DNA from: Phymorhynchus buccinoides
Taxonomy: Eukaryota > Mollusca > Gastropoda > Neogastropoda > Raphitomidae
Reading direction: 5' to 3'
Length of the DNA stretch: 64,000 nucleotides
Assembly (NCBI GenBank): GCA_017654935.2
Contig: CM065683.1
Location: 949,090-1,013,089 of the forward strand
Positions 1-64,000 of this stretch are shown in pieces. Each line of letters opens with the position of its first letter. Positions within the stretch are counted from its first letter, which is position 1. The notes under the pieces were generated by a model. The model did not search any database and was not told the origin of the DNA. It worked only from the letters and a program-made list of their open reading frames with translations. Position numbers and translations under genes: made by a program.

Positions 1-929
1 ACGAGATCTGTGCCACGCTGGACCTAGGGGGGGGGGTAAGGAGAGCAAGTCTGTGTGGAACTTGGACAACGAGATCTGTGCCACGCTGGACCTAGACTTC
101 AGGTCAGTTATCAGGGTGATGGGGGGGGGGGGGGGGGTAAGGAGAGCAAGTCTGTGTGGAACTTGGACAACGAGATCTGTGCCACGCTGGACCTAGACTT
201 CAGGTCAGTTATCAGGGTGATGGGGGGGGGGGGGGGGGGGGGTAAGGAGAGCAAGTCTGTGTGGAACTTGGACAACGAGATCTGTGCCACGCTGGACCTA
301 GACTTCAGGTCAGTTATCAGGGTGATGGGGGGGGGGGGGGGGTAAGGAAGGAGAGCAAGTCTGTGTGGAACTTGGACAACGAGATCTGTGCCACGCTGGA
401 CCTAGACTTCAGGTCAGTTATCAGGGTGATGGGGGGTGATGGGGGGGGGGGGGGGGGTAAGGAGAGCAAGTCTGTGTGGAACTTGGACAACGAGATCTGT
501 GCCACGCTGGACCTAGACTTCAGGTCAGTTATCAGGGTGATGGGGGGGGGGGGGGGGGGGGGGGGTAAGGAGAGCAAGTCTGTATGGAACTTGGACAACG
601 AGATCTGTGCCACGCTGGACCTAGACATCAGGTCAGTTATCAGGGTGATGGGGGGTGATGGGGAGGGGGGGGGGGGGGTAAGGAGAGCAAGTCTGTGTGG
701 AACTTGGACAACGAGATCTGTGCCACGCTGGACCTAGACTTCAGGTCAGTTATCAGGGTGATGGGGGGGGGGGGGGGGGGGGGGGGGGGGGTGGGGGTAA
801 GGAGAGCAAGTCTGTGTGGAACTTGGACAACGAGATCTGTGCCACGCTGGACCTAGACTTCAGGTCAGTTATCAGGGTGATGGGGGGGGGGGGGGGGTAA
901 AGGAGAGCAAGTCTGTGTGGAACTTGGAC
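1..929 (+). repeat. ~100-119 bp tandem array with poly-G tracts and an exon-like segment (possible lipid-kinase exon fragment)
   Basis: About nine units, each a conserved ~85 bp block followed by a G run of variable length (about 11 to more than 20 G). The block reads in one frame as ESKSVWNLDNEICATLDLDF and ends in a good splice donor, TTCAG|GTCAGT (for example exon end at 102), so it looks like the 3' part of an exon plus donor plus intronic G tract. The peptide SVWNLDNEICATLDLDFR aligns without gaps to the W-N-x-D-x-E motif near the C-terminus of ceramide/diacylglycerol kinase-type lipid kinases, as I recall it. The family assignment is an inference; the tandem structure and donor are seen directly. 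The upstream part of the exon lies outside the window. Long open frames here follow from the repeat period and are not genes. The G runs could form quadruplexes. Confidence 0.6.
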
Positions 930-2560
930 ACTGAGGGACAGACACAGGGAGAGTGAGGGGGAGACTGGAGAGGAAGAGGAAGAGAGGAAGGAAGAGGGGA
1001 CGGGAGAGGGGAAAGGACAGAAAGACAGACAGACAGACAGACACTGAGGGACAGACAGGTACACTGAGGGACAGACAGGTACACTGAGGGACAGACAGAC
1101 AGGTACACTGAGGGACAGACAGACAGGTACACTGAGGGACAGACAGACAGGTACACTGAGGGACAGACAGACAGGTACACTGAGGGACAGACAGACAGGT
1201 ACACTGAGGGACAGACAGACAGGTACACTGAGGGACAGACAGACAGGTACACTGAGGGACAGACAGAGGGGACGGTACACTGAGGGACAGACAGACAGGT
1301 ACACTGAGGGACAGACACAGGTAGACTGAGGGACAGACAGACAGGTACACTGAGGGACAGACAGGTACAGGGAGAGACAGGTACACTGGGGACAGACACA
1401 GGGAGAGTGAGAGAGACTGAGAGAGAAAGAAAGAGAAAGAGAGGAAGGAAGAGGGGACGGGAGAGGGAGATGTAAAGGAGAGACAGACAGACAGGTACAC
1501 TGAGGGACAGACACAGGGAGAGTGAGGGACAGACAGACAGGTACACTGAGGGACAGACAGACAGGTACACTGAGGGACAGACAGACAGGTACACTGAGGG
1601 ACAGACACAGGGAGAGTGAGGGGGAGACTGGAGAGAGAAAGAGGAAGAGAGAGGGAGAGAGAGATTTAGAGAGAGAGAGAGAGAGACGGAGACAGACACA
1701 GACAGACAGGTACACTGAGGGACAGACGCAGGGAGAGTGAGGGGGAGACTGGAGAGAGAAAGAAAGAGAAGAGAGAGGAGAGAGAGAGATTTAGACAGAG
1801 AGAGAGACAGACAGACACAGACAGACAGACAGGTACACTGAGGGACAGACGCAGGGAGAGTGAGGGGGAGACTGGAGAGAGAAAGAGGAAGAGAGAGGGA
1901 GAGAGAGATTTAGAGAGAGAGAGAGAGAGAGAGACGGAGACAGACACAGACAGACAGGTACACTGAGGGACAGACGCAGGGAGAGTGAGGGGGAGACTGG
2001 AGAGAGAAAGAGGAGAGAGAGAGAGAGATTAGAGAGAGAGAGACGGAGACAGACACAGACAGACAGGTACACTGAGGGACAGACAGACAGGTACACTGAG
2101 GGACAGACGCAGGGAGAGTGAGGGGGAGACTGGAGAGAGAAAGAGGAAGAGAGAGACAGGGAGAGAGAGATTTAGAGAGAGAGAGACGGAGACAGACACA
2201 GACAGACAGGTACACTGAGGGACAGACCGCAGGGAGAGTGAGGGGGAGACTGGAGAGAGAAAGAGGACTGAGAGAGGGAGAGAGAGATTTAGAGAGAGAG
2301 AGACGGAGACAGACACATCTCCACGACAGACAGGTACACTGAGGGACAGACGCAGGGAGAGTGAGGGGGAGACTGGAGAGAGAAAGAGGAAGACCTATCT
2401 CCACGAGAGGGACAGAGAGAGATTTAGAGAGAGAGAGACAGACGACTAGACAGACAGACAGGTACACTGAGGGACAGACCGTCAGGGAGAGTGAGGGGGA
2501 GACTGGAGAGAGAAAGAGGAAGAGAGACATATAGGGGAGCAGAGTCAGACACACGACTAA
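930..2560. repeat. AGACAG/GGTACACTGAGGG-rich minisatellite with GA-rich higher-order units
   Basis: A 20-24 bp unit built on GGTACACTGAGGGACAGACA is repeated many times at 1050-1300. From about 1390 it is interspersed with GAGA-rich blocks to make units of roughly 110-130 bp (for example 1600-2400). The + strand is almost entirely purine or AC. The serine/leucine/proline-rich frames on the minus strand are low-complexity by-products. No gene is seen. Confidence 0.9.
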
Positions 2561-2584
2561 CACATAGAGAGAGACGGAGTCAGA

Positions 2585-4140
2585 CACAGCACTAACACAT
2601 ATATACCTATCTCCACGACCGTCAGACACACGCACTAACACATATATAGTATCTCCACGCACCGAGAATCTGAGACCTAGGGGACGGGAGACACACACAA
2701 ATACCTATCTCCACGCACCGTCAGACACACGCACTAACACATATATACCTATCTCCACGCACCGTCAGACACACGCACTAACACATATATACCTATCTCC
2801 ACGCACCGTCAGACACACGCACTAACACATATATACCTATCTCCACGCACCGTCAGACACACGCACTAACACATATATACCTATCTCCACGCACCGTCAG
2901 ACACACGCACTAACACATATATACCTATCTCCACGCACCGTCAGACACACATATTACTGACACATATATACCTATCTAACACATATATACCTATCTCCAC
3001 GCACCGTCAGACACACGCACTAACACATATATACCTATCTCCACGCACCGTCAGACACACGCACTAACACATATATACCTATCTCCACGCACCGTCAGAC
3101 ACACGCACTAACACATATATACCTATCTCCACGCACCGTCAGACACACGCACTAACACATATATACCTATCTCCACGCACCGTCAGACACACGCACTAAC
3201 ACATATATACCTATCTCCACGCACCGTCAGACACACGCACTAACACATATATACCTATCTCCACGCACCGTCAGACACACGCACTAACACATATATACCT
3301 ATCTCCACGCACCGTCAGACACACGCACTAACACATATATACCTATCTCCACGCACCGTCAGACACACACACTAACACATATATACCTATCTCCACGCAC
3401 CGTCAGACACACGCACTAACACATATATACCTATCTCCACGCACCGTCAGACACACGCACTAACACATATATACCTATCTCCACGCACCGTCAGACACAC
3501 GCACTAACACATATATACCTATCTCCACGCACCGTCAGACACACGCACTGACACATATATACCTATCTCCACGCACCGTCAGACACACGCACTAACACAT
3601 ATATACCTATCTCCACGCACCGTCAGACACACACACTAACACATATATACCTATCTCCACGCACCGTCAGACACACACACTAACACATATATACCTATCT
3701 CCACGCACCGTCAGACACACACACTAACACATATATACCTATCTCCACGCACCGTCAGACACACGCACTAACACATATATACCTATCTCCACGCACCGTC
3801 AGACACACGCACTAACACATATATACCTATCTCCACGCACCGTCAGACACACGCACTAACACATATATACCTATCTCCACGCACCGTCAGACACACGCAC
3901 TAACACATATATACCTATCTCCACGCACCGTCAGACACACACACTAACACATATATACCTATCTCCACGCACCGTCAGACACACACACACCTATCACACA
4001 CCGTCAGACACACACACACACACATATATACCTATCTCCACGCACCGTCAGACACACACACACACACATATATACCTATCACGCACCGTCAGACACACAC
4101 TAACACATATATACCTATCTCCACGCACCGTCAGACACAC
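2585..4140. repeat. 44-bp minisatellite (about 33 copies)
   Basis: A very regular 44-bp unit contains ACCTATCTCCACGCACCGTC followed by AGACACACGCACTAACACATATAT. Copies are nearly identical from about 2700 to 3960, with a few G/A variants (CGCACT versus CACACT). Units are shortened and degenerate into (CA)n at 3970-4150. At the left edge (2560-2700) the unit is mixed with the preceding array. No open reading frame of interest. Confidence 0.92.
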
Positions 4141-4194
4141 ACACACACACATATTCACACATACACAGACATACACATACACACATTTTTTTCT
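4141..4194. repeat. (CA)n microsatellite
   Basis: Imperfect CA/CATA repeats continue the 44-bp array before the retroelement end that follows. Confidence 0.7.
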
Positions 4195-4288
4195 TTATAT
4201 CATTTTTTATGGATGGCTTGTTGAAAAAAAGCATGTTTTTGCTTATACAATGTTCCCATCTGGAAATAAAATGTTGACTTGACTTGAC
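4195..4288 (+). mobile_element. Retroelement 3' end with (TTGAC)n tail, + orientation
   Basis: The sequence ends in AATAAAATGTTGACTTGACTTGACA. Its reverse complement closely matches 4432-4520, so two copies of the same 3' end lie in opposite orientation around a CA-rich stretch. A pentamer tail after an AATAAA-like signal is typical of some non-LTR elements or SINEs. Only the 3' tail is present here. Confidence 0.6.
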
Positions 4289-4431
4289 ACACACACATAC
4301 ATACACACCCATATACATACACACCCATATACATACACACCCATATACATACACACCCATACACACACACACATGCACACTTGCACAACACACTCTCCCT
4401 CTCCCCTCCCCTCCCCCCCCCCCCTGTGTGT
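4289..4431. repeat. (CACACCCATATACATA)n and poly-C low-complexity spacer
   Basis: Repeats of ACACACCCATATACATAC are followed by CA-rich sequence and a C12-13 run. The spacer sits between the two opposed (TTGAC)n tails. Confidence 0.75.
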
Positions 4432-4965
4432 GTCAAGTCAAGTCAAGTCAAGTCAAAATTTTATTTAAAGATGGACATTGAATAAGCAAACATACATGCT
4501 TTTTTTCATCAAGCCATCTAACAAAGACAAAATGCAAACACACACGCACAATGCACAAACCATATTGCTTACTTACATACAAAAAAGGAACTCGGAACAG
4601 ATAAATATTTACAGTAAACAGTGGACAGCTTACGAATAGCAAAGCATATCAACAAATCGTGCCACATATTTAAATGGAAATGGGAACACAAAAGGTCATA
4701 CGCTCAGATACATTAACACATTTCACTCACTACTGTTTTGTCTATTTGTGGGAATGGGATTGGGAGACATTACAGACCAGTTCTACAGAACAACTACTGC
4801 ATACTCAACTGTTGCTTATCTGAAAGATGGAGTTTAAGTCTTGTTTTGAAATAGTTCTTGTTTTTAATTTGTTTTAAGGTAGCAGGCAGGTTGTTCCACA
4901 AGGTTCCACCAGAGTATAAAAAACTAGATTTATACAGGTTATTTTAAGGCCTAGGAAAAGATAAC
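4432..4965 (-). pseudogene. 3' fragment of a non-LTR retrotransposon, minus strand
   Basis: Read on the minus strand, 4965-4840 encodes a degenerate peptide with the GGTLWNNLPATLK-type motif (W-N-x-L-P followed by F-K-x-x-L-K), which is characteristic of the extreme C-terminus of CR1/L2-type retrotransposon polymerases. It is followed by a 3' untranslated region and the (TTGAC)n tail at 4432-4455. No RT palm is present. The copy is strongly 5'-truncated. Confidence 0.55.
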
Positions 4966-5775
4966 AAATGATTATGTCTGTGAGTATCTATATTATAATA
5001 CGCGTGCCGATAAGAATTTTTAATCTCTATTTTCTCCTAAGTCGCGGCGATTTTTGCCTTCAAGTGTGAAATATAGGGCACGTGTAGGTGCTTAACAATT
5101 CTTCCAAGTGAAATTCGCCAAGTCGTCGTTTAAAGCCGGGATTTCACATAAAATTTGCTTAACGGAGGGAGTGATTTTCAAGAAAGACAGTTTCACGGAA
5201 TAGCCGTGACAGTGGAATAGCCGTGATGTCATATCCTTTACGCGAAACTTAGATTTTTTGTGCTTGAGGGAACAGCCGTGATCCCTGTATGACCTTTATG
5301 TCGGAGGCCCCCAACAACAATCACCAAACTGCCAAAATGTTTTCAAAAACAATAGTGGATTAATCCTTAATCGGGCCCCTTCGTACATACCGAGGGGGGG
5401 CAAACACGATGCTGCAATAGCCTGAGTAGCAGAATGTGTCGTCTGCTAAAAACGGTTCATTTTTAGACTGTGCGTGTGATAACAAAAAGCCGAGGCTAGG
5501 CCTAACTCACTGCACCTAGAAGCTTCTATGGTTGCTTTGGTTAGAAGAAGGGAGAGGGGGAGGGGTGGATAGGAAAGAGAAGAGGGAGGCGAGTAGGGCT
5601 TTTTTTACAAATAGTTCCTCTACGTTCTGGAAGTTTGGTGTTTGGTCTAACCATATTTGTTTTGAAAGGTGCATAACGGAGAACAACGCATCTGCGCTCT
5701 TGAATTGACAGGAAACCGAGCAAGCAATGATTAAGTGTGTGCTGTCTACTACAGTGTGTGTGTGTGTGTGTGTTT
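4966..5775. other. Non-repetitive intergenic sequence, no gene seen
   Basis: Mixed-composition sequence without a convincing coding frame, RNA gene or array. There is a short local repetition of 'atagccgtgac' at 5200-5280 and a (TG)n run at 5753-5772 directly before the RT pseudogene. Confidence 0.6.
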
Positions 5776-8167
5776 TCACAACATTTAGGCACCTACTGTT
5801 CTCAAAGTGTCCTCAGGGGTCTGTCTTAGGCCCCATTCTGTTCACCCTCTTCACTCCATTCTGTTCACCCTCTTCACTCCATTCTGTTCACCCTCTTCAC
5901 TCCATTCTGTTCACCCTCTTCACTCCATTCTGTTCACCCTCTTCACCCCATTCTGTTCACCCTCTTCACTCCATTCTGTTCACCCTCTTCACTCCATTCT
6001 GTTCACCCTCTTCACCCCATTCTGTTCACCCTCTTCACTCCATTCTGTTCACCCTCTTCACTCCATTCTGTTCACCCTCTTCACTCCATTCTGTTCACCC
6101 TCTTCACTCCATTCTGTTCACCCTCTTCACTCCATTCTGTTCACCCTCTTCACCCCATTCTGTTCACCCTCTTCACTCCATTCTGTTCACCCTCTTCACT
6201 CCATTCTGTTCACCCTCTTCACTCCATTCTGTTCACCCTCTTCACCCCATTCTGTTCACCCTCTTCACCCCATTCTGTTCACCCTCTTCACTCCATTCTG
6301 TTCACCCTCTTCACTCCATTCTGTTCACCCTCTTCACCCCATTCTGTTCACCCTCTTCACTCCATTCTGTTCACCCTCTTCACTCCATTCTGTTCACCCT
6401 CTTCACCCCATTCTGTTCACCCTCTTCACTCCATTCTGTTCACCCTCTTCACTCCATTCTGTTCACCCTCTTCACTCCATTCTGTTCACCCTCTTCACTC
6501 CATTCTGTTCACCCTCTTCACTCCATTCTGTTCACCCTCTTCACTCCATTCTGTTCACCCTCTTCACTCCATTCTGTTCACCCTCTTCACTTCTGTTCAC
6601 CCTCTTCACTGTTCACCCTCTTCACTCCATTCTGTTCACCCTCTTCACTCCATTCTGTTCACCCTCTTCACCCCATTCTGTTCACCCTCTTCACCCCATT
6701 CTGTTCACCCTCTTCACTCCATTCTGTTCACCCTCTTCACTCCATTCTGTTCACCCTCTTCACTCCATTCTGTTCACCCTCTTCACCCCATTCTGTTCAC
6801 CCTCTTCACCCCATTCTGTTCACCCTCTTCACTCCATTCTGTTCACCTCTTCACTTCATTCTGTTCACATTTCTGTTCACCCTCTTCACTCCATTCTGTT
6901 CACCCTCTTCACTCCATTCTGTTCACCCTCTTCACTCCATTCTGTTCACCCTCTTCACTCCATTCTGTTCACCCTCTTCACTCCATTCTGTTCACCCTCT
7001 TCACTCCATTCTGTTCACCCTCTTCACTCCATTCTGTTCACCCTCTTCACTCCATTCTGTTCACTCTCTTCACTCCATTCTGTTCACCCTCTTCACTCCA
7101 TTCTGTTCACTCTCTTCACTCCATTCTGTTCACCCTCTTCACTCCATTCTGTTCACCCTCTTCACTCCATTCTGTTCACCCTCTTCACTCCATTCTGTTC
7201 ACCCTCTTCACTCCATTCTGTTCACCCTCTTCACTCCATTCTGTTCACTCTCTTCACTCAGCCAATTTCTTCTATCATCGAGGACCACAACCTGGCGTTT
7301 GAAAAATTTGCAGACGATACCGAAATACAGACAGGTGCTCCTCCTACAGACTTTCCTCTTATCTCTCAGAACATAACTTCTTGTATTGCTGATGTATAAA
7401 CCTGGATGAGTGAAAACAATTTAAAACTCGATGAAGATAAAACAGAACTCTTGGCTACTGCTGACTCTCTCCGATTAAAACGAGTAAAGAAAGAACCACT
7501 GTTCCTAGGCTCTAGTTCTGTCTCATTTAAGACCTCTGTCAAGTATCTCGGTGTTCGTCTTGATGAAACTCTGTCCATGGACTCTCAAATATCTTCTCTC
7601 TGTCGTACTTCCAACTTTCACTTGCGGCGGATTGCAGCAATCAGACCATATCTCTCAGAAGAAAGCACAGCTCACCTTGTTCGCTCACTGATTCTCTCTA
7701 GATTAGACTACTGTAACAGCATTCTTGCTGGTCTTCCTTCTTCATCTGTCTCTAGAATACAAAAAGTGCAAAACAATGCTGCTAGGCTCGTACTGCGAAA
7801 GAAAAAACGCGACCACATTACGCCTCTTCTCAAACAGCTACACTGGTTTCCTATCGCAGCACGTATCGAGTACAAGATGGCCACCCTAGCTTTCAAATTT
7901 CACAACGATTCTCTCCCTGCTTATCTTTCAAGTACGCTCTTGCCATATGTACCCTCTCGGTCTCTTCGCTCTAGCAGTCAAAACTTCCTAAAGATCCCAT
8001 ACTACGATCTAAAATCAGCTGGGCAGAGAGCCTTTCGCTTCCAGTGCGCAAAGGTGTGGAATAGTCTGCCCGACAGTCTTCGCAACAGCCCATCTATCCC
8101 TACTTTCAAGAAGAACCTGAAAACCTATCTCTTCAGAAAATCCTACTGCACTTCTTTTGTTGAGTGA
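5776..8167 (+). pseudogene. L2/CR1-like non-LTR retrotransposon RT pseudogene, palm interrupted by a minisatellite
   Basis: The left end enters the RT domain at CPQGSVLGPILFTLFT (about 5806-5860), the conserved palm motif of non-LTR reverse transcriptases. That sequence is then tandemly expanded to 7258. The RT resumes with FEKFADDTEIQ, the catalytic FADD box, at about 7300. A TAA at 7396-7398 interrupts the frame just before TWMSENNLKLDEDKTE. The C-terminal half (7406-8167) is open and carries KYLGVRLD, LSRLDYCNS and KVWNSLPDSLR motifs typical of L2-like elements. The fingers and endonuclease are missing. The element is truncated, has an internal nonsense codon and a ~1.4 kb repeat in its palm, so it is dead. 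Family level is confident, clade level moderate. Confidence 0.85.
5837..7258. repeat. 23-bp minisatellite derived from RT coding sequence (about 62 copies)
   Basis: The unit CATTCTGTTCACCCTCTTCACTC is exactly the sequence that encodes ILFTLFT in the RT palm box immediately upstream, so the array was born inside the retrotransposon. Because 23 is not a multiple of 3, translation cycles through all frames with a 69-bp (23-residue) period and stays open. Variants CACTCC and CACCCC are interspersed. Shortened units occur near 6590-6610 and 6846-6872. Confidence 0.93.
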
Positions 8168-8893
8168 TTCTCCTTTCTCCTCATTCTCCCCTCATTCTTC
8201 CCTCTAATGAAGGCCGACGTGTTGGAGCGAAATAGGGAAATGGTGCCTTGGCCTTGATGCGTACACTATGTTTGAGATAGAGAACTCCAAGGTGTGTGTG
8301 TGTGTGTGTGTGTGTGAGTGTGTATGTGTGTGTGTGTGCGTGTGTGTGCATGCGCGTGTATGTTTCTGTGTGTGTATGCTTGCATGCGTGCGTGTGTGCA
8401 TGCGCATGTGTGTGTGTTGTGTGTGTGAATCCCCCCCTCCCCTCTCCATTTCTTACTTTATTATTGACATGTCATTTTGTTGACTGGAGCGAATTAGTGG
8501 GTGGGGTGGGGATTTGATTTTGATTTGACTTTGGGTTTGATTTTTTATGTGTGCATGGGCATACGCGAGTGTGCGTTGTTTCTCTTCATCTACATTTATT
8601 TTCAAATCTTTTTTAACGACGTCAATATGTTGGCCTTAAGCTGGCGAGTGCGTGTGTTTTCATTTTTTCTTCCGTTTGCATCTGTTATTATCTCTTATTG
8701 TGCATGTGTATATTTATATGTATCTTATATGATCTGTATGTCCTGGTATTCTATTGTGTATTTAAATAGTAGTATTACGTGCCTGTATTATCATGTTCAT
8801 GTGTGTTTTGTATATGCTTTGTATCTGTAAGGCGCTTTGAGCTGTTGTCAGGATACTGCGCCATATAAATGTTATTAATTATTATTATTATTA
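8168..8893 (+). mobile_element. 3' UTR and (ATT)n tail of the L2-like element
   Basis: This runs from the ORF stop to the tail. It contains a (TG)n-rich stretch (8292-8430) and ends with GCGCTTTGAGC ... CTGCGCCATATAAAT followed by (ATT)n at about 8868-8893. The self-complementary GCGC stem, TATAAAT and trinucleotide tail match the 3' end of the L2-like copy at 21250-21322, linking the two elements to one family. Confidence 0.75.
8292..8430. repeat. (TG)n microsatellite
   Basis: Long imperfect GT/TG repeat with TGCATGCG interruptions, inside the retroelement 3' UTR. Confidence 0.85.
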
Positions 8894-9026
8894 ATTAAAG
8901 TGACAAAACCTAAGTCTGTTCTGTGCGAGGCTTGCAATTGCTTTCATGAAGCTGGGTCAGGTGTCTGACTTGACTGTTTTCCCTTCTTCCTCTTATAATA
9001 ATTTTTTTACATTGACTGTCTGAGAA

Positions 9027-9117
9027 GCCTTGATAGCTCAATAGGTAAAGCAGTGCGTCGCGGCACGCACCTCTACACACGTCCGTGGTCGCGGGTTCGA
9101 GTCGGCCCCTCGCCACA
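9027..9117 (+). mobile_element. tRNA-derived SINE head or tRNA pseudogene
   Basis: An A-box-like TAGCTCAATAGGTAAAGCA and a B-box-like GGTTCGAGTC are spaced as in a tRNA with a long variable region, and a T11 run (Pol III terminator-like) follows at 9118. The acceptor-stem ends do not pair, so this is unlikely to be a functional tRNA. It is followed by T and G homopolymers (9118-9145). Confidence 0.6.
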
Positions 9118-9333
9118 TTTTTTTTTTTTTGGGGGGGGGGGGGGTCATCATCTTTTTTAAAGGAGAGGGGAGTGGGCGGAAGGGAGGGGGCACCACCACA
9201 TATTTTTTGGTCTCTTTTCATTATTTACATCTAACCAGTTCTTCTTCTTCTTCTTTTTCTTCTTCGATCGCTCAGACAGGTTCCTATCAATTATGAACGC
9301 AGATGCTTCATGCTGCTGTGCAGAGCACGGGTT
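9118..9333. other. Homopolymer T/G and CTT-rich spacer
   Basis: T run, G run (about 12), a purine-rich stretch and (TTC)n near 9240-9265. No coding sequence seen. Confidence 0.6.
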
Positions 9334-9783
9334 TATCTAGTTAACCTTAAATTCATCTTTAAGCTTTTTCGGAGCATTCCCATTTATGATATTGTGCATA
9401 AGTATTGCTTTATTGGACAGCAATCTGTCATGTAATGTTAATAAGTTTAGTTCTTTATAATCTTTGATAGTCAGTGAGCTAGATTTTAACAAAATCAATT
9501 TTACAGCTTTTTTATACATACGGTTGATTAGTTTCAAATTGGTATCACTGCAGTTGTCCCATACATTAGATGCATAGTCAATCATTAAAAGAATATGCCC
9601 ACTAAAAATAACTTACGCGAATGAGTATCTAAGAAATGTTTAATTTTACTTAGTTGAAATATTTTTTGGTAAATATTGTTCCCAAGAGATGATGTATGTT
9701 CAGTCCATGTCAAATCCTTGTCAATTATTACGCCTAACATTTTGTGGGAATCAACTTCCTCAATTTCTTTGTTTTCTATAAAC
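9334..9783 (-). pseudogene. Non-LTR retrotransposon RT C-terminal fragment, minus strand
   Basis: Read from 9783 downward the minus strand encodes HKMLGVIIDKDLTWTEH (the K-x-L-G-V-x-I-D-x-x-L-x-W thumb motif), then a frame break near 9590, then MIDYASNVWDNCSDTNL and KLINRMYKKAVKLI. These are standard post-palm motifs of CR1/Jockey-group polymerases. Both ends are truncated, and the break near 9590 marks it as a dead copy. It is a different lineage from the L2-like RTs here, judging by its sequence. Confidence 0.75.
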
Positions 9784-9789
9784 AGTGGT

Positions 9790-9999
9790 GGTGAGTGTAT
9801 GTGTGTGAGTGTGTGTCACTCTGTGTGTGTGTGTGTATGTCAGTGTGTGTGTCACTGTGTCTGAGTGTGTGTGTGTCACTCTGTGTGTGTCACTGTATGT
9901 GTGTGTCTGTGTGTCACTGTGTGTGTGTGTGTGTCACTCTGTGTGTATGTGTCACTGTGTGTGTGTGTGTGTGTGTGTGTGTCACTCTCTGTGTGTGCC

Positions 10000-10030
<31 letters not shown>

Positions 10031-10170
10031 CACTCTCTGTGTGTGCCACTCTGTGTGTGTCACTGTGTGTATGTGTCACTGTGTGTGTGTGTGTGTGTGT
10101 GTGTCACTCTCTGTGTGTGCCACTCTGTGTGTATGTGTGTGTCACTCTGTGTGTGTGTGTGTGTGTGCAG
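9790..10170. repeat. (TG)n with TCACTCTGTG interruptions
   Basis: GT-rich array in which GTGTGTGTCACTCTGTGTGT-type blocks recur irregularly. All frames are open because of composition. It ends in GTGTGTGTGCAG|GGTGCACAG, which resembles a splice acceptor, but no coding support was found. Confidence 0.85.
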
Positions 10171-10171
10171 G

Positions 10172-10745
10172 GTGCACAGTGGTCTACTGATGGTCTGTGG
10201 TCAGGGTATCTCTCCCCACACCTCCTTCCACGATGTCAGGTTCAGCTGTCTGCCCAGCCGATGATCACCTCTCCACAATAGTCACTGCTATCTGTCATCT
10301 CTCCCCACACCTCCCTCCATGACATCAGGTTCAGCTGTCTGCCCAGCCGATGATCACCTCTCCACAATAGTCACTGCTATCTGTCATCTCTCCCCACACC
10401 TCCCTCCATGACATCAGGTTCAGCTGTCTGCCCAGCCGATGATCACCTCTCCACAATAGTCACTGCTATCTGTCATCTCTCCCCACACCTCCCTCCATGA
10501 CATCAGGTTCAGCTGTCTGCCCAGCCGATGATCACCTCTCCACAATAGTCACTGCTATCTGTCATCTCTCCCCACACCTCCCTCCATGACATCAGGTTCA
10601 GCTGTCTGCCCAGCCGATGATCACCTCTCCACAATAGTCACTGCTATCTGTCATCTCTCCCCACACCTCCCTCCATGACATCAGGTTCAGCTGTCTGCCC
10701 AGCCGATGATCACCTCTCCACAATAGTCACTGCTATCTGCCATCT
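10172..10745. repeat. 89-bp tandem repeat (about 6 copies)
   Basis: GATGATCACC recurs at 10260, 10349, 10438, 10527, 10616 and 10705, an exact 89-bp spacing. The first copy is diverged at its 5' end (10172-10230). The units contain ATCAG|GTTCAG, a donor-like site, but no coding function could be assigned. Confidence 0.92.
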
Positions 10746-10782
10746 CAACTCAAGCTCACTTTGCTTCCTCTGATTTTCTTTC

Positions 10783-11690
10783 AGAAGATGACCACACATC
10801 CACCCCCCTTTCAGAAGATGACCACACATCCACCAGAAGATGACCACCATCCACCACCCCCCTTTCAGAAGATGACCACACATCCACCACCCCCCTTTCA
10901 GAAGATGACCACACATCCACCCCCCCTTTCAGAAGATGACCACACATCCACCACCACCCTTTCAGAAGATGACCACACATCCACCACCCCCCTTTCAGAA
11001 GATGACCACACATCCACCACCACCCTTTCAGAAGATGACCACACATCCACCCCCCTTTCAGAAGATGACCACACATCCACCCCCCTTTTAGAAGATGACC
11101 ACACATCCACCCCCCTCAGCTCATTCCCCCCTTTCAGAAGATGACCACACATCCACCACCACCCTTTCAGAAGATGACCACACATCCACCACCACCCTTT
11201 CAGAAGATGACCACACATCCACCCCCCTTTCAGAAGATGACCACACATCCACCCCCCTTTCAGAAGATGACCACACATCCACCCCCCTTTCAGAAGATGA
11301 CCACACATCCACCACCCCCCTTTCAGAAGATGACCACACATCCACCCCCCTTTCAGAAGATGACCACACATCCACCCCCCTTTCAGAAGATGACCACACA
11401 TCCACCCCCTTTTAGAAGATGACCACACATCCACCCCCCTCAGCTCATTCCCCCCTTTCAGAAGATGACCACACATCCACCACCACCCTTTCAGAAGATG
11501 ACCACACATCCACCACCACCCTTTCAGAAGATGACCACACATCCACCCCCCCTTTCAGAAGATGACCACACATCCACCCCCCTTTCAGAAGATGACCACA
11601 CATCCACCCCCCTTTCAGAAGATGACCACACATCCACCCCCCTTTCAGAAGATGACCACACATCCACCCCCTTCTGCTCATTCCCCCCTT
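10783..11690. repeat. 30-34 bp minisatellite with acceptor-like CTTTCAG|AAGATGACC
   Basis: About 28 units of CCCCTTTCAGAAGATGACC plus ACACATCCACC, of 30, 33 or 34 bp depending on an extra CCACC. A higher-order duplication is visible: the junction CCCCTCAGCTCATTCCCCCC occurs at about 11111 and again at 11436. The first unit is preceded by a strong polypyrimidine tract and acceptor-like sequence (about 10757-10783, ending TTTTCTTTCAG), so the array may have started at an exon 5' boundary. No coding function is assigned. Confidence 0.9.
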
Positions 11691-11785
11691 TCCTACCCCC
11701 CCCCCCCCCCCTCACTCTCACTCTATAATCATCCAGTCACATTTACTTTGCTTCTTTGGCCGATGAACGCAGAAGAAGAAGAAAA

Positions 11786-11985
11786 CCGTCTGATCCAACA
11801 TGATTTACTCATCTGAACTCATATCTACTGACTAACCGTCTGATCCAACATGATTTACTCATCTGAACTCGTATCTACTGACTAACCGTCTGATCCAACA
11901 TGATTTACTCATCTGAATTCGTATCTACTGTCTAACCGTCTGATCCAACATGATTTACTCATCTCAACTCGTGTCTACTGACTTT
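11786..11985. repeat. 50-bp tandem repeat (4 copies)
   Basis: CCGTCTGATCCAACATGATT recurs at 11786, 11836, 11886 and 11936, with point differences (GAACTC/GAATTC/CAACTC). Confidence 0.92.
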
Positions 11986-12003
11986 TTTTTCTGTCAGTTT
12001 TGA

Positions 12004-13597
12004 ATTTGAATTGCAGTATGCCATGTACAACATGACAAGTGTGCGATCCATCCACTATAATAGTTGATTGAATTGCAGTATGCCATGTACAACATGACAA
12101 GTGTGCGATCCATCCACTATAATAGTTGATTGAATAATTGCAGTATACCATGTACAACATGACAAGTGTGCGATCCATCCACTATAATAGTTGATTGAAT
12201 AATTGCAGTATACCATGTACAACATGACAAGTGTGCGATCCATCCACTATAATAGTTGATTGAATTGCAGTATGCCATGTACAACATGACAAGTGTGCGA
12301 TCCATCCACTATAATAGTTGATTGAATAATTGCAGTATACCATGTACAACATGACAAGTGTGCGATCCATCCACTATAATAGTTGATTGAATTGCAGTAT
12401 GCCATGTACAACATGACAAGTGTGCGATCCATCCACTATAATAGTTGATTGAATAATTGCAGTATACCATGTACAACATGACAAGTGTGCGATCCATCCA
12501 CTATAATAGTTGATTGAATTGCAGTATGCCATGTACAACATGACAAGTGTGCGATCCATCCACTATAATAGTTGATTGAATAATTGCAGTATACCATGTA
12601 CAACATGACAAGTGTGCGATCCATCCACTATAATAGTTGATTGAATTGCAGTATGCCATGTACAACATGACAAGTGTGCGATCCATCCACTATAATAGTT
12701 GATTGAATAATTGCAGTATACCATGTACAACATGACAAGTGTGCGATCCATCCACTATAATAGTTGATTGAATTGCAGTATGCCATGTACAACATGACAA
12801 GTGTGCGATCCATCCACTATAATAGTTGATTGAATAATTGCAGTATACCATGTACAACATGACAAGTGTGCGATCCATCCACTATAATAGTTGATTGAAT
12901 AATTGCAGTATACCATGTACAACATGACAAGTGTGCGATCCATCCACTATAATAGTTGATTGAATTGCAGTATGCCATGTACAACATGACAAGTGTGCGA
13001 TCCATCCACTATAATAGTTGATTGAATAATTGCAGTATACCATGTACAACATGACAAGTGTGCGATCCATCCACTATAATAGTTGATTGAATAATTGCAG
13101 TATACCATGTACAACATGACAAGTGTGCGATCCATCCACTATAATAGTTGATTGAATTGCAGTATGCCATGTACAACATGACAAGTGTGCGATCCATCCA
13201 CTATAATAGTTGATTGAATAATTGCAGTATACCATGTACAACATGACAAGTGTGCGATCCATCCACTATAATAGTTGATTGAATTGCAGTATGCCATGTA
13301 CAACATGACAAGTGTGCGATCCATCCACTATAATAGTTGATTGAATAATTGCAGTATACCATGTACAACATGACAAGTGTGCGATCCATCCACTATAATA
13401 GTTGATTCAATAATTGCAGTATACCATGTACAACATGACAAGTGTGCGATCCATCCACTATAATAGTTGATTGAATAATTGCAGTATACCATGTACAACA
13501 TGACAAGTGTGCGATCCATCCACTGTAATAGTTGATTGAATTGCAGTATGCCATGTACAACATGACAAGTGTGCGATCCATCCACTATAATAGTTGA
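12004..13597. repeat. 62/65-bp tandem array with alternating (higher-order) variants, about 25 copies
   Basis: Units of 62 bp (TTGATTGAATTGCAGTATGCC...) and 65 bp (TTGATTGAATAATTGCAGTATACC...) alternate through much of the array, making a 127-bp higher-order period with occasional doubled 65-bp units. Each unit ends an acceptor-like TTGCAG before TATGCCATGTACAACATGAC. The left edge (11985-12016) has a T run and TTCTGTCAG. The short minus-strand frames, one per unit, are by-products. Confidence 0.93.
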
Positions 13598-13949
13598 TTT
13601 CTCAATGTTGTTAGATGAACACAGTGAGAGTGTATTGTTTGACAATACTGCAGTGAAAATGGTGGTGTTTAATGTTACCAGTTTATATGTTTTGGGCTGT
13701 CTGTGTCTGTGTGTATGTCATTGCCATAACCTACAATGAGGCTTTATACTGAAATTCTCTGCCCCTGTCTCGTGCACTGAGATGCGAACGCCACCTTCTT
13801 AAGATTGTCGCCCTTGCCTGTCAGGAACTAGTAGTATATAGCCACAGAAAGTATTCTGCCCCTGACTCGTCACTAGGTGGCATGGTCAAGTCAGTCCCAA
13901 CATTATTGCCCTTTCGTGTTGCCAAAAAGCCCCATTGGTATGATGGCAG
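13598..13949. other. Non-repetitive spacer, no gene seen
   Basis: No convincing coding frame. One short repeated phrase (CTGCCCCTGTCTCGTGC and CTGCCCCTGACTCGTC) is noted. Confidence 0.5.
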
Positions 13950-14252
13950 CATGTCTCTGTCACTGTGTTTGCTATTGCCATCATCCAAAACGACATACTA
14001 CTGTTTGTAAGGCATGCATACTGATGCCGCTTTGCACAGTACGATGACAGCATGTCTCTGTCACTGTGTTTGCTATTGCCATCATCCAAAATAACATACT
14101 ACTGTTTGTAAGGCATGCATACTGATGCCGTTTTGCACAGTACGATGACATCATGTCTCTGTCACTGTGTTTGTATTGCCATCATCCAAAATAACATACT
14201 ACTGTTTGTAAGGCATGCATACTGATGCCGTTTTGCACAGTATTCAGTGTAT
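13950..14252. repeat. 101-bp tandem repeat (3 copies)
   Basis: CATGTCTCTGTCACTGTG recurs at 13950, 14051 and 14152 (101-bp spacing) with a few substitutions and one deletion. Confidence 0.9.
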
Positions 14253-14261
14253 GATGCTTGT

Positions 14262-14830
14262 GTCTTGTAATATTGGTGTGAAGATAGGGAATCCCCAGTC
14301 TCTAACATCAGTGAAATGATGGGACATGTGCACCATAATATTGGTGTGAAGATCTCTAACATCAGTGAAATGATGGGACATGTGCACCATAATATTGGTG
14401 TGAAGATCTCTAACATCAGTGAAATGATGGGACATGTGCACCATAATATTGGTGTGAAGATCTCTGACATCAGATCTCTAACATCAGTGAAATGATGGGA
14501 CATGTGCACCATAATATTGGTGTGAAGATCTCTAACATCAGTGAAATGATGGGACATGTGCACCATAATATTGGTGTGAAGATAGGGAATCCCCAGTCTC
14601 TAACATCAGTGAAATGATGGGACATGTGCACCATAATATTGGTGTGAAGATCTCTAACATCAGTGAAATGATGGGACATGTGCACCATAATATTGGTGTG
14701 AAGATCTCTAACATCAGTGAAATGATGGGACATGTGCACCATAATATTGGTGTGAAGATAGGGAATCCCCAGTCTCTAACATCAGTGAAATGATGGGGAC
14801 ATGTGCACCATAATATTGGTGTGAAGATAG
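14262..14830. repeat. ~62-75 bp tandem repeat (about 9 copies)
   Basis: The core ACATCAGTGAAATGATGGGAC ATGTGCACCATAATATTGGTGTGAAGAT is repeated. Some units carry an extra AGGGAATCCCCAG (14285, 14583, 14758), so two length classes are present. The DIRS-like element inserts 45 bp after the last unit. Confidence 0.9.
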
Positions 14831-15308
14831 CAAATCTCTTTCATTTTGTTCTTTTTTTTAATATAAATGACAAATCTACTTTAACCATACTGTACCAACA
14901 CCTGAAACAATTGCATGAGCGTCAAGCGACCTGGGACTATACCATAGCATATAGGAAAACGAAAGTAGCTCATGGCCTTGACCTCTAACCGGATATGGAT
15001 TGGGGGTTATCCCCCCTTCCGGTCTAGTAGAGGCTAAGCCAATGAGCGCCGACTTCCGCCATTACAGATTTCCAGCAGTGTTGAGTTAGACCTGGGTTAC
15101 CTGGCACTGTTATCTTTCATGATTTGAACTATTCCTGGTGGGTTCGTTCCAACTCTACTCTTGCTATCTTCGTTCTTTGTGTCGTTAGGCTCCTTTTGGT
15201 AAAGTTTTGTGTCCTAATTCACACTCTAAATTTCCTTTTTAATATTTTTCTCTGTGCTGCTCACTAGTGCGTTACACTAGTGCGCGCGCTCACATTTTTT
15301 TTTAAGAT

Positions 15309-16238
15309 GGCTTCTCCTAAGCCCTTCCACAGTCCAGTTTGTGGAAGTCTTGTCCCACTTGCATTGGACTAAGGGCCTCTCAGCTATAACCCTTTCTGGC
15401 TACAGGGCTGCTCTGGTGAACACCATCTCTTTGGCTCTCGGCGCTGACCGTATGGCCAAACTCTGCTCTGCCTGTCTCACACTTTTTGGATGCGATCAGG
15501 CTTCGGACTCCGGCGAGGACTGTCCGGGTCCCACAATGGGATGTCTTCCTTGTGCTCAATTTCCTCAGGGATCATTGTGAGCCTCTCGGTTCTTTGTCTT
15601 TGAAAGTTCTCACATTGAAGACGGCGTTTCTGACCGCGTTGGCCTCAGCCAGACGAGTCGGTGGCTTGCACGCGCTTAGCGGTCTTTCTGGTGACGTTGA
15701 GTTCGCGGAAGATCTCTCTTCCGTCTCTCTTTGTTTTTTGCCCGAGTTTCGGGCCAAGAATCAACCGGGCGATGTTGATTCTCCACTCGTGTCCTTCTCT
15801 AGTTTGCGTTCTATTCTCGGTCCGGACGATGCGGACCGTTTTCTGTGTCCCGTGCGTGCTCTGAAAGCCTACTTGTCCAGAACTAGCGCTATTAGGGGCT
15901 CTAGAAGGAGGCTCTTTCTATCCATCAACCGTAACTATTGCAAAGATGTCTCGAAGAACACTGTAGCTCGTTGGCTCCTCGATTGCATCAAGCTAGCGTA
16001 CTCAAAGTCTCTTATTAGTTTGCCTTCGGGTTCTATCAGGGTGCACTAACTGCGTGCCATCAGCTCCTCTCTCGCTCTGCTTTGGGGGGTGCCCATGGTC
16101 AAGATCATGTCTGCAGCGTACTGGAAGTCTCACAACACCTTCCTGCATTTCTACCTGCGGGACATCTCGACCAGAAATGAGAGCGAGTCCTTCTCCATCT
16201 GGAAGGTGGTCGTCGCTCAGACTCCGATCTCCCTGTAG
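15309..16238 (+). pseudogene. DIRS-type tyrosine recombinase (YR), frameshifted with a nonsense codon
   Basis: The N-terminal SAM-like region reads SHLHWTKGLSAITLSGYRAAL (in two pieces here: SHLHWTKGLSAIT then LSGYRAAL), followed by a frame change near 15480-15500. The catalytic domain continues with KTAFLTALASARRVGGLHALS, where the first catalytic Arg lies. A TAA at 16047-16049 falls inside the H-x-x-R box (reads H-stop-L-R). The same frame continues to AAYWKSHNTFLHFYLRDIS, holding the expected Tyr nucleophile, and stops at 16236-16238. It would act in the nucleus to integrate circular element DNA. At least two lesions make this copy inactive. Confidence 0.85.
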
Positions 16239-16442
16239 TGTGAGTACTGACGCATTATCTCCATGTACATTAGTGGGTATATCATTACCATGATGTTTTG
16301 GGGCAAGATATATTCGATGTCCTCATGATATATGTGGGTTCAGTAAAATGATATTGGTTTTTTATCATGATTTTGTACCCAGGTCTTACTCACTCTAGTT
16401 TTTTATTTTGCCGAAGCATCTCCCTCCTCCGCTTTGGCAATC

Positions 16443-16545
16443 TGCAATTGTTTCAGGTGTTGGTACAGTACGGTTAAAGTAGATTGGTGGATTTTTATTA
16501 ATCCTACTATCTATTTAACTAAATACTTACCAACACCTGAAACAA
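16443..16545. other. DIRS internal complementary region (ICR)
   Basis: 16443-16483 is the reverse complement of the left end (14875-14915). 16484-16545 is the reverse complement of the right end (about 16750-16811). The two halves meet without a spacer. One mismatch is visible in the left half (CAGTAC versus CAGTAT). Confidence 0.85.
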
Positions 16546-16879
16546 AAAAGGGTTCCCTCCCTTGCCTCCCTCACTGATGCTTCCTGTAAATGCTGTAATG
16601 GTGGAAGTCAGCGCTCATTGGCTTAGCCTCTACTAGACCGGAAGGGGGGATAACCCCCAATCCATATCCGGTTAGAGGTCAAGGCCATGAGCTACTTTCG
16701 TTTTCCTATATGCTATGGTATAGTCCCAGGTCGCTTGACGCTCATGCAATTGTTTCAGGTGTTGGTAAGTATTTAGTTAAATAGATAGTAGGATTAATAA
16801 AAATCCACCAATTTCAAACTTGTTTTCTTGAATTATTGTTTGAATGGTGCAGCTATTGATGATTTTACTTTTTTGCAAC

Positions 16880-17440
16880 ATGCCACTAGAATGCTAGCTA
16901 CGCCTGAGTTTACTGTTACCTACACGTTGCTAGAATGCTAGCTACGCCTGAATTTACTGTTATCTACACGTTGCTAGTATGTTAGCAATGCCTGAGTTTA
17001 CCGTTACCTACACGTTGCTAGTATGTTAGCAATGCCTGAGTTTACCGTTACCTACACGTTGCTAGTACGTTAGCAACACCTGAGTTTACCGTTACCTACA
17101 CGTTGCTAGTACATTAGCAACGCCTGAATTTACCGTTACCTACATGTTGCTAGTATGTTAGCAACGCCTGAGTTTACCGTTACCTACACGTTGCTAGTAC
17201 ATTAGCAACGCCTGAATTTACCGTTACCTACATGTTGCTAGTACGTTAGCAACGCCTGAGTTTACCGTTACCTACACGTTGCTAGTATGTTAGCAACGCC
17301 TGAGTTTACTGTTACCTACACGTTACTAGTATGTTAGCAACGCCTGAGTTTACCGTTAACCTACACGTTGCTAGTATGTTAGCAACGCCTGAGTTTACCG
17401 TTAACCTACACGTTGCTAGTATGTTAGCAACAGGCAAAAT
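16880..17440. repeat. 44-bp tandem repeat with a palindromic core (about 13 copies)
   Basis: The unit contains GTTGCTAGTATGTTAGCAAC, in which GTTGCTA and TTAGCAAC pair as a hairpin, then GCCTGAGTTTACCGTTACCT. The first copies (16880-16960) are more diverged. Confidence 0.92.
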
Positions 17441-17794
17441 GCCCCTGTGGTTGACAGTGGTGTGGCTGCTTTCAACTCATTCAGCTAAACATGCAATAAC
17501 GAGTTGGTTTTCAAAAGTTATATAATTTAAAAGATTCAGGATACATCTAACCCACTATGCACATATAAAGCCACTGTGATCTGGAGATGTTTTAAGAGAA
17601 TGTATTGAAAAGAGTCAAAATGGGGTCTCCTGAAGGAATTTCTACTCCTTGTCCTGAGGGAATACTGAGCAGCGAGAGGGGTTGTGTTGAAAGGGTTAAC
17701 ACATTATGTCCACTGTATTTCTAACTTTTGTTATTTGATTTTATTCCTGTGAAAGGTTTCTGCATTGCCTTTACCATTGACATCTGAATAAAAT
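17441..17794. other. Non-repetitive spacer, no gene seen
   Basis: No coding frame of interest and no RNA gene recognised. Confidence 0.5.
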
Positions 17795-18120
17795 CCAACT
17801 GGTGATATGTCTCTGTGCTCTTTTCACCAACATCATTCCATAACAGTGCATATGTTATATGCTGCTGTAACAAGACAACTGGTGATATATAATATTTCTG
17901 TGCTCTCTTCACCAACATCATTCCATAACAGTGCATATGTTATATGCTGCTGTAACAAGACAACTGGTGATATATTTCTGTGCTCTCTTCACCAACATCA
18001 TTCCATAACAGTACATTATGTTATATGCTGCTGTAACAAGACCATAGCAACCTAGAATCCAACTGGTGATATATTTCTGTGCTCTTTTTTTTACCACTGT
18101 CATTCCGTAAGAGTAGGTAT
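17795..18120. repeat. 80-99 bp tandem repeat (4 copies)
   Basis: CTGGTGATAT recurs at 17799, 17879, 17964 and 18063. Each is followed by TTCTGTGCTC, CATTCCATAACAGT and GCTGTAACAAGAC blocks with length variation. Confidence 0.85.
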
Positions 18121-18186
18121 GTTATATGTTGCTGGAACAAAATGTTCATGTTGTACCCAGTTCACGTTGTTTATGCATCCATTATT

Positions 18187-19029
18187 CAGAATGTATTGTT
18201 GTCAATTGATATTGGCCATGTTTGTGATGTTACTTCAGTGGAGAATGTATTGTCAGTTGATATTAGCCATGTTTGTGATGTTACTTCAGTGGAGAATGTA
18301 TTGTCAGTTGATATTGGCCATGTTTGTGATGTTACTTCAGTGGAGAATGTATTGTCAGTTGATATTAGCCATGTTTGTGATGTTACTTCAGTGGAGAATG
18401 TATTGTCAGTTGATATTAGCCATGTTTGTGATGTTACTTCAGTGGAGAATGTATTGTCAGTTGATATTGGCCATGTTTGTGATGTTACTTCAGTGGAGAA
18501 TGTATTGTCAGTTGATATTGGCCATGTTTGTGATGTTACTTCAGTGGAGAATGTATTGTCAGTTGATATTAGCCATGTTTGTGATGTTACTTCAGTGGAG
18601 AATGTATTGTCAGTTGATATTAGCCATGTTTGTGATGTTACTTCAGTGGAGAATGTATTGTCAGTTGATATTAGCCATGTTTGTGATGTTACTTCAGTGG
18701 AGAATGTATTGTCAGTTGATATTAGCCATGTTTGTGATGTTACTTCAGTGGAGAATGTATTGTCAGTTGATATTAGCCATGTTTGTGATGTTACTTCAGT
18801 GGAGAATGTATTGTCAGTTGATATTAGCCATGTTTGTGATGTTACTTCAGTGGAGAATGTATTGTCAGTTGATATTAGCCATGTTTGTGATGTTACTTCA
18901 GTGGAGAATGTATTGTCAGTTGATATTAGCCATGTTTGTGATGTTACTTCAGTGGAGAATGTATTGTCAGTTGATATTAGCCATGTTTGTGATGTTACTT
19001 CAGTGGAGAATGTATTGTCAGTTGATATG
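18187..19029. repeat. 51-bp tandem array (about 16 copies), interrupted by an L2-like insertion
   Basis: Very homogeneous 51-bp unit (TTGATATTAGCCATGTTTGT, GATGTTACTTCAGTGGAG, AATGTATTGTCAG). The only common variant is TTAGCC/TTGGCC. Being 17 codons long without stops, it is open in several frames on both strands. Two further, more diverged units at 21323-21412 show that the retrotransposon 19030-21322 split the array. Confidence 0.93.
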
Positions 19030-19043
19030 GCCACACTCTGGAC

Positions 19044-20756
19044 TTGGTGATAGAAAGGCCCAGTGATGGAGTTCACCGATCCTCAGAGGTCAATCATGAC
19101 CTCGAGTCTGACCATGTTTGTGTTGTGAGTTTGTTTGACATAGAGCTCCCTGTCCACAAACACGTGTACCGCAGCGTCAGAAATATCCGCGCAATCGACA
19201 GAACTGTTTTCGGAAATGATATCAAAGTAGAATTATCTAAGTACACATCTAGTTCTTGTACTGCCGCTGAGTACGATAGTGCCCTTCGGTCAGTATTGGA
19301 CAAACATGCTCCTGTTTCTTCACGCAAAGTTTCTTCTAGCAGAGAATCAAGTCCTTGGTTTAGTGTGATGCCTAACGAAATAAAAGAAGCAGACATTATG
19401 GATCATAATGACTTGAAAAGTTATCGGCCTGTGTCCAACTTAGCGTTTGTCTCCAAAATAATCGAGAAAATTGTCCTTGCACAATTGTCTAACCATCTGT
19501 CAGCAAACAATTTGTTCAACCCCCTCCAGTCTGCCTATCGACCTGCTCACAGCACTGAAACAGCTCTGACTAAAGTTCTTAACGATCTCCTCTTAGCTCT
19601 TGACAATGGAAAAGTGTCAGTCTTGACTCTCCTAGATCTGTCGGCAGCATTTGATACAATAGATCACACCATTCTTCTATCCCGGCTGGAACGTGTTTTT
19701 GGAATCCATTCTACAGTTCTACAGTGGTTCTCCTCATATCTAACAAATCGCTTTCAGACTGTCTTGATCAACAACAGCAGTTCAGATCCGAAGTTAATTT
19801 CTTGTGGTGTACCTCAGGGATCTGTATTGGGGCCAGTTCTCTTTGTCCTGTACACTGCTCCTCTCTCTGATGTTTTTGCTAGTCACTCTGTTATTGACCA
19901 TTCCTTTGCTGATGATACCCAGCTTCAAAAATCGGCGGAACCTACCCAACTTGACAGCGCTATTCAGTCTATGGAATCCTGCCTTCATGATGTCAAATCC
20001 TGGATGACATGCAACAAATTAAAACTTAATGATGACAAAACGGAAGCTCTGATTGTTTCCTCTCAGCGTATGTCTGCAACTATATCTCTTCCAGAAACTC
20101 TTACAGTTGGCAATGCTTGTGTTCAGTTTTCTAAGTCAGCAAAGAATCTCGGAGTTACCCTCGATTCAAATCTTACAATGCATAAACAGGTTATTAATCT
20201 CATACGTTCCATCAATTATGAGCTCAGACGAATCAGTGCTGTTCGACACTTTCTGTCTGTTGCAGCCACGAAAACTCTTATTTCTGCCTTTATTCTTTCC
20301 CGCATTGACTATTGCAACTCTCTTCTCTGTGGCTGTCCTAAGTATCTCCTGCAACGTGTTCAAAAACTGCAAAACAGTGCAGCACGCCTCACTCTCAAGA
20401 TTCCACGTTCTGATCATATAACACCTCATCTTCGTAACTTGCACTGGCTTCCAGTAGAGGCTAGAATCAAGTATAAAATAGCTTGCCTTTGTTTCGGTGC
20501 TGTTCACTCCTCTGGTCCCGTCTATCTCTCCGAACTAGTAACTGTCTACTTACCTGCTCGCTCCCTACGTTCTTCCTCTGACTGCTGCACACTCAAGGTT
20601 CCTCGGGTCCACACGAAATCGTTTGGTGAACGATCTTTCTACTATTTAGCACCTCACTTATGGAATTCCCTCCCACAACATGTCCGCTCATCTGACTCTA
20701 TCTCCGCCTTTCGCTCTGCCCTTAAAACTCACTTGTTTCGGACATATTATGATTGA
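19044..20756 (+). CDS. L2-like reverse transcriptase, open but 5'-truncated and internally deleted
   Basis: One uninterrupted frame (570 codons from a first possible start; it also extends a little upstream). In order: endonuclease tail (SDHVCVVSL), linker, then a sudden join at about residue 115 to LKSYRPVSNLAFVSKIIEK. The usual long linker between endonuclease and RT is missing, so an internal deletion is inferred. The RT palm is complete: LLDLSAAFDTIDHT, GVPQGSVLGPVLFVLYT, and HSFADDTQLQ with the catalytic D-D pair. Then the thumb (KNLGVTLDSNLTMH), LSRIDYCNSLLCG, and the C-terminal HLWNSLPQHVR. The encoded enzyme would copy element RNA at a nicked target, but this copy lacks most of the endonuclease. 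Its open frame suggests recent insertion. Confidence 0.85.
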   Translation: MVIERPSDGVHRSSEVNHDLESDHVCVVSLFDIELPVHKHVYRSVRNIRAIDRTVFGNDIKVELSKYTSSSCTAAEYDSALRSVLDKHAPVSSRKVSSSRESSPWFSVMPNEIKEADIMDHNDLKSYRPVSNLAFVSKIIEKIVLAQLSNHLSANNLFNPLQSAYRPAHSTETALTKVLNDLLLALDNGKVSVLTLLDLSAAFDTIDHTILLSRLERVFGIHSTVLQWFSSYLTNRFQTVLINNSSSDPKLISCGVPQGSVLGPVLFVLYTAPLSDVFASHSVIDHSFADDTQLQKSAEPTQLDSAIQSMESCLHDVKSWMTCNKLKLNDDKTEALIVSSQRMSATISLPETLTVGNACVQFSKSAKNLGVTLDSNLTMHKQVINLIRSINYELRRISAVRHFLSVAATKTLISAFILSRIDYCNSLLCGCPKYLLQRVQKLQNSAARLTLKIPRSDHITPHLRNLHWLPVEARIKYKIACLCFGAVHSSGPVYLSELVTVYLPARSLRSSSDCCTLKVPRVHTKSFGERSFYYLAPHLWNSLPQHVRSSDSISAFRSALKTHLFRTYYD

Positions 20757-21113
20757 TTAGTGTTTGTGTGTGAGGTGGGGGGGGGGGGTCCGTTTTATTG
20801 CAGAAATCTTGTAAAAAATGTATTTACAATTATTTTATTATTCGTATTTTGTATGTAGAATGTCTACGTCTTGTAAACTTTAAATGCTTGTAAATGAGGT
20901 AGAAGGGTATTTTTGTTTTTGCAAAATTTGTCTATTATAATTAGTCATGTAATTGGTATGTCGATGGCAGTATGATTTTATTTCAAGTTGCAGTATTGTA
21001 TTCAAACTTGATTGGGAATGTGAATGTGGTCTCTATGTTTCTTCTTAGAATGTTCATGTTGTAACTATTTTACTCTTGTATAATTATTTGTGTGCGTGTG
21101 CGCATGCATGTGT

Positions 21114-21162
<49 letters not shown>

Positions 21163-21322
21163 TAAGGAAGTAAGAGAACGTTGTGTGTAAGCATCGTGCT
21201 TATTTTACTTTCTAATGATTAATTATTTGTTTGCCTTTAATGTTCTTGTTATCAATGTAAAGCGCACTGAGCTCATGTGAGAAAGAGCGCTATATAAATT
21301 CCCATTATTATTATTATTATTT
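20757..21322 (+). mobile_element. 3' UTR of the L2-like element with (TG)n and (ATT)n tail
   Basis: Contains a G9 run, AT-rich sequence, a (TG)n block (21108-21160), then AAAGCGCACTGAGCTCATG ... GAGCGCTATATAAAT and (ATT)n. The complementary GCGC segments just before the tail form a short hairpin shared with the tail at 8820-8893. Confidence 0.8.
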
Positions 21323-21412
21323 ATTAGCCATGTTTGTGATGTTACTTCAGTGGAGAATGTGTTGTCAGTTGATATTAGCCATGTGTCTGATGTTAGTTCC
21401 GTGGAGAATCGT
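21323..21412. repeat. Remnant of the 51-bp array downstream of the L2-like insertion
   Basis: Two units matching the 18187-19029 array. The second is diverged (GTGTCTGATGTTAGTTCC). Confidence 0.85.
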
Positions 21413-21624
21413 GTAGCAGAGGAACATGGCAAGGTGTATGTGTACAGGTGTATATGTTAAATGACACGCATTTTGTGCTGAGATGAAAAACAGTTTTATG
21501 GGAAGGAGATGACAAGTTTTAACTTGAAGCCATCCTGTGTTTTCAGCCGAGTTTTTCACAATGAAAAATGTATTCTGGCTGGTCACAGGCAGTATTGATG
21601 TATGTGTTCACAGGGTATTAATTA
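21413..21624. other. Non-repetitive spacer
   Basis: Nothing recognisable as a gene. Low similarity between copies of 'tgttaaatgac' begins here. Confidence 0.45.
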
Positions 21625-21885
21625 TTGTGTTAAATGACAACGTATTTTACATATTTAATGATTTAGTGTGTTGAATGGCAACGTATTTTACATATTTAAT
21701 GATTTAGTGTGTTGAATGACAACGTATTATGCATATAAGATACTGATTTAATGATTTAGTGTGTTGAATGACAACGTATTATACATATTTAATGATGTAG
21801 TGTGTTGAATGACACCGTATTTTACATATTTAATGATGTAGTGTGTTAAATGACAACATATTTGATATATTAATGATTTACACTG
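21625..21885. repeat. 40-53 bp AT-rich tandem repeat (about 6 copies)
   Basis: GTGTTGAATGACAACGTATT then TACATATTTAATGATTTA recurs with variable spacing. Confidence 0.85.
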
Positions 21886-22094
21886 AAACTGCTCTTGCTT
21901 CTTAACCTTACTATAACAGAAGTAACCAGCTGAACTGCACACAATGACTTGTGTCATGTTTTTGTCAGTTTAGACAGTTATGATGAAAAACGTCTTTTTG
22001 TTGTTGATTTTTGAAGCATTCTGCCCAAATTTGAACCTTTTATAAATGGAAGCTTACATGTTTGTTATTTTATTATCATTACTATATGATTATG
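21886..22094. other. Spacer, no gene seen
   Basis: AT-rich and non-repetitive. No convincing coding frame. Confidence 0.4.
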
Positions 22095-22912
22095 TTCCTC
22101 CCAGCATAATACATAATAGACAGTTTGTGTTGTTGTCTGTTCCTCCCAACATAATACATAATAGACAGTTTGTGTTGTCTGTTCCTCCCAACATAATACA
22201 TAATAGACAGTTTGTATTTGTGTTGTCTGTTCCTCCCAACATAATACATAATAGACAGTTTGTGTTGTTGTCTGTTCCTCCCAACATAATACATAATAGA
22301 CAGTTTGTGTTGTCTGTTCCTCCCAACATAATACATAATAGACAGTTTGTGTTTGTGTTGTCTGTTCCTCCCAACATAATACATAATAGACAGTTTGTAT
22401 TTGTGTTGTCTGCTCCTCCCAACATAATACATAATAGACAGTTTATGTTTGTATTGTCTGTTCCTCCCAACATAATACATAATAGACAGTTTGTATTTGT
22501 GTTGTCTGTTCCTCCCAACATAATACACAATAGACAGTTTGTGTTTGTATTGTCTGTTCCTCCCAACATAATACACAATAGACAGTTTGTATTTGTGTTG
22601 TCTGTTCCTCCCAACATAATACATAATAGACAGTTTGTATTTGTGTTGTCTGTTCCTCCTCCCAACATAATACATAATAGACAGTTTGTATTGTCTGCTC
22701 CTCCCAACATAATACATAATAGACAGTTTGTATTTGTGTTGTCTGTTCCTCCCAACATAATACATAATAGACAGTTTGTATTTGTGTTGTCTGCTCCTCC
22801 CAACATAATACATAATAGACAGTTTGTATTTGTGTTGTCTGTTCCTCCCAACATAATACATAATAGACAGTTTGTGTTTGTGTTGTCTGTTCATTAATAG
22901 ACAGTTTGTGTT
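22095..22912. repeat. 39-51 bp tandem array (about 18 copies)
   Basis: The core CCTCCCAACATAATACATAA then TAGACAGTTTGT is followed by a variable (TTGTGTTG)n-type spacer that sets unit length to 39, 42, 45 or 48 bp. All these are multiples of 3, which keeps several frames open on both strands. There are minor variants ACACAATAG and GCTCCTCC. Confidence 0.92.
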
Positions 22913-22932
22913 TCAGCACTTCTTCCACTTTC

Positions 22933-23713
22933 TAGTCTGACCTTGGTAGTATACAAGGTGTAACATCTGACCTTGGTAGTATACAAGGTGTAACATCTGA
23001 CCTTGGTAGTATACAAGGTGTAACATTGCACTTTGTCTAACTCCAGTCTGACCTTGGTAGTATACAAGGCGTAACATCTGACCTTGGTAGTATACAAGGC
23101 GTAACATTGCACTTTGTCTAACTCCAGTCTGACCTTGGTAGTATACAAGGCGTAACATCTGACCTTGGTAGTATACAAGGCGTAACATTGCACTTTGTCT
23201 AACTCCAGTCTGACCTTGGTAGTATACAAGGTGTAACATTGCACTTTGTCTAACTCCAGTCTGACCTTGGTAGTATACAAGGCGTAACATTGCACTTTGT
23301 CTAACTCCAGTCTGACCTTGGTAGTATACAAGGTGTAACATTGCACTTTGTCTAACTCCAGTCTGACCTTGGTAGTATACAAGGCGTAACATTGCACTTT
23401 GTCTAACTCCAGTCTGACCTTGGTAGTATACAAGGCGTAACATTGCACTTTGTCTAACTCCAGTCTGACCTTGGTAGTATACAAGGCGTAACATTGCACT
23501 TTGTCTAACTCCAGTCTGACCTTGGTAGTATACAAGGCGTAACATTGCACTTTGTCTAACTCCAGTCTGACCTTGGTAGTATACAAGGCGTAACATTGCA
23601 CTTTGTCTAACTCCAGTCTGACCTTGGTAGTATACAAGGCGTAACATTGCACTTTGTCTAACTCCAGTCTGACCTTGGTAGTATACAAGGCGTAACATTG
23701 CACTTTGTCTAAC
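22933..23713. repeat. 51-bp tandem array with a nested 30-bp sub-unit (about 16 copies)
   Basis: The unit is TCTGACCTTGGTAGTATACA, AGGCGTAACAT, TGCACTTTGTCTAACTCCAG. At the left end (22935-23190) the TCTGACC...TAACA part alone is repeated as a 30-bp sub-unit. GCGTAAC/GTGTAAC variants occur. Confidence 0.92.
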
Positions 23714-24330
23714 TGTTCCACTGTGGAAAGAATAATACTGTACAAGTTGTCTTGATGCTGGTGAGTAATTACAAATAGCGATCATTTTAGCAGTAACACT
23801 GGATACTTTGGTAGTATACAGCATGACTCTAACATTGCACTTTGTCTAACTGCTTCACAGTGGAAAGAATAATATGAGTAGCCATTATGGTTTGTGTAAT
23901 TACAAATAGCGATCATTTTAGCAGTAACACTGGATACTTTGGTAGTATACAGCATGACTCTAACATTGCACTTTGTCTAACTGCTTCACAGTGGAAAGAA
24001 TAATATGAGTAGCCATTATGGTTTGTGTAATTACAAATAGCGATCATTTTAGCAGTAACACTGGATACTTTGGTAGTATACAGCATGACTCTAACATTGC
24101 ACTTTGTCTAACTGCTTCACAGTGGAAAGAATAATATGAGTAGCCATTATGGTTTGTGTAATTACAAATAGCGATCATTTTAGCAGTAACACTGGATACT
24201 TTGGTAGTATACAGCATGACTCTAACATTGCACTTTGTCTAACTGCTTCACAGTGGAAAGAATAATATGAGTAGCCATTATGGTTTGTGTAATTACAAAT
24301 AGCGATCATTATAGCAGTAACACTGGATAT
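23714..24330. repeat. 131-bp tandem repeat (4-5 copies)
   Basis: GCGATCATTTTAGCAGTAAC recurs at 23778, 23909 and 24040 with exact 131-bp spacing and continues to about 24330. Each unit embeds the TTGCACTTTGTCTAACT of the preceding 51-bp array, so the two arrays share ancestry. Confidence 0.92.
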
Positions 24331-24369
24331 TTCCCAGTACATAAGTGCTATGATTAAAGTGCTTACACT

Positions 24370-27322
24370 TGTGCATTACCCTGGTTTGTAGCATGAGATA
24401 GAGGCCTGTGCTGTTTATCTGACATAGTGCATTACACTGGTTTGTAGCATGAGATAGAGGCTTGGTTTGTAGCATGAGATAGAGGCTTGTGCTGTTTACA
24501 TAGTGCATTAACCTGGTTTGTAGCATGAGATAGAGGCTTGGTTTGTAGCATGAAATAGAGGCTAGGTTTGTAGCATGAGATAGAGGCCTGTGCTGTTTAT
24601 CTGACAGTGCATTAACCTGGTTTGTAGCATGAGATAGAGGCCTGTGCTGTTTATCTGACATAGTGCATTACACTGGTTTGTAGCATGAGATAGAGGCTTG
24701 GTTTGTAGCATGAGATAGAGGCTAGGTTTGTAGCATGAGATAGAGGCCTGTGCTGTTTATCTGACAGTGCATTAACCTGGTTTGTAGCATGAGATAGAGG
24801 CCTGTGCTGTTTATCTGACATAGTGCATTACACTGGTTTGTAGCATGAGATAGAGGCTTGGTTTGTAGCATGAGATAGAGGCTTGTGCTGTTTACATAGT
24901 GCATTAACCTGGTTTGTAGCATGAGATAGAGGCTTGGTTTGTAGCATGAGATAGAGGCCTGTGCTGTTTATCTGACAGTGCATTAACCTGGTTTGTAGCA
25001 TGAGATAGAGGCCTGTGCTGTTTATCTGACATAGTGCATTAACCTGGTTTGTAGCATGAGATAGAGGCTTGGTTTGTAGCATGAGATAGAGGCTAGGTTT
25101 GTAGCATGAGATAGAGGCCTGTGCTGTTTATCTGACAGTGCATTAACCTGGTTTGTAGCATGAGATAGAGGCCTGTGCTGTTTATCTGACATAGTGCATT
25201 AACCTGGTTTGTAGCATGAGATAGAGGCTTGGTTTGTAGCATGAGATAGAGGCTTGGTTTGTAGCATGAGATAGAGGCCTGTGCTGTTTACATAGTGCAT
25301 TAACCTGGTTTGTAGCATGAGATAGAGGCTTGGTTTGTAGCATGAGATAGAGGCTAGGTTTGTAGTATGAGATAGAAGCCTGTGCTGTTTATCTGACATA
25401 GTGCATTAACCTGGTTTGTAGCATGAGATAGAGGCTTGGTTTGTAGCATGAGATAGAGGCTAGGTTTGTAGTATGAGATAGAGGCCTGCGCTGTTTATCT
25501 GACATAGTGCATTAACCTTGGTTTGTAGCATGAGATAGAGGCCTGTGCTGTTTATCTGACATAGTGCATTAACCTGGTTTGTAGCATGAGATAGAGGCTT
25601 GGTTTGTAGCATGAGATAGAGGCCTGTGCTGTTTTTGTAGTATGAGATAGAGGCCTGTGCTGTTTATCTGACATAGTGCATTAACCTGGTTTGTAGCATG
25701 AGATAGAGGCTTGGTTTGTAGCATGAGATAGAGGCTAGGTTTGTAGTATGAGATAGAGGCCTGCGCTGTTTATCTGACATAGTACATTAACCTTGGTTTG
25801 TAGCATGAGATAGAGGCCTGTGCTGTTTATCTGACATAGTGCATTAACCTGGTTTGTAGCATGAGATAGAGGCTTGGTTTGTAGCATGAGATAGAGGCCT
25901 GTGCTGTTTATCTGACATAGTGCATTAACCTGGTTTGTAGCATGAGATAGAGGCTTGGTTTGTAGCATGAGATAGAGGCCTGTGCTGTTTATCTGACATA
26001 GTGCATTAACCTGGTTTGTAGCATGAGATAGAGGCTTGGTTTGTAGCATGAGATAGAGGCTTGGTTTGTAGCATGAGATAGAGGCCTGTGCTGTTTATCT
26101 GACATAGTGCATTAACCTGGTTTGTAGCATGAGATAGAGGCCTGTGCTGTTTATCTGACATAGTGCATTAACCTGGTTTGTAGCATGAGATAGAGGCTTG
26201 GTTTGTAGCATGAGATAGAGGCTTGGTTTGTAGCATGAGATAGAGGCCTGTGCTGTTTATCTGACATAGTGCATTAACCTGGTTTGTAGCATGAGATAGA
26301 GGCTTGGTTTGTAGCATGAGATAGAGGCTTGGTTTGTAGCATGAGATAGAGGCCTGTGCTGTTTATCTGACATAGTGCATTAACCTGGTTTGTAGCATGA
26401 GATAGAGGCTTGGTTTGTAGCATGAAATAGAGGCTAGGTTTGTAGCATGAGATAGAGGCCTGTGCTGTTTATCTGACATAGTGCATTAACCTGGTTTGTA
26501 GCATGAGATAGAGGCCTGTGCTGTTTATCTGACATAGTGCATTAACCTGGTTTGTAGCATGAGATAGAGGCTTGGTTTGTAGCATGAGATAGAGGCCTGT
26601 GCTGTTTATCTGACATAGTGCATTAACCTGGTTTGTAGCATGAGATAGAGGCTTGGTTTGTAGCATGAGATAGAGGCCTGTGCTGTTTATCTGACATAGT
26701 GCATTAACCTGGTTTGTAGCATGAGATAGAGGCTTGGTTTGTAGCATGAGATAGAGGCTTGGTTTGTAGCATGAGATAGAGGCCTGTGCTGTTTATCTGA
26801 CATAGTGCATTAACCTGGTTTGTAGCATGAGATAGAGGCCTGTGCTGTTTATCTGACATAGTGCATTAACCTGGTTTGTAGCATGAGATAGAGGCTTGGT
26901 TTGTAGCATGAGATAGAGGCTTGGTTTGTAGCATGAGATAGAGGCTTGGTTTGTAGCATGAGATAGAGGCCTGTGCTGTTTATCTGACATAGTGCATTAA
27001 CCTGGTTTGTAGCATGAGATAGAGGCTTGGTTTGTAGCATGAGATAGAGGCCTGTGCTGTTTATCTGACAGTGCATTAACCTGGTTTGTAGCATGAGATA
27101 GAGGCTTGGTTTGTAGCATGAGATAGAGGCTTGGTTTGTAGCATGAGATAGAGGCCTGTGCTGTTTATCTGACATAGTGCATTAACCTGGTTTGTAGCAT
27201 GAGATAGAGGCTTGGTTTGTAGCATGAGATAGAGGCCTGTGCTGTTTATCTGACAGTGCATTAACCTGGTTTGTAGCATGAGATAGAGGCTTGGTTTGTA
27301 GCATGAGATAGAGGCCTGTACT
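24370..27322. repeat. ~3 kb modular tandem array of two modules
   Basis: Module A is GGTTTGTAGCATGAGATAGA plus GGCTT (about 25 bp). Module B adds CTGTGCTGTTTATCTGACAT plus AGTGCATTAACC. They occur as AB, AAB and AAAB combinations. Small variants are CTGACAGTGC versus CTGACATAGTGC and GTAGTATG versus GTAGCATG. The short minus-strand frames have no independent support. Confidence 0.92.
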
Positions 27323-27540
27323 TTTCTTTTCTTTGTGGGTTTGTTGGTATCTTCTTCTTTGTGTTGTTTTATTTTTTGCATTAACTTTATTTCCAAGACA
27401 GGTATGAACTGAGTTTTAATCGAAGTCTGCGAAGGGTTACAGTATCCCCCAAAGAACATACAATAGAATTAATCTTTGTTGCTTTTGAAATCAGGAATCT
27501 AAACAATCTTCATTCAATGCATGGTAGCCTAGTGCAGCTC
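27323..27540. other. Spacer between arrays
   Basis: T-rich then unique sequence. No gene seen. Confidence 0.4.
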
Positions 27541-27993
27541 TGAGCTGTGTTATCTGTGCGGTGTATGGAGCTTTCTGCATGTTGATGTATTTCAGTCTTC
27601 ATGTAGTAAACACTTCCCATATAGCGTAGGAATATATCCATCCATATTTGTGAATGAGCTGTGTTATCTGTGCGGTGTATGGAGCTTTCAGCATGTTGAT
27701 GTATTTCAGTCTTTATGTAGTAAACACTTCCCATATAGCGTAGGAATATATCCGTCCATATTTGTGAATGAGCTGTGTCATCTGTGCGGTGTATGGAGCT
27801 TTCTGCATGTTGATTTATTTCAGTCTTTATGTAGTAAACACTTCCCATATAGCGTAGGAATATATCCGTCCATATTTGTGAATGAGCTGTGTCATCTGTG
27901 CGGTGTATGGAGCTTTCTGCATGTTGATTTATTTCAGTCTTTATGTAGTAAACACTTCCCATATAGCGTAGGAATATATCCGTCCATATTTGC
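27541..27993. repeat. 114-bp tandem repeat (4 copies)
   Basis: TGAATGAGCTGTGT recurs at 27651, 27765 and 27879, with a diverged first copy at about 27538. Being 38 codons long, it stays open in a frame on each strand. Confidence 0.92.
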
Positions 27994-28974
27994 AAAAAAT
28001 ATTATTTATAAACTTCCATCCATCAAATTTATTTATCAATTTGTGTCTGTCCATCGATAGTATCTACATATAAATTATGCTAATCTGCACTGTTGTGTTT
28101 TTCTTTTTAACTTGCTGATCTGTGTGTGTGTGTGTGAGTCCATTGTTTTCCAATGTACTCACTGCCATTATTTAATCACAGTTGATGTAAAGTTGACATA
28201 AAGCTGATTGTTGTTCACACTTTGTTATTGTGAATATTAATCACCTGCATAAAGCATTTATTACTATGTTTGTTATTTTATCACTGCTGCCACCAAGATC
28301 TAACTGACTGGGACATTCATAACTTTCATAACATTTATAACTTCATATCTCCAAAGTTTGATTTTGTATTTTTACATTGTGTGCACTGAGCAGCAGGAAG
28401 AAACAGGGTTAACAGATATTGTAAAACAAGTTCGTTACCCATATTTTTTGTAAAGCAAGTTTGTAATGCATACTCCGTGGGTGTTTCCATATGGGACACA
28501 GTCTTGTAATAAATCTCTAATATGAAAATATAGGATTTCATAGTGGTGTGTATTATCAATGTTGAACATTTTTCACTGTTTGCTTATTACGTGAATTATG
28601 AGTATGACCCAAACTTGAGGTATTTCCTTGCTTATTTGCTCAAATTGTTTTCATCATTGGTTGACATTAGCCTGTAGTGTGGGGCCAACAGTAACATGAG
28701 AGCTGTACAATAGATGATTTTCTACAGTAAATAAAAATCATGGTACAGTTTAGTCTTTGTAGAAGATTATTATAACTCTCAAATGAGGGGTCCTTAGCAC
28801 TGGCTCTAGTGCTGCGGCCAAAGGGATTGGTTGGCCTTTGGGGACCTTCCACAACGCCAGCTGTCCTCAATCCCTTCTGCTGAGAGAGTGGAGATGTATC
28901 CTTGGCAACGCATCTCCACCAAAACAAATTCTAGCCCAGCCCACCGGAATAGCATCTGCTATCTAATCTGGCAG
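27994..28974. other. Non-repetitive region with a weakly coding-like minus-strand stretch
   Basis: AT-rich sequence at 27994-28740 without recognisable genes. On the minus strand, 28927-28745 encodes GLRTAGVVEGPQRPTNPFGR and RASAKDPSFESYNNLLQRLN in one frame. The composition is protein-like, but no family was recognised and no exon boundaries are clear, so it is not called as a gene. Confidence 0.4.
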
Positions 28975-31900
28975 TCATGGTTGGAAAGTATGGCCATGCA
29001 GACTGACTGGTAAACATGTACGGCCATACTGTCATGCAGACTGACTGGTAAACATGTACAGCCATACTGTCATGCAGACTGACTGGTAAACATGTACGGC
29101 CATACTGTCATGCAGACTGACTGGTAAACATGTAAGGCCATACTGTCATGCAGACTGACTGGTAAACATATAAGGCCATACTGTCATGCAGACTGACTGG
29201 TAAACATGTAAGGCCATACTGTCATGCAGACTGACTGGTAAACATGTAAGGCCATACTGTCATGCAGACTGACTGGTAAACATGTACGGCCATACTGTCA
29301 TGCAGACTGACTGGTAAACATGTAAGGCCATACTGTCATGCAGACTGACTGGTAAACATGTACGGCCATACTGTCATGCAGACTGACTGGTAAACATATA
29401 AGGCCATACTGTCATGCAGACTGACTGGTAAACATGTAAGGCCATACTGTGTCATGCAGACTGACTGGTAAACATGTACGGCCATACTGTCATGCAGACT
29501 GACTGGTAAACATGTACGGCCATACTGTCATGCAGACTGACTGGTAAACATGTATGGCCATACTGTCATGCAGACTGACTGGTAAACATGTACGGCCATA
29601 CTGTCATGCAGACTGACTGGTAAACATGTAAGGCCATACTGTCATGCAGACTGACTGGTAAACATGTATGGCCATACTGTCATGCAGACTGACTGGTAAA
29701 CATGTAAGGCCATACTGTCATGCAGACTGACTGGTAAACATGTAAGGCCATACTGTCATGCAGACTGACTGGTAAACATATAAGGCCATACTGTCATGCA
29801 GACTGACTGGTAAACATGTACGGCCATACTGTCATGCAGACTGACTGGTAAACATGTAAGGCCATACTGTCATGCAGACTGACTGGTAAACATGTATGGC
29901 CATACTGTCATGCACTGACTGGTAAACATGCCATACTGTCATGCAGACTGACTGGTAAACATGTAAGGCCATACTGTCATGCAGACTGACTGGTAAACAT
30001 GTAAGGCCATACTGTCATGCAGACTGACTGGTAAACATATAAGGCCATACTGTCATGCAGACTGACTGGTAAACATGTAAGGCCATACTGTCATGCAGAC
30101 TGACTGGTAAACATGTACTGTCATGCAGACTGACTGGTAAACATGTAAGGCCATACTGTCATGCAGACTGACTGGTAAACATGTAAGGCCATACTGTCAT
30201 GCAGACTGACTGGTAAACATGTAAGGCCATACTGTCATGCAGACTGACTGGTAAACATGTATGGCCATACTGTCATGCAGACTGACTGGTAAGCATGTAA
30301 GGCCATACTGTCATGCAGACTGACTGGTAAACATGTAAGGCCATACTGTCATGCAGACTGACTGGTAAACATGTAAGGCCATACTGTCATGCAGACTGAC
30401 TGGTAAACATATAAGGCCATACTGTCATGCAGACTGACTGGTAAACATGTAAGGCCATACTGTCATGCAGACTGACTGGTAAACATGTATGGCCATACTG
30501 TCATGCAGACTGACTGGTAAGCATGTAAGGCCATACTGTCATGCAGACTGACTGGTAAACATGTAAGGCCATACTGTCATGCAGACTGACTGGTAAACAT
30601 GTAAGGCCATACTGTCATGCAGACTGACTGGTAAACATGTATGGCCATACTGTCATGCAGACTGACTGGTAAACATGTAAGGCCATACTGTCATGCAGAC
30701 TGACTGGTAAACATGTATGGCCATACTGTCATGCAGACTGACTGGTAAACATGTAAGGCCATACTGTCATGCAGACTGACTGGTAAACATGTATGGCCAT
30801 ACTGTCATGCAGACTGACTGGTAAACATATAAGGCCATACTGTCATGCAGACTGACTGGTAAACATGTAAGGCCATACTGTCATGCAGACTGACTGGTAA
30901 ACATATAAGGCCATACTGTCATGCAGACTGACTGGTAAACATGTAAGGCCATACTGTCATGCAGACTGACTGGTAAACATATAAGGCCATACTGTCATGC
31001 AGACTGACTGGTAAACATATAAGGCCATACTGTCATGCAGACTGACTGGTAAACATGTAAGGCCATACTGTCATGCAGACTGACTGGTAAACATATAAGG
31101 CCATACTGTCATGCAGACTGACTGGTAAACATGTAAGGCCATACTGTCATGCAGACTGACTGGTAAACATATAAGGCCATACTGTCATGCAGACTGACTG
31201 GTAAACATGTAAGGCCATACTGTCATGCAGACTGACTGGTAAACATGTAAGGCCATACTGTCATGCAGACTGACTGGTAAACATGGTAAACATGGCCATA
31301 CTGTCATGCAGACTGACTGGTAAACATGTAAGGCCATACTGTCATGCAGACTGACTGGTAAACATGTAAGGCCATACTGTCATGCAGACTGACTGGTAAA
31401 CATGTATGGCCATACTGTCATGCAGACTGACTGGTAAACATGTAAGGCCATACTGTCATGCAGACTGACTGGTAAACATGTAAGGCCATACTGTCATGCA
31501 GACTGACTGGTAAACATATAAGGCCATACTGTCATGCAGACTGACTGGTAAACATGTAAGGCCATACTGTCATGCAGACTGACTGGTAAACATGTAAGGC
31601 CATACTGTCATGCAGACTGACTGGTAAACATGTAAGGCCATACTGTCATGCAGACTGACTGGTAAACATGTAAGGCCATACTGTCATGCAGACTGACTGG
31701 TAAACATGTAAGGCCATACTGTCATGCAGACTGACTGGTAAACATATAAGGCCATACTGTCATGCAGACTGACTGGTAAACATATAAGGCCATACTGTCA
31801 TGCAGACTGACTGGTAAACATATAAGGCCATACTGTCATGCAGACTGACTGGTAAACATATAAGGCCATACTGTCATGCAGACTGACTGGTAAACATATA

Positions 31901-33535
31901 AGGCCATACTGTCATGCAGACTGACTGGTAAACATGTAAGGCCATACTGTCATGCAGACTGACTGGTAAACATGTAAGGCCATACTGTCATGCAGACTGA
32001 CTGGTAAACATGTAAGGCCATACTGTCATGCAGACTGACTGGTAAACATGTAAGGCCATACTGTCATGCAGACTGACTGGTAAACATGTAAGGCCATACT
32101 GTCATGCAGACTGACTGGTAAACATGTAAGGCCATACTGTCATGCAGACTGACTGGTAAACATATAAGGCCATACTGTCATGCAGACTGACTGGTAAGGC
32201 ATGTAAGGCCATACTGTCATGCAGACTGACTGGTAAACATGTATGGCCATACTGTCATGCAGACTGACTGGTAAACATGTAAGGCCATACTGTCATGCAG
32301 ACTGACTGGTAAACATGTAAGGCCATACTGTCATGCAGACTGACTGGTAAGCATGTAAGGCCATACTGTCATGCAGACTGACTGGTAAACATGTATGGCC
32401 ATACTGTCATGCAGACTGACTGGTAAACATGTAAGGCCATACTGTCATGCAGACTGACTGGTAAACATTTAAGGCCATACTGTCATGCAGACTGACTGGT
32501 AAACATAAGGCCATACTGTCATGCAGACTGACTGGTAAACATGTAAGGCCATACTGTCATGCAGACTGACTGGTAAACATATAAGGCCATACTGTCATGC
32601 AGACTGACTGGTAAACATGTAAGGCCATACTGTCATGCAGACTGACTGGTAAACATATAAGGCCATACTGTCATGCAGACTGACTGGTAAACATAAGGCC
32701 ATACTGTCATGCAGACTGACTGGTAAACATGCCATACTGTCATGCAGACTGACTGGTAAACATACAAGGCCATACTGTCATGCAGACTGACTGGTAAACA
32801 TATAAGGCCATACTGTCATGCAGACTGACTGGTAAACATGTACGGCCATACTGTCATGCAGACTGACTGGTAAACATGTAAGGCCATACTGTCATGCAGA
32901 CTGACTGGTAAACATCCATACTGTCATGCAGACTGCTGGTAAACCTACTGTATCCCGTAAAATACAGTGTCATGCAGACTGACTGGTAAACATGTAAGGC
33001 CATACTGTCATGCAGACTGACTGGTAAACATATAAGGCCATACTGTCATGCAGACTGGGGGGTAAACATGTAAGGCCATACTGTCATGCAGACTGACTGG
33101 TAAACATGTAAGGCCATACTGTCATGCAGACTGACTGGTAAACATGTAAGGCCATACTGTCATGCAGACTGACTGGTAAACATATAAGGCCATACTGTCA
33201 TCAGACTGACTGGTAAACATATAAGGCCATACTGTCATGCAGACTGACTGGTAAACATTAAGGCCATACTGTCATGCAGACTGACTGGTAAACATATAAG
33301 GCCATACTGTCATGCAGACTGACTGGTAAACATTAAGGCCATACTGTCATGCAGACTGACTGGTAAACATAAAATACTGTCATGCAGACTGACTGGTAAA
33401 CATGTAAGGCCATACTGTCATGCAGACTGACTGGTAAACATTACTGTCATGCAGACTGACTGGTAAACATCCATACTGTCATGGACTGACTGGGGTCATG
33501 CAGACTGGGTAAACATATAAGGCCTTATAATCAGA
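28975..33535. repeat. 38-bp satellite-like array, about 4.5 kb (about 118 copies)
   Basis: The unit is GGCCATACTGTCATGCAGAC TGACTGGTAAACATGTAA. The core is almost invariant; most variation lies in the last positions (GTAA, GTAC, GTAT, ATAA). Short deleted units occur (29915, 30110, 31283). Order breaks down towards the right edge (32910-33535), where pieces of the next array (TATCCCGTAAAATACAGTGT) appear from 32949. Confidence 0.95.
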
Positions 33536-34672
33536 CTGTGCATATAAGGCCTTGTATCCCGTAAAATACAGTGTCAGCTCTGTGTGCTGCAGCCTTGGGC
33601 CTTAGTCATACTTTTTTCAGACTGACTGGACCCCTGGGAGGGGGGTGGGTAACCTTATAATCTGCAGCCTTGGTGCGCCTTGGTATCCCGTAAAATACAG
33701 TGTCAGCTCTGTGTGCTGCAGCCTTGGGCCTTAGTCATTGGGGGGGGGGGGGAACCTTATAATCAGGTGCGCCTTGTATCCCGTAAAATACAGTGTCAGC
33801 TCTGTGTGCTGCAGCCTTGGGCCTTAGTCATTGGGGGGAACCTTATAATCAGGTGCGCCTTGTATCCCGTAAAATACAGTGTCAGCTCTGTGTGCTGCAG
33901 CCTTGGGCCTTATCATTGGGGGGGGGGGGGGGGAACCTTATAATCAGGTGCGCCTTGTATCCCGTAAAATACAGTGTCAGCTCTGTGTGCTGCAGCCTTG
34001 GGCCTTGGTCATTGGGGGGGAAACCTTATAATCAGGTGCGCCTTGTATCCCGTAAAATACAGTGTCAGCTCTGTGTGCTGCAGCCTTGGGCCTTAGTCAT
34101 TGGGGGGGGGGGGGGGGGAACCTTATAATCAGGTGCGCCTTGTATCCCGTAAAATACAGTGTCAGCTCTGTGTGCTGCAGCCTTGGGCCTTAGTCATTGG
34201 GGGGGGGGGGGACCTTATAATCAGGTGCACCTTGTAGCCCGTAAAATATGGTATTAGCTCTGTGTGCTGCAGCCTTGGGCCTTAGTCATTGGGGGGAACC
34301 TTATAATCAGGTGCGCCTTGTATCCCGTAAAATACAGTGTCAGCTCTGTGTGCTGCAGCCTTGGGCCTTAGTCATTGGGGGGAACCTTATAATCAGGTGC
34401 GCCTTGTATCCCGTAAAATACAGTGTCAGCTCTGTGTGCTGCAGCCTTGGGCCTTGGTCATTGGAGGGGAGGGGGACCTTATAATCAGATGCACCTTGTA
34501 GCCCGTAAAATATGGTATTAGCTCTGTGTGCTGCAGCCTTGGGCCTTAGTCATTGGGGGGGGGGGGGGGGATCTTATAATCAGGTGTACCTTGTAGCCCG
34601 TAAAATACGGTATTAGCTCTGTGTGCTGCAGCCTTGGGCCTTAGTCATTGGGGGGGGGGGGACCTTCTCCAA
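33536..34672. repeat. ~80-95 bp tandem array containing a transposon-end-like motif (about 13 copies)
   Basis: Each unit has CTTATAATCAGGTGCGCCTT, GTATCCCGTAAAATACAGTG, TCAGCTCTGTGTGCTGCAGC and a G run of 6-18. Some units read GTAGCCCGTAAAATACGGTA. On the minus strand this gives TACCGTATTTTACGGGCTAC followed by AAGG, resembling the repeated motif at 61500-62820 and the sequence at 60670-60695. Confidence 0.9.
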
Positions 34673-35080
34673 CCTCAACTGTGTTCAAGTCATCTTGGAA
34701 GAGAGTTGGGATGTCCCCTTGGCAAGTCTTCTGGCTCTAAGTGCTGCAGCACTGAAGATTAGTTAGGTTTTTTACCTTATCCAGCCTCATCTGTCTTCTG
34801 GCTCTAAGTGCTGCAGCACTGAAGATAAGTTAGTTTTTTTTACCTTATCCAGCCTCATCTGTCTTCTGGCTCTAAGTGCTGCAGCACTGAAGATAAGTTA
34901 GGTGTTTTACCTTCTCCAGCCTCATCTGTCTTCTGGCTCTAAGTGCTGCAGCACTGAAGATAAGTTAGTTTTTTTTACCTTATCCAGCCTCATCTGTCTT
35001 CTGGCTCTAAGTGCTGCAGCACTGAAGATAAGTTAGGTTTTTTACCTTCTCCAGCCTCAACTGTGTTCAAGTCCTCTTGG
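34673..35080. repeat. ~62-66 bp tandem repeat (about 5 copies) with a GTGCTGCAGCAC palindrome
   Basis: TCTTCTGGCTCTAAGTGCTG CAGCACTGAAGATAAGTTAG followed by a T run and TTACCTTATCCAGCCTCATC. The outer flanks (34660-34730 and 35045-35105) repeat a longer block including TGTGTTCAAGTC, so the array lies within a larger duplication. Confidence 0.9.
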
Positions 35081-35154
35081 AAGAAAGTTGGGATGTCCCC
35101 TGGGCAGGCTTCCACTATAAACACATGTCAGCCCATCCCTTCAGAATAGCAGTT

Positions 35155-35440
35155 GTTTGTATCACTATCAGTATTAGTTTGTGAATGAACCAACTGTATC
35201 ACTATCAGTATTAGTTTGTGAATGAACCAACTGTATCACTGTCTATCAGTATTAGTTTGTGAATGAACCAACTGTATCACTATCAGTATTAGTTTGTGAA
35301 TGAACCAACTGTATCACTATCAGTATTAGTTTGTGAATGAACCAACTGTATCACTATCAGTATTAGTTTGTGAATGAACCAACTGTATCACTATCAGTAT
35401 TAGTTTGTGAATGAACCAACTGTATCACTATCAGTATTTG
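35155..35440. repeat. 37-bp tandem repeat (about 8 copies)
   Basis: TGTATCACTATCAGTATTAG TTTGTGAATGAACCAAC units. One unit has a 4-bp TCTG insertion. Confidence 0.93.
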
Positions 35441-36064
35441 AATGAACCAACAAATGGACACACCAGATAAACGCACAAAGCACACCATGCCAGCACTACA
35501 CACTGAACACACACATAGGTATTATTATTAGGTATTAGGTACTTTATAGTCACAGAGGCGTCTGTGAAATTCGGGTTGCTCCCACCTGCAGAGCGCGTCG
35601 CAGCCAGAGCCAATTGTTTTTTTGAGGGGGTTTGCATGCGATTTTTGTCACTGATGAGGGAGGGGGGGGTGTAAATTTTGACCAAATGACAACTTTTTCG
35701 TTGCCACTGGGTTTAACGTATGCTAAGTGCATGGGCACACGGGACCTCGGTTTATCGTCTCATAAAAAAAAACCAGACCGTTAAGGCCTAGTGCAAAATG
35801 AGAGGAAAAAATCCCCTGTACCCAGGTTCGAACTCGGGTTTACTTGACACGAAACGAACGCGATACCACTGTGCCACTCTACACCACAGGGTGACTATCC
35901 GTAGCATTCATGAATGAACCAACAAATGGACACACCAGATAAACGCACAAAGCACACCAGCACTACACACTGAACACACACAGGGTGACTATCCGTAGCA
36001 TTCATGAATGAACCAACAAATGGACACACCAGATAAACGCAAAAAACACACCAGTACTACACAC
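35441..36064. repeat. ~95-bp repeat (3 copies), first copy split by a SINE
   Basis: TGAATGAACCAACAAATGGACACACCAGAT blocks start at about 35440, 35908 and 36004. The copy at 35908-36003 contains the uninterrupted sequence GAACACACACAGGGTGACTA, which is the pre-insertion state of the site occupied by the SINE at 35516-35885. Confidence 0.85.
35516..35885 (-). mobile_element. tRNA-derived SINE with conserved core and (ATT)n-type tail
   Basis: On the minus strand it starts with a tRNA-like head (35885-35814): A box TGGCACAGTGG, B box GAGTTCGAACC. A conserved core follows (about 35765-35690, GAGACGATAAACCGAGGTCC ... GCACTTAGCATACGTTAAAC). Then comes GCGACGCGCTCTGCAGGTGG ... CCCGAATTTCACAGACG and a tail of AATACCTAATAATAATACC. 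I recall this core and 3' part from gastropod SINEs; a database search would decide. The adjacent tandem copy provides an empty site. Confidence 0.8.
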
Positions 36065-36067
36065 TTA

Positions 36068-36253
36068 GGGTACGTACACATACATGCGGAGATTCTGTGC
36101 GGAAGCCCGTGCGCAATCCGTAAATAGGTAAAAGAAAGAAGGGAAAAGATGTGCGCACATGTCCGTATTTCCCCTAATCCATACATTTTCTTCCTTCTTT
36201 CTTTGACTTATGGGTTTCCCTACGGAACTTACGCATCTAATGTGAACCCGCCC
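36068..36253. mobile_element. PIF/Harbinger-like MITE (186 bp)
   Basis: Terminal inverted repeats begin GGGTACGTACACATACATGCGG on the left and GGGCGGGTTCACATTAGATGCG on the complement of the right. The arms continue imperfectly through GTAAAAGAAAGAAGG. It is flanked by TTA (36065-36067 and 36254-36256), matching the TWA target preference of PIF/Harbinger elements. No coding capacity. Confidence 0.65.
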
Positions 36254-36339
36254 TTAAACACACACATGCATACACACTTGAATAGACGATATAATTTGCA
36301 ACCACACTCTGAATTCATATCGTTATTACCAGCCACAAA

Positions 36340-36600
36340 GCAAAGCTGCTAATGTCTTCCGTGATGTCTGTCTGTTCCTGGCTGCCTGACTACACTACAT
36401 CACTGTATATGACACACTGTGTTAACACGATTACAGTACAGTGGGGGGGGGGGGGGGGGGGGGGCTAGGGGGCTCAACACAAAGCTGCTATAATGTCTTC
36501 CGTGATGTCTGTCTGTTCCTGGCTGCCTGACTACACTATGTGTGTTAACACGATAACAGTGGGGGGGACCTAGGGGGCTCAAAGTTTGCATACGCATAGG
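36340..36600. repeat. Direct duplication with G runs (2 copies)
   Basis: AAAGCTGCTAATGTCTTCCG ... CTGACTACACTA occurs at 36343 and 36482. Each copy ends in AACACGATnACAGT plus a G run (20+ and 7) and CTAGGGGGCTCA. Confidence 0.85.
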
Positions 36601-36711
36601 TACTTAGGATATATAATGTCATTAGTCAAAGATCAAGGTCACTGGAGTAGAAAAGTGCCGTGCAGCTGGTGATATAGCGTCTCAACGCTCTAGTTTTCCT
36701 AAGGTAATGCC

Positions 36712-37870
36712 GGGGATGAGCAACTTTCAAGATTGTGTAAAGCCCCTGCCAGTTTGACTGTAGGTATATAGACACTGCTATGTACACATAGCAACTTTCA
36801 AGATTGTGTAAAGCCCCTGCCAGTTTGACTGTAGGTATATAGACACTGCTATGTACACATAGCAACTTTCAAGATTGTGTAAAGCCCCTGCCAGTTTGAC
36901 TGTAGGTATATAGACACTGCTATGTACACATAGCAACTTTCAAGATTGTGTAAAGCCCCTGCCAGTTTGACTGTATGTATGCATATAGACACTGCTATAG
37001 GTACACAGAGCAACTTTCAAGATTGTGTAAAGCCCCTGCCAGTTTGACTGTATGTATGTATATAGACACTGCTATAGGTACACAGAGCAACTTTCAAGAT
37101 TGTGTAAAGCCCCTGCCAGTTTGACTGTATGTATGTATATAGACACTGCTATAGGTACACAGAGCAACTTTCAAGATTGTGTAAAGCCCCTGCCAGTTTG
37201 ACTGTATGTATGTATGTATATAGACACTGCTATAGGTACACAGAGCAACTTTCAAGTTTGTGTAAAGCCCCTGCCAGTTTGACTGTAGACACTGCTTAGG
37301 TACACATAGCAACCTTCAAGATTGTGTAAAGCCCCTGCCAGTTTGATTGTAGATATATAGACACTGCTTAGGTACATATAGTAACTTTCAAGATTGTGTA
37401 AAGCCCCTGCCAGTTTGACTAGGTATATAGACACTGCTTAGGTACACATAGTAACTTTCAAGACAGCCAATATTGTACAAATCCCATGCCAGTTTGACTG
37501 TTGAAAGACATTGCTAAGCACAGTGTCCGGACTTTTCCCACCTTGGCATTTCCCACCTGGACTTTTCCCACCAGACTTTTCCCACCTGGACTTTTCCCAC
37601 CCGGACTTTCCCACCTAGAACTATTCCCACCCGGACTTTTCACACCTAGGACTTTTCACACCCGGACTTTTCATACCCAATTGAACAAACTTCTGTTTAT
37701 TGCATTCCATTTCCGACTATGACTGCCAGATACAACAGATGTTTGTTTGCTTACTTTTTGCTATCATAATAGTAGGATGGCAATGGAGAGAGAGAGCTAG
37801 AGAGGGATAGAGAAATATAGGGGGGGGTACGGAGTGAAAGAAAGAGAGAGTGAATGTGTGTGTGTGAAAA

Positions 37871-37906
<36 letters not shown>

Positions 37907-38170
37907 AGTGCGGGTGTGAAAAGTCCGGGTGGGAATATTCCTAGGTGGGAAAAGTCCGGGTGGGAATAGTCCTAGGTGGGAAAAGTCCGGGTGGGAAAAG
38001 AACGGGTGGGAAAAGTCCGGTAATCGCTAAGCACACATATCAACTTTAAAAACATAGCGATTGTATAAAGCCTATTGCCAGTTTGACTGTTGGAAGACAC
38101 TGCTATGTACACACAGCAACTTTAAAAACATAGCGATTGTGTAAAGGCTATTGCCAGTTTGACTGTTGAT
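36712..38170. repeat. 68-84 bp tandem array (about 12 copies), interrupted by a foldback element
   Basis: GCAACTTTCAAGATTGTGTA AAGCCCCTGCCAGTTTGACT then a variable (TATG)n-like spacer and AGACACTGCTA. More diverged copies with AACTTTAAAAACATAGCGAT occur at 38040-38170, beyond the insertion at 37523-38025. Confidence 0.9.
37523..38025. mobile_element. Foldback-type element with repeated inverted arms and 10-bp target-site duplication
   Basis: The left arm (37523-37680) is a series of GGACTTTTCCCACC-like repeats. The right arm (37911-38025) is the inverted series GGTGGGAAAAGTCC. The centre is GA- and GT-rich. The ends share CCGGACTTTTCCCACC as an inverted repeat. Flanking GCTAAGCACA is present at 37513-37522 and 38026-38035, a 10-bp target-site duplication inside an array unit. 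Tandem sub-repeats within inverted arms are typical of foldback elements; the TSD length suits a Mutator-like transposase. No ORF is present. Confidence 0.75.
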
Positions 38171-38796
38171 AGACATTCACTAAAACCTTCAGCAGCAAAC
38201 TTTATCTCACTTCTGTGTGTCTTTTGGGTGTCTGCTGGGCGGCCATGGCCGCCAGGGGGCAGTTGGTCGATGGCTCCACATCCAAATTTGTTTATAATAT
38301 ATTGGTCTACCTCTGTGCCAAAATTGGTGCTTTTATTAAAAAAAAATGCACAATAGGTTAGCTTACCCGCAGTACTATAATGCGTGGGGCGCATTCAGTT
38401 GTGAATTCACAATAAATCGTAGCAACTGTTCCACTGCCCACAATAGGGCGACGTTTGGAAGTGATGAAATTGGAACTGCTTGTTAGCAGATAATGGTCAG
38501 TACCAGACACTCTCTGTGTACAAATATAACGCAACTGTAACAGTGTTACATGCTGTCAAGCATGGGGCGTTTCCTATAATAATTCACACTAGAAATAGCC
38601 CAGCTTCATTGCACAGCTCTGATGCTTGACGTGAGATGCGAATTTCACACGAATATTTGAACCGAACACTCTGTTCTCGGAAACAAAGAAACATGCGCCT
38701 ATGCATGCTATGACCGTTGTAGCTTTATGCTGCTTCGAGAACACTGGCTCTCAAATCTCCTGTACAGTTAGTTCCAGGTTATGCTGCTGAGCAAGA
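38171..38796. other. Non-repetitive intergenic sequence, no gene seen
   Basis: Short random frames only. No RNA gene or known element recognised. Confidence 0.5.
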
Positions 38797-39328
38797 ATTG
38801 AATACAATAAAGCGAGGCTTACCTCGTAAGGTGATGCTGTTTGTAGATTCTTGCGAAGCAGTAATAACTGGAACGAGTGTACAGGCCCAACCCTTTTTGA
38901 ATGTTAATAGAAAGAAGGCACTACCTGCCAAGAACAAGAACTGTCACCCACCCAAGACACAGTGCACAACGTGCGAAACACAGAACACAGCAAATAAAGC
39001 ACACCAGGCGAAGGGACAACCATAATGGTGGATTATTTGTGTGTTACTTGACATAGTCCATCAGGTAGACCCCAAAACAGGGGCCTTCATTACACAATGC
39101 GGGGGAAGTCGTCAAATGCTTGACATATGTTGGGGCCCTTACCAGGAATATGGTAATGACAAACCCAAACACGATTGACTATGGGATGCAGTGTTCCTTC
39201 GCAGCAGCTTTCAATACTGGTTGGCCTGGCTGCAATATCTCCTGTACACTCGTTCCAGTTATTACTGCTTCGCAAGAATCTACAAACAGCATCACCTTAC
39301 GAGGTAAGCCTCGCTTTATTGTATTCAA
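38797..39328. repeat. Near-perfect ~88-bp inverted repeat pair with ~355-bp spacer
   Basis: 38797-38884 (TTGAATACAATAAAGCGAGG ...) and 39241-39328 (... CCTCGCTTTATTGTATTCAA) are reverse complements with no mismatch noticed. Similarity may extend inward (CCAACCC / GGTTGG). The RT fragment begins directly after the right arm. Candidates are a DNA-transposon TIR pair, a hairpin-producing locus, or a rearranged 5' end of the adjacent retroelement; none can be chosen from sequence alone. Confidence 0.85.
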
Positions 39329-39335
39329 TTATAGT

Positions 39336-40384
39336 GATGGACTTCGCCAAAGCCTTTGATAAAGTAAATCACAGCCTGTTCCTGCACAAGCTTCGCCATT
39401 ATAGTATCCAAGGAAAGCTCAACAAATGGATAGAAGACTTCCTCAGCAACAGAAGACAGGCGGTTGTTGTCAACGGTGTCAGATCCACCAGCATTGATGT
39501 TTGTTCGGGTGTGCCCTACGGATCAGTCCTTGGACTGTTCCTGTACCTTGCGTACATCAATGATTTGCCAGACAAGTTGGCATCACCAGCCCGTCTCTTT
39601 GCGGATGATACAGCCGTGTACAGAGTGGTAGCGGCGCCACAGGACCATGAACAGCTACAGCATGACCTCCATCAGCTTGCTGAGTGGGAGAACGGATCAA
39701 GCTGGGACATGGCATTCTATCCTGGCAAATGCACCACCTTACCTGTCACCAGGAAAAGGCACACGCAGGAAAGCCCGGTCGGTACGAACTTCATGGCCAC
39801 CAGCTTGAAGCTGTTGACTCTGTTAAATATCTAGGAGTAACCATCTCAAAGGATCTCAGCTGGAGAAAACATATCCAATCCATTTGCTCAAAGGCCAACA
39901 AGACCCTGTGGTTTTTTAAGAAGGAATCTGAAAATTAGCTCCCAGCCGTACAGTACGTGTACATGTGGGACCCTCACCAGCAGCAGGACATTGATAAGCT
40001 TGAGGCGGTACATCGACGAGCAGCAAGGTTTGAGAAGAGATGATTCAGAAACACACCAAGCGTCTCAGCTATATGATCGATCAGCTGAAGTGGCCATCCC
40101 TTCAACATCGCCGAGAAACAGCAAGACTTGAGCAATATGCTGTTCAGATTGCAGAAATATATTGTGTCAATGAAGAGGTTTTAATAAAAGAGAAACTCAC
40201 TCCGGCACCTGAACGCCAGCGTCGCGCCCACACCAAACAGCTGGCCCTCATCTTCTGCAAGACAAAGTACCGGCAGGCCAGCTTCCTACCCCGAACCATC
40301 AAAGCACGGAATGACCTCTCCCATCAGGCTGTTGAGGCAGAGACTCTGGACACCTTTGTGTCTAGGGCAACTGTCTCTCAATAA
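39336..40384 (+). pseudogene. Jockey/CR1-group non-LTR RT fragment, frameshifted
   Basis: Begins within the palm: MDFAKAFDKVNHSLFLHKLR, then VCSGVPYGSVLG (Q of the usual PQG is Y here) and RLFADDTAVYR with the catalytic D-D pair. After about 39760 the frame shifts to YELHGHQLEAVDSVKYLGVT then ISKDLSWRKHI. After the stop at 39936-39938 the match continues in pieces (DKLEAVHRRAARF), and from 40040 the tail region runs to a TAA at 40382. The endonuclease and fingers are missing. Several lesions make it a dead copy. Confidence 0.85.
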
Positions 40385-41073
40385 CTACGCTTCTCCCTCC
40401 CCTCACCCCCTCACATTCAGTAGCTTAGGTGGTTCCTGTCCAATTCGGCATCATGTAGGGTTCCTCTGAACGGTCCTTGACTGGCTGGGTCACATAGAAT
40501 AGAGTGGTGGTGATTATCTTATCTACCCCCCCCCCCCCCTTTCTTTCCTCTTATCTATGGACGGACTGGTGATGCTATCCATAGATCAGGGTAGAGGTAA
40601 ATGAAGGGCATGAGCTGGGCAGGTCGGGGCTTGTCCTCGGTGAGCGCTACGCTAGCCGGAGAGGTCTTGCCTAGATGCCGCAAAAGAAAGGTCTATGGCC
40701 CACTGTCTTACTGTCATACCATCAGGACAGTAACATGTTTAAACTCACTGCCATACCACCATGCAGGACAGGACTGATTTTAAACGCACTGTCATACCAT
40801 CAGGACAGTACAAGTTTTTAAACTCGCAAAGCGCTCTCCCCTTTCCGTTGAGTAATAGCCTTCACAGGCTCCTTCAACGTAGCAAATACAGACAGATACA
40901 GATTAGGGCCGAAGTATTCCGCGCATATTTTCCATAGATCCCCCTGAATTTACAGTGACAGAATAATCAGCAAATGATTGTGGTCGCTTGAAGGAAAGGA
41001 CGGAAGGAAGGAATTAAGGTCGTTCTATTTTCACGACAGAGTTGCATGGTAGCCATTCTTATGGCTCTGCGAT
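40385..41073. other. Non-repetitive sequence, no gene seen
   Basis: Contains a C15 run (about 40528) and two or three diverged copies of 'ctgtcataccatcaggacagta' at 40709-40815. No coding signal. It may include the 3' end of the preceding element. Confidence 0.45.
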
Positions 41074-41480
41074 ATGTCTAGGGCAAATGTTTCAAATTCT
41101 TTTTTGTGTGTTCACTCTAAATCTGTCTTACCGTGGCTTACACTAAAATCCATAAAGTTTAGAGACAGATCGGACTTAATAATCGAAATTAATGATCTTA
41201 TTCATTTTCTCATTCAAAAAGGTTCTCGTGTAACCTCTGGGTTCCATCACATTGTGGTATTTATGGAAAATGAATGGGCAGACAGGGGATAAAAATCCTG
41301 ATCGCTTCTCGGCCTTTTGGCTAAGACAGTGATTCAGGAACATAAATTTTTGTTTATACCATGGTTGGTTGGTTCAGCCCGTTGTACATGGCGAAAGCCG
41401 ATACGCGACGTTAAACTGAACTTCCAGACAGGGGAGTAGCCAGAAGAGGTGCACGACATATATATAATTGGCTGTAAAAA
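41074..41480 (+). pseudogene. RNase H domain fragment of a non-LTR retrotransposon, split by a SINE
   Basis: The segment 41238-41289 reads WVPSHCGIYG and then, after a one-base frame change, NEWADRG: the C-terminal catalytic motif of RNase H as found in I/Jockey-type elements (His and the final Asp). The coding sequence resumes at 41425 as DRGVARRGA, so 41290-41424 is an insertion. Upstream frames (LIIEINDLIHFLIQKGSRVT) fit the preceding RNase H helix. No other domain of this element is recognised adjacent. Confidence 0.75.
41290..41424 (+). mobile_element. U2 snRNA-headed SINE with 11-bp target-site duplication
   Basis: Flanked by CAGACAGGGGA at 41279-41289 and 41425-41435, inside the RNase H frame. 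From 41301 the element matches the 5' end of U2 snRNA for 26 nt (ATCGCTTCTCGGCC ... CTAAGA to 41326). It then diverges into GTGATTCAGGAAC, an AT-rich body, GGTTGGTTGGTTCAGCCCG and a tail region GCGACGTTAAACTGAACTTC. The GACGTTAAA tail resembles 44954-44965, suggesting a shared 3' end with another retroelement. Eleven bases precede the U2-like start, so the true 5' end is uncertain. U2 identity is established knowledge; the SINE interpretation is an inference supported by the TSD. Confidence 0.75.
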
Positions 41481-41489
41481 TATTGATAT

Positions 41490-44400
41490 TCCTATATCTG
41501 TAAAGAAATGTTATACTCTTTTATAAGAAGACATCAAAACTCGAGTGGACTGTATGACAAAATATGCATAATGGGAGACTTTAACTTTCCAAACATAAAC
41601 TGGACGGGACAATGGTCCTCATCAAAGGATGAAGAGTTTGTGGATGCAACCAGGGATGCTTTTTTAGAACAAGTGGTGACTAGACCAACAAGAACAAGAG
41701 AAGGCCAGAAATAAAATATTTTAGACTTAATTTTTGTTAATGACATTGAGCTCGTCTCAGATGTTGAACATTTATGCCCTCTAGGGAAAAGTGATCACCA
41801 AGTTTTAAACTTTTTAATCTATATAAATGCAAACAAATTTGACAGTACACCCCAAGCACAGAACACAAATTTTAATTTTAAGAGAGCAAATTTTACTAAA
41901 ATGAAAGAATACTTCGCAAACGAAGAGTGGACACATTTTGAGGCTTTGGAGGTTGATGATTGCTGGCAGATTATTCGGGACAAAATTCACAAATCAATGG
42001 AAGAACATATTCCCAAAATTAAAAGGAACATGAAAAATAAAAAATATTCAAAAACATACTGGATGTCAATAGGACTTAGACAAAGTGTTAGAAAGAAATA
42101 TAGGTTTTACAAAAGATTTTTGGAAAACAACAAATCTAAGCAAGGTAAAAAATATCGAGAATATATAAAAGAAAGAGACAAGATCGAGTGGTAAGCAATT
42201 AAAAAGGGAGAGAAAAACTCATGAACGAAAAATAGCTGATAACTGTAAACAAAACCCTAAACTGTTCTGGAGGTACATTAATTCCAGATTGAAAATGAAC
42301 ACAGGGATTAGTCCACTTAAAGATAAAGATGGTAATCTTGTATGTGATGATGAGGGTAAAGCTAATATTTTAAACAACTACTTTTCTAGTGTATTTACTA
42401 GAGAAAACACAGACAATTTACCAAGTGTAAATTCTAAGGTGTCTCAGGCTCATAATTGTTCTGATATTCATGTTTTACAAGAACAGGTAAAACTGAAACT
42501 GAAGGAATTAGACCCCAACAAAGCCCAGGGCCCAGATAGAGTGCCAGCACTGATTTTGAAAGAACTGTCTGAGGAGCTGGCCCCACCTCTAACTATTTTA
42601 TTTAACAAATCCTTACAAACAGGTGAGCTGCCCGCAGACTGGAAAAAAGCTGAAGTAGCAGCTATCTTCAAAAAGGGTACAAAATCTGAACCAGGAAATT
42701 ACCGACCTGTAAGCCTCACGTGTATTATTTGCAAAATGTTTAGAACAATTTATTAGAGACACAGTTGTAGCCCACATGACAAATTTTAACCTGTATTCAG
42801 AATGTCAACATGGCTTTAGGACAGGAAGATATTGTATGACCCAGTTGACGGACGTCATGGACAATTTTACTAAATTTTTAGATGAAAAGGAAACTTTTGA
42901 TGTGGTATATTTAGATTTTCGCAAGGCTTTTGACTCCGTCCCACACGAACGATTGCTATTAAAGCTTCAGTCTTATGGTATAGATGGGAACATATTAAGA
43001 TGGATAGGAAATTTTCTTACGGGCAGAACACAAAAGGTACGAATAAATGGTAAATATTCTTCTGAAGCAGCAGTGTTGAGTGGCATTCCACAAGGTAGCA
43101 TCCTAGGCCCCATTCTGTTTACAATTTTCATTAACGATCTACCGGATCAAGTAGAAAGCATATGTAAACTTTTTGCGGACGATACCAAAATATACAATAC
43201 TTCAAAAAATTCTAAAACAATTCAACATGACATTGACAGACTAATAAACTGGACAGAGAAATGGAATTTGTATTTTAATGATAGTAAATGTAAGGTGATG
43301 CATTTAGGAAAGAATAATCCAAGTTGCAATTATGAAATTTCACATGGTACCGACAAACATATTTTAAAAACTTGCAAAGAGGAAAAGGATCTTGGAGTCA
43401 TCTTTGACTCTGGATTGACATTTGATAACTACATTAATACGGCTATTGGTAAAGGCAACAAAATGCTGGGCCTAATTAGAAGAAGTTTTATTGGGTTAGA
43501 TAATATAGTATTTTTAAAACTATATAAAAGTTTGGTCAGACCTCATCTAGAGTATGGAAATCAGGTCTGGAGTCCGTTTTTAAAAAGGCAATCGGCAGCA
43601 TTAGAAAGGGTCCAAAGACGAGCAACAAAATTGATTAAAGGCGTTAGTCACCTTGATTACGAACACAGACTAAGAAAGTTGAAATTACCATCTCTGAAAT
43701 ACAGAAGTATTCGTGGGGATCTGATAAATACATAAAAAAAATTTCACAGTGATAACAATACTAATAAATTTTTGTTCCAGCTAACAACTGACTCAAGAAC
43801 CCGTAACAGTGATTTAAAAATACTAACCCAGTATAGCCGAACTAATATTAGAAAAATGTTCTTTTCTAACAGAGTAACAAAGTTTTGGAATACTCTTCCT
43901 GCACATATTAAACGAGCACAGAATCTAACACAATTCAAAAACCTCCTTGGTGGATACACCAACATATCAAAACTACAATACGAGCATGACTGAAAGGCAG
44001 ATTTGCCGAAAACAAAATACAAAAACCTCTCAGCTGTGCAAAATGAGTTGACTGTTGACTGTTGTTGTTGTTGTGGGTTCACACGTGTGTGCATTACATC
44101 AAGAAGAAACACAGCTGACTCCAAGGATCATGTATATAGCACGTTTATTAAAACTACACAGTATAGAGGGTAATTAAGGAACACAGAGACAAAGGCTTGC
44201 TGTTGATAGCGTGTCTAGTAGAAGAGTGCAAGCAGGCAGAAAGGGAAGGGAAAGATAGCGTTGGTTGGTGCCAGACTGACCAATCGGGATGCGTGGCATG
44301 TGATGTACACGTGAAGAACATGAGTGATAGAGAAGGAAGAATAAGGTCAGCTAGTTATTCAGTAGTTGTTGCAACTATGGCTACACACCTATATTAATAA

Positions 44401-44490
44401 TATCACTACAGTTCAAACAAAAATGACAGGACAGTGAAGAGGCCGCGAGGCCTAATGTCCTAACTACCTGACCTGACCTGACCTGTAATG
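41490..44490 (+). pseudogene. CR1/Jockey-group non-LTR retrotransposon (endonuclease + RT), multiply disrupted
   Basis: AP endonuclease piece: CIMGDFNFPNINW (about 41565) with the conserved G-D-F-N, then NILDLIFVND and GKSDHQVL after an in-frame TAA at 41712. The linker follows to 42190. The RT starts about 42380 with LKELDPNKAQGPDRVPALIL and EPGNYRPVSLTCIICKMF; a one-base shift near 42735 leads into SECQHGFRTGRYCMTQL. The palm is complete: VVYLDFRKAFDSVPHERLL, GIPQGSILGPILFTIFINDL and CKLFADDTKIYN. The thumb and C-terminal parts follow (LVRPHLEYGNQVWSPFLKR), then a frameshift at 43735 and KMFFSNRVTKFWNTLP. The 3' end has GGCCGCGAGGCCTAATGTCC and (ACCTG)n at 44466-44486. At least one nonsense codon and three frameshifts mean it is not functional. 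Confidence 0.88.
44040..44410. other. Possible insertion in the CR1-like 3' UTR
   Basis: The 3' UTR of the CR1-like element appears to run from 43994 to about 44040 and resume at about 44412 (GTTCAAACAAAAATGACAGG). The intervening ~370 bp starts TGTTG... and ends ...CACTACA, contains AATAAA on the minus strand near 44145, and could be a small LTR-like insertion. No clear target-site duplication, so this is tentative. Confidence 0.3.
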
Positions 44491-45265
44491 TAAATTCATA
44501 TACCTCTTGCAATGTTTCTTCGTTAGGTCATTTTCCAAGAGAAATTTCTAGTCTATGTTTTAGACTTAAATATATTGTCCATAAATGTAAACATGTTAAT
44601 GCTGCAACTTCTTGAAGATGTATATGTGGGGAGAAACTTTTTAACATTCCATATACAGTTTCATTGTCCCCTTATGAGACAGTACCTACCCAGTTTTCAA
44701 TTACCTGAAAATCCTTCAATCGATTATTTTAAAATCCTAATGTCAAATCACTTATTTGTCTAATGTATCAAAATATTTACTTCATAGTCCTATTGGTACG
44801 TTATTATGACATTTTCATTTTTAAATTTGGTTGTTATTGTTAAGGAATTTAAGTTTTAAGTTTTAATTCATAAAATAATATCAGTGTAATTTATTATAAA
44901 TCATTTAATTACAATTATTGTCATAGTCGTCTAAAAACACTTGAAGTGAAAAGACGTTAAATAATAAAAACACACACACATGATCTGAGATAGGAGTTTA
45001 TAGAGACTTTTTTCTTTTCTTTCTTTAAAAATAAATAAATAAAAGTAAAAATTAGGACGCAATGCGCAACCTCAAATGACTAATAAGACGACGTAACCAA
45101 GAACAATTGAAGATTTGGACACCGTTTTGTATTTTGTACGACGCTGTGGTAGAAAGACGGGTGTCAAGGTCATACATGTATGGGTTGTTCATGACGGGTT
45201 GATCATCAATCGAAGTCATTTTAGCAATCCCTGGCCTCCTCCGTGTTATCATAGCCTTTTCATCA
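44491..45265. other. AT-rich region upstream of STARD7 exon 1
   Basis: No recognisable gene to about 45200. A retroelement-like tail (GAAAAGACGTTAAATAATAAAAACAC) ends at about 44975. A T/C then A-rich stretch follows (45008-45050). The frame of exon 1 is open from 45203 (stop TGA at 45200-45202) to the ATG at 45266. The STARD7 promoter and 5' UTR should lie here, but no TATA box or initiator could be assigned. Confidence 0.5.
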
Positions 45266-45678
45266 ATGACAATGGGGAACGAGCGGATCTTTTCAACCGT
45301 TAAACTGGTCTGGAGCCGTTACTGCTCGCAGACTATCAAACAACTGGCGATCAAAGACAAAGTCGTCACGCTGGCGTTCGGAACTGTCGGGAGGTGGCGA
45401 GCCCAACGCCTGGCGGAGAGTCTCAACAGCGGAGTGCAGAAGACCTGCTCCCTGTTCGTCAGACAGAGCTATGTCATCGCCGGGCAGCGGACGTGGCGAA
45501 CCTTCCAGCTGTTCTCCTGGTACCGGCAGCTGTACGGCGAGCAGCGCTTACTGCAGACGTTGCGAGCTAACCTTGCCCGCCATTGCCGCAACAAAAACAA
45601 GCAACTGGCCGCTCTGCTGTCCGCGGCTGGCATTTTCCAGTGGGAGAGGGATGGCGTCACTGAGGAAGAACTTGAGAA
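45266..45678 (+). CDS. STARD7: STARD7 exon 1: N-terminal region of StAR-related lipid transfer protein 7
   Basis: STARD7 carries phosphatidylcholine to mitochondria; this exon encodes the N-terminal part with the targeting region. The first in-frame ATG after the stop at 45200 is 45266 (a second is at 45272). The start has basic and hydrophobic residues (IFSTVKLVWSRYCSQTIKQL) consistent with an import signal. The conserved block FSWYRQLYGEQRLLQTL ... QLAALLSAAGIFQWERDG then TEEELEK matches the recalled vertebrate STARD7 pre-START region (ALAGVFVWDEE...EEELQ). The exon is 137 codons plus 2 nt and ends at a strong donor, GAGAA|GTAAGT. Phase 2 joins exon 2 to make EEELEKALKDMG. Partial copies of its 3' end lie in intron 1. 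Confidence 0.88.
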
Positions 45679-45722
45679 GTAAGTGTTGGTAAAAAATATC
45701 TTGAAATATCCTCAGTTATTCC

Positions 45723-46215
45723 TAACTGGCTGCTCTGCTGTCCGCGGCTGGCATTTTCCAGTGGGAGAGGGATGGCGTTGTCCAGTGCAAATCTGTCTCT
45801 CGTGCAAATCTGTAGCTCACTACCTATGAGAGTCTGTATTTGCGGCATTTTGCGACATTGAGCATGAACCACAAATTTCACTTTTTTCTAGAGTTGGGGA
45901 TAGGGTTAGGCTTAGGTAAATAGTTCAAGTACAGAAAAAGTGAAATTTGTGGTTGTCGCAAATACAGACTCTCATACTAGCGAGCTACAGATTTGCACGC
46001 GACAGGCGTCACTGAGGAAGAACTTGAGAAGTAAGTGTTGGTAAAAAATATATTGAAATATCCTCAGTTATGCCTAACTGGCCGCTCTGCTGTCTGCGGC
46101 TGGCATTTTCTTCTTCTTCCCGTTGATCGGCCTCCTTCATCAAGTTGAAGGTCTTCCAGTGGGACAGTGGGAGTGACGCCCACTGTGGAAGAACTTGAGA
46201 AGTAAGTGTTGGGGA
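45723..46215 (+). repeat. Two partial duplicates of the STARD7 exon 1 3' end and donor site in intron 1
   Basis: The segment starting CTAACTGGCTGCTCTGCTGT and running through CATTTTCCAGTGGGAGAGGG to the donor GAACTTGAGAAGTAAGTG is repeated after the true exon. Copy 2 is 45723-45779 plus 46005-46070 (split by a MITE) and keeps CACTGAGGAAGAACTTGAGA plus AGTAAGTG. Copy 3 (46075-46212) has an insert after GCTGGCATTTTC but again ends GAACTTGAGAAGTAAGTG. Intron 1 thus holds two extra canonical donors. Confidence 0.85.
45780..46004. mobile_element. 225-bp MITE (TGTC...GACA) with 5-bp target-site duplication
   Basis: Long terminal arms are inverted: TCTCGTGCAAATCTGTAGCT on the left and TCGCGTGCAAATCTGTAGCT on the complement of the right, then GAGAGTCTGTATTTGCG and CCACAAATTTCAC. 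It is flanked by GGCGT (45775-45779 and 46005-46009). The uninterrupted site exists in exon 1 itself (GGATGGCGTCACTGAGG, about 45650-45665). Superfamily not assigned; no coding capacity. Confidence 0.8.
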
Positions 46216-46221
46216 TGCTTA

Positions 46222-46775
46222 TCGCAAAATATCCACAGTTATCAACAGACTGCTTTGATGTCCAGCAGACATTAGGTCTTCTATGTACACACACATGGGA
46301 ACTCAAGGGACAGAGTCACTGAAAAGGACTAGGGGAAATGATTCCAGCAGACATTAGGTCTTCTATGTACACACACATGGGAACTCAAGGGACAGAGTCA
46401 CTGAAAAGGACTAGGGGAAATGATTCCAGCAGACATTAGGTCTTCTATGTACACACACATGGGAACTCAAGGGACAGCATCACTGAAAAGGACTAGGGGG
46501 AATGATTCCAGCAGACATTAGGTCTTCTATGTACACACACTTGGGGACTCAAGGGACAGAGTCACTGAAATAGTGAAAAGGACTAGGGGGAATGATTCCA
46601 GCAGACATTAGGTCTTCTATGTACACACACATGGGGACTCAAGGGACAGAGTCACTGAAAAGGACTAGGGGGAATGATTCCAGCAGACATTAGGTATTCT
46701 ATGTACACACACATGGGGACTCAAGGGACAGAGTCACTGAAAAGGACTAGGGGGAATGATTCCAGCAGACATGCC
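46222..46775. repeat. ~82-bp tandem repeat in STARD7 intron 1 (about 7 copies)
   Basis: CCAGCAGACATTAGGTCTTC TATGTACACACACATGGG ... AAGGACTAGGGGAAATGATT, with A/G variants and one unit enlarged by TAGTGAAA (46570). Confidence 0.92.
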
Positions 46776-46779
46776 CCAA

Positions 46780-48029
46780 CAGACACACGCCTACACCCAT
46801 TGATGATATTATCTATTGATCATTATTACTTTACAGAGCTCTCAAAGACATGGGCACCATGGAATGCCTAGTGAACCATGCAGTCATCAAACATGCGCCT
46901 ACATCCATTGATGATATTATCCATTGATCAAATTGTACAGAGCTCTGAAAGACATGGGTACCATGGAACGCCTAGTGGACCATGCAGTCAAGGCCCACAG
47001 CAGACACACGCCTACACCCATTGATGATGATATCCATTGATCATTATTACTGTACAGAGCTCTGAAAGACATGGGCACCATGGAACGCCTGGTGGAGCAC
47101 GCAGTCAGCAGACACACGCCTACACCCATTGATGATGATATCCATTGATCATTATTACTGTACAGAGCTCTGAAAGACATGGGCACCATGGAACGCCTAG
47201 TGGAGCACGCAGTCATCAGACACACGCCTACACCCATTGATGATATTATCCATTGATCATTATTACTGTACAGAGCTCTGAAAGACATGGGCACCATGGA
47301 ACGCCTAGTGGAGCACGCAGTCAGCAGACACACGCTTACACCCATTGATGATATTATCCATTGATCATTATTACTGTATAGAGCTCTGAAAGACATGGGC
47401 ACCATGGAACGCCTAATGGAGCATGCAGTCAGCAGACACACGCCTACACCCATTGATGATGATATCCATTGATCATTATTACTGTACAGAGCTCTGAAAG
47501 ACATGGGCACCATGGAACGCCTAGTGGAGCACGCAGTCAGCAGACACACGCTTACACCCATTGATGATATTATCCATTGATCATTAATACTGTACAGAGC
47601 TCTGAAAGACATGGGCACCATGGAACGCCTAGTGGAGCACGCAGTCAGCAGACACACGCTTACACCCATTGATGATATTATCCATTGATCATTATTACTG
47701 TACAGAGCTCTGAAAGACATGGGCACCATGGAACGCCTGGTGGAGCACGCAGTCAGCAGACACACGCCTACACCCATGGATGATATTATCCATTGATCAT
47801 TATTACTGTACAGAGCTCTGAAAGACATGGGCACCATGGAACGCCTAGTGGAGCACGCAGTCATCAGACACACACCTACACCCATTGATGATATTATCCA
47901 TTGATCATTAATACTGTACAGAGCTCTGAAAGACATGGGCACCATGGAACGCCTAGTGCAGCACGCAGTCAGCAGACACACGCTTACACCCATTGATGAT
48001 ATTATCCATTGATCATTAATACTGTACAG
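46780..48029 (+). repeat. ~108-bp array made of the intron 1 3' end plus the start of STARD7 exon 2 (about 12 copies)
   Basis: Each unit contains CATTATTACTGTACAG|AGCTCTGAAAGACATGGGCA and CCATGGAACGCCTAGTGGA..CA.GCAGTC, that is, a splice acceptor followed by about 50 nt of exon 2 sequence, then CAGACACACGCCTACACCCA and TTGATGATATTATCCATTG. AGCTCTGAAAGACATGGGC occurs at 46937, 47058, 47165, 47274 and on at about 108-bp steps until the genuine exon at 48030. The unit at about 46934-47010 also keeps AAGGCCCACAGCAGACACAC, as in the real exon. Reading from a decoy acceptor meets a stop in the CATTGATC segment, so only the last acceptor supports the full protein. The 415-codon minus-strand frame across it is a periodicity artefact. 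Confidence 0.93.
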
Positions 48030-48193
48030 AGCTCTGAAAGACATGGGCACCATGGAACGCCTAGTGGACCATGCAGTCAAGGCCCACAGCAGACACACCC
48101 CGGCGCCTGACGGCTGGCAGATCGTCATCGACAGACCCCACCTCAAGGTCTGGCGCCGCTTCATGGACGACCTTCAACTGTACGAGTACAGAG
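48030..48193 (+). CDS. STARD7: STARD7 exon 2: start of the START lipid-binding domain
   Basis: The acceptor TACTGTACAG precedes 48030. The exon begins in phase 2 and reads ALKDMGTMERLVDHAVKAHS, then GWQIVIDRPHLKVWRRFMDD and LQLYEYR. The W-x-x-V-x-D-x-x-H-x-K-x-W-R-R ... L-Y-x-Y-R pattern is the beginning of the START domain as in vertebrate STARD7 (WEMVMDKKHFKLWRR...LYQYR). It ends TACAGAG|GTCAGT in phase 1. The linker before the Trp is shorter than I recall for human STARD7. The exon's first ~50-70 nt are the source of the tandem array immediately upstream. Confidence 0.9.
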
Positions 48194-48281
48194 GTCAGTG
48201 GGTCAAGGTCAAAGCAGTGGGCAACAGGTAACTCGTCATTTCATGGGGAAAATGTCATGCGTTGGGAAAGTTCAATGAATG

Positions 48282-48420
48282 AATGAATCAAACAATTAGT
48301 CAGTCAATCAAACAATCAGTCAGTCAATCAAACAATCAGTCAGTCAATCAAACAATCAGTCAGTCAGTCGGTCAATCAAACAATCAGGCGGTCAATCAAT
48401 TAATCAATCAGTCGATCAAG
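48282..48420. repeat. CAATCAGTCAGT minisatellite in intron 2
   Basis: Units of about 17-18 bp of type CAGTCAATCAAACAATCAGT, degrading to GTCAATCAATTAATC. Confidence 0.9.
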
Positions 48421-48499
48421 TTAAATGGCCAACAGCAACAAAACTCTGAAGAAATTCTACTTTGAGTCCAATAGTAGAGGACTTGATCTGGCAACACTC

Positions 48500-51062
48500 C
48501 TAGTCCTAGTCCTTCTGTCAGTGGGAGTTGTACTTGCATGGATGTTCCTTCTTGCAGGATAGTCCTTCTTTCAGTGGAGTTGTACTTGCATGGATGCTCC
48601 TTCTTGCAGGATAGTCCTTCTTTCAGTGGAGTTGTACTTGCATGGATGTTCCTTCTTGCAGGATAGTCCTTCTTTCAGTGGAGTTGTACTTGCATGGATG
48701 CTCCTTCTTGCAGGATAGTCCTTCTGTCAGTGGGAGTTGTACTTGCATGGATGTTCCTTCTTGCAGGATAGTCCTTCTGTCAGTGGGAGTTGTACTTGGA
48801 TGTTCCTTCTTGCAGGATAGTCCTTCTTTCAGTGGAGTTGTACTTGCATGGATGTTCCTTCTTGCAGGATAGTCCTTCTGTCAGTGGAGTTGTACTTGCA
48901 TGGATGTTCCTTCTTGCAGGATAGTCCTTCTTTCAGTGGAGTTGTACTTGCATGGATGTTCCTTCTTGCAGGATAGTCCTTCTTTCAGTGGAGTTGTACT
49001 TGCATGGATGTTCCTTCTTGCAGGATAGTCCTTCTGTCAGTGGAGTTGTACTTGCATGGATGTTCCTTCTTGCAGGATAGTCCTTCTGTCAGTGGGAGTT
49101 GTACGTTCCTTCTTGCAGGATAGTCCTTCTGTCAGTGGGAGTTGTACGTTCCTTCTTGCAGGATAGTCCTTCTGTCAGTGGGAGTTGTACTTGCATGGAT
49201 GTTCCTTCTTGCAGGATAGTCCTTCTTTCAGTGGAGTTGTACTTGCTTGCTGGATGTTCCTTCTTGCAGGATAGTCCTTCTTTCAGTGGAGTTGTACTTG
49301 CATGGATGTTCCTTCTTGCAGGATAGTCCTTCTTTCAGTGGAGTTGTACTTGCATGGATGTTCCTTCTTGCAGGATAGTCCTTCTGTCAGTGGAGTTGTA
49401 CTTGCATGGATGTTCCTTCTTGCAGGATAGTCCTTCTTTCAGTGGAGTTGTACTTGCATGGATGTTCCTTCTTGCAGGATAGTCCTTCTTTCAGTGGAGT
49501 TGTACTTGCATGGATGTTCCTTCTTGCAGGATAGTCCTTCTTTCAGTGGAGTTGTACTTGCATGGATGTTCCTTCTTGCAGGATAGTCCTTCTGTCAGTG
49601 GGAGTTGTACTTGCATGGATGTTCCTTCTTGCAGGATAGTCCTTCTTTCAGTGGAGTTGTACTTGCATGGATGTTCCTTCTTGCAGGATAGTCCTTCTTT
49701 CAGTGGAGTTGTACTTGCATGGATGTTCCTTCTTGCAGGATAGTCCTTCTGTCAGTGGAGTTGTACTTGCATGGATGTTCCTTCTTGCAGGATAGTCCTT
49801 CTTTCAGTGGAGTTGTACTTGCATGGATGTTCCTTCTTGCAGGATAGTCCTTCTTTCAGTGGAGTTGTACTTGCATGGATGTTCCTTCTTGCAGGATAGT
49901 CCTTCTTTCAGTGGAGTTGTACTTGCATGGATGTTCCTTCTTGCAGGATAGTCCTTCTGTCAGTGGGAGTTGTACTTGCATGGATGTTCCTTCTTGCAGG
50001 ATAGTCCTTCTTTCAGTGGAGTTGTACTTCTTGCATGGATGTTCCTTCTTGCAGGATAGTCCTTCTGTCAGTGGGAGTTGTACTTTCCTTCTTGCAGGAT
50101 AGTCCTTCTTTCAGTGGAGTTGTACTTGCATGGATGTTCCTTCTTGCAGGATAGTCCTTCTGTCTGTGGGAGTTGTACTTTCCTTCTTGCAGGATAGTCC
50201 TTCTTTCAGTGGAGTTGTACTAGCATGGATGTTCCTTCTTGCAGGATAGTCCTTCTGTCTGTGGGAGTTGTACTTTCCTTCTTGCAGGATAGTCCTTCTT
50301 TCAGTGGAGTTGTACTAGCATGGATGTTCCTTCTTGCAGGATAGTCCTTCTGTCAGTGGGAGTTGTACTAGCATTCCTTCTTGCAGGATAGTCCTTCTTT
50401 CAGTGGAGTTGTACTAGCATGGATGTTCCTTCTTGCAGGATAGTCCTTCTTTCAGTGGAGTTGTACTAGCATGGATGTTCCTTCTTGCAGGATAGTCCTT
50501 CTGTCAGTGGGAGTTGTACTTGCATGGATGTTCCTTCTTGCAGGATAGTCCTTCTTTCAGTGGAGTTGTACTAGCATGGATGTTCCTTCTTGCAGGATAG
50601 TCCTTCTGTCAGTGGGAGTTGTACGTTCCTTCTTGCAGGATAGTCCTTCTTTCAGTGGAGTTGTACTAGCATGGATGTTCCTTCTTGCAGGATAGTCCTT
50701 CTGTCAGTGGGAGTTGTACTTGCATGGATGTTCCTTCTTGCAGGATAGTCCTTCTGTCAGTGGGAGTTGTACTTGCATGGATGTTCCTTCTTGCAGGATA
50801 GTCCTTCTTTCAGTGGAGTTGTACTAGCATGGATGCTCCTTCTTGCAGGATAGTCCTTCTTTCAGTGGAGTTGTACTTGCATGGATGTTCCTTCTTGCAG
50901 GATAGTCCTTCTGTCAGTGGGAGTTGTACTAGCATGGATGCTCCTTCTTGCAGGATAGTCCTTCTTTCAGTGGAGTTGTACTAGCATGGATGTTCCTTCT
51001 TGCAGGATAGTCCTTCTGTCAGTGGGAGTTGTACTTGCATGGATGCTCCTTCTTGCAGGATG
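48500..51062. repeat. ~36-65 bp array with TTCTTGCAG|GATAGTCC core (about 50 copies)
   Basis: The core GGATGTTCCTTCTTGCAGGA TAGTCCTTCTTTCAGTGGAG TTGTACTTGCAT varies by CTTTCAGTGGAG/CTGTCAGTGGGAG, TTGCATGG/TAGCATGG, and deletion of the GCATGGATG part. CCTTCTTGCAG is a good acceptor consensus, so this is a second run of potential 3' splice sites in the intron, but no matching exon was found. Several frames stay open by chance. Confidence 0.92.
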
Positions 51063-51370
51063 CCCTGAATTGCAGGATTTTTAAATTGCCTAGAGCCGGC
51101 GTTGCCGGATTATGATAACTAGCGCAACGCCTAGTACTGGCAATGCCCGTACTGGTAACGCCACATACTGGTAACGCTGAGTACTGGTTTCGGCGGGTCC
51201 GCGAAATATTATTATTACTTTTGTCTCTCTCCCTCCTTCCATCTTATTCACTCATCCCGTTCTACCCTGCACCTTACTGAGTACAGCAAATTTGAGGCGA
51301 TTCGGTTAAGAAAAGGAGGAGTTATCAAGTAAAGACATTATGCATTGAACATGTAGCCTACATAATCAGT
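51063..51370. other. Degenerate ACTGGTAACGCC repeats and unique sequence
   Basis: Four or five copies of TACTGG(T/C)AA(C/T)GCC at 51130-51190. The rest is unremarkable. Contains AGCAAATTTGAGGCGATTCG, which recurs at 52437 and 52709. Confidence 0.55.
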
Positions 51371-51379
51371 ACATCTCAT

Positions 51380-51690
51380 AGCCCTACAAGAGACAGAGAC
51401 AGTGAGAGAGAGATAGAGAGAGAGGGAAAAAGAGAGAGACAGACAGACAGAGAGCAAAGAGGACAACTGCTGTTCCGGTTGGATGAATGGAAATTTGTTT
51501 AACGTCCTCCACCCTGGAGCAGGCACAGAGGCAGACAGACACAGAGAGAGAGAGACAGACAGAGAGAGACAGACAGACAGACAGAGAGAGAGACACATAG
51601 ACATACAGAGACGTGAGACACAGAGAGAGAGACAGACAAAGACAGAGACAGAGACAGAGACAGACAGCCACGCACGCGCACCCCCCCCCC
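51380..51690. repeat. (AGAC/GAGA)n purine-rich microsatellite with poly-C end
   Basis: GAGAGACAGACAGACAGAGA-type repeats interrupted at 51465-51520 and ended by a run of about 18 C near 51681. Confidence 0.85.
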
Positions 51691-51699
51691 CCCCCCCCG

Positions 51700-52190
51700 C
51701 CCTTATATAAGTTCTTATATAAGCTCGCCTCACTACCACACGCGTCAGTTAACCTCAGTGACCCGCAATTATGTAAATTATAGATACGATGAATTATCTT
51801 AATAACAGCACGTTTGGACGGGTCCCGTTTCGTTGAATCCACAAACTAAATTGGTGCATATCGCGCGCGTTGATGAACGGATGCTGTTGAAATTTTGCGC
51901 GACGATACAGACAAACCTCTATTTTAAGACTTCCAAAATGTCCGGAAAAGTCGGTCGTAAATTGGAGGGGTCGTATGACGGAGGTTTTCTCTGGCAGCCG
52001 TAGAAAGAAAAAGTTCAGCACAGTTCATACTCTCTTCTTCGTTTAAGAGAGGTCGTTTACATAGTAATATGCATCTGTGCCAACAAATCCGGTCTCAAAT
52101 GAGAGGTGGTCGCTTAACAGAGGGTCGTAAAATAGGGGTTTGTCTGTAGTCACTATCCCTGGTCACGCACGTTCCAAATCTCGAGTCAAT
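51700..52190. other. Non-repetitive intronic sequence, no gene seen
   Basis: Contains GGTCGTAAATTGGAGGGGTC/GGTCGTAAAATAGGGGTTTG-like phrases; no coding or RNA signal. Confidence 0.4.
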
Positions 52191-52795
52191 GTCGGGTCTG
52201 GTTACGCCGCGGTTTGTAAAAAAGTGAAGCGGCATATATCTGAATCGATTCGCTTCCGTCCCCAGTCATCTACCGTCCAAATTCGAAGGCAATCCGCCCA
52301 GAAATACCGGAGATACGGGGGCCGAGAGGCCGGTTATAAGGCCCTGTTTCCCGTTGGTGCTGCTCTGAGAGTGAAGCACTCTCCCGATTCTCGTCAAATT
52401 TCCTGCCATGCTTTGCCACGGCCATAGCAAGCCTGACAGCAAATTTGAAGTAATTCGGTTAAGAAACGGCGGAGTTATTTGTGAAAAGGTGAAGCGGCGT
52501 ATAGCGTGCGCGTTTCTGAACCGATTCGCTTCCGGTTTGGCACACCGATAGTCACCGTCCCCGGTCATCTACCTGCCAAATTCGAAGGCAATCGGCCCAG
52601 AAATGCCGGAGATACGGGCGCCGAGAGGCCGGCGGATGCGCATTTTTGCGAAACCGCGCAAATGTTACGGCCACCTCGGTTGCCGTTGCCATCAGCCCCG
52701 TTAGGGCTCACAGCAAATTTGAAGCGATTCGGTCGAAAAACGGCGGAGTTATAAGGCCCGTTTTGTGTTTTGGGGTTTCGCACAGACACACACAC
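52190..52795. repeat. Degenerate ~300-bp repeated segments
   Basis: AAATTCGAAGGCAATC(C/G)G(C/G)CCAGAAATACCGGAGATACGGG occurs at about 52278 and 52581, with GTGAAGCGGC upstream and GCAAATTTGAAGnnATTCGG downstream in both (52439, 52711). This is an old tandem duplication or a repeat family with internal periodicity. It ends in a (CA)n tract (52786-52826). Family not recognised. Confidence 0.6.
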
Positions 52796-52955
52796 ACAGA
52801 CACACACAGTGACACACACACACACTTGTACAATAAAAAGGGCCTATATAAGCATTTGCTATATTCAAAGGAATGCTATATTCAAAGGAATGTAGCACTT
52901 GTACTTGTGTAGAGGGGTGAAAAAAGAGCAGTAAATGTGTGTGTGTGCACTCCGC

Positions 52956-52978
52956 CAGGGTTAGGGTTAGGGTTAGGG
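52956..52978. repeat. Short interstitial telomere-like tract (TTAGGG)3
   Basis: AGGGTTAGGGTTAGGGTTAG GG. It is short and intronic, so not a telomere. Confidence 0.7.
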
Positions 52979-53105
52979 CCACCCCGTTGCAGGATTTTTG
53001 AAATTTCCCAGGATCACCCATGTACTGTAAGATCAAGTTAAAAGGCCAGCAACAACAACACTCTTGAGAAATTATGTGTATCGACCAGAAACCTGAAACT
53101 AAGCT

Positions 53106-53646
53106 ATGTCAGTGTTTGATGTTTGTGTTGTAGTGTATGGGTTAGTGACAGCTATGTCAGTGTTTGATGTTTGTGTTGTAGTGTATGGGTCAGTGACAGC
53201 TATGTCAGTGTTTGATGTTTGTGTTGTAGTGTATGGGTTAGTGACAGCTATGTCAGTGTTTGATGTTTGTGTTGTAGTGTATGGGTTAGTGACAGCTATG
53301 TCAGTGTTTGATGTTTGTGTTGTAGTGTATGGGTTAGTGACAGCTATGTCAGTGTTTGATGTTTGTGTTGTAGTGTATGGGTTAGTGACAGCTATGTCAG
53401 TGTTTGATGTTTGTGTTGTTGCAGTGTATGGGTTAGTGACAGCTATGTCAGTGTTTGATGTTTGTGTTGTAGTGTATGGGTTAGTGACAGCTATGTCAGT
53501 GTTTGATGTTTGTGTTGTAGTGTATGGGTTAGTGACAGCTATGTCAGTGTTTGATGTTTGTGTTGTTGCAGTGTATGGGTTAGTGACAGCTATGTCAGTG
53601 TTTGATGTTTGTGTTGTAGTGTATGGGTCAGTGACAGCTATGTCAG
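53106..53646 (+). repeat. 48/51-bp array derived from the STARD7 exon 3 acceptor (first block, about 11 copies)
   Basis: Unit GTGTATGGGTTAGTGACAGC TATGTCAGTGTTTGATGTTT GTGTTGTA is 48 bp; a few units have GTTGTTGCA (51 bp) and so restore the TTGCAG acceptor. It is the same family as 56150-60587, most units here having lost the AG-bearing GTTGCAG (GTTGTAGTG instead). Confidence 0.92.
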
Positions 53647-54299
53647 TGTCACGAAATCCCCCGCTCGATCCTGATCAGAGATCGGGAGAGGGAAATCGCG
53701 AACCCCGAGGAGAGTCTCGCACGCCCAGACAGACAAACTCGCAGGAGAAGGCACACGCGCACACCAGAAGTACAATACAAAACAAGACTATTTATTATAA
53801 AGTGTAGCACACACACACACTTACACAATTCAATACACTCAATGTTCAACAAATTATCTACACAATTTACATGGCATTCAAAAGTTTGTCCAAAGAATAA
53901 ACTAAAGCCGGCAACTTAACTGAATAACTAAAAGAGAGTTTGTAAGCAGAAACACAAAATTGAAGGGAAAACGCTACGATTGACGCGAAAGGGCAGACGA
54001 AGAAAAGAAGTCCAACAAAACAGCAGAGCGTCTGAAGAAGAAGACAAAAGGGGAAAACAAAAGTCAGTAGAAAAACTGCTCCCCCTCCTGGGGCAGGCTA
54101 CAGCAGCAGAAACAAAAGAAGAGAGACGGCAGAGGTCGCCCACAGACTCCTCAACAGGAACGTCGAAGCCTGGCCCGAACGCACAGACAGGCCCACAGAT
54201 CGGGCCTAACACGGGGCCAGACAGAAAGGCGGGCGGCCTCCCACAGCCGGAAACGGAGAAAAGAGCGTGTTTGACCGGGCGGTCAGCCAGGCAGCAACA

Positions 54300-54372
54300 G
54301 GTCAGGTCAGGTTCAGGCTCAGGCTCAGGCTCAGGCTCAGGATCAGGATCAGGATCAGGATCAGGATCAGGA
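54300..54372. repeat. (TCAGGC)n(TCAGGA)n microsatellite
   Basis: Hexamer repeat that translates as a Gly-Ser run. No other coding support. Confidence 0.9.
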
Positions 54373-54419
54373 CTGTATGAAAAACCAAAACAAAAACCTA
54401 GTTTTGAACTCCCAGAGTA

Positions 54420-55800
54420 ACAACAGTTTTGTGTTTACCCAAAAACTAATTCCCCAACAGTCCTCTTCAGGGATGTAAAAACCCACCCTCTTTAAACTTG
54501 GTTCTCTCCAAGAACCCCAAAACGCTGAAAAACACTTTCTTTACAATCCTTTTCACACGACTCAGTCTAGGGGTAATATTTCATCAAAAAGGATTAACTA
54601 AAAGGTTTCACTTTTTCTGGAACAACAAGGCTTTCATACATTTAGAAAATTCTAGCCTTTCAAATACAAAAATTAACAATTACATTCTTCTGAAAATTTC
54701 ACAGCTTTTCAGGTACAAGAATGGACACTTAAATTCTTCTGAAAATATCACATAGAACTTCACCACCAAAAATATGTCCCTTCATTATCATTTCTTCCAG
54801 AAGGCGGACGAACTACAGGCAAAGAATGTATTTCCCCAAAATGGCATTCACAATGTACTTCAAAAGGTCAAAAAGCCTTGAAAACACTAATTACACTTTC
54901 TCTCATGTAAAATAAAAACAGAAACGGGGATGAACGCTTTACAAAGCTCCTATCAGCATAGCTAGAAGCGCGACTGGAATAACCCTCTGTTATCCAGCTC
55001 TCCGCAGAGTCTCTTAATACCTAATTAAGCTAGGACGATGACCGCGAGGCTAAACATAGGTCGCGAGGCTAAACATATACCGCAATAAGGAATAATGCGC
55101 GCGCGTGCACGCATTTAGGATTCTGAATCTCTGTGAACTCAAATACGCTTTGCACCGAAAAACGATTTGTTTGTGGCCTAAACACACAATGGCGAGCCAA
55201 AACATTGATTCAAAAATATGTGCCGAGTTCAAGTACCAAATTCTACAACCGGCAAAAACCTATCCAACTGACAAGTCATGACCCAGCCAGTCATGTTCCT
55301 TAGCCCCTTATGCAAAAATCAAGAAAATAATAAGAAAAATGAACCAAAGAAAACGCACACAAATATACATGTTAGCAAACCTATAACTAGCTATTCTACA
55401 TTGTTACGCGCGCGTTGTTGTACGAGTTTTAACGTATGATTAATACTAATTTTATGCAGCTACTGACCAAACTTCCAGCTATGGCGGAATGAAGAAGAAG
55501 AATCCTCCCCACAAGACAGTCGCAGCTCTGGTCTCGCCAAGGGCTCGGTGTAAGCGCGAGCAGGTGGAAGGGGTTCCGGACCGGCCACAGCTTTCTTCCA
55601 GGACTCCAGTGAACGCCAGGGACGATGACGGGGAAGGGAAAACGATGAGAAACCAAATAAAAAGGGGGTGAAGATGGCGATGAGGATGAAGAGGAGAAAG
55701 TGTTTGATGTCAGCCGAAGCTCTACAGCTTCGCTATCCCCACGTCTAGGACTCGTGCAGGATAAACAATTGATAACAGGATCAGCTTCAGGGACGTGGCC
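54420..55800. other. Central part of the 2.5 kb insertion, no gene seen
   Basis: AT-rich to mixed sequence with only short random frames. Confidence 0.45.
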
Positions 55801-56149
55801 CTCAGTGTATGGGTCAGCACTGGGCGTTTGATGTAGGTGGACAGAACGATGAAAAGTCAGAAAGGATGAAGCGATGAAGCGATGTTGCTGTAACTGAGTG
55901 AGCTAAAAATATGGAGTGACGTTTGACCGGTGTAAAACTCATGAAGTCGCCAGTTGAATGTGGAGTCTCGCGAGAGGTCAGAGCTCACACGGGTTTGCAC
56001 GGATTTCACACAGTAGGTTGTCTCCTTTAGGTTAGTGGAGAAAGATGTCGGGGTCCTTTGCGATGTTTGAGTGGTAGTGTGTGCCTTTGACAGCTCTGTC
56101 TGTTTGTTCAGTGTATGGGTTAGTGACAGCTATGTCACAAACTCGTGAC

Positions 56150-59100
56150 AGCTATGTCAGTGTTTGATGTTTGAGTTGTTGCAGTGTATGGGTTAGTGAC
56201 AGCTATGTCAGTGTTTGATGTTTGTGTTGTTGCAGTGTATGGGTTAGTGACAGCTATGTTAGTGTTTGATGTTTGTGTTGTTGCAGTGTATGGGTTAGTG
56301 ACAGCTATGTCAGTGTTTGATGTTTGTGTTGTTGCAGTGTATGGGTTAGTGACAGCTATGTCAGTGTTTGATGTTTGTGTTGTTGCAGTGTATGGGTTAG
56401 TGACAGCTATGTCAGTGTTTGATGTTTGTGTTGTAGTGTATGGGTTAGTGACAGCTATGTCAGTGTTTGATGTTTGAGTTGTTGCAGTGTATGGGTTAGT
56501 GACAGCTATGTCAGTGTTTGATGTTTGTGTTGTTGCAGTGTATGGGTTAGTGACAGCTATGTTAGTGTTTGATGTTTGTGTTGTAGTGTATGGGTTAGTG
56601 ACAGCTATGTCAGTGTTTGATGTTTGTGTTGTTGCAGTGTATGGGTTAGTGACAGCTATGTCAGTGTTTGATGTTTGTGTTGTTGCAGTGTATGGGTTAG
56701 TGACAGCTATGTCAGTGTTTGATGTTTGTGTTGTTGCAGTGTATGGGTTAGTGACAGCTATGTCAGTGTTTGATGTTTGTGTTGTTGCAGTGTATGGGTT
56801 AGTGACAGCTATGTTAGTGTTTGATGTTTGTGTTGTAGTGTATGGGTTAGTGACAGCTATGTCAGTGTTTGATGTTTGTGTTGTTGCAGTGTATGGGTTA
56901 GTGACAGCTATGTCAGTGTTTGATGTTTGTGTTGTTGCAGTGTATGGGTTAGTGACAGCTATGTCAGTGTTTGATGTTTGTGTTGTTGCAGTGTATGGGT
57001 TAGTGACAGCTATGTCAGTGTTTGATGTTTGTGTTGTTGCAGTGTATGGGTTAGTGACAGCTATGTTAGTGTTTGATGTTTGTGTTGTAGTGTATGGGTC
57101 AGTGACAGCTATGTCAGTGTTTGATGTTTGAGTTGTTGCAGTGTATGGGTTAGTGACAGCTATGTCAGTGTTTGATGTTTGTGTTGTAGTGTATGGGTCA
57201 GTGACAGCTATGTCAGTGTTTGATGTTTGTGTTGTTGCAGTGTATGGGTTAGTGACAGCTATGTCAGTGTTTGATGTTTGTGTTGTTGCAGTGTATGGGT
57301 TAGTGACAGCTATGTCAGTGTTTGATGTTTGTGTTGTTGCAGTGTATGGGTTAGTGACAGCTATGTCAGTGTTTGATGTTTGAGTTGTTGCAGTGTATGG
57401 GTTAGTGACAGCTATGTCAGTGTTTGATGTTTGTGTTGTTGCAGTGTATGGGTTAGTGACAGCTATGTCAGTGTTTGATGTTTGTGTTGTTGCAGTGTAT
57501 GGGTTAGTGACAGCTATGTCAGTGTTTGATGTTTGTGTTGTTGCAGTGTATGGGTTAGTGACAGCTATGTCAGTGTTTGATGTTTGTGTTGTTGCAGTGT
57601 ATGGGTTAGTGACAGCTATGTCAGTGTTTGATGTTTGTGTTGTTGCAGTGTATGGGTTAGTGACAGCTATGTCAGTGTTTGATGTTTGTGTTGTTGCAGT
57701 GTATGGGTTAGTGACAGCTATGTCAGTGTTTGATGTTTGTGTTGTTGCAGTGTATGGGTTAGTGACAGCTATGTTAGTGTTTGATGTTTGTGTTGTTGCA
57801 GTGTATGGGTTAGTGACAGCTATGTCAGTGTTTGATGTTTGTGTTGTTGCAGTGTATGGGTTAGTGACAGCTATGTCAGTGTTTGATGTTTGTGTTGTTG
57901 CAGTGTATGGGTTAGTGACAGCTATGTCAGTGTTTGATGTTTGTGTTGTTGCAGTGTATGGGTTAGTGACAGCTATGTCAGTGTTTGATGTTTGTGTTGT
58001 TGCAGTGTATGGATCGTTCAGTGACAGCTATGTCAGTGTTTGATGTTTGTGTTGTTGCAGTGTATGGATTAGTGACAGCTATGTCAGTGTTTGATGTTTG
58101 AGTTGTTGCAGTGTATGGATCGTTCAGTGACAGCTATGTTAGTGTTTGATGTTTGTGTTGTTGCTGACAGCTATGTCAGTGTTTGATGTTTGTGTTGTTG
58201 CAGTGACAGCTATGTCAGTGTTTGATTGTGTTGTTGCAGTGTATGGGTTAGTGACAGCTATGTCAGCATTTGATGTTAGTGTTCTTGCAGTGTATGGGTT
58301 AGTGACAGCTATGTCAGTGTTTGTGTTGTTGTAGTGTATGGGTTAGTGACAGCTATGTCAGTGTTTGATGTTTGTGTTGTTGCAGTGTATGGGTTAGTGA
58401 CAGCTATGTCAGTGTTTGATGTTTGTGTTGTTGTAGTGTATGGGTTAGTGACAGCTATGTCAGTGTTTGATGTTTGTGTTGTTGCAGTGTATGGGTTAGT
58501 GACAGCTATGTCAGTGTTTGATGTTTGTGTTGTTGCAGTGTATGGGTTAGTGACAGCTATGTCAGTGTTTGATGTTTGTGTTGTTGCAGTGTATGGGTTA
58601 GTGACAGCTATGTCAGTGTTTGATGTTTGTGTTGTTGCAGTGTATGGGTTAGTGACAGCTATGTCAGTGTTTGATGTTTGTGTTGTTGCAGTGTATGGGT
58701 TAGTGACAGCTATGTCAGTGTTTGATGTTTGTGTTGTTGTAGTGTATGGGTTAGTGACAGCTATGTCAGTGTTTGATGTTTGTGTTGTTGCAGTGTATGG
58801 ATCGTTCAGTGACAGCTATGTCAGTGTTTGATGTTTGTGTTGTTGCAGTGTATGGATCGTTCAGTGACAGCTATGTTAGTGTTTGATGTTTGTGTTGTTG
58901 CTGACAGCTATGTCAGTGTTTGATGTTTGTGTTGTTGCAGTGTATGGATCGTTCAGTGACAGCTATGTCAGTGTTTGATGTTTGTGTTGTTGCAGTGAAA
59001 GCTATGTCAGTGTTTGATTGTGTTGTTGCAGTGTATGGGTTAGTGACAGCTATGTCAGCATTTGATGTTAGTGTTGTTGCAGTGTATGGGTTAGTGACAG

Positions 59101-59815
59101 CTATGTCAGTGTTTGATGTTTGTGTTGTTGCAGTGTATGGATCGTTCAGTGACAGCTATGTCAGTGTTTGATGTTTGTGTTGTTGCAGTGTATGGATCGT
59201 TCAGTGACAGCTATGTTAGTGTTTGATGTTTGTGTTGTTGCAGTGTATGGATCGTTCAGTGACAGCTATGTCAGTGTTTGATGTTTGTGTTGTTGCAGTG
59301 TATGGATCGTTCAGTGACAGCTATGTCAGTGTTTGATGTTTGTGTTGTTGCAGTGTATGGGTTAGTGACAGCTATGTCAGTGTTTGATGTTTGTGTTGTT
59401 GCAGTGTATGGATTTGTTAGTGACAGCTATGTCAGTGTTTGATGTTTGTGTTGTTGCAGTGTATGGGTTAGTGACAGCTATGTCAGTGTTTGATGTTTGT
59501 GTTGTTGCAGTGTATGGGTTAGTGACAGCTATGTCAGTGTTTGATGTTTGTGTTGTTGCAGTGTATGGGTTAGTGACAGCTATGTCAGTGTTTGATGTTT
59601 GTGTTGTTGCAGTGTATGGGTTAGTGACAGCTATGTCAGTGTTTGATGTTTGTGTTGTTGCAGTGTATGGGTTAGTGACAGCTATGTCAGTGTTTGATGT
59701 TTGTGTTGTTGCAGTGTATGGGTTAGTGACAGCTATGTCAGTGTTTGATGTTTGTGTTGTTGCAGTGTATGGGTTAGTGACAGCTATGTCAGTGTTTGAT
59801 GTTTGTGTTGTTGCA
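56150..59815 (+). repeat. 51-bp array derived from the intron 2 acceptor and STARD7 exon 3 start (second block, about 70 copies)
   Basis: The unit is TTGATGTTTGTGTTGTTGCA|G-TGTATGGGTTAGTGACAGCTATGTCAGTG (joined as one 51-bp period). TTGTTGCAG|TGTATGG equals the true acceptor and first bases of exon 3 (60579-60594). From about 58010, some units carry GGATCGTTCAGTGAC instead of GGGTTAGTGAC, identical to exon 3. If joined to exon 2, the repeat frame (VYGLVTAMSVFDVCVVA, 17 residues) is in phase with the gene and open over long runs (for example 57393-58040), broken by units with TTTGAGTTG or by the 56-bp units. Confidence 0.94.
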
Positions 59816-60587
59816 GTGTATGGATCGTTCAGTTTGATGTTTGTGTTGTTGCAGTGTATGGATCGTTCAGTTTGATGTTTGTGTTGTTGCAGTGTATGGA
59901 TCGTTCAGTTAGATGTTTGTGTTGTTGCAGTGTATGGATCGTTCAGTTAAATGTTTGTGTTGTTGCAGTGTATGGATCGTTCAGTTAAATGTTTGTGTTG
60001 TTGCAGTGTATGGATCGTTCAGTTAGATGTTTGTGTTGTTGCAGTGTATGGATCGTTCAGTTAGATGTTTGTGTTGTTGCAGTGTATGGATCGTTCAGTT
60101 AGATGTTTGTGTTGTTGCAGTGTATGGATCGTTCAGTTAGTTTGTGTTGTTGCAGTGTATGGATCGTTCAGTTAGATGTTTGTGTTGTTGCAGTGTATGG
60201 ATCGTTCAGTTAGATGTTTGTGTTGTTGCAGTGTATGGATCGTTCAGTTTGATGTTTGTGTTGTTGCAGTGTATGGATCGTTCAGTTAGATGTTTGTGTT
60301 GTTGCAGTGTATGGATCGTTCAGTTAGATGTTTGTGTTGTTGCAGTGTATGGATCGTTCAGTTAGATTAGTGTTGTGTTGTTGCAGTGTATGGATCGTTC
60401 AGTTAGATGTTTGTGTTGTTGCAGTGTATGGATCGTTCAGTTAGATGTTTGTGTTGTTGCAGTGTATGGATCGTTCAGTTAAATTGCAGTGTTTGTGTTC
60501 AGTTGTTGCAGTGTATGGATCGTTCAGTTAGATGTTTGTGTTGTTGCAGTGTATGGATCGTTCAGTTAGATGTTTGTGTTGTTGCAG
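59816..60587 (+). repeat. 38-bp array nearest to STARD7 exon 3 (about 20 copies)
   Basis: The unit TGTATGGATCGTTCAGTTAG plus ATGTTTGTGTTGTTGCAG is a shortened form of the 51-bp unit in which the exon-like part is exactly the first 17 nt of exon 3. Each has a TTGTTGCAG acceptor. Read from exon 2, a decoy unit gives VYGSFS then a stop (TTCAGTTAG), so use of a decoy would truncate the protein. Some units have GTTTGATG or GTTAAATG. Confidence 0.94.
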
Positions 60588-60637
60588 TGTATGGATCGTT
60601 CAGTGACATCACTCCCAGGGCCTTTTACAACACTCAG
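60588..60637 (+). CDS. STARD7: STARD7 exon 3: START domain continuation
   Basis: A 50-nt exon between TTGTTGCAG and CAG|GTGAGA. With the G left over from exon 2 it reads VYGSFSDITPRAFYNTQ, matching the vertebrate STARD7 segment VFGTYTDVTPRQFFNVQ recalled from memory. It ends in phase 0, as expected before the L-D-x-x-Y-R-K-x-W-D exon, which is not found in the remaining 3.3 kb of the window. Its first 17 nt and acceptor are the source of about 100 upstream repeats. Confidence 0.9.
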
Positions 60638-60860
60638 GTGAGAGGCAGTAAGATAATAAATTATCAATAATACCATATTTTTCAGACTATAAGTATAACT
60701 ACAAGTAGTAGTAGTAGTGGAATAGGACTAGAAGTGGGCCTCGTGGCCCTTTTACACCGTGGCCCTTTTACACCCTTTCTTGATTGTTTAGTTTGATTTT
60801 TCACAATGATTGCGCTAACCTAAGCTAAACTAATCTTAATTTATAATTTTTTGGGAATGG
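60638..60860 (+). other. Start of STARD7 intron 3
   Basis: Donor GTGAGA at 60638. Contains ACCATATTTTTCAGACTATA AG at about 60672, a diverged copy of the motif repeated at 61500-62820, and (AGT)n near 60703. Confidence 0.6.
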
Positions 60861-61260
60861 ACTTGCATTTTTAATCATCAAAAGAATTGAAAGCTCTTAT
60901 CATATTAGGATCTTGGTCCAGAAGACTTTTAAAAGTGTTAATATTAGCTGCCTGTTTGATGTTAGTTGGTAAGTTATTCCAATGTTGAACAATCCTGTTA
61001 GAGAAGAAACATTTTCGTTTGTTTGTATTTGAACGTCTTAAAAACAGCTTGTCAATACTATTTTTTGTTTTATTTGTTGTACTCTTGACAAATAAGTAAC
61101 TGAATTCAATATCATAAGAATTATTAATAATTTTATAGACTTGTATGAGATCTCCTCCGAGTCTTCTTCCCTTGAGAGAAGGCAAATTATGAAATTCTAA
61201 TCTTTCTTAGTAGTTCTTGTTTTTATATGCTTTAGCAAGGCTATAGTTTTGGTTTTTACC
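60861..61260 (-). pseudogene. CR1-like retrotransposon C-terminal fragment, minus strand
   Basis: The minus strand encodes ERLEFHNLPSLKGRRLGGDL (with a stop just before ERLEF), IQVYKIIN, KRKCFFSNRIVQHWNNLPTN and FKSLLDQDP. This is the same C-terminal pattern as 43640-43980 (LPSLKYRSIRGDL, KMFFSNRVTKFWNTLP), so it is the tail of a related CR1-group element. Strongly truncated. Confidence 0.75.
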
Positions 61261-61500
61261 AGACTGAGACACTTTTGGCTCTCATTATTTTCACATTGAA
61301 AACGGAGTTAGTCTCCGAAACGTCTGTGATTTTTTTCAAATAAAAGGGACAGAAACCTACCGTTTTGAACTTTGTGTTTTTTGAGACCCCTGCACCTTAT
61401 AATATGACTGGTAATACAGTAAGAAAATGTAATAGCAAAATGTGATTTTTGTCTAAAATTTGGTAGGTGCGCCTTATTGTGTGAAGAATACAGCAACTTA
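61261..61500. other. Spacer with the first diverged units of the 71-bp array
   Basis: Contains GAGACCCCTGCACCTTATAA TATGACTGG (about 61382) and GTGCGCCTTATTGTG (about 61467), early or diverged forms of the following repeat. Confidence 0.5.
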
Positions 61501-62820
61501 TGTACCGTATTGTTCAACTATAAGGCCATACTTTTTACCCAGACCCCTTCACCTAATAATATGACAAACACTATACCGTATTGTTCAACTATAAGGCCAT
61601 ACTTTTTACCCAGACCCCTTCACCTAATAATATGACAAACACTATACCGTATTGTTCAACTATAAGGCCATACGTTTTACCCAGACTGAGACCCCTTCAC
61701 CTAATAATATGACAAACACTATACCATATTGTTCAACTATAAGGCCATACGTTTTACCCAGACTGAGACCCCTTCACCTAATAATATGACAAACACTATA
61801 CCGTATTGTTCAACTATAAGGCCATACGTTTTACCCAGACCCCTTCACCTAATAATATGACAAACACTGTACCGTATTGTTCAACTATAAGGCCATACGT
61901 TTTACCCAGACCCCTTCATCTAATAATATGACAAACACTATACCGTATTGTTCAACTATAAGGCCATACGTTTTACCCAGACCCCTTCACCTTCAAACAC
62001 TATACCGTATTGTTCAACTATAAGGCCATACGTTTTACCCAGACTAGACCCCTTCACCTAATAATATGACAAACACTATACCATATTGTTCAACTATAAG
62101 GCCATACGTTTTACCCAGACTAGACCCCTTCACCTAATAATGTGACAAACACTATACCGTATTGTTCAACTATAAGGCCATACGTTTTACCCAGACCCCT
62201 TCACCTAATAATGTGACAAACACTATACCGCATTGCTCAACTATAAGGCCATACGTTTTACCCAGACTAGACCCCTTCACCTAATAATGTGACAAACACT
62301 ATACCGTATTGTTCAACTATAAGGCCATACGTTTTACCCAGACCCCTTCACCTAATAATATGACAAACACTATACCGTATTGTTCAACTATAAGGCCATA
62401 CGTTTTACCCAGACCCCTTCACCTAATAATGTGACAAACACTATACCGTATTGTTCAACTATAAGGCCATACGTTTTACCCAGACCCCTTCACCTAATAA
62501 TATGACAAACACTATACCGTATTGTTCAACTATAAGGCCATACGTTTTACCCAGACCCCTTCACCTAATAATATGACAAACACTATACCGTATTGTTCAA
62601 CTATAAGGCCATACGTTTTACCCAGACTGAGACCCCTTCACCTAATAATATGACAAACACTATACCGTATTGTTCAACTATAAGGCCATACGTTTTACCC
62701 AAACCCCTTCACCTAATAATGTGACAAACACTATACCGCATTGTTCAACTATAAGGCCATACGTTTTACCCAGACCCCTTCACCTAATAATGTGACAAAC
62801 ACTATACCGTATTGTTCGGA
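61500..62820. repeat. 71-77 bp tandem array with TACCGTATTGTTCAACTATAAGG core (about 18 copies)
   Basis: TACCG recurs at 61574 and 61645 and on at 71 bp, or 77 bp when CAGACTGAGACC replaces CAGACC. The unit also has CCATACGTTTTACCCAGACC and CCTTCACCTAATAATATGAC. The last unit before the insertion reads TACCGTATTGTTCGGACTAT, close to a widespread transposon-end motif (TACCGTATTTTTCGGACTAT AAGG). The array resumes at 63918. Confidence 0.93.
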
Positions 62821-63058
62821 CTATATTACATAGGCATAGCTGCCAACGTTTCCGTATTTCCCGGAATTTTTCCGGTTTCCGGCCATTCCGTTTAGTGGTG
62901 TCCAAGTTCCGTATTCCAAATTTTCAACAACAAAGAACACAAAAAAGTGCTTAAAATGGAGTAGTCGACGTGCGTGCGGGTTTCCAATGCCGATCCATCT
63001 TTCCGACCCGAAAACCATATTCTGTGCATGCATACAAACTTTCTTTTCTTGCCAAGAT

Positions 63059-63250
63059 GGCGTCAAAGAAAAGCGCACAGTCGAAAAGTCGGGCCTACCA
63101 GAAGTTTGTTCCCCGATATAAGAAGAATTTTCCGTATATTTACGAGTCTTGACAAGGTGAAGAAAAAAAGTTATGCCTTCTGCACAGTATGTCGGAATGA
63201 TTTCAAAATTTCGCACGGGGATCGAAGTGACATCACCCAGCGCGAGTAGA
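63059..63250 (+). pseudogene. BED/hAT-type zinc-finger remnant
   Basis: From the ATG at 63059: SAQSKSRAYQKFVPRYKKNF and PYI, then a frame change and LDKVKKKSYAFCTVCRNDFK plus ISHGDRSDITQRE. The C-x-x-C followed by F-x-I-x-H-G-x-x-D-I is the pattern of the short zinc finger at the N-terminus of several hAT-like transposase-derived proteins. It is broken by a frameshift and ends at a TAG (63248); nothing of a catalytic domain follows. Confidence 0.5.
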
Positions 63251-63535
63251 CGGACAGGCGTAAGACGAAAGTAGAAGTCTCCCGCTGTGAAGAAGACGCC
63301 TTCGATAGCGTAATGTTTCTCTTCCAAAGCGGACAACAGTTCAATCAATGTAGAGGTAGGCATTTATTTTGAAAGAGTTTTTGTTTATTGAAAAGAAAAG
63401 AAACGTCACATATTTTTCAATTTATCTTCTAATGATTACAATGCCAGTCTCTCTCTCTCTTTTTGAACCAATTATTACTAGTCTCTGGACTTGGGGTCAA
63501 TCCCCCCCCCCCCCCCCCTTCCCCTTCTCCCCCAC

Positions 63536-63568
<33 letters not shown>

Positions 63569-63905
63569 AGTGAGTAGGTAATATAAACATTGTTTTTTTT
63601 AATCCAGTATGTAATGATGGGGTGGACAAAAATATACCGGGTACGTTTATCTGTGTGTGTTTATGTGTGTGTGTTGTTACATGGTCATGTGTGTGTGTTT
63701 TGAGTATTCATAAATGCAATTTAGCTTGTTTTTTAAAACTATGTTATCTTGTCAGGAGATGACGAGTTTGCTCATAAAAGTATAAAAAATGCTTCAGCTT
63801 CAGGGGGCTGTGCCCCCTGACCCCCGCTTTCTCACTCTCAGAAGGGGGACAAGCCCCCCTCCCGAACCCACCCCCCACCACATTCCTTATTTTGCTTCTC
63901 AAAGG
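63251..63905. other. 3' part of the DNA element: C-runs and unique sequence
   Basis: Two long poly-C tracts (63501-63518, 63538-63568), TG repeats at 63650-63700, then GC-rich CCCCCTGACCCCCGC. No gene seen. Confidence 0.5.
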
Positions 63906-63917
63906 TTGGCAGCTATG

Positions 63918-64000
63918 CTATAAGGCCATACTTTTTACCCAGACCCCTCCGCCTAATAATGTGACAAACACTATACCGTATTGTTCAACTATAAGGCCAT
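63918..64000. repeat. 71-bp array, continuing beyond the window
   Basis: CTATAAGGCCATACTTTTTA CCCAGACCCC and the next unit start; same family as 61500-62820. Confidence 0.9.

Follow-up and report, generated by a model that had tools for sequence, protein, structure and literature searches.

How a working splice site can be told from some hundred near-copies of itself, and how so many copies came to stand in front of a single exon, are the questions raised by a STARD7-like gene in the 64,000-nt stretch of DNA analysed here (hereafter the window). The acceptor of intron 2, together with the first bases of exon 3, is repeated there in tandem over several kilobases, and the repeats offer the splicing machinery sites much like the authentic one.

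Results

The three exons recognised in the STARD7-like gene lie on the + strand: the coding part of exon 1 at 45272..45678 (donor GAA/GTAAGT, the slash marking the splice cut), the true copy of exon 2 at 48030..48193 (donor GAG/GTCAGT) and exon 3, of 50 nt, at 60588..60637 (donor CAG/GTGAGA). A second in-frame ATG stands at 45266, 6 nt 5' of the coding start of exon 1 at 45272. When joined, the exons form an open frame of 207 codons, and their donors score 7, 7 and 8 of 9 in a plain consensus count. The identity of the gene, as proposed in the earlier note, is borne out by a two-sequence comparison of the joined exons with human STARD7, in which 50 of 164 columns are identical (E 1e-27). This alignment runs unbroken through the junction of exons 2 and 3 (LYEYRVYGSFSDITPRAFYNTQ against LYQYRVFGTYTDVTPRQFFNVQ). 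The position of the exon 3 acceptor, at 60588, had also been recognised correctly. Another START protein, the phosphatidylcholine transfer protein (PC-TP), gave a weak match that also crosses this junction (E 0.088). Pfam searches with the STARD7 pieces, which represent the N-terminal part, returned neither a START match nor any other family above the cut-off, and exon 4, looked for within the window, was not found. Since introns are present, the gene is not a retrocopy.

The tandem units of the array span the exon 3 boundary as TTGTTGCAG/TGTATGG. Between 53000 and 60700 the sequence AG/TGTATGG occurs 102 times, the true acceptor at 60588 included, which leaves 101 decoys and agrees with the previous estimate of about 100 copies; the 16-mer TTGTTGCAGTGTATGG is counted 82 times in the window, the figure for 100 shuffles being 0.00. 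The array had been taken to run continuously over 53106-60637, and it proves to consist of two blocks, both on the + strand, separated at 53650..56144 by some 2.5 kb of interrupting sequence that is not array. The far block (53102..53649) is made up mainly of 48-bp units and holds 11 AG/TGTATGG sites. The second block, 56145-60604 as a whole, comprises a stretch of 51-, 48- and 55-bp units with 69 such sites (56145..59823) and, next to exon 3, a block of 38-bp units (59824..60587). Within the window, the insert 53650-56144 shows no similarity to other sequence apart from some array-like pieces towards its right end (about 56062-56137); it carries two degenerate copies of AG/TGTATGG, at 55806 and 56112, and its inverted repeats of at least 14 nt amount to one pair, located away from its ends. 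A short telomere-like GGGTTA repeat was observed at 52958-52978, just 5' of the array. Scans of the window for Rfam families (gathering threshold) and for tRNAs gave no hits, and a pattern scan of viral contigs likewise gave none.

Divided into 104 segments, with exon 3 and the 2.6-kb gap counted as one each, the array shows 54 units of 51 bp, 17 of 38 bp, 13 of 48 bp and 8 of 55 bp, with 12 segments of other lengths. In the 55-bp units, 34 intronic nt are followed by 21 nt copied from exon 3, more than the 7-17 nt of exonic sequence first attributed to the repeat. At the 102 sites the bases ending at AG are GCAG in 83 cases, GTAG in 17 and TCAG in 2; the AG is kept at every one, which corrects the statement that most 48-bp units had lost it. 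What changed in those units is CAG to TAG, 9 of the 11 far-block sites reading GTGTTGTAG in place of TTGTTGCAG. The description of the units as decoy acceptors holds. Four units are without TGTATGG (58165, 58204, 58902 and 58996). The units closest to the exon copy its start exactly, as had been noticed: the 21 units less than 800 nt from exon 3 (the true one included) are all identical to its first 17 nt. The body of the exon, GACATCACTCCCAGGGCC, has a single + strand occurrence, at 60605, which identifies the authentic exon copy as the one at the end of the cluster. The order of unit types at 58006-59100 suggests a higher-order duplication inside the array, for which blastn gave 91% in the best register and 90% in shifted registers.

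The same kind of structure is found at exons 1 and 2. The exon 2 array (46780..48079, + strand), built of 108-bp units with one of 117 bp and one of 104 bp, spans the acceptor and the first part of the exon and contains 12 acceptor copies, the last of which is the true one. Over 69 nt, the true exon differs at 1 position from the 117-bp decoy unit at 46941, which is the second counted from the far end, and at 11 to 15 positions from the remaining ten decoy units. At the end of the exon 2 unit stands a 9-bp direct repeat, CAGACACAC, which intron and exon have in common and which suggests that the duplication may have arisen between its copies. The donor region of exon 1 is present three times in all, two extra copies of the exon 1 end lying at 46005..46212 (+ strand) with decoy donors GAGAA/GTAAGTGTTGG that would cut after 46030 and 46201.

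Arrays also touch a neighbouring gene. A piece upstream of STARD7 resembles the end of ceramide kinase, with 26.2 bits against human CERK and a maximum of 18.9 bits in 200 shuffles; Pfam detected no family above the cut-off in this piece. One CERK-like exon is repeated in full, its splice sites included, in an array of 101-bp units with many G runs (27-930, 7 exact copies), and an 89-bp array of about six copies covers the CERK-like stop codon and the last coding bases (10208-10746). At 5833-7259, a 23-bp unit is present in 62 copies within what we take, by eye and from its motif, to be a LINE reverse-transcriptase frame; Pfam gave no match for the frames flanking it. If that assignment is right, this array represents further growth in arbitrary sequence. 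Three RVT_1 frames of LINE-like elements were located at 19026-20753, 42713-43732 and 39160-39831, and by eye a sequence resembling the 18199-19028 unit recurs after the first of them. The stretch 41300-41330 resembles the 5' end of U2 snRNA; Rfam gave no match there at the gathering score.

Arrays of at least 100 bp cover 55.7% of the window and are found all along it, also far from recognised exons. Four of 8 splice sites fall inside them, against a circular-shift mean of 4.45, with 67% of the shifts reaching 4; two of these 8 sites come from the CERK-like exon, which was noticed owing to its array, and the exon 1 donor copies, not being a TRF array, were scored outside (including them raises the count to 5/8). 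A preference of array birth for exon borders was rejected on these figures, small as the sample is: splice sites lie in arrays no oftener than by chance, and hence nothing singles out exon borders. The like cases at STARD7 exons 1 and 2 and at the CERK-like exons speak for ordinary minisatellite growth, and the data suggest that, where arrays are so abundant, they strike exon borders about as often as their share of the sequence would predict.

Local sequence does not set the working acceptor of exon 3 apart. Over -38..+16 it is identical to 11 of the 101 decoys, all in the 38-bp block, and over -15..+3 to 71 of them; given those 11, whatever distinguishes the working acceptor must lie outside the longer stretch. 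The earlier note had proposed scoring branch points and acceptors across the units, and the scores reveal no local advantage of the true site: the branch-site pattern yUnAy is present at -45..-15 of 84 of the 102 acceptors, whereas the true acceptor lacks it, as do 17 decoys. As for partner sites, neither array block contains a donor-like site of at least 7/9 in the plain consensus count, sites of 6/9 being plentiful (132 and 23 in the two blocks), and pseudo-exons within the blocks were thought unlikely because of this. The insert 53650-56144 has four donor-like sites of 7/9, with which the 11 far-block decoys might pair. An exon of at most 300 nt is expected from 7 acceptors, namely the true one and six decoys, so that exon definition alone does not exclude these six.

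Used as acceptors, the decoys would yield no complete product. With exons 1 and 2 in front, the frame entering through any of the 101 exon 3 decoys closes 50 nt or more short of the exon 3 end, at a median of 140 nt past the decoy, and stops likewise follow from 11 of 11 exon 2 decoy acceptors and from 2 of 2 exon 1 decoy donors; with a premature stop from every decoy, only the terminal copy can be productive. The 38-bp units had been described as giving an immediate stop, which holds for 17 of the 20 decoys at 59817-60550, where it is reached after 20 nt, and fails for the other three (59, 134 and 134 nt). The 51-bp unit had been said to stay in the STARD7 frame; its length is indeed a multiple of 3, and the frame is nevertheless never open as far as the exon 3 end. 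Since a stop is met from all decoys, the idea that in-frame 51-bp units lengthen the protein was rejected.

The variants of the exon 3 array hint at its history. The farther a unit lies from exon 3, the more its exonic 17 nt differ from those of the exon (Spearman rho 0.60, n = 102 units); the distance of whole units to an inferred 55-bp founder goes the opposite way (rho -0.28), because the block nearest to the exon is a shortened, 38-bp form. Growth outward from the exon boundary, the course suggested in the earlier note, thus finds support in the exonic part of the units and none in the units as a whole. As a general rule, strictly outward growth was discarded, since in the exon 2 array the decoy unit most similar to the exon is the 117-bp one near the far end. 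On its left side the exon 3 array begins at (A)GCTATGTCAG, which is where the 55-bp unit has its intronic edge (-34). Compared by eye, the 51-bp form has four bases fewer in its exonic part, the 48-bp form carries a further change before the AG (TTGC to T), and the 38-bp form has lost 17 bases. The true acceptor shows the TTAGATG variant of the 38-bp block, and therefore the working site itself appears to take part in exchange or turnover within the array.

Discussion

The best explanation of this locus, with a probability that we put at about 0.8, is the passive growth of minisatellites, of the kind called 'mirage', that happened to straddle exon edges. At exon 3 a chance tandem duplication over the border of intron 2 and exon 3 would have produced a 55-bp founder, 34 nt of it intronic and 21 nt exonic, which may then have been amplified through slippage or unequal exchange in a stretch of the genome where such growth is common. 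Shortened variants would have been amplified next, probably in the order 51 bp, 48 bp and finally 38 bp beside the exon. Only the exon-side copy continues into the remainder of exon 3, so that purifying selection would be expected to preserve it and to leave the other copies to drift and homogenise.

The true acceptor would be the one mostly used. Most decoys would be ignored because the array blocks are without a strong donor-like partner site, which amounts to silencing by exon definition. The nearest six may be excluded by something else, or else be used at times and their products decay; occasional use of a few decoys near the exon 3 donor would be cleared by nonsense-mediated decay. With decoys identical to a working acceptor side by side, the array constitutes a natural test of splice-site choice.

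The decoys could instead form an off-switch of STARD7, acting through premature stops and nonsense-mediated decay and tunable by array length. They would then compete with the true acceptor, a change in copy number would adjust the output of the gene, and the branch-site pattern, carried by 84 of the 101 decoys and lacking at the true site, would bias the competition. That every exon 3 decoy stops at least 50 nt short of the exon end, and that many decoys locally equal the true site, is in keeping with such a switch; a stop, by reasoning, is the usual fate of an intronic extension, however, and is hence expected without any function. Exons 1 and 2 and the neighbouring gene show the same structure, which argues for a general process, and amphioxus mirages are reported as seemingly not disturbing splicing (PMC3087553, PMC3902484). 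We consider a regulatory role improbable.

An assembly artefact that accounts for the whole array, or for the greater part of it, is quite improbable too. Units so alike are difficult to assemble, and an earlier amphioxus draft is said to have been misassembled at one such locus (PMC3087553); here, however, the unit types lie in distinct blocks with single variants scattered among them, other sequence stands within the array, and the window is without any N. The exact copy number is uncertain. A pseudogene, that is, a non-functional STARD7 copy whose splice sites are free of constraint, is very improbable, for although the window contains only three STARD7 exons, these make up the 207-codon open frame that aligns with human STARD7 over its junctions, with donors of 7, 7 and 8 of 9.

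Minisatellite growth across splice sites has parallels in several systems. The human IFI6 gene (6-16/G1P3) contains a minisatellite with multiple splice donors, the copies of which are used in alternative transcripts according to PMC4526556, which cites Turri 1995 for the donors. In IFI6 as in STARD7, the repeat unit bears a splice site of its host gene; the sites are donors in the former and acceptors in the latter, where each decoy leads to a stop. Variable internal tandem repeats are known, too, from human genes that belong to segmental duplications, where they stand at exon-intron boundaries and are reported to activate cryptic splice sites (PMC2812944). These are minisatellites at exon-intron boundaries like those of STARD7, but they average 4 repeats of 30 bp and are discussed there as giving rise to new introns. 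The Rogers model, in which introns are gained through tandem genomic duplication, describes a proposed outcome of mirages (PMC3087553), and it shares with our array the tandem duplication over a splice signal. The new intron of that model, for which a unit has to supply both donor and acceptor, is not seen here because the exon 3 units bring no donor of at least 7/9, many as the 6/9 sites are.

Human STARD7 itself carries an intronic ATTTC expansion in FAME2 (PMC6820779). Both this expansion and our array are intronic tandem repeats of the same gene, the human one being a pentanucleotide repeat. The FAME2 repeat is not known to sit at a splice site, and we see no link between the two beyond coincidence.

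The mirages proper, reportedly first described by Canestro in 2002, bear directly on the kind of structure found here. In two reports (PMC3087553, PMC3902484) they are minisatellite-like duplications of intron-exon boundaries in amphioxus genes, the cases being Adh3, the globins BflGb6 and BflGb9, PGBD5 and troponin C, of which PMC3902484 added PGBD5 and cites troponin C. Their units number 6 and 3 in the two haplotypes of BflGb6 and 2 to 7 in PGBD5, and the reported RT-PCR results are taken to suggest no disturbance of regular splicing (PMC3087553, PMC3902484). Boundary-spanning tandem units, splice signals that are kept and an authentic exon copy at one end are common to these mirages and to STARD7, which differs in that one of its exons has 102 acceptors and another has 12, with copies of a donor in the same gene as well. 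The STARD7 array thus belongs to a known kind, with a copy number far above the amphioxus cases cited; none of the literature matches listed describes this locus, and the earlier note had called the choice of acceptor an open and unusual question, although structures of this kind had already been reported from amphioxus. If the host is not a lancelet, mirage-like clusters would extend beyond the range covered by those papers. The locus further shows that minisatellites across an exon boundary can grow to a hundred copies while the first three exons of the gene still read open.
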